From assembly GCF_025263685.1 (NCBI RefSeq), contig NZ_CP092109.1, positions 3,907,001-3,971,000 of the forward strand: 64,000 nt of DNA. Direction: 5' to 3'. The position numbers and the translations under genes are program-made. Positions 1-64,000 of the stretch are shown here, one piece after another. The notes beneath the pieces were generated by a model. It worked only from the letters and a program-made list of their open reading frames with translations. It was not told where the DNA came from and ran no database searches. This DNA is from Geoalkalibacter halelectricus (GTDB lineage: Bacteria > Desulfobacterota > Desulfuromonadia > Desulfuromonadales > Geoalkalibacteraceae). How positions within the stretch are numbered: the stretch's first letter is position 1; each line of letters begins with the position of its first letter.

Positions 1-1658
1 TGTTCAGCTACGCGCCCTTTGAAATGAACGCGACCAACGAGGCGGACTGCGGTATCAACAAATCCTACATCTTCGTCGGCAGCAACAGCGGAGCCCTGCA
101 CGCCTTTCGGGATTGCGACGGCAGCGAGGCCTGGGCTTTTATCCCCGACAACGTGCTGGGCCATTTGCAGTACCTGCGCAATAATCTGCACACGCCCTTT
201 GTCGATGCGCCGATCTCCGCCTATGTGCATGATCGCAACAACGACGGGGTCATCGACCCTTATGACGGCGATCGCGTGCTGCTGGTTTTGGGCCAGCGAC
301 GTGGTGGCGGCAGCAATACCCTGGGTGCCATGGACAAAGGGGCTTATTACATCCTCGACGTGACCGACCCCGAGACGCCGAAATTCGTCAGCAAATTCGA
401 CCGCGACGATTACACCGAAATGGGACAGGCCTGGAGCCAGCCGCGCCTGGCCCGCATCAAGCACGGCAATGACATCAAAGTGGTGGCGTTTCTGGGCGGC
501 GGCTACGATCAGAATGAGGATCTGCGCTACGGCAACACCCAGTACTTCCCCAAGGGCATCACCGGCACCACCGATCTGTCCCAGGCCGGCCTCGGCAGTG
601 GGCTGACGACCAAACCGGCCACCTTTGAAGACTCCGGACCCCGGGTCAATCCCAGTGGCCGCGGTGTTTTCGCCATTGAAATCGCTCGCCTGGTCAAGGG
701 CCAGGACGGCAGGTATGACGCCAACATCGACAACAGCGGTGATTTGCTCTGGCATTCTTCCTTCAATGCCACGACCAATCCCCATATGACCTACTCCTTT
801 CCCTCGGATGTCGCCGTACTCGACGTCAACGGCAACGGCTTCGCCGATCGTCTCTACGTCGGCGACACGGGCGGACGCATGTGGCGCTTCGATGTCGGCA
901 ACAGCAACCCCAGTCACTGGTCGGGACGCATCATCTTTCGCTCCAACGCCGGCGCCGACGGCAGCAACGGCCGAAAAATCTTCTATCGCCCCTCGGTGGT
1001 GTTCGACAAGGGAATGCCGATTCTGTACTTCGGTACCGGAGATCGCGAGCATCCCCTCAACCGCCACGTGGTGGATCGGCTCTATGCCCTTTATGATCGC
1101 GGGCAGACCTACGTCGACGATGTCAGTGAAAATAAACTGGTCGATGTCACCACCAACGTCTTGCAGGAAAGCAGCGACACCAGCCTGATCAACGCGACCC
1201 TCGATGCGTTGCAGGCCGGCACAAATTACGGCTGGTACATCAAACTCAACGAAAATTCCGGGGAAAAAGTGCTGGCAGCCTCCACGGTCTTCAACAATGT
1301 CGCCTATTTCAGCACCTATGCGCCCAATACCGATGTGGCGCCGGATCCCTGCAAACCAGGTAATCTCGGCACCTCCCGCGTCTACCAGGTCGATGCCCGT
1401 ACCGGCGAGGCGATCATCAACAACGATCCGAGCAACGACAACGACAGCGCCAACGAGCGCGCCGCTCATGAAGATGGTTATGTCCTCAAACGCTCCGATC
1501 GCGTGCAGATCATCGGCGAGGGTATTCCCTCGGGCATCGTCACCCTCATCGACGCCAGCGGCCGCGTGACCATGATGATCAGTTCGAGCAACCGCGTGAA
1601 TACCGTCGATGCCCTCGACGCGCGCATGATCAACCCGGTCTATTGGATGCAGTGGTAA
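1..1658 (+). CDS. PilY1-like type IV pilus protein, C-terminal part (5' end outside window)
   Basis: The reading frame is open from base 3 to the TAA at 1656-1658, so the gene starts upstream and only about 550 C-terminal residues are seen. The sequence matches the beta-propeller of the PilC/PilY1 family: a GSNSGALHAF stretch near the start, a Ca-binding-like loop DRNNDGVIDPYDGD, and later DVNGNGFADRLYVGDTGG with MWRFD. PilY1 proteins are large, exported, tip-associated factors of type IV pili that act in pilus assembly, adhesion and surface sensing. The N-terminal region, which often carries a vWA domain, is not in the window. The family call is secure; the exact role in this organism is inferred. 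Confidence 0.88.
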   Translation, partial: FSYAPFEMNATNEADCGINKSYIFVGSNSGALHAFRDCDGSEAWAFIPDNVLGHLQYLRNNLHTPFVDAPISAYVHDRNNDGVIDPYDGDRVLLVLGQRRGGGSNTLGAMDKGAYYILDVTDPETPKFVSKFDRDDYTEMGQAWSQPRLARIKHGNDIKVVAFLGGGYDQNEDLRYGNTQYFPKGITGTTDLSQAGLGSGLTTKPATFEDSGPRVNPSGRGVFAIEIARLVKGQDGRYDANIDNSGDLLWHSSFNATTNPHMTYSFPSDVAVLDVNGNGFADRLYVGDTGGRMWRFDVGNSNPSHWSGRIIFRSNAGADGSNGRKIFYRPSVVFDKGMPILYFGTGDREHPLNRHVVDRLYALYDRGQTYVDDVSENKLVDVTTNVLQESSDTSLINATLDALQAGTNYGWYIKLNENSGEKVLAASTVFNNVAYFSTYAPNTDVAPDPCKPGNLGTSRVYQVDARTGEAIINNDPSNDNDSANERAAHEDGYVLKRSDRVQIIGEGIPSGIVTLIDASGRVTMMISSSNRVNTVDALDARMINPVYWMQW

Positions 1659-1710
1659 GCCAGGGATTGCAGAAAAGAAACGGGAGGAAGGTAAATTCGT
1701 TGGTTTTTTC

Positions 1711-1846
1711 GTAGGGGCGACCCGGTGGGTCGCCCAGGGGGCGGGGGGCCCGCGCGCCCATTTTGCAAAATGGGGGCGGGGGGGCGCGCCGGTGTTGGGG
1801 TGGGCCCCCCGGGGGGGCCCCCCAGGGCGAGGCTCCGCCTCGCCCA
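1711..1846. repeat. REP palindromes around a G-rich low-complexity block
   Basis: At 1711-1737 lies GTAGGGGCGACCCGGTGGGT followed by CGCCCA, and at 1826-1846 a second palindrome GGGCGAGGCTCCGCCTCGCC. Both belong to the GTAGGGGC-headed REP family found across the window. Between them, 1737-1825 consists of runs of G and C around a short ATTTTGCAAAAT palindrome. That base composition is unlike any neighbour, and the block may be a badly resolved REP array rather than true sequence. Confidence 0.6.
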
Positions 1847-1855
1847 AATTCACTT

Positions 1856-1883
1856 AAGGGCGCGGCATGCCGCGCCCTTTTTT
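1856..1883. terminator. Probable intrinsic terminator downstream of pilY1
   Basis: A perfect 24-base palindrome (AAGGGCGCGGC mirrored by GCCGCGCCCTT, 1856-1879) runs straight into a T tract on the plus strand. This is the form of a rho-independent terminator, although it lies about 200 bases after the pilY1 stop and its stem also resembles a REP unit. Confidence 0.5.
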
Positions 1884-1886
1884 CAT

Positions 1887-2105
1887 GTGCGCCCAGCATG
1901 GGCGCACTCTTGTGGGTGCAAGTCCCACCGTAAGTTGATCACGGCGAACGAAGTGAAGCGCAACTGCACGAGGGCGACCGAGTGTGGGGAGGAAGAAAAA
2001 CCCCGGCCCGGCTACGCCGGTCCGGCACTCCGGCTGGCGGCATAACCATGAAGGCTTTCCACCTTATTTCCGCCGCCCCCCTGTCCGAACATCGGTGCCA
2101 GCTCT
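1887..2105 (+). mobile_element. Group II intron 5' end, orphan fragment
   Basis: From 1887 the sequence reads GTGCGCCCAGCATGGGCGCA, then a GTGGGTGCAAGTCCCAC hairpin and an AACGAAGTGAAGC stretch. This is typical of the 5' end and domain I of bacterial group II introns encoding an LtrA-type protein. No reverse transcriptase gene and no 3' domain V/VI follow before degT, so this is a remnant. Its distal part (1998-2105) is the exact inverted copy of 18687-18794. Where the intron homology really ends is uncertain. Confidence 0.55.
1998..2105 (+). repeat. Exact 108-bp inverted repeat, pair 1 copy A
   Basis: These 108 bases are found again, reverse-complemented and without mismatch by eye, at 18687-18794. 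The repeat begins AAACCCCGGCCCGGC and ends GGTGCCAGCTCT. From 2106 to 2444 I see no gene, only AT-richer non-coding sequence before the degT stop. Confidence 0.85.
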
Positions 2106-2444
2106 CTGATATGGGCGGTCATCGAGACCGAACTGCCACAACTCAAAAAAACTCTCCTACAAATGCGTTGAAAATGATTCCACAACATCCTAAAAGTAAC
2201 ATTATTGGGCACGTTGTAGAATTCCCTGAATAACACTGGCCAGACAGTGGACCGAAGATTTGGACAACCTGTTTAATGCCTTAGAGGGTGAGCCTCATTC
2301 ACCCCGGGAAGTAAACGAGTAAACAACGTCCCCTTGTTTCGGTCCGTGACCCTGAGGCAAACGTGGTCCCAACCAGGTTGTCAACTGCTCAACAACGTCC
2401 CCGCATGGTTTCCTTTATTTTTCTCACACCTCAGCCATCATTCC

Positions 2445-3647
2445 CTAAGCAAATAAAACCTCCCGCACCACCGCAGCAGCAGCTTTCGCAATATCCACAT
2501 CCCTCAGGGTTGGGTGCACCAGAAACATCAGGCTGGTGTCGCCAAGCTCACGCGCAACCGGCAGACGCTCGTCAGGGCCAAGGCCTGCATCAGCAAAAGC
2601 CTTTTCGCGATAGATTTCGCTGCAACTGCCGGAAAAGCAGGGGATGCCTTCGGCAACAACGGCGTTCATGATGCGATCGCGGAACAAAGACAATTTCAAA
2701 TTTTGGATTTTGGAGTTTGAATGATCTGTAAAAGCCTCCGGGTTAATGAAGACGTAATACTTGTAGTAGGCATGAAACACGTCATCTGGCGGTTGGGTTA
2801 CCCGCAGGCCGGGGATCTTGGCGAAAGCGTCGTTTAACATAGCGGCATACCTACGGCGGGTGGCGACCCAATCATCGAGGCGGCGCAACTGAATGCGCCC
2901 GATGGCGGATTGCATTTCGGTGAGGCGCCAGTTGGTACCGAAGGATTCATGCAGCCAGCGGAAACCGGGCGGATGTTCGCGATTGTACACGGCGTCATAG
3001 CTTTTGCCGTGGTCCTTGTAGGCCCAGGCTTTTTTCCACAGATCGGTATCATTGGTGGTGAGCATGCCCCCTTCCCCGCCGGTGGTCATGATCTTGTCCT
3101 GGCAGAAGGAAAATGCGCCAATATCGCCCATGGAACCTACCGGACGCCCCTTGTAACGGGCGCCATGGGCCTGCGCGCAGTCTTCAATGACTTTGAGATT
3201 GTGCTCGCACGCCAGCGCCATGATCGCGTCCATATCACAGGGCCAGCCGGCCAGATGGACGGCGATTATCGCCTTGGTACGCGGGGTGATCAGGGGTCGG
3301 ATAGTGTCGGCGGTGATGTTCTGGCTAAGTGGATCAACATCGGCGATGATAGGGGTCGCACCGCGCATGACAATGCAACTAGCTGAAGCGATAAAGGTGC
3401 GGCTGGTGGTGATGACCTCGTCACCGGGGCCGATGTCCAGGGCATACAGGGCCAGCTCCAGAGCGAGGGTGCCGTTGGCCAGGACGATGGCATGCTTCAC
3501 ACCGCAGTAATCGGCAAATTCTTTCTCGAATTCGCGCCCTTCCGTTCCGGTCCAGTAGTTGACCTTGTTGGAGAGCAGGACTTTTTGTACGGCATCAGCT
3601 TCTTCGGGGGTGAAGCTTGGCCAGGGGGGGAGAGGGGTGTTGGGCAT
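2445..3647 (-). CDS. DegT/DnrJ/EryC1/StrS-family sugar aminotransferase (PglE-like)
   Basis: This 400-residue PLP enzyme transfers an amino group to a keto-sugar nucleotide. The PLP lysine is K185 in SFCQDKIMTTG, and the cofactor-contacting EDCAQAHG lies at about 155-162. With the nearby PglC-, PglD- and PglA-like genes it probably makes the 4-amino sugar of a bacillosamine-type precursor. Oddity: residues about 308-320 (TDHSNSKIQNLKLSLF) read like the AT-rich intergenic repeat found several times in this cluster, inserted in frame between NPEAF and RDRIM. The C-terminal domain continues normally after it. The family is sure; the substrate is inferred from neighbours. Confidence 0.9.
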   Translation of the reverse strand: MPNTPLPPWPSFTPEEADAVQKVLLSNKVNYWTGTEGREFEKEFADYCGVKHAIVLANGTLALELALYALDIGPGDEVITTSRTFIASASCIVMRGATPIIADVDPLSQNITADTIRPLITPRTKAIIAVHLAGWPCDMDAIMALACEHNLKVIEDCAQAHGARYKGRPVGSMGDIGAFSFCQDKIMTTGGEGGMLTTNDTDLWKKAWAYKDHGKSYDAVYNREHPPGFRWLHESFGTNWRLTEMQSAIGRIQLRRLDDWVATRRRYAAMLNDAFAKIPGLRVTQPPDDVFHAYYKYYVFINPEAFTDHSNSKIQNLKLSLFRDRIMNAVVAEGIPCFSGSCSEIYREKAFADAGLGPDERLPVARELGDTSLMFLVHPTLRDVDIAKAAAAVVREVLFA

Positions 3648-3659
3648 TAAAATAACCTT

Positions 3660-3775
3660 TGGTGATTTTAAAATTTTGGATTTTCAATTTTGAATTTTGA
3701 ATGGAAAGACGATTTTGTATCCCGAATTTTTATTAAAACGTTCAACATCAATCATTCAACATTCAACATTGTCTC
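3660..3775. repeat. AT-rich AAAATTC-type intergenic repeat, copy 1
   Basis: Built from units such as AAATTTTGGATTTTCAATTT and TTCAACATTCAACATTG. Related copies lie at 5455-5570, 6188-6234 and 6652-6705, and a short one lies inside degT. Its right edge encodes the last residues and stop of the SecB-like gene (NVEC, then TGA). Confidence 0.75.
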
Positions 3776-4241
3776 TGTGCCGATTTTGTGCCAGTTGAAC
3801 AGTAGGCAGGGTTACTCTCGGTAGATGCATGCGGGTACAGTGACTATTCAACAGTTCACGCCAGTAGGGCCAGACATGGTAACTGGCATTCTGCAAGCAA
3901 AACGCATCAATGCTTGCCTGATCCAGGCGACCCTGCATCCTGTACTCCGCCACGAACAGTGCTTCAATATAAGCCCTGGGTAAAAGCTGTTCATCTTTGC
4001 TGCTTTCATCAATCCACCTGGCACCTAGATCAACAAAAACGCGCAGTAGGAAGCGCTCGCCATCCAGTTCGACAAGACTGGACTGTTTGACAAAATGTCT
4101 GGTCTGAAACGTCAGAGCCTCGTAGTCAGAATATTTTGGCTCAAAACCGTCCGCACAGTGTGCTGTCACCTCGCGCAGATAAACATCATCGATCTCCAGC
4201 GCGTCAATGGCTTTTTGCAGCTCAGGACTGATCATGCGCAT
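3756..4241 (-). CDS. SecB-like chaperone of a toxin-antitoxin-chaperone (TAC) module
   Basis: A SecB-fold protein of about 161 residues, with an IDDVYLREVTAH beta-strand opening and a VELDGERFLLRVFVDLGA core like the SecB/TAC chaperone group. It follows an MqsA-type antitoxin. In TAC systems such a chaperone binds the antitoxin C-terminus, shields it from proteolysis and so restrains the toxin. I chose the ATG at 4241 (an ATG at 4235 is also possible), because these overlap the mqsA stop in a coupled arrangement; an upstream ATG at 4271 lacks a ribosome site. The last residues (DNVEC) come from the adjacent AT-rich repeat, so the C-terminus may be altered. A housekeeping SecB is less likely in this context. 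Confidence 0.82.
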   Translation of the reverse strand: MRMISPELQKAIDALEIDDVYLREVTAHCADGFEPKYSDYEALTFQTRHFVKQSSLVELDGERFLLRVFVDLGARWIDESSKDEQLLPRAYIEALFVAEYRMQGRLDQASIDAFCLQNASYHVWPYWRELLNSHCTRMHLPRVTLPTVQLAQNRHRDNVEC

Positions 4242-4774
4242 TTTTTCCAACCCTGCCAGGGTTCGGGACATGAAGAGTAAACGATCTTGAGAACATGGTA
4301 TTCATGCTGAGAAACAGGCTGTAGAACCGATGTCCAGCTTGGCGGTTGTATATCCTCCTTGCCGGCACGGCGCTTCAAATAATCCAGCGCTTCAGGAATG
4401 TCCGCGACCAGCCGCAACAGCTTGTCCATCGCCTCAGACTGGGCGACATCGTCAGACTCGTACTTGGAAAAAGCCACCGGCCCACCACCAAAAAGCTGGG
4501 CGGCCTGCGCCTGGTTAATTCCCAACCGTTCACGTAGAGCGCGAACTTCGGCACCGCTGAGCAAACCCTCAACCTGCTTTTTAAACGCCATCATGGCACG
4601 CTTGTTGGTCCGCAATTGAGCGGCATCGCTCTGTTCGCTGCCACAGGCGTCACACAGGCTATAATGCAGATCGAGTTCTGCGGTTTGCCCTTTATACTCC
4701 ACCCGGTTCTTGCCAATTTGTGCGTGCAAACAGCCTTCAGCACATAAAGGACAAATTTGTGATGGGTCATTCAT
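4232..4774 (-). CDS. mqsA: MqsA-family antitoxin with C-terminal extension
   Basis: A 180-residue antitoxin. The N-terminal zinc domain has CPLC at 8-11 and CDAC at 41-44. A helix-turn-helix domain follows at about 78-125 (LRERLGINQAQAAQLFGGG). After it comes an extra tail of roughly 45 residues (PSWTSVLQPVSQHEYHVLK) that standard MqsA proteins lack. The position fits a chaperone-addiction (ChAD) tail recognised by the downstream SecB-like protein. A clear AGGAG ribosome site precedes the ATG, 11 bases after the toxin gene. It should neutralise MqsR and repress the operon through the palindrome at 5202-5216. Confidence 0.87.
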   Translation of the reverse strand: MNDPSQICPLCAEGCLHAQIGKNRVEYKGQTAELDLHYSLCDACGSEQSDAAQLRTNKRAMMAFKKQVEGLLSGAEVRALRERLGINQAQAAQLFGGGPVAFSKYESDDVAQSEAMDKLLRLVADIPEALDYLKRRAGKEDIQPPSWTSVLQPVSQHEYHVLKIVYSSCPEPWQGWKKCA

Positions 4775-4785
4775 GATGATCTCCT

Positions 4786-5208
4786 CTACAACGAGAGATG
4801 ACAGGAAACCAGCAACAGTATGGTTCCGGTTCTGCCAATGGCAAATTTGAGATAATAATCAAATGCAAGCTCTTTACGCGAAGCCTGCACCCACTCATGA
4901 CGGGTCAGCGCATAAGCATCACACGCCGCCCAAGGGCCGGCGGGTTTCTGTTGACACCATTCAGAGCCTGTAAAACGACCGCGCGCAACGGCTTCCGAAA
5001 CCAGAGCAATCAGGTCATCAGGATCCAGGGCCAGTTGTTGGACATCCGCAGCACACTTGCGCGTCCAAACTCGAACAGCCCCCCCTCCGGCTTTCAGCAG
5101 TTTCAAAACCTCCTCTGCCGGATACAACGGGCCACCGGGTATTGTCCGGTCAGCGCCAACTGCCGGCAGAGCACCGCTGAAACGAGAAACAATCATAACA
5201 CTTACCAT
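4786..5208 (-). CDS. mqsR: MqsR-family mRNA-interferase toxin
   Basis: The family core runs from about residue 28 (YPAEEVLKLLKAGGG) through GPWAACDAYALTRHEW to YYLKFAIGRTGTILLLVSCH. MqsR toxins are RelE-fold ribonucleases that cut mRNA when the antitoxin is lost. The toxin gene comes first in the operon, as is usual for mqsRA. The 5' end is uncertain: the ATG at 5208 lies inside a perfect palindrome that is a good operator, and an ATG at 5196 or a later TTG near YPAEEV are alternatives. The N-terminal 20-25 residues do not look like the family. Confidence 0.82.
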   Translation of the reverse strand: MVSVMIVSRFSGALPAVGADRTIPGGPLYPAEEVLKLLKAGGGAVRVWTRKCAADVQQLALDPDDLIALVSEAVARGRFTGSEWCQQKPAGPWAACDAYALTRHEWVQASRKELAFDYYLKFAIGRTGTILLLVSCHLSL

Positions 5209-5216
5209 TATGGTAA
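5202..5216. promoter_or_regulatory. Palindrome, candidate MqsA operator
   Basis: TTACCATTATGGTAA is a perfect palindrome with a one-base centre at the 5' edge of the mqsR-mqsA-secB operon. MqsA autorepresses through palindromes near its promoter, so this is the best operator candidate. It overlaps the first possible mqsR start codon. Confidence 0.55.
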
Positions 5217-5252
5217 ATCAATCCAGGATTTTTTCAACTCACCGCGATGCTT

Positions 5253-5420
5253 TCATGATGCTTTGTGGTCACCAGCGATGCCGACCAGGACGGTTCCACC
5301 TTGGGCATTGGCAAAAGCAACAAGCGTTTCGATAACTTCTCGTCCAAAGGATGTCTTGAATTCAACAGTCTGTGATTCACCGGATTCAAGCAGCTTGTCG
5401 ATGGTTTTTTTAACCGGCAT
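5253..5420 (-). pseudogene. AlbA_2/Schlafen-type regulator, N-terminal fragment
   Basis: A 55-residue frame from the ATG at 5420 to the TGA at 5253 reads MPVKKTIDKLLESGE and then VEFKTSFGREVIETLVAFAN with GGTVLVGI. This is the opening of the AlbA_2 (divergent AAA_4) putative DNA-binding domain. Full-length members continue for several hundred residues, so the gene is cut just upstream of the TAC operon. A GGAG ribosome site is still present. It is probably a relic rather than a working protein. Confidence 0.6.
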
Positions 5421-5454
5421 GCAAATGACTCTCCGGGAGGAGCTTAACCTTTAG

Positions 5455-5570
5455 TGATGATAGATTATGAATGTTGGATTTTGGATGGATAAACGATTTT
5501 GTATTTTGAATTTTTGATTTTGGATTAAAAAGCATCAAACATCAAGCATTCAAAATTCAACATTGCCTAA
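5455..5570. repeat. AT-rich AAAATTC-type intergenic repeat, copy 2
   Basis: A second long copy of the family at 3660-3775, with GGATTTTGGATGG, AAACGATTTTGTATTTTGAA and ending ATTCAAAATTCAACATTG. It supplies the final codons and the TGA of the following acetyltransferase (RQC, stop). Confidence 0.7.
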
Positions 5571-6186
5571 CTGCTTTTGCTGGGCTACCGACCACGGTCA
5601 CGCCATCTGGTACATCGCGAATCACCGTTGAGCCTGCGCCAACCGTCACATGGTGGCCAATAGTCAGATTGGGGATAATCGTCGCTCCGGCACAGATGAA
5701 GGTACCTTCACCGACAGTGACCGTCCCGCACAAGGTGCTGCCTGGGGCGATGTGGACACCTTCGCCAATCGCGCAGTCATGGTCGATGCTTGCCTGGGTG
5801 TTGATGATGACCTCCCGGCCGATGGTGCTGTCGGAATTGATCACCGCGCCGGCCATAACGACCGTGCCGCTTTCAACCGAGACACCACGCGCAAGTTGTG
5901 CTGAAGGGTGGACAGCACTGATAAGCTCGAAACCATTCTCTCTGAGCCACCCGGCAACGGATCGGCGTGCGCGATTGCTGCCGATAGCCACGATCCCCAT
6001 TCGGACATCACTGCCCAGCAGGTCATCCTTGCCGCCGATCACTGGATAACCATAGATCTGGTGGCCTTTCAAGGAAAGGTCGTCATCGACCAGGAAAGCG
6101 ATATCGTAAAGGTCTTGGCGCTCGATGATGTCGATGACGACCTTAGCGTGACCGCTGGCGCCGAACACGAAAATTTTTTGTTTCAT
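5557..6186 (-). CDS. NeuD/PglD-family sugar O/N-acetyltransferase
   Basis: 209 residues. A small N-terminal Rossmann-like domain (FVFGASGHAKVVIDI, the UDP-sugar binding part in PglD) is followed by a left-handed beta-helix of hexapeptide repeats from about 100 to 200 (VVMAGAVINSDSTIGREVII and onwards). PglD uses acetyl-CoA to acetylate the 4-amino group made by PglE, which fits the DegT gene in the same cluster. The general class is clear; the acceptor sugar is inferred. The stop lies in an AT-rich repeat. Confidence 0.9.
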   Translation of the reverse strand: MKQKIFVFGASGHAKVVIDIIERQDLYDIAFLVDDDLSLKGHQIYGYPVIGGKDDLLGSDVRMGIVAIGSNRARRSVAGWLRENGFELISAVHPSAQLARGVSVESGTVVMAGAVINSDSTIGREVIINTQASIDHDCAIGEGVHIAPGSTLCGTVTVGEGTFICAGATIIPNLTIGHHVTVGAGSTVIRDVPDGVTVVGSPAKAVRQC

Positions 6187-6187
6187 A

Positions 6188-6234
6188 AAAAATTTTCTCG
6201 ATGTTGAATTCTTGATTATGGATTTTGGATTATT
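6188..6234. repeat. AT-rich intergenic repeat, short copy 3
   Basis: Short copy (AAATTTTCTCGATGTTGAAT, then GGATTTTGGATTATTTT) of the family that separates nearly every gene between 2.7 and 7.3 kb. Confidence 0.55.
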
Positions 6235-6595
6235 TTTTCGTAGAGGCTGATTTTACGATGGAAGTCAGAATTTTCACAATAGATTCGGCCTCGCGGAGTA
6301 GTGGCGCTACTTGGACTGGCGAAATGGAATTGCTGTCACGCAGCAGCCTGAGCCAATAGTGTGACTCTCTTGCTTCTTTTGATGCTATCGACATCTTTGC
6401 CACAAAATCGGCACGACTTTGTGCTGCCTGCGCTTCCTCAACATTGGCACCAACACTCGTCCCAGACCTGAGCAGCTGCTTCGAAATCACAAACTCATTG
6501 GCTCGCACCAGAGATCGGCTAATCTCAATGACCTGCAACGCAAAATCATAGCTCTTCTGCCGAATGAGATTCTCTCCCCTGCCCTCATCGTTCAT
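6230..6595 (-). CDS. Four-helix-bundle (S23-like) protein
   Basis: About 121 residues of the four-helix-bundle/S23 family (TIGR02436-like): LIRQKSYDFALQVIEI, then QLLRSGTSVGANVEEAQAAQ, KMSIASKEARESHYWLRLL, and a terminal helix. These small proteins form pentamers and occur in rRNA intervening sequences or scattered in polysaccharide loci; their function is unknown. I start at the ATG at 6595 (MNDEGRGEN), where the family begins; upstream in-frame ATGs at 6646 and 6622 would add an unrelated leader. It lies in an otherwise sugar-synthetic operon and may have arrived separately. Confidence 0.82.
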   Translation of the reverse strand: MNDEGRGENLIRQKSYDFALQVIEISRSLVRANEFVISKQLLRSGTSVGANVEEAQAAQSRADFVAKMSIASKEARESHYWLRLLRDSNSISPVQVAPLLREAESIVKILTSIVKSASTKK

Positions 6596-6651
6596 AACAT
6601 CCCCCTCATCATGATTCAGCATAAAAAACCAACCCCCACCACCCAATTCAG

Positions 6652-6705
6652 CACTTGAATTTCATCAAAAATCCAAAATTCACCATTCAAAATTGCTTTT
6701 GATTT
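6652..6705. repeat. AT-rich intergenic repeat, short copy 4
   Basis: TCCAAAATTCACCATTCAAA followed by ATTG; the same family as 3660-3775. Its edge encodes the final Phe and TGA of the sugar transferase gene. Confidence 0.6.
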
Positions 6706-7286
6706 CCAGTAAATTTTGACGCTGTCGCCTGCCCATCCTGACTGATCCCCTCCCGCTTGAAGACCTTAGCAAAAGTCATACAAAGAATTTTGATATCCAA
6801 CCAAAATGAACGATGGTCAACATACCACACATCCAATTTGAACTTGTCTTCCCAACTGATAGCATTGCGCCCATTCACCTGCGCCCAGCCGGTTATGCCG
6901 GGGCGCACCTCGTGGCGGCGGGCCTGCTCAGAGGAGTAAAGGGGCAGATATTCCATGAGCAGCGGGCGAGGCCCGACCAGACTCATTTCGCCCTTGAGTA
7001 CGTTGATCAACTCGGGTAGTTCGTCAAGGCTGGTGCTGCGAAGGAACTTACCGAAAGAGGTAAGGCGTTGTTCGTCAGGTAGCAGATTGCCTTTCGCGTC
7101 ACGCTCGTCCGTCATGGTGCGAAATTTGTACATTTTAAATGGCTTGCCACCCATGCCGGGCCGGGTCTGGCAAAAGAAAATCGGCGCACCCAACTTGATG
7201 CGCACAAGTAATGCCAACAGCAGAATCAATGGCCAGATCAGCAATAACCCGACAAGAACGGCAACGACATCAAAAATACGCTTCAA
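6687..7286 (-). CDS. Initiating sugar-phosphate transferase (PglC-like bacterial sugar transferase)
   Basis: 199 residues. An N-terminal hydrophobic membrane segment at 5-28 is followed by the bacterial sugar transferase domain with FKMYKFRTM, the catalytic Asp-Glu of [19 protein letters not shown], the [14 protein letters not shown] loop, and [14 protein letters not shown]. This short monotopic PglC type moves a sugar phosphate from UDP-sugar to undecaprenyl phosphate and so starts glycan assembly on the inner membrane. With the PglD-, PglE- and PglA-like neighbours the sugar is plausibly an acetamido-dideoxyhexose. Confidence 0.92.
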
Positions 7287-7330
7287 CGCTCACCCTCCAA
7301 TCCAAAATCAACCATTTAAAATCTCAAAAC

Positions 7331-7775
7331 ATTCTCACGCCCGTTCGCTACCGCGCACTCAAGGCGCCAAGGAGACCAGAAATCAGGGCCTTATGGTTTT
7401 AACCCAAAAAAAGATTTACCGGTTTGCCTGGCTTTCCTTTGCGTCTTTGCGGCTTTGCGTGAAAAAAATCTCTAAAAGCATCTCTCGCCCGTTCGCTGCC
7501 GCGCACTCAAGTCGCCAAGCACGCTAAGAAAAACGAAACATCAGGCTTTTATGGTTTCAACCCAAAAAACAGGTTTTGCCGTTGGCCTTGCTCTTCTTCG
7601 CGCCTTTGCGGCTTTGCGTGAAAAAAAGATTCTCACGCCCGTTCGCTGTCGCTCACTCAAGACGCCAAGGCGCCAAGGAGACCAGAAATCAGGGCCTTAT
7701 GGTTTTAACCCAAAATAAAGATTTACCGGTTTGCCTGGCTTTCCTTTGCGTCTTTGCGGCTTTGCGTGAGGCTTG
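7331..7775. repeat. Three tandem copies of a ~150-bp GCGGCTTTGCGTGA repeat
   Basis: Non-coding gap between two sugar genes. Three units start with CGCCCGTTCGCT at about 7338, 7486 and 7636, carry a CACTCAAG...CGCCAAG section and AGGCCTTATGGTTTTAACCC-like sequence, and end TTTGCGGCTTTGCGTGA. Units 1 and 3 are nearly identical; unit 2 is diverged. Each ends with inverted relatives of its beginning, so it may fold. A related piece occurs at 18225-18310. Confidence 0.75.
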
Positions 7776-7781
7776 ACTTTC

Positions 7782-8900
7782 TCAGATCAATTCCATGATT
7801 TCCATTAACTCACGATTCACCTTATGCACATCAAACCGCTCCTCGGCCATCTGTCGACTACGTTCGGCCATACGCTGCCACTGATCACGGTTTTCGATAA
7901 ACCAGATCATGCGTTCGGCGAGAGCCTGGGAATCACGCATAGGAACAAGGAATCCGTTCTCACCTTGAATAACTGTTTCTCTGCACCCGGCATTGTCAGT
8001 GGTTAAAATTGGACGACCAATGGCCAGAGCCTCTAAAATGGTACGAGGAATCCCTTCAAGATAAAATGATGGCAGGACAAAGATGCTTGACGCGCGCAAA
8101 TGCGGCCGAACATCCTTGGACTCCCCAAGATATTCAATCCAGCCGGCAGCCTGCCAGCCTTTTACTTCCTCAAGAGAGATACCATCGGGTGATGGATCAG
8201 TCGGGCCGACCAAGCGAAAAACCGCTTCAGGATAACGCTCTTTGACGATACGCGCGGCTTCAGCGTATTCGCGAAAGCCTTTTTCCCCGAGCAGGCGGCC
8301 GATGGTCAAAAAAACCACGCCATCGGCAGGCAACGGCGCGAATGCAAAGCGATCCACATCGACACCGGAGCCATTGACTAATCCGCATTTTTCTTTGGGA
8401 ACGAGGCGCTGCTCAATAAACAGGTCACGGTTGTCGGGATTTTGAAAAATGACCCGCGAAGCTCTGGCAAAGGACGCTTTATAAAGGCGGCTGACCAGGG
8501 CCGTTAAAAGCTTGCGGAACAAACTGCCTTCCTGAAAGGCAAATCCCAGGCCTGTTACCAGGGCATAAAACCGTACCCGCGTGTTGCCACGCAGCGCGAA
8601 CCCACCCCAGATGACAGGTTTGATGGTGTAGGCAAAAGCGATATCGGGCTTTAGTTCGCGATACGCTTTGCGCAGGGTAAGCAGGGTTTTCAAATCGCAC
8701 AGTGGGTTCATGGCATTGCGTTGTACAGGAAAAGGGCGGAAAGTTACACCTATCTCTGCCAACTGCTGTACGATCTCCGGTGGTGCATCGGCAGACATGG
8801 CGGTGACTTTATGACCGGAGTCAACCAGCGCCTTCAGCAGATCGCCACGGAAGTTAATGAGGGAGCGCGGGAGGGCGCCGATGAGGAGGATGTGAGTCAT
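7782..8900 (-). CDS. GT4 glycosyltransferase (PglA-like)
   Basis: 372 residues with a GT-B fold: an N-terminal acceptor domain (ALPRSLINFRGDLLKALVDS) and a C-terminal nucleotide-sugar domain with TIGRLLGEKGFREYAEAARI, FVLPSFYLEGIPRTILEALA and GRPILTTDNAGCRETV, including the conserved E-x7-E type acidic motif. It matches the PglA/CapM-like GT4 subgroup that adds an N-acetylhexosamine to an undecaprenyl-linked sugar. Its 3' neighbour is the PglC-like gene, across the repeat gap. The start overlaps the stop of the membrane protein gene by four bases (ATGA). Confidence 0.9.
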   Translation of the reverse strand: MTHILLIGALPRSLINFRGDLLKALVDSGHKVTAMSADAPPEIVQQLAEIGVTFRPFPVQRNAMNPLCDLKTLLTLRKAYRELKPDIAFAYTIKPVIWGGFALRGNTRVRFYALVTGLGFAFQEGSLFRKLLTALVSRLYKASFARASRVIFQNPDNRDLFIEQRLVPKEKCGLVNGSGVDVDRFAFAPLPADGVVFLTIGRLLGEKGFREYAEAARIVKERYPEAVFRLVGPTDPSPDGISLEEVKGWQAAGWIEYLGESKDVRPHLRASSIFVLPSFYLEGIPRTILEALAIGRPILTTDNAGCRETVIQGENGFLVPMRDSQALAERMIWFIENRDQWQRMAERSRQMAEERFDVHKVNRELMEIMELI

Positions 8901-10165
8901 GATAAAACCTTATCGGATCGCGTAAACAAGGGTTTCGGCGCATGGGCGGCATGCCGTGCACTTGAACGCCTGGACGCTTTCCACGTGGTATAGCCACCAA
9001 CAGCAATGGCAATAAAAATCGGCACAAACTTGGAGCGATGGCGCAAACCGGTTCCAAAGTTGCCGATAAACATCGAATAAACCATCACCGCCGGCATAAT
9101 GAATACAATCGCCAGCATGGCGAGCTTGTTATTGCGCAAGACGCCACGGGCCCGCAGAGCCATGATGAATAAGACCCCATACAGCAAACCATCAGCCAAG
9201 CCGATCAAATGCCGCGTAGCCCGCACGTCCCAGGGAAAGGGAGAAAACAAAAAATACGGCAAACGCACCGACCATTTCCAGCCAAAATCAGCTGGGGTCT
9301 CGACGCTCAACCACCCCGGATAGGATGCGCCATCACGCATGGCTGACCCAGAAACGCTCATAAGCCGCTCTGCATCGGTGGTTTCCAGCGAACCTAACTT
9401 GGGGATGGTAATTCTTTGGGCAGACACGCCGATCACAAGTAATAGCGCCAGAGCAACCGTCATCATCCCCAAACTGCGCATGTAACTTAAATACTTCGCT
9501 TTCCCGACAACGGTACGCACAGCAATGACAAACATGCAGATCAGCAGCCAGCCAAGGTTAATGGCATGGGCGCCATGAAAACACATGGCCAGAAAGCTGA
9601 ACGCCATAGCCAGCACTGCATGGCTTAATGCCCTGCTGCGGTACCAGCGAATGAACATCAGGCATGACAACAACAAACAGAGGGTCAGCAGTGCCTCCCG
9701 CATGGTCACTGCGGAATAAAGTATCAGGGTTGGGAACAAAGCGGCGACCATCGCCGCCTTGTAGGCAGCACGTTTACCCCACAGCTCATAAGCCAGCACC
9801 CCGACAGAATAAACAACGCCAACGCCTGCGAGCAAATTGACGCCATGCATGATCACGGTATCGGGGTGAAAAAGGCTGTAGAGGATGGCGATAATATCCG
9901 GGTAAAAGTAGCTGTTAAAGGAAATGTCGCTGATGATTTCACCGGGGCTTAGTGAGGACCGCATTAAAGCAAAGCGTTGGAAGGTACGAGCATCAGCGGT
10001 GCTGTCAGGCAGATTAACAGCGAATAAGCCAGCGAGGAGGATGCCGCCACGGAGAACTAACGCGATGATAAGCGGTGTTTTGAGGTAGGGGCGCTTTATC
10101 GCAAGGGCGCATATTATAAAAGAGGCAAAAGCCAGGAAAAAAATTAGAAAAAAGCCAGACAACAT
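8897..10165 (-). CDS. Polytopic membrane protein, candidate polymerase or GT39-like transferase
   Basis: 422 residues with about ten hydrophobic segments, the first at 1-25 and others spread to about 400, and a periplasmic-looking loop (TDAERLMSVSGSAMRDG to FGWKWSVRLPYFLFSPFPWD) before the last helices. Acidic and Arg residues in the first large loop (PDSTADARTFQRFALM) recall GT39/ArnT-like or Wzy-like enzymes. The cluster has a flippase but no other obvious polymerase, so a Wzy-type role is plausible. I cannot separate these options from sequence. It overlaps the next gene by four bases. Confidence 0.65.
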   Translation of the reverse strand: MLSGFFLIFFLAFASFIICALAIKRPYLKTPLIIALVLRGGILLAGLFAVNLPDSTADARTFQRFALMRSSLSPGEIISDISFNSYFYPDIIAILYSLFHPDTVIMHGVNLLAGVGVVYSVGVLAYELWGKRAAYKAAMVAALFPTLILYSAVTMREALLTLCLLLSCLMFIRWYRSRALSHAVLAMAFSFLAMCFHGAHAINLGWLLICMFVIAVRTVVGKAKYLSYMRSLGMMTVALALLLVIGVSAQRITIPKLGSLETTDAERLMSVSGSAMRDGASYPGWLSVETPADFGWKWSVRLPYFLFSPFPWDVRATRHLIGLADGLLYGVLFIMALRARGVLRNNKLAMLAIVFIMPAVMVYSMFIGNFGTGLRHRSKFVPIFIAIAVGGYTTWKASRRSSARHAAHAPKPLFTRSDKVLS

Positions 10166-10168
10166 GAA

Positions 10169-11296
10169 TTATTGCACTTCGCCCCAGGCAGCATGAAAGG
10201 ACTCGATCATCTTCTCAATACTGAAGTTATCGACAACCTGTAAACGGCAATTAGCCTTGCGCTGTGCCCATTTCTCTGCATCCTTCATTTCAGCAATCGC
10301 ATGAGAAACTGACTGAAACAACGCATCAGGGTTCGATGGCGGCACAACCCAACCCGTATCACCAACAATCAAGGCTGCATCACCAACATCCGTCGCCACG
10401 CAAGGGGTGGCACAGGCCATCGCTTCAGCTAAAACATTTGGAAAGGCCTCACCAAAACTACTGCTCAAAACATGCACATCAATGGCGGCCATAACAGCGG
10501 GGATGTCATTGCGGCGACCCAATAACATAATGTGGTTTTCCACACCAGCTTGAGCAATCCAATGTTGTAGTTCTCGATTATCGTGTTCCATCCCCGTGCC
10601 GACCAGAACACACCGGAAAACCTGGCCAGTCTCTTTCAATCGCGCCAGGGCCTGCAACAAATTCAGGTGGTCTTTCTGGGGGTCAAAGCGCGCCACCATC
10701 CCCAGCAAAGGGGTGTCATCATTAACCTCCCACTCCGTGCGTAGTCGCTTGCCATCTTGGGGAGTTGGTGAAAACTCCTCTAAATTGTAGCCATTGGCAA
10801 TAACTGTGAACTTTTCCTTCACATACCCAAGACGCTGATGCACACCCGCTGCTTGCGCTGAGCAACTGACAATAGCTCGCGGAATCCACCGGGACAGAAT
10901 TGCGCAAAGACGCGCGATGATAATGGTTGAGCTGGCAGATTTGCCAGGCTCCAGATTGCTGTGTCGGATGCCCCAACAAATGGCTTTGATCCCAGCAAGC
11001 CGCGCCACAACGCCACCAAGCAAATCCGCATGATACATCCATGTTTGTACGACATCAGGGCGTATCCGCCTCAGTAAGCGATACAGCTTGGTTATACCTG
11101 TCAGGGTCACCCTGCCACGTGGCATGTTCAGGCAGTGGATATCGACACCTTCTGTTCGTAATCGAGGGCCATACTTCCCTTCGTCCATCAGCGAAATGAC
11201 AACATGACGGTTTTCTTTATCGTGAGTACAAAGACGAAAAAGGACACCTTCGGCGCCTCCGTCATTGAGGCCGGTGATGATATGGGTGATGTTCAT
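10169..11296 (-). CDS. GT4 glycosyltransferase
   Basis: 375 residues from the ATG at 11296 (MNITHIITGLNDGGAEG), chosen because AAGGGGGGAG lies about seven bases upstream; an ATG at 11326 would add ten unlikely residues. GT-B fold: the N-terminal glycine-rich GGAEGVLFRL, a C-terminal domain with LGMVARFDPQKDHLNLLQAL, and the acceptor motif SSFGEAFPNVLAEAMACATP. This is a retaining GT4 enzyme of the kind that extends capsule or O-unit chains; its sugar is unknown. It lies three bases from the membrane protein gene. Confidence 0.9.
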   Translation of the reverse strand: MNITHIITGLNDGGAEGVLFRLCTHDKENRHVVISLMDEGKYGPRLRTEGVDIHCLNMPRGRVTLTGITKLYRLLRRIRPDVVQTWMYHADLLGGVVARLAGIKAICWGIRHSNLEPGKSASSTIIIARLCAILSRWIPRAIVSCSAQAAGVHQRLGYVKEKFTVIANGYNLEEFSPTPQDGKRLRTEWEVNDDTPLLGMVARFDPQKDHLNLLQALARLKETGQVFRCVLVGTGMEHDNRELQHWIAQAGVENHIMLLGRRNDIPAVMAAIDVHVLSSSFGEAFPNVLAEAMACATPCVATDVGDAALIVGDTGWVVPPSNPDALFQSVSHAIAEMKDAEKWAQRKANCRLQVVDNFSIEKMIESFHAAWGEVQ

Positions 11297-11485
11297 CGAG
11301 AAAGCTCCCCCCTTAAGAAAGGTCATCCAAGGTATGACCTTTCCTCGGTTTAGCAGGCCGCTGAAAAACTGATCAGAACTCCCGGGCTCTCTCCCCGGAG
11401 AAGTTTTTCCGATCCTTTTTTCGTTATCCTCTACCTTTGCGCTCTTTCAAAATCTCTTTTTCGTCCGGCTTTTACTTCCGGTTTG

Positions 11486-11617
11486 CCCCTGTGGGGCGGG
11501 CTGAGATTAGTCAAAGAGCAATGGAACGGCATCTTGGTCTGGTTTGACAGCCAGATCTCCAACGGATTCCTCGAAGCCGTCAATGACCTCATCCAAGCGG
11601 CCAAAAGATTCTGCTGA
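11486..11617 (+). pseudogene. ISL3-family transposase, C-terminal remnant
   Basis: A plus-strand frame ending at the TGA at 11615-11617 reads GILVWFDSQISNGFLEAVND followed by LIQAAKR. This is the conserved end of the ISL3/IS204 DDE transposase, where the catalytic Glu lies in an NG-x-LEG-x-N motif (here LEAVN). Upstream frames are broken, and the usual GYRN tail is missing. The rest of 11327-11669 holds a GGGAGAGAGC-type hairpin near 11385-11400 and nothing else recognised. Confidence 0.5.
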
Positions 11618-11669
11618 CGAGCCTCTGCTTCTTCTATTTTTCCCCGATTAGCCACATGTGGCATTTTTG

Positions 11670-12641
11670 CTATATTTGCAATAAAAGAAACCTCAATCTT
11701 CCCTTCAATTTCCGCAAGACCTCAATACTATTATATGGAAGCAAAGATAATATCGACCAAAAAAGGCAATATTTAAAGTTATTGCGCCAATATAATGCTT
11801 TAAATAGGCTCATTTCTGCTTTTTTCAAAGAAAGTCTCTGCTCAAAGTACGCAGTTTTAATCAACCTATTTGCATACCTTTTCAACCATAAGAGTTCCTC
11901 CTCAGAGCAACCGGCACTTAATTCATTAACCATATTGACATTGAGAATCATACTTGGTGTGTTTGTTTTACTGACTCCAATAATATCTTTGTACGTATGG
12001 GAGCCAATATGTCCAGACCATGCAAAAAATTTACTCAAGTAAATTAATTTAACCCAAGCATATAGATCCCCTGATCGAAAAGCACGCCCATCTGGAAAAA
12101 CTTTTATATCCTTGGCAAGGACAGTATTGTGAATAACAATGGAATTTGTATTGAAAGGCTTATCATGCAAAAAACTCAACCTAAGATAGTCTTTGAAAGT
12201 AAAATCTTTTTTTTTCTCACTCTGGATTAGAGAAAAAATATCAACTTCGACCCGACCATCCTGTTCTATGAACTTTGATGAAGATAGCAGCTTTACATCT
12301 GGGTAAGCTTTAGAAAGATCGAAAATTTTCATTAAATGCTCGGGGTAATATATATCATCCGCATCCAAGAAAGAGATCCACTCACCATTTGCTTTTTCAA
12401 TACCCAGATTCCGTGCCGCATATCCCCCAGGTCCAGGCTCATCACGATAAAAAACACGAATACGAGGATCAGTAAATTTTTCAACTTCTGCGTTGCTGTT
12501 GTCGGTTGAAGGATCACATACAACAATGAGTTCAAAATCAGAGAACGTCTGATTTAATACGGAATGAATCGATCGAGCAATATACGGTTCTTTGTTGTAT
12601 ACCGGTATCACCACAGAAAAAAATGGATTATCTTGACTCAT
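11670..12641 (-). CDS. GT2 glycosyltransferase
   Basis: 323 residues. The N-terminal GT-A domain has FFSVVIPVYNKEPYIARSI, nucleotide-binding CDPSTDNS and the metal-binding DXD-like FLDADDIYYPEHL at about 95-107; the C-terminal 120 residues are helical and Lys-rich. It transfers a sugar from a nucleotide donor with inversion. Base composition is strikingly AT-rich compared with the rest of the cluster, especially in the last 600 bases. Together with the ISL3 remnant at its 3' side this points to acquisition from elsewhere. Confidence 0.9.
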   Translation of the reverse strand: MSQDNPFFSVVIPVYNKEPYIARSIHSVLNQTFSDFELIVVCDPSTDNSNAEVEKFTDPRIRVFYRDEPGPGGYAARNLGIEKANGEWISFLDADDIYYPEHLMKIFDLSKAYPDVKLLSSSKFIEQDGRVEVDIFSLIQSEKKKDFTFKDYLRLSFLHDKPFNTNSIVIHNTVLAKDIKVFPDGRAFRSGDLYAWVKLIYLSKFFAWSGHIGSHTYKDIIGVSKTNTPSMILNVNMVNELSAGCSEEELLWLKRYANRLIKTAYFEQRLSLKKAEMSLFKALYWRNNFKYCLFWSILSLLPYNSIEVLRKLKGRLRFLLLQI

Positions 12642-12691
12642 TCAAATACTCTCGCTTAAAGCTCCAGAAACCTTACAGGAAACAAAGATAA

Positions 12692-13345
12692 TTACACTCG
12701 CCCAAACACTTGCCTCAAAAAACCTATCGGATCAATTGCATCAAACATTAGATCGGCGCAGCGGGTACCACTTCTGGTGGCAAAAGATTTCATAAATTCA
12801 CCAAAAGCCGCCTTAATCATCCCCTCTTTATCAAGTTGCCGGCTTTCTGCCGGCATAGCAGTTTTGATTGTTTCGGGTAGTGGCCTGTCACCATACAAAT
12901 GCTCAAGCAGCTTCTGAAAGGTACTGAGCTCCAGTGTGACGATATGCTTTCCGAAAGAGCCGTCGCTAACCCCGTCCAACTGTCTGATTTCGTATTCAAG
13001 AAACTGTTTCAATAGCGGGCTATGCACAGCGAATCGAACTTTGGTACCAACGATTTCATAGCGCCCTTTGTCGATCAGCCCGATAATCCCATCCACCGCA
13101 TCGGGCTGTTGGCCGTATTTCAATTCGACCTCATAAACCAGGCTACGCACACGCGTTTCGGGCAACTTCAGCAGCATAGAAAGCTGATGGTGATCAATCT
13201 GCGCCGATTCGCCCAAGCATCCATCTTCAAGCAACAGATGCATCACCAGCACTTCGATTTCCCGCTTCGGCAAAGAGCCAAAACCATTCTGGAGAAAATG
13301 TTGAATGAATTGTCGGGCAAAGGGTTCAGGTTGTTTCAGCTGCAT
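12692..13345 (-). CDS. Unknown protein with N-terminal helix-turn-helix-like part
   Basis: About 217 residues, from the ATG at 13345 (MQLKQPEPF), which has GGAG nine bases upstream; a GTG at 13360 directly after the previous stop is the alternative. Residues about 25-75 (LPKREIEVLVMHLLLEDG and HQLSMLLKLPETRVRSLVYE) look like a winged-helix or sigma-region fold. The rest is mixed alpha/beta with no motif I know and no membrane segment. It sits tightly between the pyruvyl transferase and GT2 genes. I do not recognise the family; a regulator or assembly factor of the cluster is a guess. Confidence 0.55.
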   Translation of the reverse strand: MQLKQPEPFARQFIQHFLQNGFGSLPKREIEVLVMHLLLEDGCLGESAQIDHHQLSMLLKLPETRVRSLVYEVELKYGQQPDAVDGIIGLIDKGRYEIVGTKVRFAVHSPLLKQFLEYEIRQLDGVSDGSFGKHIVTLELSTFQKLLEHLYGDRPLPETIKTAMPAESRQLDKEGMIKAAFGEFMKSFATRSGTRCADLMFDAIDPIGFLRQVFGRV

Positions 13346-13360
13346 TGCTGTATTCTCCAC

Positions 13361-14515
13361 TTAAGTTTGACGCCCTAATACACCGAACACATCTTCCCAC
13401 ATTTTCTCCGACAGCCGCTTCAACTCTTCCGATTTGCTACTTATCGTTTTTTTAATTTCATCCCGCGATTGGGGCTCAATAATCAAATCAATTTTCTCTT
13501 TGATCTGGTTTTCAGACATGGTGACATCCATCAAGCCTTCGCCAAATCCGTAGTCTTCAAACAACATCTTGTATTTGTGGCTCCAACCGGTCGCCAGGGA
13601 AGGGACGCCCTGACTCAACGCACTGACAAGGCCGTGGAAACGACTGCCGATAGTGCCTTCGCAAGCACCGAGGATGCCTTTGATTTTAAGGGGGTGATCT
13701 TCCCGGACGATAGGGAGATCACCACCCACGGCATCACGGATTTTTTCGGCGAGCATGAGATCATTGGCACCTTCGTGAACAAGAATAAACGGCTGCTGCT
13801 CTTTTTCTTGCAGGTATTTGGCGCAACGGATCATAAAAGGCAGATACGCTTCGCTTTGCTCTTTTGAGGTCTTGTCGATCATTCGGTAGTTAGGCACCAG
13901 GCAGAAGCGGCAACAATTCTGGTCAAAATCGTCGGGCAAAAAACCACCGATCAGGTTTGTGAAATCCGGTGCCATTTTGATATTGCTTCTCTCGCCCGTG
14001 ACACCTATCAGATGTTCATAGGAAATTCGCTCACGCGCAAAGATCAAATCAGCATGATCAGCAGCGACCTGGATCGCCTTTTTGATTTTAGGCATGGTAA
14101 ATGGGCCAAATGCCTGGGGCATAAGGATAACTTTGGTGCCGTTCTTCTTCCATCGCTTGCATGAGTCCGCCAATTCAAGACTGCTACTCACACCCCACTG
14201 ATCGCTATAGGAAAAACCAGCAGCATCAATCACGATGTCTATTTCTTTATCAAGCACAACACCAAACTTGTCACGGAGACGTTGCGGCGCAAAAGCAGCA
14301 AAACCACCCCATTGAATTCTATAGCGCCACAAGGCTGCCTTTTGCAAAAAACCCAACTCCGCCCGTTTGGCAAAGGGTGCGGAACTTTGGCTGTGTCCGG
14401 GCACCATCGCAAACCTGGCATCAGGGTGCCGCTCACGCATTTTCTCTAAAACGGCGTAAAGCATCAATTCGGCACCCTTGTTGACAAAACCGGCCTTGCG
14501 TATTTCAATAATCAT
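13361..14515 (-). CDS. Polysaccharide pyruvyl transferase family protein
   Basis: 384 residues of the WcaK/CsaB pyruvyl transferase family. The start is IEIRKAGFVNKGAELMLYAV (the N-K-G-A/E-L motif), with VIDAAGFSYSDQWG in the first domain and a GT-B-like second domain that includes GTIGSRFHGLVSALSQGVPS, the conserved R-x-H loop. Such enzymes put a pyruvate ketal on a sugar using phosphoenolpyruvate, which adds negative charge to exopolysaccharide. It is next to an FrhB-like Fe-S protein, a frequent pairing in polysaccharide loci. Confidence 0.9.
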   Translation of the reverse strand: MIIEIRKAGFVNKGAELMLYAVLEKMRERHPDARFAMVPGHSQSSAPFAKRAELGFLQKAALWRYRIQWGGFAAFAPQRLRDKFGVVLDKEIDIVIDAAGFSYSDQWGVSSSLELADSCKRWKKNGTKVILMPQAFGPFTMPKIKKAIQVAADHADLIFARERISYEHLIGVTGERSNIKMAPDFTNLIGGFLPDDFDQNCCRFCLVPNYRMIDKTSKEQSEAYLPFMIRCAKYLQEKEQQPFILVHEGANDLMLAEKIRDAVGGDLPIVREDHPLKIKGILGACEGTIGSRFHGLVSALSQGVPSLATGWSHKYKMLFEDYGFGEGLMDVTMSENQIKEKIDLIIEPQSRDEIKKTISSKSEELKRLSEKMWEDVFGVLGRQT

Positions 14516-14516
14516 T

Positions 14517-15827
14517 TCAACCTCTTTTCAGAACTTTTCGCGCCACAGCCCGCAGCGCCTTAAATGGGAGCGCTGAGAGTTTGCGGAATTTTTGTTTTGC
14601 CAACCAGCGATCCGCCGCTTTCATCAAGTCGTTGGGCGAATCGTATCCGTCGACACGCAAAGCATGCTCCAACCGCCGTTGGTACTCAATGACACCTGTT
14701 TGGTTCTTGTATTCGAACGGATAGTTTGGCACGCATCGGCCCATGCCATCCCAGGCGGTCATATAGGCGGCCCACTCACGGCGTTTTTTCTCAATACCCT
14801 GCCCACTTACGGCACTTTCAGCGCATACGGGGCGCAGCTCAACAGCTCCGTTAATTTTTGCCTGCTCAATAAAGGCTCTACCTCTCTGGGTACGCCCGAC
14901 AATCAGCGTCTCCCCTTTCTGCCGGTCGACACCCTCAATGCCATGAGGATCGCCACAAACGACATCCGCAAAAACATTCAACTTATCGAAGCATAATCGG
15001 CAGCGAGCCGGGGTGAAAAAGTCCTTAATGGTCATGCGCAAAGAAGCATCTAACACAACGTGTCCGCCCCCCATTTTGTAGACAACGGGATTGCCGGGAT
15101 AACAGTCATGTTTTTTGTCTTTGAAAGTAAAGTTTTCAACCTTTCCAGAGGTTGTTTTTCTGGCCATGAAGTCAATGCCTGTGCTGAGCATGATCCGTTC
15201 ACAAATCAAACCGACTTTGAGAATATGCATCCTGGCCAGAGCTGGAGACGTATCCAAAAGATTGTGAAGGCCATGTAGGTGACACGGCAAGCCAACGAGC
15301 GCGACAGGGCCTTTGGCCGCTTGTACCTCGCGCAAAGCCCTTAACAGCGGTATGGGCGTATACTTGGATTTTTGTGCTTGGATCAACTCTGTGCTGTTGC
15401 GAACAACGAGGACGTCGCCCCGTGGCGGCAATCCCTTTCTCATTGTCGCCACGAGGGCGGTTTCAATTTTCCCGGCATCAAAAAGACTTTTCAATAAAGC
15501 GGTTGCCACACCGCCGCTTTGACCGTTGGCAAAGATAACTTCATCGGTCGCACGACCGACTTCGCAGGACAAGATTTCACCGACAAATGGGTCTTTGGGT
15601 AATTGCTCACAAAGAGTGCTGCCAAAACCGGCACCCGGGCAAACCTGGTAGCACAGCCCACATAAGGTGCATTTGCCGCGATCAATCTGCGGAAAAAGAT
15701 AGCCACCGGGAGATTCTCTGAAATGTATGGCCTCATGTGGACAACTGACCTGGCAGGCCCCGCAGGAGTTACACAGATATTGCTCGGTGACGGTTGAGAT
15801 ATCGCATTTGTCAACGGCCTGCCTCAT
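14517..15827 (-). CDS. Fe-S protein with FrhB/FdhB-type coenzyme F420 hydrogenase beta domain
   Basis: 436 residues. Two [4Fe-4S] ferredoxin motifs lie at the N-terminus (C19-C22-C25-C29 and C53-C56-C59-C63), followed by FrhB_FdhB N- and C-terminal domains (FANGQSGGVATALLKSLFDA, then VALVGLPCHLHGLHNL). A late PARCRLCFDKLNVFADVVCG cluster could bind another Fe-S centre. Members in polysaccharide loci are flavin- and Fe-S-containing redox proteins of unknown substrate and usually accompany pyruvyl transferases. A true F420 hydrogenase is unlikely here, since no partner subunits are nearby. Confidence 0.88.
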   Translation of the reverse strand: MRQAVDKCDISTVTEQYLCNSCGACQVSCPHEAIHFRESPGGYLFPQIDRGKCTLCGLCYQVCPGAGFGSTLCEQLPKDPFVGEILSCEVGRATDEVIFANGQSGGVATALLKSLFDAGKIETALVATMRKGLPPRGDVLVVRNSTELIQAQKSKYTPIPLLRALREVQAAKGPVALVGLPCHLHGLHNLLDTSPALARMHILKVGLICERIMLSTGIDFMARKTTSGKVENFTFKDKKHDCYPGNPVVYKMGGGHVVLDASLRMTIKDFFTPARCRLCFDKLNVFADVVCGDPHGIEGVDRQKGETLIVGRTQRGRAFIEQAKINGAVELRPVCAESAVSGQGIEKKRREWAAYMTAWDGMGRCVPNYPFEYKNQTGVIEYQRRLEHALRVDGYDSPNDLMKAADRWLAKQKFRKLSALPFKALRAVARKVLKRG

Positions 15828-17155
15828 GCAATTTTCCCCTTTAGATAGCGATAAGGATAACGCACAGGTGCAAGCATGGCGTTGCTCATCATCCAGAAAA
15901 CGGGGCGACTCTTCTTATAGAAAAACAACGAGAAATACGAAGCTACGGCATAGGATAAGAGCGTGGCGATGGCTGCACCATAGCCCGCATAGTGGGGTAT
16001 CAGGAGTAAATTCAAGCCGACATTCGCCACAGCGCCGAAACCTTGGGTGATAAGGGAAAACATCAGGGCGTCTTCAATCAAAATCCATTTACTGAATGCC
16101 GCCCGCATGAAAATAAAGAGAGCCGCCCAAATGTGAATGGCAAGGATCGGCGCAGAAGCCAAGTATTTTTCACCAAAAAAGAGAGAGACAAGCGGAGTCG
16201 ACACAAAACTCATAAAAATAGCCACACCTAAAGCAATCGCAAACAGCAATTCAAAAATTTGCTGCAAACGATGCGCGTAGCGTTGCGGGTCGGTCTCTTT
16301 AAGTTTGATCAGCCTCGGGAAGAGCGAAGCCACAATCGCCGTCGGAACAAAGTACCAGGTTTCAGACAACTTCGCTGCAACCGCATAGACACCGACTTCC
16401 TCGACTCCGATAAACCATTTGAGCATGACCTGATCGATCCGCAAATACACGGTGGCGAACAAGGCACCGAGCAGAACCATCCATCCTTGGCTTAATAACT
16501 CTTTTGCGCGCCCCAAATTGAAGCGCCATGAAAACAGCGAGAGTGCAGCTGAATGGCGATAGAGTATCGCAAGAAAAATTCCGGCAAGCACCACCTCAAG
16601 CAAATGCGCATATGCGAACATCAAAACTTCTGCGCCGATGATCACCAGGGCCACCTTGACAGCGGCGGCTATAACTAGCGCGCACGAGCGTGCTATGGCC
16701 GTAAATCGCGCCTGGACGTGGGCTTGAAACCAAAAGTCTATGACACTCAGTGGGCGAAATAATAGCGAACTGCCCACAATTAAAAGCGCCCAGAACTCGA
16801 CACTTTGGCGCTCTTCATAAAGCAGGGCATAGATGACAAGTGCAATGAACCCCAGCGCATATCCCAAAAATTTAAGGACTATTGTCGTGCCAAGCGTTTC
16901 TGACCTCAAGTCCGCCTTTTTGACAATTTCACGCACCACGAGCCCGCTGAGGCCCATATGGCCAGCTGTAGCGAAAAGCGCAACCATAGAAAGTGCATAG
17001 GCAATGATGCCAAACTGCTCAGGCCCCAGGTAGCGGGCCAACAGCACGGTGACAAAAAAGCCGATGCCTAACGTAAAAAATTTCTCCCCCATAATCCAAG
17101 AGGTGTTATGGAGGTAAACTTTGGTACGGTTATATATACTTGACAGGTGATCCAT
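15824..17155 (-). CDS. Wzx-type oligosaccharide flippase
   Basis: 443 residues with about 12-14 transmembrane segments in the polysaccharide_synt/MATE-like arrangement. It begins with a short cytosolic tail and then WIMGEKFFTLGIGFFVTVLL and ARYLGPEQFGIIAYALSMV, the family signature. It moves undecaprenyl-linked glycans across the inner membrane. It is the first gene of the minus-strand cluster and overlaps the FrhB-like gene by four bases. The start at 17155 fits the family. Confidence 0.9.
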   Translation of the reverse strand: MDHLSSIYNRTKVYLHNTSWIMGEKFFTLGIGFFVTVLLARYLGPEQFGIIAYALSMVALFATAGHMGLSGLVVREIVKKADLRSETLGTTIVLKFLGYALGFIALVIYALLYEERQSVEFWALLIVGSSLLFRPLSVIDFWFQAHVQARFTAIARSCALVIAAAVKVALVIIGAEVLMFAYAHLLEVVLAGIFLAILYRHSAALSLFSWRFNLGRAKELLSQGWMVLLGALFATVYLRIDQVMLKWFIGVEEVGVYAVAAKLSETWYFVPTAIVASLFPRLIKLKETDPQRYAHRLQQIFELLFAIALGVAIFMSFVSTPLVSLFFGEKYLASAPILAIHIWAALFIFMRAAFSKWILIEDALMFSLITQGFGAVANVGLNLLLIPHYAGYGAAIATLLSYAVASYFSLFFYKKSRPVFWMMSNAMLAPVRYPYRYLKGKIA

Positions 17156-17159
17156 TCAA

Positions 17160-17460
17160 AGACCAAACGGCTTTCTGGACTTTCCGGCTTCCCGGGGTCG
17201 GACCAAGCCAACCAACCGTTTTCCCAACATTTTCAACCAACAATAAGGAGGATCGGGGTCAAGCCGCGGGGTCAAAAGCTGCGGGGTCAAATCTTTATTG
17301 TTGACAACCTTTTTCCCATTCACTGCCCGCCAATTGGACGGTCGCCGGGGTCGGACCAAGCCAACCAGCCGTTTTCTAGACTTTTTCAATCCTAAAACAC
17401 CCTCATTTCAACCCTATGAGCCCAATTTGAACCCCAAAATCAACAGGGATGGTCCCAGTG
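17160..17460. repeat. GGGGTCGGACCAAGCC dispersed repeats
   Basis: Non-coding. Copies of the motif GGGGTCGGACCAAGCCAACC lie near 17194 and 17347 (and again at 17471 and 17879), each followed by an AGCCGTTTTC...TTTTCAA section and, in complete units, AACACCCTCATTTC plus CAAAATCAACAGGGATGG. At 17280-17306 is CGGGGTCAAATCTTTATTGT, which recurs at about 18156. Short frames here are made of repeats and are not genes. Confidence 0.7.
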
Positions 17461-17468
17461 GACGGTCG

Positions 17469-18153
17469 CCGGGGTCGGACCAAGCCAACCAGCCGTTTTC
17501 TCGACTTTTTCAACCCAAAAACACCCTCATTTCCACCCTATGAGCCTTATTTGCCCCCCAAAATCAACAGGGATGGGCAGGATGGTGAACCCAAAAACGC
17601 GCAAAGGCCCTTTTCCCTGACGCCTTATAATTCCAACCGATCAATCTCTTCCCGAAACCGGCCAAAAATCTCCGAAACCTGTCGCACCAGGGGTTCCATT
17701 CTCTCGGGGTAAAGATCCAGCGCGTAGGCATGGCTGAAGAAGTGGCGAAAGGCAAGATAGCGGCTGAGTTCTCCGACAAGTACGGCTGAGAGAATTTTCG
17801 CGCTGCCGGCGGCCAGCAACAAATCGCGATGCCAGGATGCCCCGGATGGAATTGCGACACCTCTTGTATTTGAGCACCGGGGTCGGACCAAGCCAACCAG
17901 CCGTTTTCTCGACTTTTTCAACCCAAAAACACCCTCATTTCCACCCTATGGGCCTGATTTGACCACCAAAATCAACAGGGATGGACAGGATGGTGACCCA
18001 AAAACGCGCAAAGGCCCTTTTCCCTGACGCCTTATAATTCCAACCGATCAATCTCTTCCCGAAACCGGCCAAAAATCTCCGAAACCTGTCGCACCAGGGG
18101 TTCCATTCTCTCGGGGTAAAGATCCAGCGCGTAGGCATGGCTGAAGAAGTGGC
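17469..18153. repeat. Direct duplication of ~277 bp, offset ~408 bp
   Basis: The stretch 17469-17746 recurs at 17877-18153 with only a few differences, including one single-base indel. It carries both the GGGGTCGGACCAAGCC repeat and the end of a HepT-like gene. The copies are separated by the rest of the HepT-like fragment, so a repeat-mediated tandem duplication of about 408 bp, later trimmed, explains the layout. Confidence 0.75.
17625..17873 (-). pseudogene. HepT-like protein, C-terminal fragment (partly duplicated at 18034-18153)
   Basis: A minus-strand frame reads [14 protein letters not shown], then [20 protein letters not shown] and [13 protein letters not shown] with a helical end at EEIDRLEL. 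This matches the second half of the HepT-like ribonuclease domain, including the FRHFFSHAY segment that corresponds to the R-x4-H-like toxin motif. Upstream of about 17873 the frame enters the dispersed repeat, so the N-terminal half is lost. Part of it is repeated in the second copy. A relic of a MNT/HepT module. Confidence 0.65.
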
Positions 18154-18159
18154 TGCGGG

Positions 18160-18544
18160 GTCAAATCTTTATTGTTGACAAACCCTTTGTTCTTCTACGT
18201 CCATCAATTGGAATTTGCCCCTCTCCGCGCCTTCGCGGCTTTGCGTGAAACCCAAACCCAAACCCAAAAACCTGCCTCACGCCCGTGCGCTGCGCTCTCT
18301 CAAAACGCAAAGAACGCGGGGAAAGACTTTTTGGTGAACGCAGATAAAGGCGGATTTTCGCAGATGAAAACATTCAAACCAAATCTCAGGATAATACCTC
18401 AAAACCCTGAAACTTTATCTGGGTACACGTTGCGAATTTATCGGTTTTATGCCATTGACGTTATCTGCGTGCATCTGCTCTTATCTGCGTTCAAAAAAAT
18501 GACCTTAAAGATCTTGAACCTCATCAATAAAAGGGAGACGAATT
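18160..18544. other. Non-coding repeat remnants
   Basis: Contains a GCGGCTTTGCGTGA unit near 18236, an AAACCCAAACCCAAACCC microsatellite at about 18247, and an inverted TTATCTGCGTGCATCTG/CGCAGATAAAGGCGGATTTT pair between 18340 and 18495, of the type often seen between genes in this group. I see no gene. Confidence 0.5.
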
Positions 18545-18690
18545 TTTTTCCCCGATATTCTGCCTGGATGTCGTACCAGCACCGGCATTGCACGGGTTTT
18601 GTTTCGTAGGCCCTGATCCTGCGATCAAGTTCAACGCGCTGCTCATCCGTTAGAAAAACGGCATCCGCTCCCGACTCAACGATATCAGAG
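18545..18690 (-). pseudogene. Addiction-module antidote-like remnant
   Basis: The minus strand from 18683 reads GADAVFLTDEQRVELDRRIR followed by AYETKP and a degraded tail (WYDIQAE). This resembles the putative addiction-module component family (TIGR02574-like), in which LTDEQ-x2-ELDRRL-x2-YE leads into a short VPWEEV tail. The start is missing: at 18687 the sequence enters the inverted repeat also present near 2 kb. It is most likely the end of a broken antitoxin gene. Confidence 0.45.
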
Positions 18691-18794
18691 CTGGCACCGA
18701 TGTTCGGACAGGGGGGCGGCGGAAATAAGGTGGAAAGCCTTCATGGTTATGCCGCCAGCCGGAGTGCCGGACCGGCGTAGCCGGGCCGGGGTTT
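18687..18794 (-). repeat. Exact 108-bp inverted repeat, pair 1 copy B
   Basis: Reverse complement of 1998-2105. It cuts an antitoxin-like remnant on its left and is separated by one base from another exact inverted repeat (18796-18905) on its right. Confidence 0.85.
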
Positions 18795-18795
18795 A

Positions 18796-18905
18796 CCACC
18801 GAATCAACGCAAAGCGGCTTAACTTCGGCAAATTTTTGTTATCAATGAACGCTTCCCCTGGCCAGCCTGTGCTGACTCGGGGAGAGGTGTAACTCTAAAG
18901 TCCAG
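18796..18905 (-). repeat. Exact 110-bp inverted repeat, pair 2 copy A
   Basis: Reverse complement of 47147-47256, identical by eye over 110 bases, from CCACCGAATCAACGC to CTCTAAAGTCCAG. The following 18906-19036 holds an AGCGTGCTCTGCGGTGAA repeat piece and the ribosome site of the next gene. Confidence 0.85.
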
Positions 18906-19036
18906 AAAAATAAAAAACAAAAGTTTTTCTCGGCGCCCTCAGCGTGCTCTGCGGTGAATAAAAGGTTTGAAAGTTTTAGAACCGGTTGACGGATTTTGGC
19001 TTCCCTTGGTGCCTTGAAAGCAAAGGATATTAATTC

Positions 19037-20386
19037 ATGCATCCCCTAATGGTCAGAAAAATCATTTATCCTCTGCACGAAAAGGTATTCGGTCGCAAGA
19101 CCTTCGCCTTTCTTGATGAGTTGGAACGGCAGCAGTGGATGAGCCCCGCGCAGTTGGAGGAGCTGCGTTTTCGCAAGCTGCGCGAGTTGCTGTTGCATGC
19201 TCAGGCCAACATTCCTTTTTATGCTGAGCGATTTGTCCAAGCTGGGTTTGAACCGGCGAAAATGCAGGATCTGAATGATTTTAAAAAGATACCGCCCCTC
19301 TCGAAAGCCGAGATCAAGCGCAATCTCGATAAAATGACCTGGGCGGGTTGCCCCGGCGGTCTGCACCGATACAATACGGGGGGCTCATCGGGCGAGCCGC
19401 TGATTTTCTATTTTGATCGCCGCCGCCAGGCTATGGACAAGGCGGCACGCATGATGACCCATCGCTGGTGGGGGTGCGACGTGGGCGATCCGGAGCTGTA
19501 TCTCTGGGGTTCGCCGCTGGAGGTGAAAAAACAGGATCGCATGAAGGATCTGCGCGATCGGTTGACCAACGAACTGCTGATCAGCGCCTTCGAAATCTCG
19601 GAGCAGAAGGTGCCGGAAATCCACGCGTCATTCGAAAAATTCCGACCAAAGAGCGTGTTCGGCTATCCAAGCACCATCGCCTTGTTCTCTGAAATGGCGA
19701 CTCAGCAAAGCCTTGACCTCGGTGGGTTGGGCGTGCAGGTGGTTTTTTCCACCGCGGAAGTGCTCTACGATCATCAGCGCGAAACCATTTCGCAGGCCTT
19801 TGGCGGTGTGCCCGTGGTGGACAGCTACGGCAGCCGCGAAGGCGGCTTTGTCAGCCATCAGTGCGGGGAAGGACGCCATCATCTGATGGATCCGAATTTC
19901 GTCATCGAATTCCTGCAGGAAGGCCGGGCCGTGGGCGAGGGCGAGGACGGGGAGATCGTGCTGACGCATCTCGACAATTGGGGCATGCCCTTTATCCGCT
20001 ATCGCACTGGCGATGTGGCCCAACCCGGTGGCGGCGGCTGCGCCTGCGGGCGCGGGCTTGGCACCATGCAGAAGATTCAGGGGCGCACCACCGATTTCAT
20101 CGTCACGCCCGACGGTCGCTGGCAGCATGCTCTTTCGGTGATTTATGTGGTGCGCGACATCGCCGGCGTGGAGCAGTTCAAGATTTTGCAGGACGCGGTG
20201 GATGAGGTGCGGGTGTTGCTCACCACCAACGAGATGTTTCCTGCCGACGGCGATGCACGCATCGTCGCCGGTTTCAAAAAACGCATGGGCGACGAGGTGC
20301 AGGTCGCGGTTGAACACGTAGCGGAGATCCCCCGCGAGGCCTCGGGAAAATACCGTTACGTTGTCTCCAAGGTAGCCCGCCCGTAG
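19037..20386 (+). CDS. CapK/phenylacetate-CoA ligase-like adenylate-forming enzyme
   Basis: 449 residues of the AMP-forming ligase superfamily, the CapK/PaaK branch common in exopolysaccharide loci. Seen are YNTGGSSGEPLIFYFDRRR (the T/S-G rich ATP loop, about 113-132), SYGSREGGF (about 266-274) and FIRYRTGDVAQPG with a CACGRGLGTMQKIQGR hinge. It presumably adenylates an organic acid for attachment to a sugar or carrier; the substrate is unknown. AAAGGA precedes the ATG. The stop TAG at 20384-20386 is part of the REP head GTAGGGGC, so the extreme C-terminus is set by a repeat. Confidence 0.85.
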   Translation: MHPLMVRKIIYPLHEKVFGRKTFAFLDELERQQWMSPAQLEELRFRKLRELLLHAQANIPFYAERFVQAGFEPAKMQDLNDFKKIPPLSKAEIKRNLDKMTWAGCPGGLHRYNTGGSSGEPLIFYFDRRRQAMDKAARMMTHRWWGCDVGDPELYLWGSPLEVKKQDRMKDLRDRLTNELLISAFEISEQKVPEIHASFEKFRPKSVFGYPSTIALFSEMATQQSLDLGGLGVQVVFSTAEVLYDHQRETISQAFGGVPVVDSYGSREGGFVSHQCGEGRHHLMDPNFVIEFLQEGRAVGEGEDGEIVLTHLDNWGMPFIRYRTGDVAQPGGGGCACGRGLGTMQKIQGRTTDFIVTPDGRWQHALSVIYVVRDIAGVEQFKILQDAVDEVRVLLTTNEMFPADGDARIVAGFKKRMGDEVQVAVEHVAEIPREASGKYRYVVSKVARP

Positions 20387-20484
20387 GGGCACGGCGTGCC
20401 GTGCCCGCATTTGACCCTGTCGTGGTTTGTTCAAATATCGCGCCACGGAACCAGGGCACGGCACGCCGTGCCCCTACGGGGGAA
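20383..20484. repeat. REP pair (GGGGCACGGCGTGCCGTGCCC type), inverted
   Basis: GTAGGGGCACGGCGTGCCGT at 20383 and its inverse ending CGTGCCCCTACG at about 20478 face each other, with a RAYT-linker-like GTTTGTTCAAATATC...GGAACCAGGG section between. A single unit recurs at 20734-20757. This is a BIME-like arrangement. Confidence 0.75.
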
Positions 20485-20494
20485 AATGTTCTTT

Positions 20495-20738
20495 GGCGAC
20501 CGTTAAAATTCGCCGCCACCTAACGCATCAACGCATTGCGCGACAACGTCGGTTTCCCGGTATGGCAACACAATTATGCCTCTTCCGCAGAATCTGTGAG
20601 TAGGGGCCGGGAAAATTTTTATGAATTCGTGGTTCGCGGCGAACGGGGTTTGCGTGCAATCCGCCAATACTATGGCCGACAATCCGGCGCAATGGGATTT
20701 GGACACTAACCACCCTCAACCGGATTTGACCACGTAGG
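20495..20738 (+). pseudogene. RAYT (REP-associated tyrosine transposase) 3' remnant
   Basis: The bases correspond to the end of the RAYT at 23479-24054: AACGCATCAACGCATTGCG, then CGGGGTTTGCGTGCAATCCG and CAATGGGATTTGGACACTAA. The frame is broken by small indels and a premature stop (after MATQLCLF...ICE), and the catalytic N-terminal half is missing. It sits between REP units and is a dead copy. Confidence 0.65.
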
Positions 20739-20839
20739 GGCACGGCGTGCCGTGCCCTGTTTGATGCACCCGAGCCCGTTTGAATGTCAACGCGCGGATT
20801 AAGGTCCAACGCATGCCTCGCCTCTGGTTGATGTGGATT

Positions 20840-21241
20840 TTACCAAATGGTTTGTGTTGGGGATTTGCGGACTTTTTCGTCTCTTGTGATTAACGGAATA
20901 TCGTGATGGAGCGCCGAAGCGGCAATCAGCCGGTCCGGCATGTCAGGAGCATCGTTACGGGGGATCTGTCGTATGGCAACCGCTGCATCGAGATCGACGC
21001 TATCAACGACCAGCCCCGCACCGGGATCGTCTACAGCATCCAACAATAACTCAAGGGCTTCTTCCGGAATTCTGCCCTTTTCGACGAGGTAAACGATTTC
21101 GACAATCGTGATGGCTGAAATGTAGATTTTGGCCTGAGTTTGCCCTGCGTGGTCGATTGCAGCCGATGCATTAGGTGAGAGTTTCCCGGGTTCGGACAGG
21201 AGCCAGATCAGAGTGTGGGTATCGAGGTAAATATCGCTCAT
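20840..21241 (-). CDS. VapC-type PIN-domain ribonuclease toxin
   Basis: 133 residues with the PIN acidic pocket: D7 in IYLDTHTLIW, the Glu of ITIVEIVYLVEKG, the Asp of DMPDRLIAASAL and the Asp of ITRDEKV. VapC toxins cut specific RNAs, often initiator tRNA or rRNA, unless bound by their antitoxin. The gene overlaps the upstream antitoxin by four bases (ATGA), the normal coupled vapBC order. Length is normal and the gene looks intact. Confidence 0.9.
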   Translation of the reverse strand: MSDIYLDTHTLIWLLSEPGKLSPNASAAIDHAGQTQAKIYISAITIVEIVYLVEKGRIPEEALELLLDAVDDPGAGLVVDSVDLDAAVAIRQIPRNDAPDMPDRLIAASALHHDIPLITRDEKVRKSPTQTIW

Positions 21242-21474
21242 TTTTCGTTCCCGCTAGGGAAATTGCCCCACATTTCCTTGCGGAGATTTGAGATGTCCCG
21301 ATCCGAAATGTGAACGGAATATCGACCCCAAAGACTTTTCAGGCTTCGTCGTTCTGTGCCGGCGGTTTTGGTTTTCAGAAATTCAATAAAATCGATGACT
21401 TCAGTTTTTTTGTCAGGCGGAAGGGCGCGGAGAGATTCAATAATTTTTTTTTCTTCAGCGGATGGTTTTGACAT
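21238..21474 (-). CDS. VapB-like (DUF2281-type) antitoxin
   Basis: About 78 residues from the ATG at 21474 (MSKPSAEEKK), which has CAGGGGG eight bases upstream; an ATG at 21513 would add 13 residues without a ribosome site. ESLRALPPDKKTEVIDFIEF resembles the DUF2281/VapB-like head that binds DNA or dimerises, and the tail (SLWGRYSVHISDRDI) would wrap the PIN toxin. It should neutralise the VapC encoded immediately downstream and repress the operon. Confidence 0.75.
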   Translation of the reverse strand: MSKPSAEEKKIIESLRALPPDKKTEVIDFIEFLKTKTAGTERRSLKSLWGRYSVHISDRDISNLRKEMWGNFPSGNEK

Positions 21475-21571
21475 GAGAACCCCCTGCTGGTTTTTTTTAA
21501 TAAAATCTAGCATTCGTCTGAAATCCTGTCAAAAATGTATTTTCAAATGTTGGACGATGTATACCGTTGGT

Positions 21572-21598
21572 TCCGGGGCACGGCGTGCCGTGCCCTTG
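21572..21598. repeat. REP unit 5' of the RAYT gene
   Basis: GGGGCACGGCGTGCCGTGCC lies about 65 bases before the RAYT start. RAYT genes are commonly flanked by the REP elements they mobilise. Confidence 0.75.
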
Positions 21599-21636
21599 GC
21601 GAATGTTATTTATTGGATTAATTGGAGGGCGAAACA

Positions 21637-21831
21637 ATGTACAACCCCGATGAGCACAACCGGCAATCCATCCGATTGCGGGATTTCGATTATGCAGGCT
21701 CCGGCGGGTATTTCGTAACGGTGTGCACCTGGCAGCGCGAATGTTTGTTTGGTGAGGTGGTGGATGGCAATGTGCGGTTGAATGAATTGGGGATGGCGGT
21801 ACACGATGAATGGTTGCGCACCCCCGGTCGT
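21637..21831 (+). pseudogene. RAYT (REP-associated tyrosine transposase), 5' part, interrupted by IS3-family element
   Basis: Starts at ATG 21637 after TTGGAGG. The frame reads RQSIRLRDFDYAGSGGYFVT then VCTWQRECLFG and AVHDEWLRTPG, the canonical N-terminal half of Y1/HUH-type RAYT proteins. Homology stops at about 21828, where the IS begins, and resumes at about 23490 (RPRVVLDEFVVMPNHFHAIF). RAYTs nick and move REP palindromes through a tyrosine. This copy is inactivated unless the IS excises precisely. Confidence 0.8.
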
Positions 21832-21853
21832 TGTCAAGGAAGTTGTCGCTTTT

Positions 21854-22894
21854 TCACGCCGCATTATCTTTGAGCAGCAGTCGATCCTGGGCCGACTTTT
21901 GGAGGTTTAGAACCACCATTTCGGGCCGGTTCCAGTTTCGGTTCTCGCCTGACCAGCGTTCGGGACGACGGGCTTTAGCCGCTGCGTAGAGCGTCGTTCT
22001 CTGGCGTAGCAACTCGTGGTCCTCGCCCCGGTGGCGCTGGCCCGGGGTAACGAATTTCAGAGCGCTGTGGCGATGCTGCTCGTTGTACCACTGCTCGAAT
22101 CCAGCCACCCACTCACGCGCCTGTTCCAAGGTGTCGAAGGGTTTGTCCGGAAAGCTCGGATGATACTTCACGGTCTTGAACAACGCCTCGGAATAGGGGT
22201 TGTCGTTGCTGACCGAGGGTCGGCTGAAGGAGGGGACGACGCCGAGCCTCTGCAGGGTTGTCAGCATGGTTGCTCCCTTCATCGGAGAGCCGTTGTCGGA
22301 ATGCAGCCGCAACAATTGACCGGCCACCCCTTCGCGCAGATATGCTTTACGAAACACGGTGGCCGCATGCTCGGCCGATTCCTCGGCAAAGACCTCCCAG
22401 CCGACGATCTTGCGGCTGAACAGGTCCATGATCAGGTAGAGGTAGAAATACAGCCCCTTCACCGTGGTGCCCAGGTAGGTAATGTCCCAGCTCCAGAGCT
22501 GATTGGGAGCCGTGGCCACCAGCTCCGGGGGACGCGAGTGGGTGGGCGCCTTGGCTTTGCCACGATGGGCCAGTTGTTTTTCTTCGCGCAAGACCCGGTA
22601 AAAGCTCGATTCCGAGGCCAGATAGCGACCTTGGTCGGCGAGCTGCGGCACGATCTGGCTGGGGGGCAGATGGGCGAACTGCGGGGCATTGGCAGTGCTC
22701 AGAATCTCGGCCCGCTCATCCTTCGCGAGTTTGTTTGCCGGTACCCGCCCCTGCGCCGCCGCCTTGCGGCCATCGGCCTTCAACGTGCCGTCCTGCCGCC
22801 AGCGCTGCACGGTTCGGGGCGATAGTTCGAGGACCGTGCAGGCTTGTGCCAAGCGCGCACCGGCAGCGCAGCTCTCATGAATAAGGGTGATCAC
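21854..22894 (-). CDS. IS3-family transposase OrfB (DDE integrase core)
   Basis: 346 residues. An N-terminal helix-turn-helix (LELSPRTVQRWRQDGTLKAD) precedes an rve integrase core with the DDE triad: Asp in WSWDITYLGTTVKG, Asp in RLHSDNGSPMKGA, and Glu in PYSEALFKTVKY, with the 35-residue D-E spacing of IS3. It catalyses transposition of the surrounding element. Its ATG overlaps the OrfA stop (ATGA), so it is expressed by coupling rather than an obvious frameshift signal. Confidence 0.93.
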   Translation of the reverse strand: MITLIHESCAAGARLAQACTVLELSPRTVQRWRQDGTLKADGRKAAAQGRVPANKLAKDERAEILSTANAPQFAHLPPSQIVPQLADQGRYLASESSFYRVLREEKQLAHRGKAKAPTHSRPPELVATAPNQLWSWDITYLGTTVKGLYFYLYLIMDLFSRKIVGWEVFAEESAEHAATVFRKAYLREGVAGQLLRLHSDNGSPMKGATMLTTLQRLGVVPSFSRPSVSNDNPYSEALFKTVKYHPSFPDKPFDTLEQAREWVAGFEQWYNEQHRHSALKFVTPGQRHRGEDHELLRQRTTLYAAAKARRPERWSGENRNWNRPEMVVLNLQKSAQDRLLLKDNAA

Positions 22895-23409
22895 GTCTTG
22901 GCGCTCTTGGAGGTCGATTTTTCGTCCTCGGTTTCCCCCCAGAGCGCCTGAACCTTTTTTTCGAGCACCAACAGCGCTGCCGCCTCGGCCAAGGCCCTGT
23001 CTTTGCGATGAAGTTCGCTCTGAAGCTGCTTAATCGTCTTGGCCTGCCGCTGCAACTGCTCGCGCTCGGCCTTGCCGGCCGTTGGAGTCGAGCCCTGGAT
23101 AAAGGCTTTTTTCCAGTGGGCGATCTGCTCCGGGTAGAGACCCTTGCGCCGGCAGTATTCGCCCAGTTCCAATTCGTTGAAGCTGGCGGTTTCCAGCACA
23201 ATGGCGAACTTCTCTTCGCCGCTGAAGGCTCCGCCCTGCCGCGGCCGATCCGGCCCTGCGCCGCCCCGACCGCGGGCCTTGAGCCGCCAGCAGTACAGGG
23301 TGTCTTTCGGAATCCCGGTCTCTTTCGCCAAGGCGGAAACACTGGCGTTCTGAGGGGGCATCATCCGGGCGATGATGCTCGCCTTTAACTCTTCAGAATA
23401 GTGGGTCAT
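22891..23409 (-). CDS. IS3-family transposase OrfA (HTH, leucine-zipper-like)
   Basis: 172 residues. MTHYSEELKASIIARMMPP opens a helix-turn-helix with SVSALAKETGIPKDTLYCWR. The second half (KAEREQLQRQAKTIKQLQSE onward) is a heptad-rich coiled coil, as in IS3 OrfA proteins, which bind the element ends and multimerise with OrfB. It is longer than the usual OrfA of about 100 residues. It lies directly inside the right end of the element. Confidence 0.88.
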   Translation of the reverse strand: MTHYSEELKASIIARMMPPQNASVSALAKETGIPKDTLYCWRLKARGRGGAGPDRPRQGGAFSGEEKFAIVLETASFNELELGEYCRRKGLYPEQIAHWKKAFIQGSTPTAGKAEREQLQRQAKTIKQLQSELHRKDRALAEAAALLVLEKKVQALWGETEDEKSTSKSAKT

Positions 23410-23478
23410 GCAATTTCACTTTCGGCCCCTCGGGTTTCACTCAAAGGCTCTCAAGGAGAGGCGACATCTATCCTGACA

Positions 23479-24054
23479 CGGGGGGCCCCGCAGGTACGGC
23501 CCAGGGTCGTATTGGATGAATTTGTCGTGATGCCAAATCATTTCCACGCCATTTTTTGGATCACCGATCCCGTAGGGGCACGGCGTGCCGTGCCCTTGGT
23601 GAATCACCCGAAACGTTTGAATGGACAACGCCCACCCGTAGGGGCACGGCGTGCCGTGCCCGCATTTGACCAAGCCGTGCCCGCATTTGACCAAGCTGTG
23701 GTCTGTCGGAATTTGGCGTTGCAAAACCAGGGTACGGGGCCACGAAACCAGGGCACGGTGCCGCTAAACGAGGGTACGGTGTTACGGAGCCAGGGCACGG
23801 CACGCCGTGCCCCTACGGGCGATAAATTTGGGTGTCCTGTTGCTGGTTCTTTGGCGACTGTAATCCGTTCATTCAAATCCGCCGTCACCAAACGCATCAA
23901 CGCATTGCGTGACGCTTCGGGGTGCCCGGTATGGCAACGCAATTATTACGAACACGTGATCCGCGGCGAACGGGATTTGCACGCGATCCGTCAATACATC
24001 GCCGACAATCCGGCGCAATGGGAAATGGACACCAACCATCCCAACCGGATTTGA
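23479..24054 (+). pseudogene. RAYT, 3' part, with REP palindromes inside its frame
   Basis: Carries the HUH motif (VVMPNHFHAIFWITD) and then a linker of about 80 codons built from REP palindromes (translated as VGARRAVP and GTARRAPT). The conserved C-terminal part follows: LATVIRSFKSAVTKRINALR, VWQRNYYEHVIRGERDLH with the candidate catalytic Tyr, and IRQYIADNPAQWEMD. The frame stays open through the repeats. It is the distal half of the gene split by the IS at 21832-23478, and the upstream open frame through IS sequence is accidental. Confidence 0.8.
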
Positions 24055-24055
24055 C

Positions 24056-24515
24056 CCGTAGGGGCACGGCGTGCCGTGCCCTTGGTGAATCACCCGAAAC
24101 ATTTGAATGGACAACGCCCACCCGTAGGGGCACGGCGTGCCGTGCCCTGGGTGAGTCACCCGAAACATTTGAATAACAACGCCCACCCGTAGGGGCACGG
24201 CGTGCCGTGCCCTGGGTGAATCACCCGAAACATTTGAATGGACAACGCCCACCCGTAGGGGCACGGCGTGCCGTGCCCGCATTTGACCGTGCCGTGCCCG
24301 CATTTGACCGTGCCGTGCCCGCATTTGACCGTGCCGTGGATTGTCCGAATTTGGCGTTGCAATACCAGGGCACAGCGCCACGGAGCCAGGGCACGGCACG
24401 CCGTGCCCCTACGGTTATTGATTGTGCCGTGGATTGTCCGAATTTGGCGTTGCAATACCAGGGCACAGCGCCACGGAGCCAGGGCACGGCACGCCGTGCC
24501 CCTACGGGTGGAAAA
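24056..24515. repeat. REP array downstream of the RAYT gene
   Basis: Four tandem units of about 65 bp, each with GTAGGGGCACGGCGTGCCGT and a spacer GAATCACCCGAAACATTTGA, start near 24057, 24123, 24189 and 24255. Then come three short CGTGCCCGCATTTGACC repeats, and two copies of about 85 bp (near 24338 and 24428) holding the inverse palindrome. The spacers match the linker inside the RAYT gene, so the array looks like an amplified gene segment. Between 24515 and 24560 a trace of the RAYT CCAAACGTATCAATGCG motif remains. Confidence 0.85.
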
Positions 24516-24583
24516 TTTCGCCGCCGCCAAACGTATCAATGCGATGCGGATTTTGCGTTTTATTGCCGCCAAAGGGGGCATCC

Positions 24584-25849
24584 ATGATTCGATTGATCCT
24601 TTTTGTGCTTTTTCTGGTTTTGCCCGTCACCGCTCACGCCCTTGCACCTGCGGAGGTCGTGGTGGTGGCCAACCGGTTTGTCGAGGGCAGCGTGCCTTTG
24701 GCGCGCTATTACATGAAGCAGCGCGGTATTCCTGCCGAGAATCTGGTGCGCGTGCGTACCACCGACAAGGAGACGGTGAGTCGGCGGGATTATGATCGTG
24801 AGATCGCCGGGCCGCTGCGCAGCTATTTAGAAAAGCGCGGCGCGGATCAGCCGGTGCGCGCTTTGGTGCTGATGTGGGGGATGCCCCTGCGGGTATCGGC
24901 TCCGCCCCTGACGCGCGAGCAGGAGCGCGAGAAAAATCAACTGGAAACCGAACGGGATGCCTTGCGCCAGGAACGTGAGCAGTTGCGCGAAGAGCCCGTG
25001 GAAGGTGAGGAAAAAGCCCGCCGCGATGCGAGACTTGCACAAATTCGAGCCCGTCTGGAGGCGATCAACGAATCCTTGCGGGTGATGAGTCCGGGGTGGA
25101 ATTCGGCCTCGGTGGATTCAGAGCTGTCCCTGGTTTTGGCTGGAGAATACCCTTTGGCGGGCATGATCCCCAATCCCTACTTCTACGGCAATCGCGCAAA
25201 ACAGGCCGAAATGCCGGTTGCGCGCGAAAAGGTGTTGTGGGTCAGCCGCCTGGATGCGGCAACCCCTGAAATCGTGCGCCGCGTGATCGACGACACTTTG
25301 TATGCCGAACAACACGGACTTTCGGGCAAGGCTTATTTCGACGCCCGCTGGTCCAAACCGACCAATCCCAATGTCAGCGGGTATGCCTTCTATGATCAAT
25401 CCCTGCATCTGGCCGCCGAATGGGTCCGCCAAAAGACGCGGATGCCGGTTATTGTCGAGGACACCGAGCGCCTGTTTCAGCCCGGTGAAGCGCCGGACAC
25501 AGCACTTTACGCGGGCTGGTACAGCCTGGCACGCTATGTGGATGCCTTCACCTGGAATCGGGGTGCGGTCGGCTTTCACATGGCCAGCCAGGAGTGCCAG
25601 TCCTTGCGAGGGGGCCAATATTGGTGCAAGCGTATGCTCGACGAGGGCGTGGCCGTGACCATAGGGCCGGTGGGCGAACCCTACATTCAGGCCTTTCCCG
25701 TGCCGGAAATTTTCTTTGGATTGCTCGTGGAGGGCTCCTATTCCCTGGCGGAATGTTATATGATGAGTCTTCCCTGGCTGTCATGGAAGATGGTGATGGT
25801 GGGCGACCCGCTCTATCGGCCTTTTGGGGGAGAAGGCATGAGTGAGTGA
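24584..25849 (+). CDS. TIGR03790-family exported protein
   Basis: About 421 residues, starting at ATG 24584 behind AAAGGGGG. A signal peptide is seen (LILFVLFLVLPVTAHALA, cut after about residue 18), followed by EVVVVANRFVEGSVPLARYY and YMKQRGIPAENLVRV, the opening of the TIGR03790 family. A charged coiled-coil insertion (EREKNQLETERDALRQER) spans about 107-150, and GFHMASQECQSLRG, VGEPYIQAFP and MVGDPLYRPFG lie near the end. The function is unknown; the family is often found in secretion or PEP-CTERM contexts, and here it precedes xrtA. A longer upstream frame consists of REP sequence and is rejected. Confidence 0.82.
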   Translation: MIRLILFVLFLVLPVTAHALAPAEVVVVANRFVEGSVPLARYYMKQRGIPAENLVRVRTTDKETVSRRDYDREIAGPLRSYLEKRGADQPVRALVLMWGMPLRVSAPPLTREQEREKNQLETERDALRQEREQLREEPVEGEEKARRDARLAQIRARLEAINESLRVMSPGWNSASVDSELSLVLAGEYPLAGMIPNPYFYGNRAKQAEMPVAREKVLWVSRLDAATPEIVRRVIDDTLYAEQHGLSGKAYFDARWSKPTNPNVSGYAFYDQSLHLAAEWVRQKTRMPVIVEDTERLFQPGEAPDTALYAGWYSLARYVDAFTWNRGAVGFHMASQECQSLRGGQYWCKRMLDEGVAVTIGPVGEPYIQAFPVPEIFFGLLVEGSYSLAECYMMSLPWLSWKMVMVGDPLYRPFGGEGMSE

Positions 25850-25894
25850 GGTAGGCGAATAATGACAACCACCAAAGACAGGCATTGAGATCAA

Positions 25895-26005
25895 GGGCGA
25901 CTCACCGCAGAGGGCGCGAAGAGCGCAGAAATCAGCCTATAGAAAAACATTGAAAAAACTCAAGGGTTTTCTCGGCGCCCTCAGCGTTCTCAGCGGTGAA
26001 GAATG
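25895..26005. repeat. ACCGCAGAGG...CTCAGCGGTGAA inverted intergenic repeat
   Basis: CACCGCAGAGGGCGCGAAGA and its partner TCGGCGCCCTCAGCGTTCTC then AGCGGTGAA face each other across about 60 bases. The same family recurs at 18945, 29567, 30007, 34418, 43014 and 46900, always between genes of this region. Confidence 0.7.
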
Positions 26006-26058
26006 CTCTGGGTTTAGAGGTTTTCAACGACTGACAACTGACAACGGACAAGAATTTC

Positions 26059-26910
26059 ATGGCAATTGCTCGACGTATTGATTTGACGACATTGTTAGGG
26101 GCAGGTTTGTTTACGGTGGCATTCGGGCTGCTCTATCACCATGCCATCGCCTCCATGGTCAACGACTGGAGTATCGATCCCAATTACTCGCACGGATTTC
26201 TCGTCCCCCTGATTACAGGGTTTTTTCTCTGGCAAAAGCGTGAAACGCTGCTGGAGATGACACCGAGCCGATCATGGTTCGGCCTGCTGGTCGCACTCGG
26301 GGGCTTGGCCATGTTTCTGGTCGGCAGCGTGGCGGGGGAGTCTTTCACGATCCGCATGTCCATGCTGGTGGTGCTGTTCGGTGCCCTGCTGTTTGCCTGC
26401 GGCTGGCCGATCTTTCGGGAAATGTCCTTTCCCCTGGCGTTTCTGGTCTTCATGGTGCCCTTGCCGTATATCCTCTACGACAGCGTGGCCTTTCCCCTGC
26501 GGATGATGATCACCACTTATTCGGTTGAAATCATGAAGTTTCTTGGCGTTGCGGTGATGCGCGAAGGCAACATCATTCACCTGACCAACACTTCGCTGGA
26601 AGTGGCCGATGCATGCAGCGGCATCCGCTCGATTATTTCATTGCTGGCCCTGGCGACGGCCATGGCCTATATGTTTTTTCGCCCCATGTGGAAGCGCATC
26701 GTTCTGGTTTCCCTGGCGATCCCCATGGCGGTTTTCGCCAACGGCGTGCGCGTGGTGGGAACCGGGGTGCTCGCCAGCCGCTTCGGGCCAGAAGTCGCGC
26801 AGGGGTTTTTCCATGAGTTCGCCGGCTTGGCGGTGTTTGCCCTGGCCATGGCCATGTTGGTGGGTGCCGCCGCGGTGCTGAGTTGGATCGGGAGGTCGCG
26901 CAATGGGTAA
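26059..26910 (+). CDS. xrtA: Exosortase A
   Basis: 283 residues with about eight transmembrane helices. The catalytic residues of the exosortase/archaeosortase family are all visible: C186 in ADACSGIRSI, R231 in FANGVRVVG and H252 in GFFHEFAG. Exosortase A cuts PEP-CTERM sorting signals on exported proteins and probably joins them to exopolysaccharide or lipid-linked glycan at the cell surface. It overlaps epsI by eight bases. The surrounding prsK/prsR and export genes confirm the XrtA type. Confidence 0.95.
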   Translation: MAIARRIDLTTLLGAGLFTVAFGLLYHHAIASMVNDWSIDPNYSHGFLVPLITGFFLWQKRETLLEMTPSRSWFGLLVALGGLAMFLVGSVAGESFTIRMSMLVVLFGALLFACGWPIFREMSFPLAFLVFMVPLPYILYDSVAFPLRMMITTYSVEIMKFLGVAVMREGNIIHLTNTSLEVADACSGIRSIISLLALATAMAYMFFRPMWKRIVLVSLAIPMAVFANGVRVVGTGVLASRFGPEVAQGFFHEFAGLAVFALAMAMLVGAAAVLSWIGRSRNG

Positions 26911-27529
26911 GCGTTTGCTGCTGGTGGGGTTGATCGTTCTGAGCTTCGCATTTTATGTGCAGGCGCGCCCCTTTCACGACCTGGTGCCGATCAAGCAGGA
27001 TTTGGTGACCTTTCCCATGCACATCGAGGATTGGCAAGCCGCCGATTTCCAGTTGAGCCCAGGGGTGCTTGAGCAACTGCGCGTGAGCAATTATCTGATG
27101 CGCGACTATCGGCGCGACGGGGAGTCGGTCAATGTCTATATCGGCTATTACGAAACCCAGCGCGAGGGAGCCCAGATTCACTCGCCGCGCCATTGCCTGC
27201 CCGGCAGCGGCTGGGTTCCGACCAGGCATACGACGCGCACCTGGCAGATCGACGGACAGCGGCCCATCAACCTGGTGGAAGCCGTTTACCAGAAGGATTC
27301 CTACCATGAGGTCTTTCTTTACTGGTATCAGATGAAGGATGCCACCATCACCAACGAATACCTGCTCAAGGCGCAGATGGTGTTCAACTCCCTGAAATAT
27401 CGGCGCAACGACGCGGCATTTATTCGTCTCTCGGCTCCCGTGCGCACCAGCGTCGAAGACACGGTGGCGTCGTTGGAATCCTTTATGGCCGACTTTGTGC
27501 CCTTGCTGGATGATTATCTGCCTGAGTGA
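26903..27529 (+). CDS. epsI: EpsI (exosortase-associated protein)
   Basis: 208 residues. One N-terminal hydrophobic anchor (LLLVGLIVLSFAFYVQARPF) is followed by a periplasmic domain of the EpsI/TIGR02914 type: DYRRDGESVNVYIGYYETQR, HSPRHCLPGSGW with a conserved CLPG, and a VFLYWYQMKD strand. In many genomes this domain is fused to the exosortase; here it is separate, with a coupled start. The role is unproven, but it is needed for exopolysaccharide in methanotroph/methylotroph systems where it was named. Confidence 0.92.
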   Translation: MGKRLLLVGLIVLSFAFYVQARPFHDLVPIKQDLVTFPMHIEDWQAADFQLSPGVLEQLRVSNYLMRDYRRDGESVNVYIGYYETQREGAQIHSPRHCLPGSGWVPTRHTTRTWQIDGQRPINLVEAVYQKDSYHEVFLYWYQMKDATITNEYLLKAQMVFNSLKYRRNDAAFIRLSAPVRTSVEDTVASLESFMADFVPLLDDYLPE

Positions 27530-29556
27530 TGTCTCACCTTCTTCTCGTCATTGCCTCTTTAGCCGTCGCGCTGCTGCTGTTTGCTCTCTTGCTGCGGCGG
27601 CGCCCCACCGCGACGATCATTGCCCTGATCGTCGCGCTTTGCGTGGCGCTGGCCGTGGAGATCATCGATCTACTGGCCCTGCGTGATCCCGCCAACCTTG
27701 AAAGTTACAAACGATGGGGCCTGCTGGCCGAGTCGCTGCTGCCCTTCACCTGGCTTCTCTACACCCTGAAATTCGGCCGCTTGCCGGGATGGCGCAACAT
27801 CTCGTGGTTGCAGCGCGGTATTTTGGCGGCCGCGGCGCTAATGCCCCTGCCGGTGTTGCTGCTGCCGGTGGGCGATTTCTTCTATTCACCGGATTTCGGT
27901 GATGAACTGCTTCTGTTTCTGGGTAATCCCGGCTATTACTTTTTTATCGGCATCCTGCTCTTTTTAATCGTCGCTTTGGTCAATCTCGAAGTGACCCTGA
28001 TGGGCTCGCCGCGTCCCGAGCGCTGGAAGATCAAGTACGAAATCATCGGTGTCGGTCTGGTTATCGCCTTTTTCATCGTCTATTACAGCCAAAGCCTGCT
28101 GTATCGCTCCATCGACATGAGCCTGGCGCCGGCACGGGCGGTATTGTTCATTGCCGCCGTCGGCTTTATCGCCTATTCGCGCTTTCGGCGCGGCGATGCC
28201 CCCGGCCTGCGTCTCTCCCCGCATATGGCCTACCGCTCGGTGGTGGTCTTCATCATCGGGCTCTACTTTCTCGGCATTGCCTTGCTGGGTGAGGGCCTGC
28301 GCTATTTCGGCGAGTCATCGCAGCGCAATTTTTTCACTGCCGTGGCCCTTATCGGCAGCGTCATCGTGCTGGCCGTGCTGCTCTCGGAAAAAGCGCGGCG
28401 CAAGATTCGGGTATTTCTGCACAAGCATTTTTATCGGGCCAAGTTTGATTACCGTCAGCAGTGGCTGGATTTTAACCAGCGCCTCACTCTGGCGCGCGGA
28501 GAGCGCGAGCAGCAACAGGCGGTGCTGGGCTTTTATTGTGAGACCTTCGGTTTTCGCGGTGCCAGTCTGTTCTGGTCCGAGGATGCAGAGCGGCCCTTTG
28601 AGCTGGTGGATTTTTACGAACGCGGAGCCTGGCGGTCGACTCTTGACCCCCGGGATCCCCTGGTCGAGAAAATGCGCCAGGGTGACTGGATCGTCGATCT
28701 TGCCGAAATGCGCGACGCGCAGGTGGCATCCCCTTTGGTCGAAAGCGGGCTGGCCTATTTGGTTCCCTTGCTGTCTGAGCAGCGTTTGGAGGGTTTCATC
28801 GCCTTGGAGGGGCGGATCAACCCCGATGAGGTCTTGACCTACGAGGACTACGACCTGATGAAGGTCTTGGCGCGCCAGTCGACGGCCGCCATTCTGAATT
28901 TGCGTCTTTACCGGGAGCTTTCCGCCGCTCGGGAAATGGAGTTGATGGGGCGCGTGTCGGCGTTCGTCATGCACGATCTGAAAAATCTGGTTTCCAATTT
29001 GAGCCTGGTGGTGGACAACGCCGAGAACTATTTGGATGATCCCGAGTTTCAGGCTGACATGCTCGAGACCTTGCGCGGTACCCTGGGCAAGATGAAGGGG
29101 TTGATCCAGCATCTGCGCACCTTGCAGGAAAAGCCGGCTCTGGAGCGGCGGCGCTGCAATCTGCGCCGCGTGGTGGACGAGGCCCTGGGGGGGCAAGCTC
29201 TGCCCAATGTGACCGTTTCAGGCAACGGCGCCGAGGCGGACATCGACGCGGAGGAGATCCAGAAGGTGGTGCTCAATCTGGTTCTCAACGCCCTTGAAGC
29301 CGGCGGCCATCGCAAACCCGTGCAGGTCGAGATCGACGGCAGCGGGGCGCAGGCCTGTATTCGCGTGCGTGACGAGGGGTGCGGCATGAGCGAGGAATTC
29401 ATCCGCACCCGATTGTTCAAGCCCTTCGAGACAACCAAGAAAAAAGGCTTCGGCATCGGCCTCTACCAATGCAAGCACATCGTGGAAGCTCACGGTGGAC
29501 GTATCGAAGTTCAGAGTGAGGAGGGGAGGGGGACGGAGTTTACTGTGGCGTTATAG
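27526..29556 (+). CDS. prsK: PEP-CTERM system histidine kinase PrsK
   Basis: 676 residues. About eight N-terminal transmembrane helices (to about 290) are followed by a GAF-like sensor domain at about 330-460 and a histidine-kinase core. The phospho-accepting His is near residue 483 in VMHDLKNLVSNLSLVVDN, and the ATPase domain has VLNLVLNALEAGG, VRDEGCGMS and KGFGIGLYQCKHIVEAHGG. This is the TIGR02916 architecture. It should phosphorylate PrsR. It overlaps epsI by four bases, so sortase and signalling genes form one operon. Confidence 0.94.
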   Translation: MMSHLLLVIASLAVALLLFALLLRRRPTATIIALIVALCVALAVEIIDLLALRDPANLESYKRWGLLAESLLPFTWLLYTLKFGRLPGWRNISWLQRGILAAAALMPLPVLLLPVGDFFYSPDFGDELLLFLGNPGYYFFIGILLFLIVALVNLEVTLMGSPRPERWKIKYEIIGVGLVIAFFIVYYSQSLLYRSIDMSLAPARAVLFIAAVGFIAYSRFRRGDAPGLRLSPHMAYRSVVVFIIGLYFLGIALLGEGLRYFGESSQRNFFTAVALIGSVIVLAVLLSEKARRKIRVFLHKHFYRAKFDYRQQWLDFNQRLTLARGEREQQQAVLGFYCETFGFRGASLFWSEDAERPFELVDFYERGAWRSTLDPRDPLVEKMRQGDWIVDLAEMRDAQVASPLVESGLAYLVPLLSEQRLEGFIALEGRINPDEVLTYEDYDLMKVLARQSTAAILNLRLYRELSAAREMELMGRVSAFVMHDLKNLVSNLSLVVDNAENYLDDPEFQADMLETLRGTLGKMKGLIQHLRTLQEKPALERRRCNLRRVVDEALGGQALPNVTVSGNGAEADIDAEEIQKVVLNLVLNALEAGGHRKPVQVEIDGSGAQACIRVRDEGCGMSEEFIRTRLFKPFETTKKKGFGIGLYQCKHIVEAHGGRIEVQSEEGRGTEFTVAL

Positions 29557-29619
29557 GAATTTATTACCGCAGAGGTCGCTGAGGGCGCAGAGAAAAATTC
29601 GGAGAAAATTTGTTATCAT

Positions 29620-29991
29620 ATGGAAAATCTTACAGAAAGAATCATAGGCTGCGCTATCAGGGTTCATCGAGAATTGGGACCTGGTCTACTGGAATCGACT
29701 TATGAAAAATGCCTTGCTTTTGAACTTATTGAGGAGGGGCTTCTGGTTGAAATACAGAAAGAATTGCCTGTTGTTTATCGGGGAAAGACGCTTGATTGCG
29801 GGTATCGCATAGACATGCTCGTGAATCAGGAAATTGTGGTTGAATTGAAGTCCGTCGACGCAATCTTACCTGTACACCAGGCCCAAACCCTCTCTTATTT
29901 GAAACTCTCTGGGTGTAAAATTGGATTGTTGATTAACTTCAATGTTCCTGTGCTAAAAAACGGCATTCGTCGCTTGGTCAACAATTTGTGA
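29620..29991 (+). CDS. GxxExxY-family protein
   Basis: 123 residues. The family name motif appears as GPGLLESTYEKCLAFELIEE, followed by LPVVYRGKTLDCGYRIDMLV and EIVVELKSVDAILPVHQAQTL with LSYLKLSGCKIGLLINFN. The VVELKSV-x-QA-x-LSYL pattern is nuclease-like (PD-(D/E)XK fold), but no activity is established. It sits between prsK and prsR among ACCGCAGAGG repeats and has a somewhat lower GC content, so it may be a late insertion into the operon. Confidence 0.88.
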   Translation: MENLTERIIGCAIRVHRELGPGLLESTYEKCLAFELIEEGLLVEIQKELPVVYRGKTLDCGYRIDMLVNQEIVVELKSVDAILPVHQAQTLSYLKLSGCKIGLLINFNVPVLKNGIRRLVNNL

Positions 29992-30041
29992 TTTTGGGAG
30001 GGAGTTCTCAGCGCTCTTAGCGAACTCTGCGGTGAAAAAAA

Positions 30042-31430
30042 ATGGAAAAATTACTGATCATCGACGACAGCGAAGAGATTCGCAAGCAGCTCAAGTGGGG
30101 GCTGGGTAAGGATTACCAGGTCTTTCTCGCCGGCGACGTCGACGAGGGCTTGAGCCTGTTTCGCAAGCACCGTCCCCCGGTGGTGACCCTGGATCTGGGG
30201 CTGCCGCCCGATGCCGACGGGGCCACGGAGGGATTGCGCTGTCTGGGCGAGATCCTCAAGGAAAATTTTCGCACCAAGGTGATTATGGTCACGGGTAACG
30301 AGGAGCGGGAAAACGCCCTGAAGGCCATTGAAATCGGGGCCTATGATTTTTACCAGAAACCGATTGAACTGGCTGAAATCAAGGTGATACTGCGGCGCGC
30401 TTTTCATCTCTCCGTGCTGGAGGAGGAAAACCGTCGTCTGCAAAAATCCGCCGTCCAGGGTTTGCCGGCCATGGCCGGCATGTTCGGGCAGTGTCGGCAG
30501 ATGCAGCAGGTGTTCAATACCGTGCGCAAGGTGGCGTCGGCCGATGTGCCGGTGCTGGTGCTGGGCGAAAGCGGTACGGGCAAGGAGCTGGTGGCGCGTG
30601 CCATTCACGCGGAAAGTTTACGCCGGGACGCCTCTTTTGTGCCCATCAACTGTGGCGCCATCCCTGAGAACTTGCTTGAATCTGAGTTGTTCGGCCATGA
30701 AAAGGGCGCGTTTACCGGCGCCCAGGCAAGAATTCAGGGCAAGGTGGAATTTGCCCACAAGGGGACGCTGTTTTTGGATGAGATTGGTGAACTGCCTCCG
30801 CCCCTGCAGGTCAAGCTGCTGCGTTTTCTTCAGGATCACACCATTCAGCGGGTGGGTGGCCGCGATACCATCGAGGTGGATGCCCGGATCGTCGCCGCCA
30901 CCAACATCAACATGGAGCAGGCCATTGGCAAGGGCGATTTTCGCGAGGATCTCTTCTATCGCATCGGGGTGATCACCATCAATCTGCCGCCCTTGCGCGA
31001 AAGAGGCGAGGATGTCCTGCTACTTTCCAATCTCTTTCTGCATCGCTATGCCGAGGAGTACGGGCGTTCGGTCAAGAGCTTCAGCGGCGAGGCGCAACAG
31101 GCCCTGCGCGCCTATGATTGGCCGGGCAACGTGCGGGAATTGGAAAACAAGATCAAGCGCGCCGTCATTCTGGCGGAAAAGAATCAGATCGAACCCGGGG
31201 ATCTCGGCCTGGGCATCTCCGATGGTGCCGTGGTGCGGGCCGGCGAATTCAACTTCGACGGCCTGACCCTCAAGGACGCGCGTGATCTGGTGGAGCGCGA
31301 CATCGTTCTGAGCACCCTGAACCGCGAGGGGGGCAATATCGCCAAGACCGCGGAAATTCTCGGCATCAGCCGTCCGACGCTGTACGACCTGCTGAAAAAG
31401 CACAACCTTCAGGGAGCGGCGGGGAAATGA
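30042..31430 (+). CDS. prsR: PEP-CTERM-box response regulator PrsR (sigma-54 activator)
   Basis: 462 residues in three domains: a receiver (phospho-acceptor D51 in [10 protein letters not shown]), a sigma-54 AAA+ domain at about 145-375 with GESGTGKE (Walker A), the sigma-54 contact loop GAFTGA and [12 protein letters not shown], and a Fis-type helix-turn-helix at the C-terminus ([21 protein letters not shown]). It should activate sigma-54 promoters of exopolysaccharide and PEP-CTERM genes when phosphorylated by PrsK. The promoter at 34009-34027 is the obvious local target. Confidence 0.95.
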
Positions 31431-31445
31431 TGGGATGCGTCTGGT

Positions 31446-31516
31446 AGGGGCGCACTGCCGTGCGCCCTCGCCTGGGTCTTCGTACGGGATCGGGCGCACA
31501 TCGGTGCGCCCCTACA
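31446..31516. repeat. Inverted REP pair between convergent genes
   Basis: GTAGGGGCGCACTGCCGTGC at 31446 faces the inverse unit ending GGTGCGCCCCTAC at 31514, with about 25 bases between. It separates prsR from the convergent GAF/HD-GYP gene and may act as a bidirectional terminator. Its right unit supplies the TAG stop of the minus-strand gene. Confidence 0.75.
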
Positions 31517-33764
31517 CCACCTCAGCGAATACCTCCACCAGGGCCGGGTCGAATTGACTGCCGGCCTTTCTTCGTAGTTCCGCCAAGGCCTCCTGCTCGG
31601 ACATTTTTTTGCGGTAGGGACGATCCTCGGTCATGGCGCACCAGGCGTCGATGATGGCGATGATGCGCGAGAGCAGGGGAATCTGTTCGCCCTTGAGCCC
31701 TTCGGGGTAGCCGCTGCCGTCGAACCATTCGTGATGGTGAAGAATGGAGGTGCGCACATCCTGGGTGTGCTCGATATCCTTGAGCAAATCCACTGTGGCA
31801 TGGGGGTGGATGCGCAGGGTGCTGATTTCGGAGAACGAAAGTTTTTTGGTTTTGCCCAGTACGCTGTCGTCGATAAGCATCAGCCCGAGGTCGTAAACCA
31901 TGGACAGGTAGAGACCCAGACGGCGCTGCTCATCGGAAATATCCAGGCGTGCAAGCAGGCGGCTCGCCAAATCCTGCCGACGCCGGCTTTTGCCGGGCAA
32001 TTTTCTCTCGGCCCCGACCAGGTTGTCGAAGGAGGCGATGATGCGGCGCAAATCTTCCTCGGTGTGTCCGTCGTCGTGCATCTTCTCGATGAGATGGGCG
32101 ATGCGCTCGCTCAGCACCGACGCCACTTGCAGATCAGCCTCGGAGAAAGGATCGCCGGATCTCTTGTTGTTGAGGTTGATGACGCCGATCGTGCGCCCAT
32201 CGATTTTCAGCGGCAGCGACATGAACGATGGCGTGGTGTACTGCGCCGCGTGGGGGCTGCCGGCAAAGCGCGGATCCTCGCGGATGTCGGTGACCAGCAG
32301 GGGCTTGCCCTCATGGGCGACCCAGCCGGCGATGCGCTCGCCGACGCGGATGCGGGTCTTTTTGATGATGTCGGCGTCGAGTCCGCGCGCGCTGCGGATG
32401 ACCAGGTCCTGAGTGAGTTCGTCGCTGAGCATGATGGAGCAGGTGTTGACGGCGAGCAACTCGGAGACGAAATCGAGAAACAGATCCATGGTGGTGTTCA
32501 CGGCGGCTTCGACTCTCTGGCGGGTGCCGCGCGGAATTTGGATGTCGACAATGAAGCCGGCGTCGGTGTTGGCGAAATCGAACTTCCAGTTGTGGACCTC
32601 GGCGGATTTCCTGGCCAGGTAGAGCTTGAGGTTTTCATCCGAGCGTTCCGGATCGAACAGGGTGCGCGACGAGAAGAAAAAGTCGGCGGTTTCCTGCGGT
32701 AGGGTGCGGTCCGTGGCCATGGTCAGGTGAAGGTGTTCATTCTGCCGACCGCTGAAAGTCAATCGGCTTCCAGCCTCAAGGTGGGGTAGGATGCCCTCGA
32801 GCAAGTTGATGAAGAATTGCGCCACCATGACTCTGTCGCCGGCGACATCGGGGAGATCCTGGGTGAAATCGACTCGAACCTTGATGTCCTTGCGCAGGAG
32901 CTTGGATTTGAGCAGGCGCGAATCGAGAGTTTCGCGCAGGGCGCGTTCGAGGTTGATGATGGTGCGGTGAAGGGTGCTTGATTCGTCTTCAAGCCGCAAG
33001 AAGTCGAGCTGGTTCTCGACAATGTTGATCATCTTGTCGATTTCAAGGGTCAGGATGTCCATGAACTCGCGAAAGTCGCCGCCGTTGAGTTTGTCGGAAT
33101 GACGCAGATAATAGACCGCACCCTTGGTTGAGTTGAGCGGGGTGCGTAGCTCGTGGCTGACGCGAGTCAGAAATTCGGTTTTGGCCAGGGACGCCTCGAT
33201 GAACTTGCGGTTGATCTCTTCATGCTCGGCAGCCTTGGCCTTGAGCTGGTTGACGAGAAAGGCGTTTTTCAAGGCGATGGCGGCCTGGTTGGCGATGATC
33301 TGGATGAGAGTCAGATCATCTTCACTAAAGGGCTCGCCGCTTTTCTTGTCGTTGATGTTGAGGACGCCGAGCAGTTTGGTCTTGCCGATGATGGGGCAGG
33401 AGATAAAGGAGCGGGTTTTGTAGCGATCGCGGGTTTTCGCGAAGCGCGGATCGCGTTCGATGTCGGTCACCAGCACCGCTTCGCGGCTCTCGGCGACCTT
33501 GCCGGCGATGCCTTCGCCGATGGCCGTGCGGTAGGTGCCGGAAAGATTTTCGTCCAGGCCGCGGCTGGTGAAGATGGAGAGTTGCTGCTGGTCGTTGGCC
33601 AGCATCAGCGAGCCTTTTTCGGCCCCGGTATGATTGATGGCCAGGTCGAGCATGATGTTGGCGATGGCGCTGATGTTGTCGGACAGAATGATGGCGCTGG
33701 AGATCTCCTGAAGGATCTCCAGTTTTTTTTCGCAGAGGTCTTTGGCCTGCGCGTTCTCTGTCAT
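31512..33764 (-). CDS. GAF-HisKA-GAF-HD-GYP-like signalling protein with degenerate catalytic sites
   Basis: 750 residues. First GAF domain at about 20-165 (GEGIAGKVAESREAVLVTDI), HisKA-like dimerisation segment at about 195-260 with the phospho-acceptor His in LTRVSHELRTPLN, then a region with no clear ATP-binding boxes, second GAF at about 420-570 (GERIAGWVAHEGKPLLVTDI), and an HD-GYP-like output at about 610-750. The output keeps HHHEWFDGSGYPEGL, but where active enzymes have HDIGK it reads YDLGL, so a metal pocket is probably lost. A cyclic-di-GMP binding or scaffold role is more likely than a phosphodiesterase. It is convergent with prsR, and its stop lies in a REP. Confidence 0.82.
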   Translation of the reverse strand: MTENAQAKDLCEKKLEILQEISSAIILSDNISAIANIMLDLAINHTGAEKGSLMLANDQQQLSIFTSRGLDENLSGTYRTAIGEGIAGKVAESREAVLVTDIERDPRFAKTRDRYKTRSFISCPIIGKTKLLGVLNINDKKSGEPFSEDDLTLIQIIANQAAIALKNAFLVNQLKAKAAEHEEINRKFIEASLAKTEFLTRVSHELRTPLNSTKGAVYYLRHSDKLNGGDFREFMDILTLEIDKMINIVENQLDFLRLEDESSTLHRTIINLERALRETLDSRLLKSKLLRKDIKVRVDFTQDLPDVAGDRVMVAQFFINLLEGILPHLEAGSRLTFSGRQNEHLHLTMATDRTLPQETADFFFSSRTLFDPERSDENLKLYLARKSAEVHNWKFDFANTDAGFIVDIQIPRGTRQRVEAAVNTTMDLFLDFVSELLAVNTCSIMLSDELTQDLVIRSARGLDADIIKKTRIRVGERIAGWVAHEGKPLLVTDIREDPRFAGSPHAAQYTTPSFMSLPLKIDGRTIGVINLNNKRSGDPFSEADLQVASVLSERIAHLIEKMHDDGHTEEDLRRIIASFDNLVGAERKLPGKSRRRQDLASRLLARLDISDEQRRLGLYLSMVYDLGLMLIDDSVLGKTKKLSFSEISTLRIHPHATVDLLKDIEHTQDVRTSILHHHEWFDGSGYPEGLKGEQIPLLSRIIAIIDAWCAMTEDRPYRKKMSEQEALAELRRKAGSQFDPALVEVFAEVV

Positions 33765-33980
33765 CGCTGGTCCGGTGGGCGAAGAGGGATAGGGCAGCCA
33801 TTTTTCATGGCCGATATGGTCATCGAGAATCTAGAGGCAAGACGCGTGCCTGAACCCTTCTTTATGGGAATGTTTTTTCTTTCAAGAGGTCGAAAAGATT
33901 GAAAAATCAATTGTTCTATGATGGTGTTCACAAACACTGTTAATTGATTTCGGGCGCAACCTGACGAAACTGTAAAACAA

Positions 33981-34047
33981 TTCGACAAGAGTTGTCGGAA
34001 TTTTTTACTTGGGCATGAGAGTTGCTTAATTCGACACTTGTCAGGAA
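33981..34047 (+). promoter_or_regulatory. Two palindromes flanking a sigma-54 promoter (candidate PrsR sites)
   Basis: TTCGACAAGAGTTGTCGGAA at 33981-34000 and TTCGACACTTGTCAGGAA at 34030-34047 are imperfect palindromes of one consensus, TTCGACA-x-TGTC-x-GAA. One lies directly before and one directly after the sigma-54 element. They are good candidates for the PEP-CTERM box bound by PrsR. Neither was found elsewhere by eye in the window. Confidence 0.6.
34009..34027 (+). promoter_or_regulatory. Sigma-54-type promoter
   Basis: TTGGGCATGAGAGTTGCTT has the invariant GG and GC dinucleotides with ten bases between, and TTGCTT at the -12 side. It points toward the export operon, about 500 bases upstream of the first gene. 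PrsR, a sigma-54 activator, is encoded 2.6 kb away. Confidence 0.65.
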
Positions 34048-34085
34048 GTTTAGATTGTGAAAATGGAGGAACGGAAAGGAAAGGG

Positions 34086-34195
34086 TGATCAACGTCAACT
34101 ATTTTTCCCGGCCAGCGACAATTAAAATTCCCGTTGTGTGTTTGTTCCAGAGGCAAGCGGCCCGAGCCTTCTTGCCGCCGCCTCCCTCAGGCTTC
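34086..34195 (+). repeat. Exact 110-bp inverted repeat, pair 3 copy A
   Basis: Identical by eye to the reverse complement of 60303-60412, from TGATCAACGTCAAC to CCTCCCTCAGGCTTC. It lies in the leader between the sigma-54 promoter and the export gene. The rest of the leader, 34196-34535, holds a CTCGCGA-rich hairpin region near 34240-34270, one ACCGCAGAGATCGC/GGCGCCCTTTGCGGTGAAA inverted repeat (34418-34489), and no gene. Confidence 0.85.
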
Positions 34196-34535
34196 GTCAG
34201 CCCGACAAAACAACCCGGACGGGCGGGGGTGACACTCAAAACGACTCGCGAAAAAGGGCTCGCGAGCCAAAACCAGGGGTGCGAACTGACACCTCACTGA
34301 TTCAGGTTTCCGTTTTCATGGATATTCTCATCGTGCTTGAAACCATAAAGGTGGTGTTGTTCGGCCGCGGTGCGCGGTAATGCCGAAAATCAATTTTTTT
34401 ACCGCAGAGATCGCAAAGATCGCAGAGTTAATCTTTTGGATTAAAAAAGTTTTTTTTCAGTCTTTCTCGGCGCCCTTTGCGGTGAAATGTATTTTTGTTC
34501 GTATTTAACATAAAACGGTTTAGAAGGGATCGGTT

Positions 34536-35342
34536 ATGAAAAGCTATTTGATGTTGATGTTGTTTCTTGCCCTGATGGTCGTGCCGGCCTTCGGTGCCGA
34601 CAGCGATTACGTCATCGGTGACGGCGACGGGTTGCAGATCTCGGTTTGGGGCTCGCCCGAACTTTCCAGTTCCGTGACCGTGCGTCCCGACGGGAAAATC
34701 ACCCTTCCTGCTGCCGGCGACATCGTCGCCACCGGCTACACTCCTTCGCAGTTGAGCGAAAAGCTGACCAAGGAACTGACCGCCTTCGTACGCAAGCCCA
34801 TCGTCACCGTCGCCGTGACCAACATCACCAACAACAAGGTCTATGTTTTCGGCGGTGGGGCGAGTTCGGGCGTCTTTCACCTGCCCGGGCGCACGACTCT
34901 CCTTAAGTTCCTGACCAATCTCGGCGACCTGCAGCGCGCCGATCTCGAACGTGCTTACCTGCTGCGCGACGGGGAGCGCATCGCCGTTAATTTTTATGAC
35001 CTGTTTATCGGGGGTAATGTCGACGCCGATGTGGAACTGCGCACCAACGACATGATTTACATCCCCGACAACGAGCTGATGAAAATCTACATCATGGGTG
35101 CGGTGGGTAATCCCCAATACGTATTTTATCGCGAAGGCATCCGCATCCTTGACGCCATCCTCGAATCCGGCGGCTTTACTAAATTCGCCCGCGAAAATCG
35201 GGTGGTGGTTTTGCGCAAGGAAGGCAGCCAGATGAACGAAATTCGCGTCAATGCCCGCGATCTGATGCGCCAAGGTGACCTCAGCCAGAATATCGAACTG
35301 CGGCGAGGAGATATGGTGGTCGTCAGCGAAGGAATTTTTTAA
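34536..35342 (+). CDS. XrtA-system exopolysaccharide export protein (Wza-like)
   Basis: 268 residues. A signal peptide (MLMLFLALMVVPAFG, cut before ADSDY) lacks a lipobox Cys. It is followed by a poly_export domain (YVIGDGDGLQISVWGSPELS, VRPDGKITLPAAGDI) and two SLBB-type segments (KVYVFGGGASSGVFHLPGR; YIMGAVGNPQYVFYREGIR). This is the periplasmic/outer-membrane export channel of the Wza class, TIGR03027-like. AGAAGGGATCGG precedes the ATG. It is the first gene of the operon behind the sigma-54 promoter. Confidence 0.92.
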   Translation: MKSYLMLMLFLALMVVPAFGADSDYVIGDGDGLQISVWGSPELSSSVTVRPDGKITLPAAGDIVATGYTPSQLSEKLTKELTAFVRKPIVTVAVTNITNNKVYVFGGGASSGVFHLPGRTTLLKFLTNLGDLQRADLERAYLLRDGERIAVNFYDLFIGGNVDADVELRTNDMIYIPDNELMKIYIMGAVGNPQYVFYREGIRILDAILESGGFTKFARENRVVVLRKEGSQMNEIRVNARDLMRQGDLSQNIELRRGDMVVVSEGIF

Positions 35343-35351
35343 GAGGCAGTC

Positions 35352-36959
35352 ATGGATAATCCGCTTAGCCAAGTCAAGAAATACCTGTTTCTCGTTTACA
35401 AGAAGCGCTTCATTTTCTTGTTTTCCTCACTTTTGGTCATGTCGGTGATCATCTCCGGCAGCTTTTTCATGACTAAAAAGTACGAGGCGTCGAGCACTGT
35501 TTTTATTGAACGCAATATGATCGACAGCCTTCTAAGGGGGATTACCATTACCCCGTCCATGGATGATCGTATTCGCGTGCTGCGCCACTACATGCTTAGC
35601 CGTGATCTGATTTCGCGCACCCTGCGCAAACTCGATGCGGACCTGACCGCGCCGACGCCCGAGCAGTTCGAAGGGTTGATCCGCAAATATCAACGCGCCA
35701 CCAACATCAACATGCGCGGACAAGAACTCTTCATCGTCTCCCTGCGTGACGAGGATCCGGTTTTCGCTCGCGATTTCATCAATGCGCTGGTTGGCACCTA
35801 CGTCGAGGAAAATATTGCCTCCAAACGCGAAGAAGCCTTCGGCGCGGGGCGCTTCATTAGCGAACAGCTGACCTTCTTTAAACAACGCCTCGACGAAGCC
35901 CAGGATCGCGTCATTCAGTTTCGGCGCGATCGCGAAATCTACTCCACAGTCAGTGAGGCAGCTCTGCTTGAGAACATCAAAAGAGCCGAAGAGGGCCTTG
36001 AGCAGATCAAGATGCAGAAAAACGAGATGCTGGCGACCATCGCCACCATCCGCCGCCAACTGGATATGATGGCTGAATTCTCGGCTCAGAACACCTCAAA
36101 TCCTTTTGGCTTCGCAGCAACCGGTTCCGGGGGCAACGCCCTTGTCGCCCAACTGGAGTCCCGCCGGCAGGAAATGCTTCAGGTCTATAACGAGCGCCAC
36201 CCCGAGATCGTGCGCCTCGATGCACGCATCGAGGCAATCCTTGAAGCAGAGAAGGACAACCCAGTTGAACTTGCCGTGGCTCCGGTGGTGGAATTCAATC
36301 CTCTCGAAGACCCCATTTACGTCGATCTCAAAATGCGCCTCAATGCGCGTGAAACGGAGTTTCAGGCAATAGAAGCTCGCGAGCGTGAACTCCAGGCCAT
36401 GATTCAGGAGAATCAAGCCAAGTTGCGGGAATTTCCCGAGGAGAAAAAACTGCTCGCCGATCTGGAGCGTGAGCGCAACAGCTACCTCAAGCTCTATGAG
36501 CAGCTTCTCGAACGCCAGGGCGTTACCGAGGTTTCCAAGCAGATGGAAGTCGCTGACAAAACAACGACTTTCCGCATCGTTGACCCGGCTGTTCTGCCGC
36601 GTGCACCAGTCAGCATTGATCGGTTCAAGGTGATGCTACTGGGCGTGTTCGTCGGCTTCGGTGCGGGATTGGGACTCGTCATTCTTCTCGAAATGATCGA
36701 TGGACGCTTCAAGGACATCGATTCCTTGCGCCAGCTCGGTATCCCGATTCTCGCCGAGATACCGACTATCCCCGATCCGGTCAAGCAGGCGCGCATGAAA
36801 AAATTCAACATTGCGCGCTACGCCTGCGCCGGTTGTGGTTTCCTGGTGATCGGGATGTTCCTCGCACATGACGCCCTGGGCTTGGGCCTTATCGATCGGT
36901 TTATCATCGATTCCAACCTCGATCAGGTCGTTGCAAAAGTTGTCCGCTTCATCAACTGA
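35352..36959 (+). CDS. XrtA-system polysaccharide chain-length determinant (Wzz-like)
   Basis: 535 residues. Transmembrane helices near 20-40 and about 425-445 bracket a long periplasmic coiled-coil domain (EQLTFFKQRLDEAQDRVIQF, ELQAMIQENQAKLREFPEEK), with PRAPVSIDRFK just before the second helix, as in Wzz proteins. A third hydrophobic segment lies near 490-510. It sets chain length and couples export to the tyrosine kinase encoded next, TIGR03007-like. Its start is nine bases after the export gene stop. Confidence 0.92.
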   Translation: MDNPLSQVKKYLFLVYKKRFIFLFSSLLVMSVIISGSFFMTKKYEASSTVFIERNMIDSLLRGITITPSMDDRIRVLRHYMLSRDLISRTLRKLDADLTAPTPEQFEGLIRKYQRATNINMRGQELFIVSLRDEDPVFARDFINALVGTYVEENIASKREEAFGAGRFISEQLTFFKQRLDEAQDRVIQFRRDREIYSTVSEAALLENIKRAEEGLEQIKMQKNEMLATIATIRRQLDMMAEFSAQNTSNPFGFAATGSGGNALVAQLESRRQEMLQVYNERHPEIVRLDARIEAILEAEKDNPVELAVAPVVEFNPLEDPIYVDLKMRLNARETEFQAIEARERELQAMIQENQAKLREFPEEKKLLADLERERNSYLKLYEQLLERQGVTEVSKQMEVADKTTTFRIVDPAVLPRAPVSIDRFKVMLLGVFVGFGAGLGLVILLEMIDGRFKDIDSLRQLGIPILAEIPTIPDPVKQARMKKFNIARYACAGCGFLVIGMFLAHDALGLGLIDRFIIDSNLDQVVAKVVRFIN

Positions 36960-36979
36960 TTATTTCGTAAGGATTGACC

Positions 36980-37843
36980 ATGAGTCGTATTGAGAAAGCC
37001 CTTGAGAGAGCGGCGCAGAAACGAGCAGCGGAGGGAGCGACGCCCCAGGTACCAAGCCCGCCCGCCATGACTCCGGCGGCTACAGCCTCAAGCGCCGTTC
37101 TTTCCGATTATGCCGCCTTTGAGCAGGTGCCGCACCCGGCCGTTGCCAACCCCTGTCTGGTGACGGCCACCGATCCCAATTCGCCTATCTCCGAGCAGTA
37201 TCGCAAGCTCAAATCCCTGCTCATCAAAATGACGCGCAGCGAACAAAGCCGCAATTCCCTCCTTGTCACCAGCACCGTCGGCGGCGAGGGAAAAACCATT
37301 ACGGCTCTGAACCTGGCCATAACCCTGGCGCAGGAATACGACCACACCGTTTTGCTCATCGAGGCCGATCTGCGGCGCCCGACCATCATGAATTACCTTG
37401 GACTGCACGCGAGCGTCGGTCTTGCAGACTGCGTCCTTGACGGTGTCGACGTGGGCGAGGCTCTGGTCAAGACCGGCATCGGCAAATTGTCCGTGCTGCC
37501 CGCCGGTCGCGCGGTCAAGGATCCCGTCGAGGTTTTTTCCTCCGCGCGCATGGCCAAACTGCTTCAGGAGGTCAAGACCCGTTACAGCGACCGCTTCGTC
37601 ATTCTCGACTCAACACCTTTGCTGCCCTTCGCGGAAGGTCAGATCCTGGCACACCTGGTTGATTCCGTAATCTTCGTCGCCCGCCAGGAATATACGCCCT
37701 TCGACAAACTCAAGGACGCCTTGGCCTCGCTCAAAAGTGCCAATTTGTTGGGAGTGGTGTGCAACGACATCGACGGCGGCATCACCGGAACCGGCTATTA
37801 CGGCTATTACGGATATTACAAATACCCACGAAAATCGGCGTAG
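36980..37843 (+). CDS. XrtA-associated tyrosine autokinase
   Basis: 287 residues from the ATG at 36980 (MSRIEKALERAAQKR), with AAGGA upstream; a TTG two codons earlier is unlikely. BY-kinase fold: Walker A VTSTVGGEGKTITALN, Walker A' LLIEADLRRPTIMNYLG and Walker B VILDSTPLLPF. The C-terminal tyrosine cluster GYYGYYGYYKYPRK is the autophosphorylation site. It acts on the cytosolic side of the Wzz-like partner to cycle polymer export. The TAG stop is part of the REP head GTAGGGGC, so the tail is fixed by the repeat array that follows. Confidence 0.93.
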   Translation: MSRIEKALERAAQKRAAEGATPQVPSPPAMTPAATASSAVLSDYAAFEQVPHPAVANPCLVTATDPNSPISEQYRKLKSLLIKMTRSEQSRNSLLVTSTVGGEGKTITALNLAITLAQEYDHTVLLIEADLRRPTIMNYLGLHASVGLADCVLDGVDVGEALVKTGIGKLSVLPAGRAVKDPVEVFSSARMAKLLQEVKTRYSDRFVILDSTPLLPFAEGQILAHLVDSVIFVARQEYTPFDKLKDALASLKSANLLGVVCNDIDGGITGTGYYGYYGYYKYPRKSA

Positions 37844-38285
37844 GGGCGAGGCACTGCCTCGCCCAGGGCGCACATCGGTGCGCCCCTACAATGGAATCGA
37901 TAGGGTGGCGTAGGGGCGCAGCATGCTGCGCCCAGGGTTTGGCCAATTTCCAGGGTCCGGAATTCCAAAAACCGAATGCCGACGTAGGGGCGAGGCACTG
38001 CCTCGCCCAGGGCGCACATCGCTGCGCCCCTACAATGGAATCGATAGGGTGGCGTAGGGGCGCACCGATGTGCGCCCAGGTTATGGCCAAATTCCAGGGT
38101 CCGGAATTCCAAAAAACCCAATGCCGACGTAGGGGCGAGGCGCTGCCTCGCCCAGGGCGCACGCACATCGCTGCGCCCCTACAATGGGATCGATAGGGTG
38201 GCGTAGGGGCGCACCGATGTGCGCCCTGGGTTTTCAATGCAGTTAATCGTGTCAGGGCGCAACATGCTGCGCCCCTACGGGTGGG
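37839..38285. repeat. Tandem REP array, 144-145 bp period
   Basis: Three repeats begin with CGTAGGGGCGAGGCACTGCC (or GCGCTGCC) at 37839, 37983 and 38128. Each holds a GCGAGGC palindrome, a GCGCACATC palindrome, the spacer TACAATGGAATCGATAGGGT, a third palindrome (GCGCAGCATGCTGCGCCC or GCGCACCGATGTGCGCCC) and, in the first two, a GGCCAATTTCCAGGGTCCGG spacer. The stems change sequence between copies but stay self-complementary. The last inverse unit ends CCCCTACGGG just before the next gene. Confidence 0.88.
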
Positions 38286-38289
38286 ATTA

Positions 38290-39564
38290 ATGTTGAAATG
38301 GAATCTTCTGAATATTTCCGCCGGCTTTTTTCTGGGCCTGTTCCTTGTCGCGGACGCTTCGGCCGCTTTTCGAATTTCTCCTAATTTGCTGGTGCGCCAG
38401 GAGTACAACGACAACATCGATCTGAGGTCCGAAGGTGAATTATCTGATTTTATCACCACGATAATGCCGGGGGTGCGCCTCACCTGGGAAACACGACCAG
38501 CGACGCTGTCGCTTGATTACAGCCTGAGGTTCAGATTTTATCTCGATCATGACGAGCGCAACGAAACATCATTGCGCCAGACCCAGAGGATAGACTTGGG
38601 CAGCACTTTTCATCTCTATCGGAACATGCTTTTTCTTTCCGTCTCCAATGTCTATGAGCGCGTCACAATCGATGAGGGTGACCGCACCGGCATCGATAGC
38701 GATCTGGTCAATCTAACTGACTCCAATCGTTTGCGAGTCAATCCCTATTTTGTTCTGGAGCCGACCAGCACCTTGTCTCTACGGACCGACTACATCTACG
38801 AAAATGTCTGGTACGAACGCGATATCGCCATCGACTATGAGCGACACACCGGAAGAGTGCAGATGACCAAGGAAATCAGCCCGCGCGTGCAGGCGTCCGT
38901 CTCTGGCAGCCACTCTCTCTATCGTCCCAAGGAGAACCCTCTTGCCGCTGTAGGAGACGCCGACCAGGAGTTCGATCGCACCGACGCCCGGGTGAGCCTG
39001 ATCTATGCACCCACCCAACGCCTGACTTTCGATGCTTATTACAGCAGAGGCTGGGTCGACTACACCGAACGCCCCAACCAGACCCTCGACCTTTTCGGCG
39101 GCGGTTTTCGCTACCTGCTCGGCCCGGAAAAGGTGGTCGGTGCCCGTTACGACGAAACCACCTCATTCTCCGTGCGTGACGGCCTGATCGAAACCAAGCG
39201 CTACGAAGCCTTCATCGAATTCACCCCGCGAGTGACATCGCGCTGGTCGGTTTTCTATCGAGAAGCCGACTATCTCATCCAAGATCGCCAGGATGATTCC
39301 CGCGGGGTATCCGTGAGCGGCGAATGGCCCTGGACGAACCGAATGGGCCTGAGCTATCTCGTTCTTTTGACCAGATACGACCGCAGCGGCCCCGGTGATT
39401 TCGAAGAAACCTACAACCGCTACGGAACACGCTTAGGAATCTATCGCGACATGCGCCTCGGTCGTTTCCATCTCGGCCACACCTGGAACAAAAACGATTC
39501 CGACATCCCCAATAACGATTACGTCAACAACATCGTGTGGGCCGAAATGCGATTTGTGTTTTAG
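38290..39564 (+). CDS. XrtA-associated outer-membrane beta-barrel protein (TIGR03016-like)
   Basis: 424 residues from the ATG at 38290 (a GTG at 38281 adds three residues inside the REP). The signal peptide ISAGFFLGLFLVADASA is followed by RISPNLLVRQEYNDNIDLRS, the typical opening of this family, and alternating amphipathic strands to a C-terminal aromatic (VNNIVWAEMRFVF), as in outer-membrane barrels. It is probably the outer-membrane pore or anchor of the XrtA exopolysaccharide system. Its upstream region is wholly REP, so any own promoter would overlap the array. Confidence 0.88.
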   Translation: MLKWNLLNISAGFFLGLFLVADASAAFRISPNLLVRQEYNDNIDLRSEGELSDFITTIMPGVRLTWETRPATLSLDYSLRFRFYLDHDERNETSLRQTQRIDLGSTFHLYRNMLFLSVSNVYERVTIDEGDRTGIDSDLVNLTDSNRLRVNPYFVLEPTSTLSLRTDYIYENVWYERDIAIDYERHTGRVQMTKEISPRVQASVSGSHSLYRPKENPLAAVGDADQEFDRTDARVSLIYAPTQRLTFDAYYSRGWVDYTERPNQTLDLFGGGFRYLLGPEKVVGARYDETTSFSVRDGLIETKRYEAFIEFTPRVTSRWSVFYREADYLIQDRQDDSRGVSVSGEWPWTNRMGLSYLVLLTRYDRSGPGDFEETYNRYGTRLGIYRDMRLGRFHLGHTWNKNDSDIPNNDYVNNIVWAEMRFVF

Positions 39565-39629
39565 AGCATTTAAGATGCCGTCAGGACGACGAAAAGATAA
39601 AAAACAAAGCTAAAAAGGCAAAACATCCA

Positions 39630-39720
39630 CAGGATTTACAAGATTAGCAGGATTTTTCTAGGAGCTTTATTTATGAATGATGCTTTTATCCTGTAAATCC
39701 TGTAAATCTTGTCAAGGATT
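39630..39720. repeat. ACAGGATTTACA-type inverted intergenic repeat
   Basis: CACAGGATTTACAAGATTAG with ATCCTGTAAATCCTGTAAAT facing it across about 40 bases. The same family is found at 41836-41932 and 44376-44452, each time just upstream of an XrtA gene. Confidence 0.7.
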
Positions 39721-39772
39721 TTAGAACAGTTATTACTCCAACTTGTCCTGTCAGATTTAAAGGATGTTTTTG

Positions 39773-40945
39773 ATGTACGAAAATTTCTTCAACTTTACCT
39801 GCAAGCCTTTCGAGTTGGTGCCCAATCCCGACTTTCTCTTCCCGAGCAAGTCGCACAAAAAGGCCATCACCTATCTGGATTACGGCATCAAGGAGAAGGT
39901 CGGGTTCATTCTGCTCAGCGGCGAGGTCGGCTCGGGGAAAACCACCCTGGTTCGCAACCTGGTGCGCAGCATTCGTGGAAAATCGCCGTTGGCGATTGTT
40001 TTCAATACCAGCGTCGACTCGGAACAGCTCATCGGCCTGATCAACGAGGATTTTGGTCTGCCTGTGGAGGGAAAGGCCAAGGGCGAACTGATCCGGGATC
40101 TCAACAATTTTCTCATTGATCAGTTCGGGCAAGGCTTACAGCCGATTCTCATCGTCGACGAAGCCCAAAACCTCACTCCGGCGCACCTCGAGGAAATCCG
40201 TCTGCTCTCCAATCTCGAAACAGACAGCGCCAAACTGCTGCAAATCATCCTGGTCGGCCAGCCCGAGATCCGCACCATCATCGCGCGGCCCGAGCTGCGC
40301 CAGTTGCGTCAGCGCATCAGCGTCAGTTGCCACCTCGACCCCCTAAACCGCGATGAGGTTGAAGAGTACATTCTGCATCGCATGGAAAAAGCGGGCAATC
40401 GCGATGCCGTCACCACCAGCCCCGAGGTGTTCGACGCCATCCACACCTATAGCCGCGGCATTCCGCGCCTGATCAACATCATCTGTGACTTTCTCTTGGT
40501 TGCCGCCTACGCCGAGGAAAGCCGCGACCTTGATCTTGATCTTGCTCGCGACGTGCTCGGCGACCTGGATATCGATCACCGCTATTGGTCCGATCGCGTC
40601 GCCGTTCCCAAAATCGCCGAGCAAGATGCCCTGCCCGCCATGACGGTGATGGAAAAGGTTTTGGAGCAGATGCAGCGCCTGGACGAAAAAATCGATAGTT
40701 GGGAGGGGGGGGCGGCCAGTTCTCAACCAGGTGACGCCAAGGAGACAAATCCCCTGATCCTCGCAGCCTTGGAGCGCTTCTCCAAGGATCTCGGCCTGAT
40801 ATACAAAAACATTCAGCACCTTCAGCATGAAATCGAGGGACTCAAGGCGCAGGTCAAGGAGCAGAAAAACCGCCCGGTACCAAGCGCGCCGCCATCTCAG
40901 GCACCTCGACCCCAACCCGGCTTTCTCAAGCGGATGTTCGGATGA
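39773..40945 (+). CDS. XrtA-associated AAA+ ATPase (TIGR03015-like, ExeA-type)
   Basis: 390 residues from the ATG at 39773 (MYENFFNFTCKPFELVPNPD), with AAAGGA seven bases upstream; an ATG at 39764 overlaps that ribosome site. AAA_22/ExeA-like domain: Walker A LLSGEVGSGKTTLVRN, Walker B ILIVDEAQNLTP and sensor LRQRISVSCHLDPL. The C-terminal 100 residues are coiled coil (NIQHLQHEIEGLKAQVKEQ) with a Pro-rich tail. It is a putative secretion ATPase of the XrtA locus and overlaps the deacetylase gene by four bases. Confidence 0.92.
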   Translation: MYENFFNFTCKPFELVPNPDFLFPSKSHKKAITYLDYGIKEKVGFILLSGEVGSGKTTLVRNLVRSIRGKSPLAIVFNTSVDSEQLIGLINEDFGLPVEGKAKGELIRDLNNFLIDQFGQGLQPILIVDEAQNLTPAHLEEIRLLSNLETDSAKLLQIILVGQPEIRTIIARPELRQLRQRISVSCHLDPLNRDEVEEYILHRMEKAGNRDAVTTSPEVFDAIHTYSRGIPRLINIICDFLLVAAYAEESRDLDLDLARDVLGDLDIDHRYWSDRVAVPKIAEQDALPAMTVMEKVLEQMQRLDEKIDSWEGGAASSQPGDAKETNPLILAALERFSKDLGLIYKNIQHLQHEIEGLKAQVKEQKNRPVPSAPPSQAPRPQPGFLKRMFG

Positions 40946-41823
40946 CGATTAACGCGCTCAGCATCGACGTGGAAGATTACTTCCAGGTCTCCGCTTTTGA
41001 AAATCTCAGCCCTCCGGGGACTTGGGAGACCCGCGAACTGCGCGTGGAAGCAAACACCGACCGGGTGCTGGAGCTGCTCGAGCGCGCAGGCGGGGTGCGC
41101 GCGACCTTTTTCGTCCTCGGCTGGGTCGCCGAGCGCTGTCCGGGTCTGGTGCGCCGCATCGCCGCCGCCGGCCATGAGGTCGCCAGCCACGGCTACGGTC
41201 ATCAGCGCATCTGTTTTCTCGAACCCGAGGCTTTTCGCGACGACATCCGCCGCAGCAAGGATCTGCTGGAAGATTTGTGCGCTCAGCCCGTCAACGGCTA
41301 CCGTGCCCCGAGCTATTCCATCTCCGAGCGCACCCCCTGGGCTTTCGACGAACTGCACGCCGCCGGCTATCTTTACGATTCGAGCATCTGTCCCGTGCGG
41401 CATGATTTTTACGGCATGCCCGATTGGCCGCGCTTCGACTGCATGGCCGTCAAGGATGCCGCGGGTGCCTGGTGTCCGTTGCCGAGCGCGACATCCCAGT
41501 GCACGGCCCTGCGCTCCATCCCCGTGTCCACGGTGCGTATCGGCGGGCGCAACATCCCCATCGCCGGCGGCGGCTATTTCCGCCTGTTTCCCTACGCCGT
41601 CACCCGTTGGGGACTCAACAGCATCAATCATGGGGAGGGCCGGTCCTTTGTCTTCTACCTGCACCCCTGGGAAATCGACCCCGATCAGCCGCGCATGAAC
41701 GGGGCAGGGTGGAAGAGTCGCTTTCGCCATTACCTCAACCTCGACAAAACGGAAAGGCGCTTCGAGCAATTGCTCAAGGATTTTCGCTTCGCGCCGATTC
41801 GTGAGGTTTTTGAAATCAATTGA
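40942..41823 (+). CDS. XrtA-system polysaccharide deacetylase
   Basis: 293 residues with a NodB-type carbohydrate esterase 4 domain. The metal/catalytic motifs are LSIDVEDYFQVSAF (the first Asp pair), HEVASHGYGHQRI (H-x3-H) and VNGYRAPSYSI. A DUF3473-like C-terminal part has RLFPYAVTRWGLNSIN and VFYLHPWEIDPDQPR. It removes N-acetyl groups from the nascent or periplasmic polymer, TIGR03006-like. No signal peptide is seen, as is usual for this subgroup. Confidence 0.93.
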   Translation: MTINALSIDVEDYFQVSAFENLSPPGTWETRELRVEANTDRVLELLERAGGVRATFFVLGWVAERCPGLVRRIAAAGHEVASHGYGHQRICFLEPEAFRDDIRRSKDLLEDLCAQPVNGYRAPSYSISERTPWAFDELHAAGYLYDSSICPVRHDFYGMPDWPRFDCMAVKDAAGAWCPLPSATSQCTALRSIPVSTVRIGGRNIPIAGGGYFRLFPYAVTRWGLNSINHGEGRSFVFYLHPWEIDPDQPRMNGAGWKSRFRHYLNLDKTERRFEQLLKDFRFAPIREVFEIN

Positions 41824-41835
41824 AAATCTGAAAAA

Positions 41836-41935
41836 CGACAGGATTAACAGGATGAACAGGATGTTTTTGAAATCTTAAAACTAGCCTTTTAGGTGTGGTT
41901 TAATCTTGTTTATCCTGTAAATCCTGTCAAATGGT
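41836..41935. repeat. ACAGGATTAACAGGATGAACAGG-type inverted repeat, copy 2
   Basis: Left arm GACAGGATTAACAGGATGAA, right arm TTTATCCTGTAAATCCTGTC; the same family as 39630-39720. It fills the gap between the deacetylase and FemAB-like genes. Confidence 0.7.
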
Positions 41936-41961
41936 TTTGGTTCCAATTGTAAAAGGCTTTT

Positions 41962-43005
41962 ATGCGCATTCGCAGTTTCCAACAAAACGACGCCGAAGCC
42001 TGGGACGACTATGTTATGTCCCATCCCGACGGCACCATCTTCCATCTCACCCAATGGAAGCGCGTCGTCGACGAGAGCTTCGGCCACCCGAGCTGTTATC
42101 TTCTCGCCGAAGAGGCGCCCAGCAATGGCAGTCGTCCGCGCCTTGTCGGGGTGCTGCCCCTGGTGCGCATTAAAAGCCGCCTGTTCGGCGATTTCTTGGT
42201 CTCGGTCCCCTTTGCCGAACTTGGCGGCCCGGTGGCCGACAGCACCGAAATCGCCGTGGCGCTGCTGGCCAGGGCAGGGGAAGTGGCGCGGGAATTCGGC
42301 GTCGATTATGTCGAACTCAAGAACACCCAGGGACTCGCCGACCTGCCGACTAAGGATCTCTACGTCAACTTCAGCAAAGCCATGGACCCCGATCCCGAGG
42401 TTAATCTGCTCGCCATTCCGCGCAAATCCCGCGCCGTGGTGCGCAAGGCCATCAACGGCGGGCTCGAAAGCGAAACCGGCCACCACCTGTTGCCGGTGTT
42501 TTATGATCTGATGGCGCGCAGCTACCACAATCTGGGCACGCCCATCTTCCCGAAAAGTTTTTTTGCCAAATTTCTCCAGGTTTTCGGCGACAAGTCCGAC
42601 CTGCTGGTGGTGCGCAGCCCGCAAGGCCGGCCCATTGCCGGGGTGCTGAGCTTTTATTTCAAGGACCGGGTCATGCCCTACTATGCCGGGTCGCTCTTCG
42701 AAGCCCGCGCCCTCGGCCCCAATGATTTCATGTACTGGGAACTCATGCGCCGCGCCTGCCAAGCCGGTTACAAGATCTTTGACTACGGTCGCAGCAAGGT
42801 CGATACGGGCTCCTACAGTTTCAAAAAACACTGGGGATTCGAGCCAAAGCCCCTGGCGTACCAGTACCTGCTGGTCGGAAAAAACGAAATGCCGAACCTG
42901 AGCCCCACCAACCCGAAGTATCAGAAGAAAATCGAGATGTGGCGCAAGATGCCGTTTGCGTTGACGAAGATCGTCGGACCACCGCTGGCGAAGTATCTGG
43001 CTTGA
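41962..43005 (+). CDS. FemAB-family XrtA-associated protein
   Basis: 347 residues of the FemAB/GNAT double-domain type (TIGR03019-like): RSFQQNDAEAWDDYVMSHPD opening, GVLPLVRIKSRLFGDFLVSV, RKSRAVVRKAINGGLESETG, GTPIFPKSFFAKFLQVFGD, and the C-terminal DYGRSKVDTGSYSFKKHWGF that is strongly conserved. FemAB relatives transfer aminoacyl groups from tRNA; in PEP-CTERM loci the substrate is unknown, perhaps amino-acid decoration of the polysaccharide. It is flanked by two intergenic repeats. Confidence 0.92.
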   Translation: MRIRSFQQNDAEAWDDYVMSHPDGTIFHLTQWKRVVDESFGHPSCYLLAEEAPSNGSRPRLVGVLPLVRIKSRLFGDFLVSVPFAELGGPVADSTEIAVALLARAGEVAREFGVDYVELKNTQGLADLPTKDLYVNFSKAMDPDPEVNLLAIPRKSRAVVRKAINGGLESETGHHLLPVFYDLMARSYHNLGTPIFPKSFFAKFLQVFGDKSDLLVVRSPQGRPIAGVLSFYFKDRVMPYYAGSLFEARALGPNDFMYWELMRRACQAGYKIFDYGRSKVDTGSYSFKKHWGFEPKPLAYQYLLVGKNEMPNLSPTNPKYQKKIEMWRKMPFALTKIVGPPLAKYLA

Positions 43006-43009
43006 AAAC

Positions 43010-43092
43010 TGTTGCACCGCCGAGGGCGCTGAGGGCGCGGAGAGAAACACTAAGACACGGATTTTCTCAGCGATCTCCGCGACCTCTGCGGT
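43010..43092. repeat. ACCGCCGAGGGCGCTGAGGG inverted intergenic repeat
   Basis: CACCGCCGAGGGCGCTGAGG and its partner TCTCCGCGACCTCTGCGGTG face each other and occupy almost the whole gap before the glycosyltransferase gene. Related to the element at 25895-26005. Confidence 0.65.
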
Positions 43093-43119
43093 GAGAAATT
43101 GCTTAAGGGTTATAAGGCC

Positions 43120-44370
43120 TTGAAGATTTTATACATCTGCCACCGTATTCCCTATCCGCCCAACAAAGGCGACAAGATCCGTTCTTTCAACGAGGTCAAG
43201 TATCTCGCGAAAGACCACGATCTCTTCCTCGCCTTTCTGGTCGATGACCCGGCGGATACGCAGCATGTCGACGCTTTGAGGGAATATTGCGTTGATTTGG
43301 CTTTCGCTCAGATCGATCCACGGGCGCAGAAAGTTAAAGCAGCTTCTCAGGTAGTTGCGGGTAAAGCGCTGAGTGTGCCTTACTTTTATTCGCCAAAATT
43401 GCAGCGGGAAATCGACGCCTGGGCCAGTGTCCAAGACTTTGACGCCGTCGTCTGCTTCTCCGGGCCCATGGCGGAATATGTGTATCGCTCCAGCCTTTGG
43501 AAAAAGGCGGACCGCCCTCGGCTCATCATGGACTTCTGCGATGTCGATTCCGATAAATGGGGCCAATACGCTCAAGACGCCAAATTCCCCATGAACCTCG
43601 TCTACAGCCTGGAGCAGAAACGCCTTCTGGCCTACGAGGCGCAGGTCAATCGCGATTTCGACCATTCAGTGTTCGTGACGGACAATGAAGCTCAATTGTT
43701 CAACAACCAGGTGCCCGACGCCCGCAACCTGACGACGGTCGGCAATGGTGTGGATTTCGAATTTTTCAACCCCGGATTTCGTAGGGGCGAGGCATGCCTC
43801 GCCCAGGATGATGAATCGGACCATGTCGACCAGGGCACGGCGCGCCGTGCCCCTACGAATCTGGTGTTCACCGGCGCCATGGATTATCACGCCAATGTCG
43901 ACGCCGTGGTGTGGTTTTGCAGCGACATCCTGCCGCGCATCACTCAGGCCGGCATTGACGCGCATTTCTACATTGTCGGCGGGCGGCCCGCGCCGGCTGT
44001 TCAGGCGTTGGCGCAAAACCCCAGGGTCACCGTGACCGGTTTCGTCGAAGATATTCGCCCCTGGTACGCCAAGGCCGATTTGTGCGTCATTCCCCTGCGC
44101 TTGGCGCGCGGCGTCCAGAACAAGGTGCTCGAAGCCATGGCCATGGAGCGGCCCGTCGTCACGACCAGCAAAGCCGCCCAAGGCGTCGGCGCCAAGGATC
44201 TGGAACATCTCTGGGTCGCCGACAGCGCGGAGAGCATCGCCGCCACCGTCATCGATCTGTGCCGAAATCCCGATACCCAGCGCGAATTGGGCCAGGCGGG
44301 CCGCAAGTTCGTCGTGGAGAATTTCGACTGGCGACGGAATATGGAAAAGCTGGAAAAATTACTGAGTTAA
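43120..44370 (+). CDS. XrtA-system GT4 glycosyltransferase (TIGR03087-like) with in-frame REP insertion
   Basis: About 416 residues. I start at the TTG at 43120 (KILYICHRIPYPPNKGDKIR), the family opening, with AAGG close upstream; a TTG at 43099 lies in repeat sequence. GT-B fold: the C-terminal domain has NLVFTGAMDYHANVDAVVWF, PRVTVTGFVEDIRPWYAKAD and the donor motif RGVQNKVLEAMAMERPVV. Oddity: codons about 223-246 (FRRGEACLAQ and DQGTARRAPT) are two opposite REP palindromes inserted in frame at the domain linker, just before NLVFTG. The protein probably still folds, since the insertion lies between domains. Confidence 0.88.
   Translation: MKILYICHRIPYPPNKGDKIRSFNEVKYLAKDHDLFLAFLVDDPADTQHVDALREYCVDLAFAQIDPRAQKVKAASQVVAGKALSVPYFYSPKLQREIDAWASVQDFDAVVCFSGPMAEYVYRSSLWKKADRPRLIMDFCDVDSDKWGQYAQDAKFPMNLVYSLEQKRLLAYEAQVNRDFDHSVFVTDNEAQLFNNQVPDARNLTTVGNGVDFEFFNPGFRRGEACLAQDDESDHVDQGTARRAPTNLVFTGAMDYHANVDAVVWFCSDILPRITQAGIDAHFYIVGGRPAPAVQALAQNPRVTVTGFVEDIRPWYAKADLCVIPLRLARGVQNKVLEAMAMERPVVTTSKAAQGVGAKDLEHLWVADSAESIAATVIDLCRNPDTQRELGQAGRKFVVENFDWRRNMEKLEKLLS
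43786..43858. repeat. Inverted REP pair inside a glycosyltransferase gene
   Basis: CGTAGGGGCGAGGCATGCCT at about 43789 and the inverse unit GGGCACGGCGCGCCGTGCCC with CTACG ending at 43857. Both stems are self-complementary, and the whole insertion preserves the reading frame. Confidence 0.85.
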
Positions 44371-44375
44371 AATCG

Positions 44376-44452
44376 ACGGGATTGACAGGATGTCTTGAGG
44401 AATGCTGTTGTTGATGTTTCCAGCCAATCCAGTAAATCCTGTCAAGGTTCTT
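44376..44452. repeat. ACGGGATTGACAGGATG-type inverted repeat, copy 3
   Basis: Left arm ACGGGATTGACAGGATGTCT, right arm CCAATCCAGTAAATCCTGTC; it lies in the gap before wecB. Confidence 0.65.
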
Positions 44453-44468
44453 TGCTCTTGAGGAAATT

Positions 44469-45551
44469 ATGAAAGTTTTATGTGTAGTCGGTGCGCGACC
44501 CAACTTCATGAAAGTCGCACCCATCATCGATGAACTCAAACGGCGCGATATCGACTACGTGCTCGTTCATACCGGTCAGCACTATGACGAGAAGATGAGC
44601 AAACTGTTCTTTGTCGACCTGGGCATGCCCAAGCCCCATGTCGATCTTGAGGTCGGCTCCGGCAGCCATGCCCGCCAGACCGGGGAGGTGCTCATGCGCA
44701 TCGAACCCATCCTCGAGAGCGAAAAACCCGATGTGGTCATCGTCGTCGGCGATGTCAACTCAACCCTGGCCGCGACTCTGGCCGCCGCCAAGCTGTGCAT
44801 CCCCGTGGCTCACGTCGAAGCCGGCCTGCGCAGCTTCGACCGCACCATGCCCGAAGAGATCAACCGTCTGATGACCGACAGCGTGGCCGACTTCCTGTTC
44901 ACTACCGAAGAACTCGCGAGTGAACACCTGCGCCGCGAAGGCATCCCCGATGAAAAGATTTTCTTCGTCGGCAACACCATGATCGACAGCCTGGTCAAGC
45001 ACGTCCGGCGCGCCGACGAATCGCCGATCCTGGAGCAACTCGGTGTGACACCCAAAAATTACGGGGTCGTCACCTTGCATCGTCCCTCCAACGTCGATCA
45101 GCCCGAAAGTCTGCGCGACATTCTCGAAGCCCTCAGCACCATCGCGCGCGATCTGCCTCTGGTCTTTCCCATTCATCCGCGCACCCGCAAGCGCATTGCC
45201 GAATTTGGCCTCGAAGCACTTTTGGCGCAGGGGTTCATTCTCTGCGAACCCTTGGGCTATCTCGATTTTCTCAAGCTCAACAAGGATGCCCGTCTGGTCC
45301 TCACCGACTCCGGCGGCATCCAGGAAGAAACCACGGTGCTCGGCGTGCCCTGCATTACCCTGCGGCACAACACCGAACGCCCCATTACCGTCACCGCCGG
45401 CACCAACCAACTGGTGGGTTCGGACAAACACCAAATCCTCTCCGCCGCCGCAAAGGTATTAAGCGGTCAGACGGAGAAAAAACAGATTCCGCCGCTATGG
45501 GACGGTCAGGCGGCCAAACGCATTGTGGACTTTTTGGAACAATCGTTGTAG
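44469..45551 (+). CDS. wecB: UDP-N-acetylglucosamine 2-epimerase (non-hydrolysing)
   Basis: 360 residues. VVGARPNFMKVAPIIDELKR opening, VLVHTGQHYDEKMS, VVGDVNSTLAATLAAAKL, HVEAGLRSFDRTMPEEINR and LTDSGGIQEETTVLGVPC are all diagnostic of the family. It interconverts UDP-GlcNAc and UDP-ManNAc in the cytosol, giving a precursor for the XrtA-dependent exopolysaccharide. The stop TAG belongs to the REP head that follows directly (GTAGGGGCGCACC). Confidence 0.95.
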   Translation: MKVLCVVGARPNFMKVAPIIDELKRRDIDYVLVHTGQHYDEKMSKLFFVDLGMPKPHVDLEVGSGSHARQTGEVLMRIEPILESEKPDVVIVVGDVNSTLAATLAAAKLCIPVAHVEAGLRSFDRTMPEEINRLMTDSVADFLFTTEELASEHLRREGIPDEKIFFVGNTMIDSLVKHVRRADESPILEQLGVTPKNYGVVTLHRPSNVDQPESLRDILEALSTIARDLPLVFPIHPRTRKRIAEFGLEALLAQGFILCEPLGYLDFLKLNKDARLVLTDSGGIQEETTVLGVPCITLRHNTERPITVTAGTNQLVGSDKHQILSAAAKVLSGQTEKKQIPPLWDGQAAKRIVDFLEQSL

Positions 45552-45617
45552 GGGCGCACCGACGTGCGCCCTCCCCCCTATGCAGGAAACCGGGCGCACA
45601 TCGGTGCGCCCCTACGG
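45548..45617. repeat. Inverted REP pair after wecB
   Basis: GTAGGGGCGCACCGACGTGC and the inverse GGGCGCACATCGGTGCGCCC with CTACG, separated by about 22 bases. The layout is the same as at 31446-31516. Confidence 0.8.
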
Positions 45618-45648
45618 GTGGACAGACCATCGCGCAAGGAAACAGACC

Positions 45649-46890
45649 ATGAAAATACTCCACGTACTCGACCACAGCCTGCCCCTGCACAGCGGCTACA
45701 CCTTCCGCAGCCAGAGCATTTTCCGCGCTCAGCGCGCCCGGGGTTGGCAGCCGGTTGTCGTGACCGCTCCCAAGCATGAGCAAAGCTGGAAGGGCGAGTG
45801 GGCGCCGCGCGAAGTCATCGGCGATTTCACCTATTATCGCACCGGCCGGGTTGAGGAAAGCGATGTTCCCTTCCTGACCGAAGGGCGCATGATGCGCGCT
45901 CTGACCCGCCGCATTCTCGATGTGGCTCAACGTGAAAAGCCCGACATCATTCATGCGCATTCGCCGGTGCTCAACGCCATGCCCGCCCTGCGCGCCGCGC
46001 GCAAACTCGGCCTACCCATGGTCTATGAAATTCGCGCCTTCTGGGAAGATGCTGCCGTCGATCACGGCAGCTATTCCGAAGGCTCGTGCAAGTACAAGCT
46101 GGTGCGCGGCCTTGAAGCGCGTGTCTGCCGGCAGGTCGATCAGGTGGCGATTCTGTGCAACGGCCTCAAGCACGACCTGGTCAAGCGCGGCATCGACGAG
46201 GACAAAATCACCCCCGTTTTCAACGGGGTCAATCCCGACGATTTCAAGCCCACGCCGCCCGACGCCGAATATCTGGAAAAGTGGCGGCTGGAAGGCAAAA
46301 CCGTGATCGGTTTCATCGGGTCCTTTTACCGGTACGAAGGCCTCGATCTTCTGGTGCGCGCCTTCGCCGAGGCCTGCCGCGACGATGAGAATGCCGTGCT
46401 GCTACTGGTCGGCGGCGGCGAGACCGAACCCGAACTCTGGCAACTCGTCGGCGAACTCGGCCTGACCGAGCGCGTGGTCATGCCCGGCCGCATTCCTCAC
46501 GAGCGCGTTCCCGGCGTCTATTCCATGCTCGACGTTCTGGTTTACCCGCGCTATCCCATGCGCCTCACCGACCTGGTCACCCCCCTCAAGCCCCTGGAGG
46601 CCATGGCCATGGGCAAGGTGCTGGTTGCCAGCGACGTTGGCGGTCACCGCGAACTCATTCGCCACGGCCAAAACGGCATCCTCTTTCCCGCCGGCAATGC
46701 CGACGCCCTGGCCCAGGCCCTGCGCGAAGTGATCAACGACCAGGCACTCTGCGACCACATCCGCCGCGAAGCCCCCCAATGGGTCGTTCAGCATCACAGT
46801 TGGAAAGTAACCACGGCGGTTTACGAGGATATCTACAACAAAGCGATGAGCACCGCCACCGGCCGCCTCGCCACCGCTACCGGCGTATAA
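45649..46890 (+). CDS. Exosortase A-associated GT4 glycosyltransferase (TIGR04063-like)
   Basis: 413 residues from the ATG at 45649 (MKILHVLDHSLPLHSGYTFR), nine bases after AAGGA; a longer upstream frame is REP sequence. HSGYTFRSQSIFRAQRARGW, IIHAHSPVLNAMPALRAARK, GFIGSFYRYEGLDLLVRAFA and LVTPLKPLEAMAMGKVLVAS mark the family. It adds a sugar to the lipid-linked repeat unit; the donor is unknown. It is the last gene of the XrtA operon seen here. Confidence 0.93.
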   Translation: MKILHVLDHSLPLHSGYTFRSQSIFRAQRARGWQPVVVTAPKHEQSWKGEWAPREVIGDFTYYRTGRVEESDVPFLTEGRMMRALTRRILDVAQREKPDIIHAHSPVLNAMPALRAARKLGLPMVYEIRAFWEDAAVDHGSYSEGSCKYKLVRGLEARVCRQVDQVAILCNGLKHDLVKRGIDEDKITPVFNGVNPDDFKPTPPDAEYLEKWRLEGKTVIGFIGSFYRYEGLDLLVRAFAEACRDDENAVLLLVGGGETEPELWQLVGELGLTERVVMPGRIPHERVPGVYSMLDVLVYPRYPMRLTDLVTPLKPLEAMAMGKVLVASDVGGHRELIRHGQNGILFPAGNADALAQALREVINDQALCDHIRREAPQWVVQHHSWKVTTAVYEDIYNKAMSTATGRLATATGV

Positions 46891-47146
46891 AACTTCATTC
46901 ACCGCAGAGGCGCTGAGAACGCGGAGAATGGCCTGGAGAGATGGTTTTAACAAAGGACAAAGGACAAAGGACAAAGGACGCTTTTTACCGATTCACCGCA
47001 GAGGCGCGAAGAACGCGGAGAAATAGTCTGAAGAGAAGATAGGCCGTAGGGGCGCACCGACGTGCGCCCGGTTTATGGGGAACGCAGATCAAATCGGATA
47101 AAAGCAGGATTAGAGCGGATAAGAAAAAATCCTAAAGGATTAACAC
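46891..47146. other. Non-coding gap with several repeat families
   Basis: Holds ACCGCAGAGGCGCTGAGAAC (46900) and ACCGCAGAGGCGCGAAGAAC (46993) units, a GGACAAA microsatellite (four copies near 46950), one REP unit (GTAGGGGCGCACCGACGTGC at 47045) and an AACGCAGATCAAATCGGATA-type repeat. No gene seen. Confidence 0.6.
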
Positions 47147-47256
47147 CTGGACTTTAGAGTTACACCTCTCCCCGAGTCAGCACAGGCTGGCCAGGGGAAG
47201 CGTTCATTGATAACAAAAATTTGCCGAAGTTAAGCCGCTTTGCGTTGATTCGGTGG
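47147..47256 (+). repeat. Exact 110-bp inverted repeat, pair 2 copy B
   Basis: Reverse complement of 18796-18905. The following 47257-47360 contains a short open stretch (SNINRFEGAATQGGRPVKHY, then FYDFGKFSKIAKL and TAA) that reads like the end of a protein I cannot identify. It abuts the truncated DUF547 gene. Confidence 0.8.
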
Positions 47257-47363
47257 GCTCCAATATCAATCGCTTTGAAGGCGCGGCCACACAAGGTGGT
47301 CGTCCTGTCAAGCACTATTTTTACGACTTCGGCAAATTTTCAAAGATCGCGAAACTCTAAACT

Positions 47364-47930
47364 TCAGTCCAGATCTTCCGCGGTATAAAAATTGATGGGC
47401 GGGCAGGATGAACTGGCGCACACCAAAGTGAAGTGGATACGCGGATCGGGCGGGTCAATGATATGCCTTAGGCGCGAATCCTTGGCCCGAAAAGGGCGCA
47501 AAAGACGCATGAAGGGGCGATGATTGGCACGCAGAATACCGTGCTCGATAGCATTGGGCGTATAAACCTCACCGCCGATGATGTAGCCGATGCGACTGAA
47601 AAACCCCCGGGTCTCCTTAACGCTGTCCTTGATGTCGAGTTCGATGATGCCATGGATGACCAGGGTGTTATAGAGATTGATCCAGAAGGCGAGTTTTTCT
47701 TGGCGCGTTTCAAGGGTCAGTGGGTCAAAACCCTGCAACAGGGTGCTGCATGCCACATAGTCACGATAGGCCTGGGAGTTGCGCATGGCCTGGTAGTCGA
47801 CTTTGCCTTGCTCGAGGTCGTAAAACTCTCCCTTGAGGCGGTTCATGTCGCTACGCAGTTGCCCGGCGATATGAATCTCGGCCTCCATGGTCGGTATCGG
47901 ACCCACGTTCAATAATCGAGTCTTGATCAT
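47364..47930 (-). CDS. DUF547-domain protein, C-terminally truncated
   Basis: 188 residues. DUF547 motifs: EKLAFWINLYNTLVIHGIIE, TPNAIEHGILRANHRPFMR and the Cys pair region FTLVCASSSCPPINFYTAED. Family members carry on for another 40-60 residues to an F-x-WY-x-DF motif, but here a TGA follows AEDLD directly. The break coincides with the edge of foreign repeat sequence (47147-47360), so the gene was probably cut by an insertion. No signal peptide is seen. AAGGAAG precedes the ATG. Function unknown. Confidence 0.78.
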   Translation of the reverse strand: MIKTRLLNVGPIPTMEAEIHIAGQLRSDMNRLKGEFYDLEQGKVDYQAMRNSQAYRDYVACSTLLQGFDPLTLETRQEKLAFWINLYNTLVIHGIIELDIKDSVKETRGFFSRIGYIIGGEVYTPNAIEHGILRANHRPFMRLLRPFRAKDSRLRHIIDPPDPRIHFTLVCASSSCPPINFYTAEDLD

Positions 47931-47956
47931 GGTTACTCTTCCTTTAAAGCTTGCGG

Positions 47957-48787
47957 TCAGGGCGAGTCGTTGAGGCTCCAGTCGTAATCGTAAGTGATGC
48001 GTCCGCGAAAGTTTTTGAGTTGTTCCGCCAGGGCCGGTTCGGCATATTTCTTCAGGTGGCGCAGCACTCCCTCTTCGCTTCCCTCGAAATCTTCCTGAAA
48101 CCAGTCATAAATGTACGAAAGACGCAAGCGCCGGTCTTCAACGGTGACGCCACGCGGATGGTTGATGTGTTCCCGCGCGCCCAGAGTCAGCAACTCATCG
48201 GTGTTGGCGGCGGTAAAGGCATGTGGTTGCAAGTTGGGACAGCCGATGCTGGCGCAGTTGACCCCGTAATGAATGCGTGCATCTTGCCAGATGGGTCGCA
48301 AGATGCGGTGCTCCATATCATCGAGGGTCAGTTTTTCACCTTCCACTTCAACCAGTTCGGCGCCCCAGGGTCCGCGAGTAAACCAGCCGGGCGAAATATT
48401 GATACGGCGGATGCTGTTGACGGGGTAGTGCTCCAGAATGACCTGAACGGTCAGCGCGTTATAGAAATTGAGCCAGTAGGCCATTTGCTCGTCGCGGTTG
48501 AGCTGCGAAACCGCCGTTTCCTGCAACTTGTCGAGATATTCATCGAGGTTTTTGCGGTCCTCGGGTTTAACGGCGCCGTAACGCACCAGGTTGACTCCCG
48601 AAGGATGATCGGTCACCAGGTATTCATCCATGAACGCCTGCCAGGCGCTATGATCGACCTTCTGGGTGCCGGCCGGATCATGCGCCTGCCAGCGCGGCCA
48701 GAGCTCGGCCTTGGGGCCGGCGAAAATCTTGCCGGGAAGGGCGCAGATCAGCAAAAGTGCAATCATCGTATTAAGAACCAAATTCAT
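47957..48787 (-). CDS. Exported DUF547-domain protein
   Basis: 276 residues from the ATG at 48787, with GGAGAG upstream (an ATG at 48877 would lie in the preceding gene). The signal peptide LVLNTMIALLLICALPGKIFA is followed by a full DUF547 domain: AYWLNFYNALTVQVILEHYP, DDMEHRILRPIWQDARIHYG, NCASIGCPNLQPHAF and IYDWFQEDFEGSEEGV. The Cys-x4-Cys pair and the thiol-rich neighbourhood suggest redox or metal chemistry, but no activity is known. It follows the VTT-FAD fusion gene at short spacing, an arrangement that implies co-function. Confidence 0.88.
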   Translation of the reverse strand: MNLVLNTMIALLLICALPGKIFAGPKAELWPRWQAHDPAGTQKVDHSAWQAFMDEYLVTDHPSGVNLVRYGAVKPEDRKNLDEYLDKLQETAVSQLNRDEQMAYWLNFYNALTVQVILEHYPVNSIRRINISPGWFTRGPWGAELVEVEGEKLTLDDMEHRILRPIWQDARIHYGVNCASIGCPNLQPHAFTAANTDELLTLGAREHINHPRGVTVEDRRLRLSYIYDWFQEDFEGSEEGVLRHLKKYAEPALAEQLKNFRGRITYDYDWSLNDSP

Positions 48788-48804
48788 ATAGATGACTCTC
48801 CTTT

Positions 48805-50946
48805 CTATCCCCGCCGCCAGGCGTGAAACTTCTCCACCCATCCCAGCAGTTTTTCCGGCACATGAGCCTTTTTCCATGCCCCGGCGGCCATTTTGTTGGC
48901 TTCGGCCAGGGTCGGGTAGGGGTGAATGGTGCCGAGAATCTTGTTGAGTCCCAGGCCGTGCTTCATGGCCAGGATGTACTCGGCGAGCAGATCGCCGGCA
49001 TGGGTTCCGACGATCGTCACGCCGAGGATCTTGTCCTTGCCCGGCGGGGTGATGATTTTGATCCAGCCATGCTCCTCACCCTCGGCGATGGCGCGATCGA
49101 GTTCCGCGAGTTCGAAACGGGTGACTTCGTGTTCGACTTCCTGCTGCCGTGCCTCGGCTTCGTTGAGGCCGACCCGTGCAACTTCCGGGTCGGTGAAGGT
49201 ACACCAGGGGATGACGCTGTAATCCGCGCGAAACTTCTTGAAGTCTCCGAACAAGGCGTTGACCGCCGCATACCAGGCCTGATGGGCGGCGGTGTGGGTG
49301 AACTGATAGGGGCCGGCCACATCGCCCGCACAGAGGATGTTGAGAAAGTTGGTGCGCAAGAAGGGGTCGGTGTCGATGGTGCCGCGCTCGCTCAGGCGCA
49401 CTCCCAACTCCTCAAGACCGAATCCCGTGGCGCGGGCGCGCCGCCCGACGGCGACCAGGATGGCGTCGAAAGGTACCCTGACTTCTTTTCCCTGATGCTC
49501 GCACACCAGAATGCTCTCATCCCCCTCGATGCGAACTTCTTTGGCGGCGTGCTCGGTCAAGACCCGCACGCCCTCGGCTTCGAAACGTTCGCGCACGAAG
49601 GCGGCGACATCGGCGTCCTCGCGCCCCATGAGCTGTGGCGCCATTTCCACCTGTGTCACCTGCGCGCCGAAGCGCGCGAAAGCCTGGGTCATCTCGCAGC
49701 CGATGGGGCCGCCGCCCAGAACGACCAGGCGTCTTGGCAGTTCGCGTAGCTGCCAGAGATTATCGGAAGTCAGATAATCCACCTGGTCCAGGCCCGGGAT
49801 GGGGGGCACGAACGGCTCGGCGCCGGTGGCGACGATGATGTTGCGCGTGGTCAGAGTGCGTTCGCCGACCTGCACGGTGTAGGGCGAGGTAATGCGCGCC
49901 TCGCCCTTGAGGCAATCCACGCCAAGCTCTGTGTAGCGTTCCACCGAATCGTGCGGTTCGACTTTTTTCACCACCCGCTGCACCCGCTCCATCACGTCGG
50001 CGAATTCAAAATGGGTTTGCGATTTCTGCAGGCCGAATTCCGCTGCCCGGCGGCCATAAGCCAGCATTTTTGCTGAACGGATCAGGGCCTTGCTCGGCAC
50101 GCAGCCGGTATTGAGGCAATCGCCGCCCATTTTGTCTTTTTCGATCAGGGCCACCTTGGCTTTGACCGCCGCCGCGATGTAGGCGCTGACCAGACCGGCG
50201 GAACCCGCTCCGAGGACGACGACGTTGTAATCGAATTTTTTTGGTTTGGGAAAGTCCTTGAGTGTGCGGCGTTTTTGCATGAAATCGACCCCCTTGCGGG
50301 CGATGAGGGGAAAGATGCCGAGCAGGGCAAAGGAAAGCAGCAACTGCGGCGAAAGAATACCGCCCAGCGTCTCGATCCGACCAAGTTGGGTGCCGGCGTT
50401 GACGTAGACCGCCGTGCCTCCCAGCATGCCGAGCTGGCTGACCCAGTAAAAGGTCCAGGTGCGCATGGGGGTGAGGCCCATCACCAGGTTGATGACGAAA
50501 AAGGGGAAGATCGGCACCAGACGCAGAGTGAACAGGTAAAACCCGCCGTCTTTTTCGATGCCGGAGTTCAGTGCCTTGAGGCGGGTTTTGAACTTGCTCT
50601 GCACCCAGTCACGCAGGAGAAACCGACTGACCAGAAAGGCCAGGGTCGCACCGATAGTGCTGGCGAAAGACACCACGATGAGTGCGGGTAAAAACCCAAA
50701 CAACGCGCCGCCGGCCAGGGTCATGACGGCCGCGCCCGGCAGTGACAGGGCGGTGACGAGGACGTAGAGAATGAAGTAAATGCTCAGGGATAACATCCGG
50801 TTGGCGGCATAAAAGTCCTGAAAGGCCGCCTGCCGGGCTTTGAGTTCTTCGAGGGTCAGGACATGATGCAGGTCGAGCACGAAAAACAGTGTGATCAGAA
50901 CGGCAATGACCAGGACGAGGATGATTTTTTTGCCGTTGGCTTTCAT
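48805..50946 (-). CDS. VTT (DedA/TVP38)-FAD disulfide reductase fusion
   Basis: 713 residues from the ATG at 50946, which has GGAGG upstream. The N-terminal 230 residues are a SNARE-assoc/VTT membrane domain (LSLPGAAVMTLAGGALFGFL, LFTLRLVPIFPFFVINLVMG). From about 245 comes a dihydrolipoamide dehydrogenase/mercuric reductase-like domain with FAD site VVLGAGSAGLVSAYIAAAVK, redox pair GGDCLNTGCVPSKAL, NAD site VVLGGGPIGCEMTQAFARFG and the dimerisation domain (PWCTFTDPEVARVGLNEAEA). It is probably an inner-membrane-tethered electron-transfer enzyme. The upstream genes belong to arsenic/organoarsenic metabolism, so thiol or metalloid reduction is plausible but unproven. Confidence 0.88.
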   Translation of the reverse strand: MKANGKKIILVLVIAVLITLFFVLDLHHVLTLEELKARQAAFQDFYAANRMLSLSIYFILYVLVTALSLPGAAVMTLAGGALFGFLPALIVVSFASTIGATLAFLVSRFLLRDWVQSKFKTRLKALNSGIEKDGGFYLFTLRLVPIFPFFVINLVMGLTPMRTWTFYWVSQLGMLGGTAVYVNAGTQLGRIETLGGILSPQLLLSFALLGIFPLIARKGVDFMQKRRTLKDFPKPKKFDYNVVVLGAGSAGLVSAYIAAAVKAKVALIEKDKMGGDCLNTGCVPSKALIRSAKMLAYGRRAAEFGLQKSQTHFEFADVMERVQRVVKKVEPHDSVERYTELGVDCLKGEARITSPYTVQVGERTLTTRNIIVATGAEPFVPPIPGLDQVDYLTSDNLWQLRELPRRLVVLGGGPIGCEMTQAFARFGAQVTQVEMAPQLMGREDADVAAFVRERFEAEGVRVLTEHAAKEVRIEGDESILVCEHQGKEVRVPFDAILVAVGRRARATGFGLEELGVRLSERGTIDTDPFLRTNFLNILCAGDVAGPYQFTHTAAHQAWYAAVNALFGDFKKFRADYSVIPWCTFTDPEVARVGLNEAEARQQEVEHEVTRFELAELDRAIAEGEEHGWIKIITPPGKDKILGVTIVGTHAGDLLAEYILAMKHGLGLNKILGTIHPYPTLAEANKMAAGAWKKAHVPEKLLGWVEKFHAWRRG

Positions 50947-51003
50947 GGAAACCTCCGAACAGAGCGGATTGCTGGACCTCAACTAGGTCCCAATTTCGCC
51001 CCC

Positions 51004-51981
51004 TCAGGTAAAGCCCGCACCGGCGGTGCAGGCATAACAGTGGTCGGCGGTGGCGATGAGAGTGCCCTCGGCGGGCGGCGCGGACAGGTCGCGCACGTGG
51101 GTGCGTTTTTCGCCCTGGCAGATGCCGGCGGCCAGGTGAAAATCGCAATCGAAGACATAACCGTCCCAGGACACACTGATCTGCTCGCGGCACATCAGCC
51201 CTGGAACCACCGTCGGGTTGAAGGCTTTCGCCAGCTTGCCCATATAGGCGTCATAGTTTCCCGATGTTTCCAGCCAGCGGCGGAACCGCCCCAGGGGGGT
51301 GTTGGTCAGGGCGAAGAGACGGTTGAAGACGATATCCCAACGCCTCTGCAGTTCACGACGATAGCGTTTTTCCACGGCCGCCTGGTCGGCAGGTAGAAAA
51401 GCCCCTCCCGGATTGACCGCCAGATGCAGTTCCAGCCCGGAAGCTTCGCGTCCGTAACCCAGTTCATTGAGCCGATGCAGCATGGCCAGACTTTTTTCCC
51501 AGACCCCTGAGCCTCGTTGCGCCTCCACCTGCGCTTCACGCAGGGCGGGAAAAGAGACGACCAGGGCGACGCGATGCTTCACGCAGGTGCTCAACAGGTC
51601 GTTTCTCTCCTGAGAGCCGAGGGCGGTCAGGTTGGAGCGCAACATGAGTTGCGGAATAACATCAGCCAGATCGGAAATAAACCCTTCGATGCCCGGTACC
51701 AGTTCCGGCGCACCGCCGGTAATATCGACCAACTCAAAGTCGCAACGCCGGGCAAAATCGACCACCTCCTTCATGGTCTCCGCACTCATGATTTCACGCC
51801 GATGCGGACCCGCCGTCAGGTGGCAATGCCGGCAGCACAGGTCGCAGATCAGGCCGACATTGACCTGCAGGATGCGGCAGCGACCGCGGTCCAGCTTAAG
51901 TCCGTGGCGTTTCAGGGCCGCGGAAAATTTTTCGATATCGCCTGGCAGTGTCTGCGCCTGCGTTTCTTGCGGACAACCCAT
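51004..51981 (-). CDS. arsS: Arsenosugar-type radical SAM protein ArsS
   Basis: 325 residues. The radical SAM cluster motif C46-x3-C50-x2-C53 lies in VGLICDLCCRHCHLTAGPHR, followed by ELVDITGGAPELVPG and VSFPALREAQVEAQRGSGVW. A DUF3641-type C-terminal domain has PTVVPGLMCREQISVSWDG, VFDCDFHLA and a final CYACTAGAG Cys pair. ArsS is proposed to transfer a deoxyadenosyl group to dimethylarsenite during arsenosugar synthesis. The C-terminus stops soon after CTAGAG, slightly shorter than I expect. It is followed upstream by an AhpD-like gene, the usual pair. Confidence 0.9.
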   Translation of the reverse strand: MGCPQETQAQTLPGDIEKFSAALKRHGLKLDRGRCRILQVNVGLICDLCCRHCHLTAGPHRREIMSAETMKEVVDFARRCDFELVDITGGAPELVPGIEGFISDLADVIPQLMLRSNLTALGSQERNDLLSTCVKHRVALVVSFPALREAQVEAQRGSGVWEKSLAMLHRLNELGYGREASGLELHLAVNPGGAFLPADQAAVEKRYRRELQRRWDIVFNRLFALTNTPLGRFRRWLETSGNYDAYMGKLAKAFNPTVVPGLMCREQISVSWDGYVFDCDFHLAAGICQGEKRTHVRDLSAPPAEGTLIATADHCYACTAGAGFT

Positions 51982-51993
51982 GATCCTATCCTC

Positions 51994-52332
51994 TTAGAGC
52001 GTGAGCTTTTCGGCGATTTTGCGCATCTGTACCCCATGAACCAGCGAGGCGCCGCCGCGAATGGCGCCTGCCACGTGCACGGCCTCGGTCAATTCCTCCA
52101 GATCGCAGCCTTGTTCCAGCCCGGCACGGGTGTAGGCGTCAATGCAATAAGGACACTGCACCGCGTGGGCCACAGCCAGGGCGATCAAGGCTTTCTCCCG
52201 CGCGCTCAAGGCGCCTTCGGCAAAGACGGCGCCGTAGTAGTCGAAGAATTTGCGGGCGAGTTCCGGCGCGTCCTTGCCGATGGTTTCAAAAAGGCTCAGG
52301 TCGCTGGGGTCGTAGTAGGTTTTCATGGTCAT
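51994..52332 (-). CDS. AhpD/carboxymuconolactone decarboxylase-like protein, arsenosugar-associated
   Basis: 112 residues. YYDPSDLSLFETIGKDAPEL opening, then the AhpD-like active site C60-P-Y-C63 in HAVQCPYCIDAYTRA and EAVHVAGAIRGGASLVHGVQ. This matches the peroxidase-like family tied to arsS (TIGR04169). It likely acts as a small disulfide-redox enzyme. Its stop is 12 bases before the arsS start, so the two are co-transcribed. Confidence 0.9.
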   Translation of the reverse strand: MTMKTYYDPSDLSLFETIGKDAPELARKFFDYYGAVFAEGALSAREKALIALAVAHAVQCPYCIDAYTRAGLEQGCDLEELTEAVHVAGAIRGGASLVHGVQMRKIAEKLTL

Positions 52333-52434
52333 CTCCCTGGTAGATAAGCATAGAAGTGTGGTTGTTTACGGTCGGGGGTAAACTTTAACCCAAATGCCGT
52401 ATGCTTCAACTGTCATGGCCCTTACAAAGAACCG

Positions 52435-53142
52435 CTAAGTATGCGTTGCCTCATAGCTATGGCGCCGCACAAAGTTTTTCAGACCGCTCTGGTCGATGAT
52501 GCGTATAGTTCGGTATGAGGTTTTCACCAGTCCCAGACGCTTCATCTCCGAGAGCTGCTCAGCCACCGCTTCACGCGATGCGCCGATCAGAAAAGCCAGA
52601 TCCTTTTGCGCCAGTGGAATTCGGATGCTGCCGTCGCCCTCGGTGACGCCGAGGCGTTGCGCCTGCCACATAAGAGTGATGGCCAAACGTCCGGCCAGCG
52701 GTTGAAACACCAGATCCTCCAAGCGCATTTCCAGTTCGCGGCGGCGCAGGCCGATGAGTTTCAGCACCCGCAAAGCCATTTCCGGGTGGCGCCGCAGCAG
52801 CTCTTCAAAATCTTTTCGCGCGATGATGCAGACCATGGCATCATCCAGCGCCTCGGCGCTGTGCGAACGGCGCTCTTCACCGGTCAGGGCCAATTCCCCG
52901 AAAATTTCGCCCGGACCAAGGATATCGAGAATGATTTCGCGCCCCTCCGGGCTGGCGCGCAGCAGCTTGACGCGTCCCTGCTTGACCAAAAAGATGTTGT
53001 CGCTGGGCTCTTCAGCAAAAAAGAAACGGCTGTTGCGTTTGCAGGTCACCATTTCACTGCGCTTCGCCAGTTCCATTTGTTCATCTTCACGCAACCAGGA
53101 AAACATGTCCGCGTTGCGGATGTACCAGAGCCGAGGTTCCAT
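52435..53142 (-). CDS. Crp/Fnr-family transcription regulator
   Basis: 235 residues from the ATG at 53142 (MEPRLWYIRNADMFSWLRED); an in-frame upstream extension runs through the antisense of the AhpD-like gene and is rejected. The cyclic-nucleotide-type beta-barrel (IFLVKQGRVKLLRASPEGRE, DILGPGEIFGELALTGEE) precedes a C-terminal winged helix with IPLAQKDLAFLIGASREAVA. No N-terminal Cys cluster for an Fe-S centre is visible, so it is not a classical Fnr. It lies downstream of and parallel to the tetR/AhpD genes; its target is unknown. Confidence 0.9.
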   Translation of the reverse strand: MEPRLWYIRNADMFSWLREDEQMELAKRSEMVTCKRNSRFFFAEEPSDNIFLVKQGRVKLLRASPEGREIILDILGPGEIFGELALTGEERRSHSAEALDDAMVCIIARKDFEELLRRHPEMALRVLKLIGLRRRELEMRLEDLVFQPLAGRLAITLMWQAQRLGVTEGDGSIRIPLAQKDLAFLIGASREAVAEQLSEMKRLGLVKTSYRTIRIIDQSGLKNFVRRHSYEATHT

Positions 53143-53170
53143 GATCCGAGCCTTTTCCCCCTGGCGGCGA

Positions 53171-53701
53171 TCAGAAATCGATCTCCACCTGCAGGGCGTC
53201 GAGAAACTTGTTGAATCCGGCAAAGAGCTCCATGACTCCCAGGGCTTCGACGATTTCGACATCATTTGCTCCGAGATCGCGCAGCACCTTGACCTCGCTG
53301 TCTTCAATGCGCAGAGGCGCGATGTTGGCCTTGCGCGCGAACGCAATGAGCGCGCGCTCCTTGCGGCTGAATTCCGCCTGCTGCAAATCGGTTTCAATCG
53401 CCTTGATCTCCTCGCCGGACACGCCGATGGAACGCAGCGCAGCCTCATGTGCCGCCACGCAATACTCGCAGCCGTTGTCCTTGGAGACCAGCACGGCGAT
53501 GGATTCCTTGACCTTGCGCGCCAGAACGCCTTCCATCATCACCTTTTTGACCTTGAACCAGTTGGCTTCCAGCAGCGGCGGGTGGTTGGCGTAGGCGCGA
53601 AACAGGTTGGGCACCATACCGAAGGCATTTTTGATGTCCGCAAAGATTGCGGCCGTTTGCGCTTGCGCGGATTGCGGATCGAGGGAGTGGATGCGGGTCA
53701 T
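53171..53701 (-). CDS. AhpD-like carboxymuconolactone decarboxylase-family protein
   Basis: 176 residues from the ATG at 53701, with GGAGAAAAATC upstream. Active-site pattern C78-x2-C81-x3-H85 in SKDNGCEYCVAAHEAALRSI, as in AhpD peroxidase-related enzymes; the N-terminal half (AIFADIKNAFGMVPNLFRAY) fits the same family. It is probably a peroxide- or electrophile-stress enzyme controlled by the TetR regulator whose stop it overlaps by four bases. Confidence 0.9.
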   Translation of the reverse strand: MTRIHSLDPQSAQAQTAAIFADIKNAFGMVPNLFRAYANHPPLLEANWFKVKKVMMEGVLARKVKESIAVLVSKDNGCEYCVAAHEAALRSIGVSGEEIKAIETDLQQAEFSRKERALIAFARKANIAPLRIEDSEVKVLRDLGANDVEIVEALGVMELFAGFNKFLDALQVEIDF

Positions 53702-54333
53702 GATTTTTCTCCGTCCGGCAGACGGGATCGGCATTTTTCCGAACCCGGGTTGTTGGTAAAAAGCATCTGGCGCAAGGTCTCGATGCAGTTCTTCATGGGC
53801 TCTTCGGATTTGTGGAGGCGCGATTGCATGATGCCGCCTTCCAGCACCGCGATGACAAATTCGGCGAGATCTTCGGCGCTGCGTCCCTGGTGGATTGTTC
53901 CCTCGTTCTGGGCCTGGGCGATGATGGCGGCGAGTTTTTCTTTCCAGCGTACGAAAACCTGCGTCGTAATCTGCGCAAATTCAGGAGCGGTATCACTGGT
54001 TTCCAGGGCCGTATTGCCAAACAGGCACCCGCCGACAAAGCCTCTGCCGCGATGATAAGCAAAGGCCTGGCTTAAAAAGCCATCGAGTTTCTCCCCCGCG
54101 CAGCGCCCATCGAGCCCCTCATCGATGAACCTCATGAAGCGCTCGCCGGATTGGCGCAGGTATTCAAGGCCGAGGTCGTCCTTGCCGGGAAAATGGAAAT
54201 AGAGACTTCCCTTGGTGACGCCGGTTGCCTCAAGCAGATCACTGACGCTGGTGGCGCCAAATCCCTTGGTGCGAAACAACTCACCGGCTTCCTGAAGAAT
54301 CTTCTGTCTGGTTCTTTCGCCTTTGCTGGGCAT
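53698..54333 (-). CDS. TetR/AcrR-family transcription regulator
   Basis: 211 residues. N-terminal helix-turn-helix: ERTRQKILQEAGELFRTKGF, GATSVSDLLEATGVTKGSLY and FHFPGKDDLGLEYL. The ligand domain has GRGFVGGCLFGNTALETSD, whose Cys could be redox- or electrophile-sensing as in NemR/AcuR-like members. It is the first gene of a two- or three-gene unit with the AhpD-like enzyme, presumably its local repressor. An ACAGACCGTTTGGTTTAT element sits 15-30 bases upstream. Confidence 0.92.
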   Translation of the reverse strand: MPSKGERTRQKILQEAGELFRTKGFGATSVSDLLEATGVTKGSLYFHFPGKDDLGLEYLRQSGERFMRFIDEGLDGRCAGEKLDGFLSQAFAYHRGRGFVGGCLFGNTALETSDTAPEFAQITTQVFVRWKEKLAAIIAQAQNEGTIHQGRSAEDLAEFVIAVLEGGIMQSRLHKSEEPMKNCIETLRQMLFTNNPGSEKCRSRLPDGEKS

Positions 54334-54346
54334 GGCGGGCTCCTAA

Positions 54347-54366
54347 AAAACAGACCGTTTGGTTTA
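54347..54366. promoter_or_regulatory. Possible TetR operator
   Basis: ACAGACCGTTTGGTTTAT near 54350 has ACC/GGT arms around a four-base centre, with an A-rich left and T-rich right flank, directly upstream of the tetR start. The form suits TetR-family half-sites, but the symmetry is short. Confidence 0.35.
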
Positions 54367-54529
54367 TTTTTGTTTTTATGTGTATCGCATATTTCGACCT
54401 TGTCAATGAATCTTCGAGTAATTTCATCGGGCTTGTGTTCAGGCTAAGCTGAACTCAAAGGCGAGGAATATGAACGAGATTACAGTCTGAGTTTTTTATG
54501 GACAATTAATTGAAAAAGGGGGGACGGCT

Positions 54530-55291
54530 TCAGGCCAGGATCGGCCGATGAAAATCCATGACGATGGCGGTGCAGTCGTCGCGCGGTGCGGTGGCGTCAT
54601 TAAACTGCATGAGGGCGTCAAACAGTTCATCGAGAAATTCCTGGTGATCGCCCTGATGTTGTTCGAGCAGGGTTTTAAGGCGTTGCGCGCCGAAGTGTTC
54701 ACCCTGGTCGTTGGCGGTTTCCGTGATGCCGTCGGTGTAGAGAAACAGGCGATCGTGTTTCTCGAAGCGAAAGGTGCGCACCGCATCTTCGGGCACATCG
54801 AAAAAACCGATCAGCGGGGCGCTGGGTTCCAATTCGAACAGAGCGTCCGCGCGCCGCACCAGGGGTGCCGGGTGGGCGGCGTTGACGTAGTGCATCTCCA
54901 TGCTGTCGGGGACGATGACGCCAAAAAACAGAGTGGATGAAAACAGGTGGTCGTAGATCTGACAGCGCTCGCCGAAATTTTTGAGAAAATTGTTGACCCG
55001 CTTGACGGTGTCCAAGGGGGAGCAGACCTCTTCGATGCTGCGATGAATGTAGCCGTAAAGCAGGGCCATGACCACCGACGCCGCGACGTCATGGCCGGTC
55101 ACGTCGCCGATCATCACCATCTGGCAACCATCGTGGGTGGGCAGAAAATCAAAGTAATCGCCACCGACGCCGACCGCCATGCGGTTTTTTACACCAATGC
55201 AGCACCAACTGCACAGCGGCGGTGCCTTGGGCAACAGCAATTGCTGGATTTTTCCGGCCAGATCGTTGTCAGGTGTGTTTTGCGCGCTCAT
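54530..55291 (-). CDS. PP2C/SpoIIE-family protein phosphatase
   Basis: 253 residues from the ATG at 55291 (MSAQNTPDNDLAGKIQQLLL), with GGGGAG upstream. The SpoIIE domain metal-binding residues are seen in VGGDYFDFLPTHDGCQMVMI with GDVTGHDVAASVVMALLYGY, LFLYTDGITETANDQGEHFG and APRDDCTAIVMDF. It likely dephosphorylates an anti-anti-sigma factor (RsbU-like). No sensor domain is attached and no partner switch genes are adjacent. Cys residues near the start (LCSWCC) are unusual. Confidence 0.9.
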   Translation of the reverse strand: MSAQNTPDNDLAGKIQQLLLPKAPPLCSWCCIGVKNRMAVGVGGDYFDFLPTHDGCQMVMIGDVTGHDVAASVVMALLYGYIHRSIEEVCSPLDTVKRVNNFLKNFGERCQIYDHLFSSTLFFGVIVPDSMEMHYVNAAHPAPLVRRADALFELEPSAPLIGFFDVPEDAVRTFRFEKHDRLFLYTDGITETANDQGEHFGAQRLKTLLEQHQGDHQEFLDELFDALMQFNDATAPRDDCTAIVMDFHRPILA

Positions 55292-55482
55292 GGTTCTCCC
55301 CGCCGCTAATCGTTTCACTACAACTTTAGCCAAGCCCATGCGTTTTGCCAGCTCTCTTCACAATATCTCCGGCCATCTGAAAAATCTTTTCCCCTTTGTC
55401 GTCGGGATGACATTCGCACGCGCCCCAACCCCCATAGAATGAAATTAGAAAGCCCCCCCAGGGGGCAGAAAGGAGCTAGACC

Positions 55483-55914
55483 ATGAACGTGCGAAAAGCC
55501 TACGGAATTCTGCTGGCAGGTTTATTTTTCCTCCTCTTACCTTTAACCCAAGCCCTGTCTGCTGAAACCATTCGCCTTCAAGCCGGAAAGGATGCGATTG
55601 GTGCCCGGGGTGAAGTGGTCGTCACGGATCTCGGCAGCGGCCAGAAAGAAGTTGTCATTACGGCTGTGGGTCTCAGGACCGATGCGGTCTATACGGTCTG
55701 GCTGGTCAACGAAAAGCCGCGCATGGAGATGGCGGGATTGGGTGAGGCCGATTACGCCTTTACCAGTGACGGACAAGGAGCGGGACACTACACGGCCGCT
55801 CTTTCGGCTGAGGAACTCGGAAAATGGCAGTTGATCAAGATCGCTTATCATCCCGACCGCAATCCGCGCAACATGGGCAATATCACTGTTGACCTGGAAG
55901 GCTCGCTCAAATAA
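55483..55914 (+). CDS. Small exported protein of unknown function
   Basis: 143 residues. Signal peptide ILLAGLFFLLLPLTQALSA, then a compact beta-rich domain (VVVTDLGSGQKEVVITAVGL, AVYTVWLVNEKPRMEMAGLG, YTAALSAEELGKWQLIKIAY). The pattern of a short beta-sandwich resembles periplasmic anti-sigma-like or CHRD-like domains, but no signature is clear. AAAGGAG precedes the ATG, and a strong terminator hairpin follows. It is transcribed alone. Confidence 0.75.
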   Translation: MNVRKAYGILLAGLFFLLLPLTQALSAETIRLQAGKDAIGARGEVVVTDLGSGQKEVVITAVGLRTDAVYTVWLVNEKPRMEMAGLGEADYAFTSDGQGAGHYTAALSAEELGKWQLIKIAYHPDRNPRNMGNITVDLEGSLK

Positions 55915-55937
55915 ACCGAAATGAGCAACTGGCTTGG

Positions 55938-55970
55938 AATCAGCGGCAGTCTGGGAGGCTGCCGCTGATT
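55938..55970. terminator. Bidirectional terminator hairpin
   Basis: AATCAGCGGCAG pairs perfectly with CTGCCGCTGATT (12 bp) around a nine-base loop. It lies between two convergent units and can stop both, although the T tract is weak. Confidence 0.65.
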
Positions 55971-56004
55971 TATGGGGTTTGCTGGGGTCGGGCGCGGCTT
56001 AAGT

Positions 56005-56100
56005 TCAGCAGCAGGCGCTGGTTTTGAGGTCTTTACTGTTTGTGAGGATCTGACCGTAATACTCCTTGACCGCGGCCAGAGTCGTTTCGGTGTTCTGCAT
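56005..56100 (-). pseudogene. ArsM-like methyltransferase, N-terminal stub
   Basis: A 31-codon frame from the ATG at 56100 reads TLAAVKEYYGQILTNSKDLK followed by TSACC and TGA. The YYG-x2-L-x-S-x-DLKT-x-ACC pattern is the start of arsenite-methyltransferase-like proteins, in which Cys residues bind As(III). AAAAGGAAACC lies upstream, so it is in the operon of the DUF3179 gene. The rest of the methyltransferase is absent, so this is a truncated gene or, less likely, a small metal-binding peptide. Confidence 0.5.
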
Positions 56101-56116
56101 GAGTATGGTTTCCTTT

Positions 56117-57049
56117 TTATTTCGATGGAAACATTTCGCTGTCGGGATGGATTTCCTTCCACACAAACCAGTAGGCGCTGATGTAGGGCACCCAATCTCC
56201 ATCCTGGTCGGTGATGTGCAATTCGCCCGTAACCTCGTCAAAGGAAAAGAAGAGAGCTTTGCCCGCCAATCGGTCCTTGACTTTACCACGCTTGCGCAAT
56301 TCTTCCAGGGGATAGGCCCGGGCCGTGCCGTTGAGAACCACCCCGGCCACCACCTCTTTGCCGGGGAAACCGCTGACCAGTTCCCGGAAGAATCCGAACA
56401 GCCCGCCGCGGCTACGATAGTAGTTCTCGTAAGGATCACGGCTGTAATCGCGCACATGCCCGGTGTCGAGAGAAAGAACCTCGGTTTGCGGGTGGCGCTT
56501 GCGCCAGTTTTCCCAGGTGGTGAGGGTCGAGGGGAGCACCTCCAGGCGTGTGCCGGTCATGGGGCCGGTGACCGCCTGGTTTTTCACCTGCGACCAGAGG
56601 GATTCGCTCTGGTGGTCGTACATGAGCACATTGGATTTATAGAGCAGACCTGAAACGCCGAAGGTCAGGATTTTACCGTCGATATTTCGGGAGTACACGA
56701 CTCCCGCGAAGGCCAGCGGTCACCAACTGACCAGCAACGGCTCATCGCCGAAGTTCTCGTTGACCAATTCGTGCCAGGAGAGCACGCGAATCGGATAGGC
56801 GCGCGCCACGCCGTTGCGATACACCCCCAACACCCGCTCGTTGTCACGCATGTAATCGGCGTCTGTGGCGGGAACGTATTCGGGGTTGAACAGAGCCGGA
56901 ATGCCGTCGCGCGGCGGGCCGCCGGCGCGAATCTCGCTCAGGGGTATGGCGTGGCGGGAGAAATCCCAAGAGGCTGTCGTGACTGCGGGGAATGCCAATG
57001 AAAGAATCAGGAAAGTCAAGAAGGTGCGCATATTAAGATCTCCTTTCAT
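56117..57049 (-). CDS. DUF3179-domain protein, probable selenoprotein (in-frame UGA at 56720-56722)
   Basis: 310 residues if UGA is read as selenocysteine. Signal peptide MRTFLTFLILSLAFPAVTTA, then the DUF3179 sequence GPPRDGIPALFNPEYVPATD, ARAYPIRVLSWHELVNENFG, EPLLVSW-U-PLAFAGVVYSR, IDGKILTFGVSGLLYKSNVL and SESLWSQVKNQAVTGPMTGT. Typical members read VTYCPLC-x-TA at this spot, so the UGA falls exactly on the first conserved Cys. The frame is unbroken on both sides, and a SECIS-like hairpin follows. If decoding failed, two useless halves of about 109 and 190 residues would result. The protein is periplasmic and its function is unknown. Confidence 0.85.
56688..56706 (-). promoter_or_regulatory. 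Candidate bacterial SECIS element
   Basis: On the minus strand, CGGGAGT-CGTGT-ACTCCCG forms a 7-bp stem with a five-base loop that starts 20 bases after the UGA. Bacterial SECIS hairpins lie directly 3' of the UGA, with the apical loop about 16-37 bases away and a G near the loop start; here loop base two is G. Confidence 0.6.
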
Positions 57050-57254
57050 GGCTTTTGGTCAGTTGAAAATGTCCCTTTTTCGCATTCTCTGCGCCGATGC
57101 GGCGCAACGGCGAACACCTTAAATTCGCTTGAAACACCTGTTCGGTTCGAGCACATAGGCTTGTTTTCCGCCTGAGTCTCATGATTTCAGTTTACGAAAT
57201 GATAACGGAGGAAAAAGTCATCCTGATGACAATTGGCCCGGATTCTTCACATCT

Positions 57255-57330
57255 CTAGGAGGCTGTTGGATTATCCGGGCCAAACAGCCGGATTTGCAGC
57301 CGGCTCATGGTTAGTCCGACAGCCTCCTAG
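57255..57330. mobile_element. MITE-like element A, CTAG-bounded (76 bp)
   Basis: Begins CTAGGAGGCTGTTGGA and ends TCCGACAGCCTCCTAG, arms matching at 15 of 16 positions. It is non-coding, with CTAG at both ends suggesting a target preference or duplication. A piece of the same arm (TTAGGAGGCTGT) occurs at 60201. The upstream part of the gap, 57050-57254, is the leader of the DUF3179 gene. Confidence 0.65.
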
Positions 57331-57493
57331 TGTCCCGTGCGGTTAGTCGTGTCAAATAATTCTGAGATATTTTTGGTGTTGCCAAGGCGTCGCCAACGCA
57401 GGCCTAGCCATGCGCTAAGTCAAGTTGGCGAAACGCAGGCAGCGCCAAAAATAGCCGGAATTAGAAGACAGGGCTAGCCGCACGGGACACTAG
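57327..57493. mobile_element. MITE-like element B, CTAG-bounded (167 bp)
   Basis: Begins CTAGTGTCCCGTGCGGTTAG and ends CTAGCCGCACGGGACACTAG (19 of 20 paired). A second inner arm pair is GATATTTTTGGTGTTGCC with GGCAGCGCCAAAAATAG. No gene fits inside. It shares one CTAG with element A, so one element landed on the end of the other. Confidence 0.65.
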
Positions 57494-57586
57494 CTGAGAT
57501 TTCACAGCGGAGGAGCTGAAGCTTGGGGCAGGGAGGAGAGGGTGGGGCGTGGACTGAAAGGAGCAAGCATCGGCAATGGCGGGCCG

Positions 57587-57626
57587 GCGCAGAGGCGCCT
57601 TCAGTTGGTCGAAGGCGTCTCTGCGC
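57587..57626. terminator. Strong hairpin after the transporter-like gene
   Basis: GCGCAGAGGCGCCTTC pairs with GAAGGCGTCTCTGCGC (one mismatch) around an eight-base loop, directly 3' of the minus-strand gene that ends at 57636. There is no clear T tract. Confidence 0.5.
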
Positions 57627-57635
57627 AGAATGCGG

Positions 57636-58445
57636 TCATGGAGCCCAGGTCAGGCCCACCAGCAGTGCGAAGTCGGGCTCGGAGCGGCTCAAACCGAATT
57701 TCACACCGGCGTCGAGGTCGAGGTTTTCGCGCAGGGCAAAGACCAGACCGGCCAGGCCGAAAGCCGGATGCAGACTCGAACCCTTGACCTCGTGGCGCTC
57801 GATGCCGATGTCGGCCACCAGATCGAGCCGCGGTGTCAGATCGTGGACCGCCGCCACGGAAGCGCTCCAGATGTCACGGCGGTTCTCCACGCGATCTTCG
57901 ACGAGTTTGAAGCGATTATGGGCGTATCCCAGGTTCAGATGTACATCGATGGGATCAAATTCCTTGGTGGCGATGAAGGTCAGACCGTAGGACACCTTGC
58001 CGCTGCCGAGACCGCGATCTTCGTCGCCCGTAGGCAGGGTTATCGCCGGCACCAGGGCGAGGGCGGCCAGGTTGCTGTCATGGAAGCGCCACTTGACTTC
58101 CAGGCCCAGATCGCCGAGGCCGTTTTCGCTCTCCGTTTCGCCCGCGAACTTGGCACGGGCATGAAGGTAGGGAACTTCCAGTATCAGATCGAGATTGTCC
58201 AGCAGGCCGTAGGAGAGGGTCAGGGTGGTTTCGTTGTCACGGGCGCGCAGGGTTTCTCCATCGATTTTCTGACGGTCAAAGCTCAGTTCGTTGCTGAATT
58301 CGACCAGGATGCCGCCCTTGCCCTCGGTGTCCGCGTCATCCGTGACCAAGGGCTGGATGGCCCTGGCGGTCTGCGCCGCAACCAGGCCGAGAGCGAACAA
58401 CATGCCGAGAATGGCGAGGGAAAGACGGATGGTTTGCATGTTCAT
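57636..58445 (-). CDS. MetA-pathway-type outer-membrane transporter-like protein
   Basis: About 269 residues from the ATG at 58445; ATGs at 58478 and 58439 are also possible, and none has a good ribosome site. Signal peptide IRLSLAILGMLFALGLVAA, then QPLVTDDADTEGKGGILVEF and a run of amphipathic beta strands (NGLGDLGLEVKWRFHDSNLA, ALVPAITLPTGDEDRGLGSG). This is the phenol_MetA_deg/transporter family (PF13557-like), an outer-membrane barrel whose members are annotated by association with aromatic degradation. No catabolic genes are nearby, so the cargo is unknown. Confidence 0.78.
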   Translation of the reverse strand: MNMQTIRLSLAILGMLFALGLVAAQTARAIQPLVTDDADTEGKGGILVEFSNELSFDRQKIDGETLRARDNETTLTLSYGLLDNLDLILEVPYLHARAKFAGETESENGLGDLGLEVKWRFHDSNLAALALVPAITLPTGDEDRGLGSGKVSYGLTFIATKEFDPIDVHLNLGYAHNRFKLVEDRVENRRDIWSASVAAVHDLTPRLDLVADIGIERHEVKGSSLHPAFGLAGLVFALRENLDLDAGVKFGLSRSEPDFALLVGLTWAP

Positions 58446-58641
58446 CAACTTGATCACGAGCAGGCTCTTAATCGGCATTGGGCTTGACGACTCAGGATAA
58501 GTGAGTCGCTCCAACGCATATACAAGGGGGGCGGTAACTCTTCGGCATGGGGGCTGCGAGCGCGCACCGGGTGAAGAAATACGGTGAAGTAATGTAAATG
58601 GAAACCCCGCACGAGTCAACAGTGGGTTGGCGTTTTTTACT

Positions 58642-59280
58642 TTAGGCTGCCTTATCGATTCTCAGGCATTCCATGGCGCTGGCGCATCGGCTCAGTCGCT
58701 GGGCCATGCGGCAACGGCAGTTATGAAACTCCTGCGCCAGGCGCAGGCTTTGCTCCGGCGCGCCGAAGATTTTCCAGGGGCCCTGGGCGGAACTGGGCAG
58801 GCGCGCCCAACCCATGAAACCGGCGACATCCTTGAGGGGATAGCCGAGCAGAGCGCCGATTTCGTGGGGAAATGCCCCCGAGTGAATACGCCTTTGCAAT
58901 TCGTCGAGGGTTTGTTCCAGGTTCGCGGCATGGGCGTGCCCGGCTTTGCGCAAAAAGGCTCTGGCATTGGGGCGTGCGAGGGTTTGCTCCAGCGCCTGGC
59001 GGTTGAAGATGAAGAGCAGGACCGAATGGTCACGTTCCACGACCTCGCGAAATTCAAGACCGCTTTGCTCCAAAAGCCCGCGACCATGACGTTTCCATAA
59101 CTGGTGGAGGTTGCGGCCGCAGCGGCGCGGGCGATTGGGCAGGTTGATGAGGTTGGCCGGTTTGAGTCCGTGGAGAATCTCGGCGGTTTCAAGAGCCAGG
59201 TAGGAGGCGATGCACTCCTGCTCGTCGCTGTAGCGTGCGGAAAAATCCTGCCAGGAAGGGCGGCGCTGTGGGTAGGGCAT
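58642..59280 (-). CDS. DUF3793-family protein
   Basis: 212 residues. ASYLALETAEILHGLKPANL opening, SVLLFIFNRQALEQTLARPN, SGAFPHEIGALLGYPLKDVA with GFMGWARL, and GPWKIFGAPEQSLRLAQEFH match DUF3793, a family common in anaerobes with no proven role. The FPHEIG-x-LGYP motif is the most conserved feature of the family. Cys residues lie late (HNCRCRMAQ, ASAMECL). Single gene. Confidence 0.82.
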   Translation of the reverse strand: MPYPQRRPSWQDFSARYSDEQECIASYLALETAEILHGLKPANLINLPNRPRRCGRNLHQLWKRHGRGLLEQSGLEFREVVERDHSVLLFIFNRQALEQTLARPNARAFLRKAGHAHAANLEQTLDELQRRIHSGAFPHEIGALLGYPLKDVAGFMGWARLPSSAQGPWKIFGAPEQSLRLAQEFHNCRCRMAQRLSRCASAMECLRIDKAA

Positions 59281-59434
59281 TATTCACTCCCTTTTAATCG
59301 CTAGAAGTAAAAACGAATTTCCTTTTCAATAAGGAGAGGGGCGTGTCAGCAGGAGAAACTGAGCCACGACGCAAGTATGCTGATATTGAAATCCGTTGTC
59401 AATAGGGATTTCGGAGGTCTGGCGCGGAGGGAGA

Positions 59435-59476
59435 CTTCCGCGGCAGCTCAGTTCAGCAATTGGGCTGCCGCGGAAG
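59435..59476. terminator. 13-bp perfect hairpin
   Basis: CTTCCGCGGCAGC pairs with GCTGCCGCGGAAG around a 16-base loop, about 22 bases 3' of the minus-strand gene ending at 59499. It is probably its terminator, without a T tract. Confidence 0.5.
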
Positions 59477-59498
59477 CAATAATGTCAGGGCGATTGAA

Positions 59499-60101
59499 TC
59501 AGGATCTGATCAGGCTCAGGAAGATGCCGAGCAGTCCGGCCAGGATCAACACCCAGGCAAGCAGTCGGCACAGATCGCCCCGAAAATAGTTCGGGGCGGT
59601 AAAGAGGATGCAGACGACTGGAACGACCAGGACATAGAGGATGACGGACAACACCTGTTGCATGACCGGCAGGCCCAAAACTATCCCATGCACCATGACG
59701 ATGAGGCCGTAACCGAGCAGAAAAGCCGTGATGACGCTGGCCACCTGGCGGATACGGAGTGTCGTCTGGTCGCAGGCGGCAAGCAGAAAGGTGCGCGGGA
59801 TCAGGGAAGAGAGGCCGATGAGAATCAGGGTGGCGAAAATGAAGACGGCAAGTATTTCTACGGCGGCGAGGCTGGAGAAGATTTCCCGCGCAAGGGCAGG
59901 TTCGGGCTGGGCTCCGGCGCCGACGGCCGGCCAGAACCAACGAAATAGGCCGATGATCAGGCCGCAAAACCCAAAAAATATCAGATCTCCGCGCAGAAAA
60001 GTCCAAAACGACAAAATCGATTCCCGCATCGCCGGACCGGCCTCGCGCAAGGCTGGCCGGCAGCCTTCCAATTGACCTTTGATCCAATCACTAAAACTCA
60101 T
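59499..60101 (-). CDS. Small polytopic membrane protein of unknown function
   Basis: 200 residues from the ATG at 60101 (MSFSDWIKGQLEGCRPALRE), with AAGGGGGG upstream; an ATG at 60197 lacks this. About five hydrophobic segments are present (LIFFGFCGLIIGLFRWFW, IFSSLAAVEILAVFIFATLI, VASVITAFLLGYGLIVMVHG, VLSVILYVLVVPVVCILF, LAWVLILAGLLGIFLSL). The layout resembles Yip1-like or YIP domains, but no motif confirms it. Confidence 0.7.
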   Translation of the reverse strand: MSFSDWIKGQLEGCRPALREAGPAMRESILSFWTFLRGDLIFFGFCGLIIGLFRWFWPAVGAGAQPEPALAREIFSSLAAVEILAVFIFATLILIGLSSLIPRTFLLAACDQTTLRIRQVASVITAFLLGYGLIVMVHGIVLGLPVMQQVLSVILYVLVVPVVCILFTAPNYFRGDLCRLLAWVLILAGLLGIFLSLIRS

Positions 60102-60201
60102 GAATTTTGCCCCCCTTGTTAGAGTGTTGCCATCGGCCCGCTTCAGAGGTTTAGAAGCCATTGAAAAAAATGATAACGGGGAATCGGGCGACGGCAAGCT
60201 T

Positions 60202-60302
60202 TAGGAGGCTGTGGGGGGGGGGGGGGGCGCCCACAACAAAATATAATATTGGGGGGGGGAGGGGGCCGCGCAGCGCCCCAACAAAAAAAAGTGGGGGCGC
60301 GG
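60202..60302. other. Poly-G low-complexity block
   Basis: Starts with the MITE arm piece TTAGGAGGCTGT at 60201, then a run of about 15 G, the AT-rich AACAAAATATAATATT, a run of 9 G, GGGCCGCGCAGCGCCCC and another poly-A/poly-G stretch. It resembles 1737-1825. It could be a real hairpin region or a sequencing/assembly fault. Confidence 0.5.
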
Positions 60303-60412
60303 GAAGCCTGAGGGAGGCGGCGGCAAGAAGGCTCGGGCCGCTTGCCTCTGGAACAAACACACAACGGGAATTTTAATTGTCGCTGGCCGGGAAAAATAGT
60401 TGACGTTGATCA
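60303..60412 (-). repeat. Exact 110-bp inverted repeat, pair 3 copy B
   Basis: Reverse complement of 34086-34195. It lies between the poly-G block and the HepT-like gene; 60413-60504 is non-coding. Confidence 0.85.
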
Positions 60413-60504
60413 TAGGGTTCTTCTTGGTCTGTAGCTCGATTTTTCAGGCAGAAACTGTCCAAACTCCGATGCTGCCCACCGCACCCAATGGCAAGCGGGT
60501 GTTT

Positions 60505-61023
60505 CTATCTCGCGTCGGGTGGCCTGGTGCCGATGATTTCCAGTTCCGGATCACCCTCCATGATGCGGGCAAATGCGACCAACTCAGCGGCGACACGGGC
60601 GGTGCAGTCCCGTGTAAGATTGGCGTTTTCAATGACCTTGTCGACGTATAGGACGTGGGGGTAGTTTTTGCGCACCACATGGCGAAAGCCGAGGAGTTCT
60701 GCGAGCTGGCCCGCGGTGTGCGCGGAAAGGACTGCCGGGCGGCGGCCGGGGCAGGGGTTTTCGAGGCGTTCGAGCAGGTCGCGGTGCCAGTTGCCGCTTT
60801 CCGTGAAGGGCCCGTCAATTTCCGCGACGATTTTGATAAAAATATCCTCCAGGCCGGAATACACATGCTCGATGCTTGAAGAAAGGGCGGTGAGGGCCTT
60901 GCGGTGTTCGAATTGGTCTTCGTCGCGGCTCAGAGCGGGGTCGCTGATGGCTTGTTCCACATAAGCGACTTCGCGCCACACGTTGCGAAACTTGTTCGCG
61001 ATATCAAACCAGAGTGGATCCAT
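60505..61023 (-). CDS. HepT-like ribonuclease toxin
   Basis: 172 residues, all helical. LSSSIEHVYSGLEDIFIKIV, TESGNWHRDLLERL and the toxin-motif region ELLGFRHVVRKNYPHVLYVD (R114-H115, R118, Y121) place it in the HepT-like domain family. HepT proteins are ribonucleases silenced when the partner nucleotidyltransferase AMPylates a Tyr in this motif. The gene overlaps its partner by 20 bases, as expected of a toxin-antitoxin pair. It is a full-length relative of the fragment at 17625-17873. Confidence 0.82.
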   Translation of the reverse strand: MDPLWFDIANKFRNVWREVAYVEQAISDPALSRDEDQFEHRKALTALSSSIEHVYSGLEDIFIKIVAEIDGPFTESGNWHRDLLERLENPCPGRRPAVLSAHTAGQLAELLGFRHVVRKNYPHVLYVDKVIENANLTRDCTARVAAELVAFARIMEGDPELEIIGTRPPDAR

Positions 61024-61513
61024 CTTTCGCCTCGTTCAGAAGTCTGGCGCGCCATTGCGGATCTTCAATCTCATCCAGATAGAGCACATGGAAGGGAATG
61101 TCTCTGCCGATCAATTTTTCGATCTGTCCCTCAACGGTATAACGCCGGTTATTGGGGATGGACAGAATCAGGAAATCGACATCGGAATGAAGGCGAAAGC
61201 GGTTGCGCGCCAGGGAGCCGACCACCGCCGCCTTTGCGCCCAGGGATTCAAGGTAGCCCAGAACGCGCCTTGCACCGGCAAGCGCCTTGGCCTTGTGTTG
61301 GCTCAGATCTTCGGCGCGCAGCTGTCTCAGGGTGGGGTAGGTATTGGGCGTGGTGCTTTGCGCCTCTTCGAGACGCTGCATGTCTTCGGCGCCAATGAGG
61401 TAGGCCACCGGTTTGCCATGCCTAGTCAGAGCGATCCGTTCACGATTGAAGCGCACCGCGCCGGCTAGATCGGAAATTTTTGCTCGTGCTTCGGTCAGAG
61501 GGATTTCACGCAT
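61004..61513 (-). CDS. Phd/YefM-MNT nucleotidyltransferase fusion antitoxin
   Basis: 169 residues in two parts. Residues 1-50 are a Phd/YefM antitoxin head (MREIPLTEARAKISDLAGAV and ERIALTRHGKPVAYLIGAED). From about 80 comes a minimal nucleotidyltransferase: G99-S100 with D111 and D113 in VVGSLARNRFRLHSDVDFLI, the GS-x10-DxD signature of MNT antitoxins, and a third acidic strand (PFHVLYLDEIED). The first part should bind the promoter; the second should AMPylate and silence the HepT-like toxin. MNT antitoxins are usually single-domain, so the fusion is notable. Confidence 0.83.
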   Translation of the reverse strand: MREIPLTEARAKISDLAGAVRFNRERIALTRHGKPVAYLIGAEDMQRLEEAQSTTPNTYPTLRQLRAEDLSQHKAKALAGARRVLGYLESLGAKAAVVGSLARNRFRLHSDVDFLILSIPNNRRYTVEGQIEKLIGRDIPFHVLYLDEIEDPQWRARLLNEAKDGSTLV

Positions 61514-61541
61514 AATTTTCTCCTGTCCACACCTTTCATTT

Positions 61542-61556
61542 TGTACATAATATACA
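61542..61556. promoter_or_regulatory. Candidate operator of the Phd-MNT/HepT module
   Basis: TGTACATAATATACA has TGTA/TACA arms in an AT-rich stretch about 30 bases before the start codon, a usual place for Phd/YefM autoregulation sites. Confidence 0.5.
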
Positions 61557-61564
61557 TTTTGTCA

Positions 61565-61771
61565 ATTCCCTTCCTGCAAACCTATGCACCATCCCATGCA
61601 CCAAGGAACAGGATGTGTTAATGGAAAGTGGCTCGCTTGATCGCGGGCCGGTCGGTATAGCCCGGACCGGATCAACCTCGGCCTCTGAAACCCGTCCTTC
61701 CATCCTCCGCGTGAGGGGCCAACCTTCCCCCCTCCCCGATACTCCAGGCGTAACTCCAACGGAGGCCGCCT
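61565..61771. other. Gap before the conjugation-like module
   Basis: No gene seen. It includes ATGCACCATCCCATGCACCA (61582) with a repeated ATGCACC, and a CGGGCCGGTCGGTATAGCCC segment. It could hold an element boundary, but no attachment site can be shown. Confidence 0.35.
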
Positions 61772-62200
61772 GTGGGCAAAACCCTCATCCTCATCGCCAT
61801 TCTGTTCCTGCCCTGCGCCGCCCACGCCTTCTGCTTCGAGGAGGCCGGGCGGCTTTACGGCGTCTCGCCGCAGCTGCTCTGGGCCATCGCCAAGGCCGAG
61901 AGCAACTTCAACCCTTCCGCCGTCAATACCAACACCAACGGCAGCCGCGATGTGGGGCTCATGCAGATCAACTCCCTGTGGGAGAGGGAATTGGGGGCGG
62001 GCTGGGATTTTCTCCATGATCCCTGCCACAACGTCAAGACCGGCGCCTGGATACTGAGCCGCTGCTTGCGCGAGTTCGGCAACACCTGGCAGGGGGTGGG
62101 CTGCTATCACAGCCGCACCCCGCACCTCAATGAACGCTACGCCGGGCGCATCCTGGAGATCCTCCGGCAAGCGGGGTTCTTCGGCCATGATCCCCGCTGA
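61772..62200 (+). CDS. Lytic transglycosylase (VirB1/IagB-like)
   Basis: 142 residues. It starts at a GTG (61772) with CGGAGG upstream. Signal peptide LILIAILFLPCAAHA, then an SLT domain with the catalytic Glu43 in LLWAIAKAESNFNPSAV, GSRDVGLMQINSLWERE and VGCYHSRTPHLNERYAGRIL. It opens peptidoglycan to let a secretion or conjugation channel through. Its stop overlaps the next start, and a coupling ATPase follows, so a conjugative role is likely. Confidence 0.87.
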   Translation: MGKTLILIAILFLPCAAHAFCFEEAGRLYGVSPQLLWAIAKAESNFNPSAVNTNTNGSRDVGLMQINSLWERELGAGWDFLHDPCHNVKTGAWILSRCLREFGNTWQGVGCYHSRTPHLNERYAGRILEILRQAGFFGHDPR

Positions 62201-62918
62201 GCTGCTCGCCAAATACCCACTGCCCCGGGAGGAGTTGCTGGCCGGGGTCGAGGCGGCGCTGACCCGCACCCTTGGCGCGGCCCTTGGCCTGTGCATCCAG
62301 GTGCGCATCAACAGCCCGCTGGAGATCCTGGCCTGGAGCCGCGATCCCGGCGATCCGCGTGATCCCCAACCCTTGGACCCCAGCCGCTTCTCCCGCCAGT
62401 TGCGCCGCCAGTTGCTCTACCAGGTCGAGCGCGAGCTGCAACGCCGCCAGACCCTGCATGACTGGCAGGGCCTGCGTGTCCTGCGCGGGCAGGCCCTGCC
62501 CGGTGAAATCCTGCGTCGCCGGGGCGATGGCCGCCTGCATGTCGCCCTGGAAATCGCCGAGGGCTTCTCCGGGCAGGTGTTGCTCGGCGAGTGTCCGCCG
62601 CGCGCCCAGCCGCCCCATGAGCGCCCGCGCTACCGGCCGGGTGAGGTGTTGGAGTTTCTCGTCACCTCCGTTTTGCCGGTGGAGAGCCGCGGCCTCGCCA
62701 AGATCCTCATCCGCCTGAGCCGCGTCTCGGGCGCTCTGCCCGAGGCCATGCTGCGCGCGCACACCGGGCGCGGCGACATCCGCTGCCGCAGGCGCGTGGC
62801 CGGGGCCTTTAGTGACTTGACCGCCACATCCAGCGTGCCGCGCGAGGCGATCCGGGCCGTCGGCGCGGAACTTAAAGAAAGAATCCGCATTCATGTTGTT
62901 TCGCAAGAAAGCCCCTGA
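62187..62918 (+). CDS. Unknown protein of the conjugation-like module
   Basis: 243 residues from the ATG at 62187, which overlaps the transglycosylase stop by 14 bases. It is rich in Arg and Leu, with no signal peptide or membrane segment. LLAGVEAALTRTLGAALGLC, ALEIAEGFSGQVLLGECPPR and EVLEFLVTSVLPVESRGLAK suggest alternating helices and strands. I do not recognise the family. It also overlaps the next gene by 26 bases, which argues that it is a genuine member of the operon. Confidence 0.6.
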   Translation: MIPAELLAKYPLPREELLAGVEAALTRTLGAALGLCIQVRINSPLEILAWSRDPGDPRDPQPLDPSRFSRQLRRQLLYQVERELQRRQTLHDWQGLRVLRGQALPGEILRRRGDGRLHVALEIAEGFSGQVLLGECPPRAQPPHERPRYRPGEVLEFLVTSVLPVESRGLAKILIRLSRVSGALPEAMLRAHTGRGDIRCRRRVAGAFSDLTATSSVPREAIRAVGAELKERIRIHVVSQESP

Positions 62919-64000
62919 GCGCCCCGTCACGCGCATCGGCACGGGCGTGCATCTCGATGATCCGACGCGCATCGTCGAGATCGCTCTGCCTGATGAGGAC
63001 CGAAGGCGCCACTGCTTTATCTTCGGCACCACCGGGGTGGGAAAGACCCGCCTGGTGGAGTTGATGATCGCCCAGGATATCGCCAAGGGCTACTCGGTGG
63101 TCTACTTCGACCCCAAGGGCGATCAGCAAAGCTTCACCCGCATCTACGAAGAGGCCAGAAGGGCGGGGCGCGAAGGGGACATGATGCTCGTCACCCCGAT
63201 CTTTCCCGAATACTCGGCGGTGGTCGATCCCCTGGCTTATTACTTCATGCCCGATGAGCTGGTCGGGCACATCGTCTCGGGCATCACCGTGGGCAAGGAA
63301 CCCTATTACCGCAATGTCGCCAAGGAGATCACCACCGCCGTGGTGCTCTCCAACATCCTGCTCGCCCGCGAGGAGGGGCGGCTGCCCAGCCAGAACCTCG
63401 ACGCCATCCGCCAGGGCATTCGCCGCTCGGCCCTGGAGCAGACCATGCACGCCCTGCGCAGGCTCACCGACCCCGAAGCCGCCTCCGTCGCCGGGGCCTT
63501 GCAGGACATCCTCGATTCGCCCCAGGACTACTACGCCAAGGTCTCCTCGACCCTGCGCACCTGCCTGAACGATCTGTCCTTCGGCAACGTCGGCGCCATC
63601 ATCGGCAAGGCCGACTCCAACCGCTTCATGCAGCGCCTGGAGGAAGGCCGCTCGGTGATCCTCATCGTGCATACTGGCTCCAGCATCACCCGCGAGGCCG
63701 GCGCGACTTTGAGCCGCGTGATTCTCTCCATGCTGCAAAGCTTCATCGGCCGGGTCTACATGAGCAACCGCCAGAGGGTCTCACCGCCCCTGGCCGTGTA
63801 TCTCGACGAGGCGCAGAACATTCTCTTTCAGGGCGCCGAGAACCTCTTCGCCCAGGCCGGGGCGGCCGATGTGATGATGCACGCCTTCGCCCAGTCCATC
63901 AATCAGCTCGAAGCCGTGCTGGGGCGCGAGTTCGCGCGCAGCATCCTCGATATCGCCAACACCAAGCTCTTCATGCGCTGCAACGACGCCGAGACCAGCG
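62893..64000 (+). CDS. Conjugative coupling-type ATPase (TraD/TraG-like), cut by window end
   Basis: The frame is open from the ATG at 62893 to the last base (369 residues seen). Walker A CFIFGTTGVGKTRLVELMIA at about 41-60, KGYSVVYFDPKGDQQSFTRI as in VirD4/TraD proteins, Walker B PLAVYLDEAQNILFQGAENL and HAFAQSINQLEAVLG late in the fragment. No N-terminal membrane segments are present, as in the TraD of some integrative elements. It would deliver the DNA-relaxase complex to a type IV secretion channel. This suggests that an integrative conjugative element continues past 64000. Confidence 0.85.
   Translation, partial: MLFRKKAPERPVTRIGTGVHLDDPTRIVEIALPDEDRRRHCFIFGTTGVGKTRLVELMIAQDIAKGYSVVYFDPKGDQQSFTRIYEEARRAGREGDMMLVTPIFPEYSAVVDPLAYYFMPDELVGHIVSGITVGKEPYYRNVAKEITTAVVLSNILLAREEGRLPSQNLDAIRQGIRRSALEQTMHALRRLTDPEAASVAGALQDILDSPQDYYAKVSSTLRTCLNDLSFGNVGAIIGKADSNRFMQRLEEGRSVILIVHTGSSITREAGATLSRVILSMLQSFIGRVYMSNRQRVSPPLAVYLDEAQNILFQGAENLFAQAGAADVMMHAFAQSINQLEAVLGREFARSILDIANTKLFMRCNDAETS

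Follow-up and report, generated by a model that had tools for sequence, protein, structure and literature searches.

The minus strand of the window, a stretch of 64,000 nucleotides from Geoalkalibacter halelectricus, carries at 56117-57049 what is well supported by sequence comparison as one DUF3179 selenoprotein gene, and neither a pseudogene nor two genes. We favour this reading because of four lines of evidence: a codon column that holds either UGA or Cys across the family, selenocysteine (Sec) machinery in the genome, a hairpin kept downstream of the UGA, and dN/dS ratios on both sides of it. We put the probability of a DUF3179 selenoprotein, with Sec inserted at the UGA by way of the downstream hairpin, at about 0.95; the product would presumably be exported and might carry a one-selenol redox or metal-binding centre.

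The translation of 56117-57049 comprises 310 residues with a sole in-frame TGA, codon 110 (56722-56720), in the context LLVSW-U-PLAFAGVVYSR. With the UGA read through in the query, the Pfam profile DUF3179 (PF11376) matches residues 47-277 (E 4.7e-80, 269.6 bits; curated cut-off 27 bits) and so spans the UGA, in agreement with the first-pass annotation, which had joined two halves in one frame across a single UGA. ORF calling by rule alone yields two frames of 109 and 193 aa at this locus, as would be expected from two genes, or from an N-terminal product and a downstream part made from an internal start. This explanation is nevertheless highly improbable, as the Pfam match crosses the UGA, AlphaFold2 predicts a single fold across it (mean pLDDT 91.9 for the whole protein, 48 sequences), and the first listed start of the 193-aa frame, GTG 56698, falls inside the hairpin loop described below. 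The single selenoprotein gene was at first taken to start at 57049, six codons upstream of the likely start. Because the ATG at 57049 overlaps a Shine-Dalgarno-like AGGAGAT (57044-57038) that lies 6 nt ahead of the ATG at codon 7 (57031-57029), the latter is the more likely start, and the coding sequence probably runs from there through the UGA to the TAA (56117..57031); Sec is residue 110 if numbered from 57049. A probable N-terminal signal peptide, MRTFLTFLILSLAFPAVTTA (56972..57031, minus strand), was read from the translation, and the AlphaFold2 model has a helix at residues 8-18 with low confidence; by means of this peptide the product would be exported.

The search for DUF3179 gave hits in 27 of the 136 order genomes, and a draw of 395 genomes from the phylum has it in 44. 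In the 50 aligned rows that could be read, window gene included, the column in question holds UGA 31 times and Cys 19 times and never Trp, and UGA occupies the identical column both within the order of the window and elsewhere in its phylum. This bears out the earlier claim that the UGA sits where the family has Cys, and the alignment of homologs that had been suggested as a check shows the alternation of Sec and Cys. The alignment comprised 55 rows, of which five without the column were left out (L011, L043, L048, L049, L069); L069 has a UGA (VTFUPLT) in a separate piece ahead of an in-frame TAG and stands outside the 31/19 count. Two duplicates (L045, L046) and a locus with too short a match (L042) were omitted before alignment. 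The order-wide search gave 31 match rows, one of which (G016:C42) got no locus and was left out; among the 46 match rows of the phylum search, 16 have no locus, G091 and G001 being covered by order-wide loci and 14 being left out, five of which carry two or more stops. Loci L118-L128 were read apart from this count, L118, L119, L120 and L122 belonging to genomes already counted; by motif, 8 of these 11 read U and one C (L126), and two (L125, L128) do not match the motif pattern. Plasmid-borne DUF3179 homologs were seen in haloarchaea, Thiothrix and others (27 records, also outside the column count).

That 31 of the 50 rows share this UGA speaks strongly against a pseudogene in which a Cys codon has suffered a nonsense mutation (TGY to TGA), an explanation that we consider very improbable. 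It has two observations on its side: the DUF3179 gene has decayed to its C-terminal part in a sibling genome (G001) and is absent from another genome of the same genus (G003), and is therefore dispensable in the genus; and the adjoining methyltransferase gene is truncated. However, the part downstream of the UGA is constrained as much as the part upstream. For three relatives (L010, L031, L026), dN/dS pairs are 0.219/0.993, 0.255/0.864 and 0.273/1.250 upstream and 0.129/0.580, 0.199/1.031 and 0.364/1.868 downstream, giving ratios of 0.22-0.30 and 0.19-0.22, respectively, in three of four comparisons, with dS about 1 or more in most and not computable for the fourth relative. Ratios of 0.2-0.3 on both sides, the 31 shared UGA codons and a stem kept beyond codon needs uphold the initial warning that annotation as fragments or as a pseudogene would be wrong.

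The stem in question belongs to a bacterial SECIS-type hairpin, CGGGAGT-cgtgt-ACTCCCG (56706-56688, minus strand), which begins exactly 13 nt after the UGA, as the first-pass annotation had stated. Its 7-bp stem (56706-56700 with 56694-56688) closes a 5-nt loop CGUGU (56699-56695) with G at position 2, followed by U. The bSECIS model, as given in PMC13188914, calls for a loop of 3-9 nt with a G among its first two nucleotides, a stem of 4-16 bp, a spacing of 16-37 nt between UGA and loop and an energy of <= -7.5 kcal/mol; the hairpin agrees with it in its 5-nt loop, its 7-bp stem, its spacing of 20 nt and its folding energy of -11.3 kcal/mol. The latter value was obtained for the hairpin with flanks (24 nt), and 2 of 200 shuffled sequences fold as well. 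For the 63-nt stretch from the UGA, whose predicted fold includes the same hairpin, z is -0.98 and 27 of 200 shuffles are as good, which makes this longer stretch unremarkable. An Rfam search of the window at gathering scores returned no match.

Across the family, the 31 UGA loci form a mean of 6.45 of the 7 pairs versus 4.72 +/- 0.15 in 200 synonymous resamplings (maximum 5.16), whereas the 19 Cys loci form 2.95 versus 3.18 +/- 0.20, in a fixed-register pair count that was chosen after the hairpin had been seen. By this count, stem pairs are kept beyond the needs of protein coding in UGA genes and not in Cys genes. All seven pairs are formed in 21 UGA loci, six in 7, five in 1 and three in 2, and the pairs covary, pair 5 for example being A-T in 14, G-T in 9 and C-G in 6 of the 31 loci. 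L071 and L072 form three pairs in register, yet in each of them a 7-bp stem encloses a 6-nt loop; L030, with five pairs, has no unbroken stem of at least 5 bp. A generic folding test on the 48 nt after the codon found UGA and Cys loci alike (mean synonymous z -0.91 and -0.76; p = 0.54) and was given up for the fixed-register count, which alone separates the two groups. This comparative support suggests that the hairpin 13 nt downstream of the UGA would serve Sec insertion.

The Sec machinery that had been proposed as a further check is all found in the genome, which was available as one contig of 4.13 Mb rated 100% complete: there is one tRNA-Sec match above the Rfam cut-off (75.6 bits; 16 weaker matches lie below it), and selA (609.8 bits) and selD (376.4 bits) are both located beside selB (390.8 bits). 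Judged from its reading frame, which needs an in-frame UGA (HSAGUAAKIG), selD (L057 4335-5375 on the minus strand, G000 C1) is a selenoprotein gene itself; the ORF list made by rule starts it after its UGA. Given this genome content and the comparison across the family, the ribosome would decode UGA 56722-56720 as selenocysteine with tRNA-Sec, SelA, SelD and SelB. That the UGA is read as some other residue without SelB, e.g. as Trp by a near-cognate tRNA, is the least probable of the explanations considered. In its favour, one genome rated complete (G331) has a UGA copy and no selB over the cut-off, but the restriction of the column to UGA or Cys in all 50 rows, the conserved SECIS-type stem and the fact that 29 of the 31 genomes carrying a UGA form have selB above the cut-off argue against it. 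As a discriminator between Sec and Cys forms, co-occurrence with selB was dropped, since selB is also present in 17 of 18 Cys-only genomes and its co-occurrence therefore does not discriminate. The UGA gene of G331 (locus L070) reads VTWUPLC and forms 6 of 7 stem pairs, in a genome rated 100% complete in which no selB exceeds the cut-off; a missing contig or something else may account for this.

The first-pass annotation had supposed that selenoproteins of this family might already be recognised, and they are: excerpts of two reviews (PMC9312934, PMC13188914) list DUF3179 (PF11376) as a selenoprotein family with the motif UxxC/T and credit Zhang and Gladyshev 2007 for it. A profile search of the protein against NCBIfam found no model matching at E <= 10. 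The window gene shares with these selenoproteins the Pfam family and Sec at the first position of a CPLC-like motif, but it departs from the motif as printed in the tables of these reviews. It has Ala in place of the second Cys of CPLC, as was seen at the outset, and hence UxxA, and it lies in a branch with Ala or Ser at this position (25 of 31 Sec rows). As far as its sequence tells, the gene is a further member of a catalogued selenoprotein family; UxxA reads as a variant within the family, and UxxC/T as a description of known members that does not define it. At the +3 position the 31 Sec rows have Ala (18), Ser (7), Thr (4) or Cys (2). The Cys-form proteins, which align over the same domain with Cys at the UGA column, differ in having Thr (13), Cys (5) or Ser (1) and never Ala (0/19) and in lacking a SECIS-type stem in register. 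All 25 Sec rows with Ala or Ser fall into one supported branch of the tree (98/96) and therefore go back to one evolutionary change or a few rather than to 18. As drawn, the tree contains three changes between Sec and Cys, of which supported branches force only one, several rows being on long branches. Sec and Cys forms with differing +3 residues thus offer material for the question of when Sec makes the second motif residue dispensable. What is added here to the known family is the UxxA motif, Sec as the lone Cys-type residue and a Rieske-like predicted Sec domain. In addition, plain ORF calling splits one selenoprotein into two fragments at this locus; in test genomes, 195 of 298 known selenoprotein genes were correctly annotated at NCBI, according to an excerpt of PMC12013277.

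The predicted fold of the Sec-bearing domain (residues 80-179; 56513..56812, minus strand) may be Rieske-like, without Rieske ligands, and its model reaches a mean pLDDT of 94.4 when predicted alone. Foldseek found no match to the PDB at E <= 0.001 with either the whole-protein or the domain model. When the whole-protein candidates were re-aligned, ranks 1-16 were Rieske ferredoxins or oxygenases (Z up to 6.5). For the domain, the two top Foldseek ranks, a toluene dioxygenase ferredoxin (E 0.11, probability 0.95) and a NirD-type protein (E 0.33, probability 0.87), are weak matches with rmsd values of 8.0 and 6.4, respectively. The best VIA-align match of the domain is 2de5_D, a 105-residue chain of a carbazole dioxygenase oxygenase-ferredoxin complex (2.8 Å over 91 residues), whose Z of 8.4 is only just above the warning level for common arrangements, Z 7-8 being the typical best score of models without a clear match. 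The best 50 of 222 chains at Z >= 2 either have Rieske-type titles or are chains that we take to be of this type, namely those from nitrite reductase, arsenite oxidase, bc1 and some oxygenases.

At the sequence level, an hhalign comparison with 30 Rieske domains of the order, most of which are presumably of the bc1 type, gave probabilities of 0.1 and 0.3, none of 42 DUF3179 members matched Rieske in Pfam at E <= 1, and a search of solved structures with the DUF3179 protein sequence gave no match at E <= 1. Our literature search found nothing linking DUF3179 to Rieske; besides the two reviews it met DUF3179 only as a table entry in one further paper, and looking for selenoproteins of Geoalkalibacter brought up nothing on this protein. 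Rieske clusters are bound by two Cys and two His in C-x-H and C-x-x-H motifs. Residues 80-179 may resemble Rieske-fold proteins (dioxygenase ferredoxins, NirD, the arsenite oxidase small subunit) in predicted fold, with weak Foldseek support and no sequence-level link, but the DUF3179 protein lacks their ligand motifs: Sec110 is its only Cys-type residue in 310. In 23 of the 31 Sec rows the aligned region is otherwise free of Cys. Among the polar or aromatic residues, those shared by 45 or more of the 50 rows include Tyr85, Trp92, His93, Asn97, Asn140, Asp145, Ser150, Trp152, Gln154, Trp179 and Lys231. The idea that Sec occupies the position of a Rieske Cys ligand was dropped, as the aligned ranges, in which the Rieske domain begins at model residue 16-17 and Sec is model residue 47, would place Sec ahead of the cluster loops.

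Because the Rieske ligand motifs are absent, there is one Cys-type residue only and Sec appears to precede the cluster loops, our best guess from the models is that the protein is exported, carries a lone selenol and is not an iron-sulfur protein. The selenol, located where a predicted beta strand ends, could form a one-selenol redox or metal-binding centre, which would then depend on an external thiol or a partner for its recycling. A wider picture of the family is tentative, and we give it less than even odds: DUF3179 proteins would be exported and contain a Rieske-fold Sec/Cys domain without cluster ligands and with a lone selenol or Cys at a strand end, and in the branch of the Desulfuromonadia relatives Sec would have taken over so completely that the second position of CxxC/CxxT became Ala or Ser, resulting in a one-selenol enzyme in need of an outside reductant. 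Since neither an NCBIfam model nor a solved structure is matched by sequence, the Rieske-like lead and the lone-selenol site provide a handle on DUF3179 function.

About 4 kb from the DUF3179 gene lies arsS (50983-51981, minus strand), which we read as the second selenoprotein gene of the window, with UGA 51006-51004 read through and a stop at 50985-50983. It matches TIGR04167 ("arsenosugar biosynthesis radical SAM (seleno)protein ArsS"), which a literature excerpt lists as a selenoprotein family with the motif GxxU. The rule-based ORF list ends the gene at 51004, and read-through yields ...CTAGAGFT-U-GGEIGT up to 50983, extending the match from positions 2-297 to 2-303 of the 303 profile positions. 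The stretch from the arsS UGA folds at -18.2 kcal/mol (z -1.96), and its 5-nt loop has G third and not in the first two positions. A search of the literature for work joining arsenosugar, ArsS and selenoprotein found nothing. Around arsS there are an AhpD-like gene (TIGR04169), a second peroxidase-related gene and Crp-, TetR- and SpoIIE-type genes.

Directly downstream of the DUF3179 gene is the remnant of an ArsM-like methyltransferase gene, MQNTETTLAAVKEYYGQILTNSKDLKTSACC (55999..56100, minus strand), in which the first 31 codons are followed by TGA-ACT-TAA. Matches to it occur in 10 of 134 genomes, and the nine besides the window genome are open frames of 290-392 aa with no internal stop. 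The short ORF behind DUF3179, which would end in CCUT* if its UGA were Sec, was rejected as a candidate for another selenoprotein because it represents the truncated beginning of a methyltransferase gene that is intact elsewhere without a UGA there. The sibling genome G001 mirrors this arrangement: at L059 (about 4427-4789, minus strand) a C-terminal DUF3179 part lies beside an intact ArsM-like gene, and the window has a whole DUF3179 gene and a cut ArsM. Among 33 neighbourhoods, many of them short and with crude gene calling, no operon partner was widely common to DUF3179 loci; the widest clusters consist of the DUF3179 gene itself and of overlapping frames, followed by clusters shared by 6 loci. 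Just upstream of the DUF3179 gene we found a 76-bp near-palindrome (57255-57330) with CTAGGAGGCTGTYGGA at both ends and an RNA fold z of -4.75. With up to one mismatch, the sequence of its ends is matched at 136 places in the genome, 68 on each strand, versus 2 for a control read backwards, and many of the matches are paired in spans of 76 or 169 bp, so that the element looks like a member of a high-copy MITE-like or palindromic repeat family.
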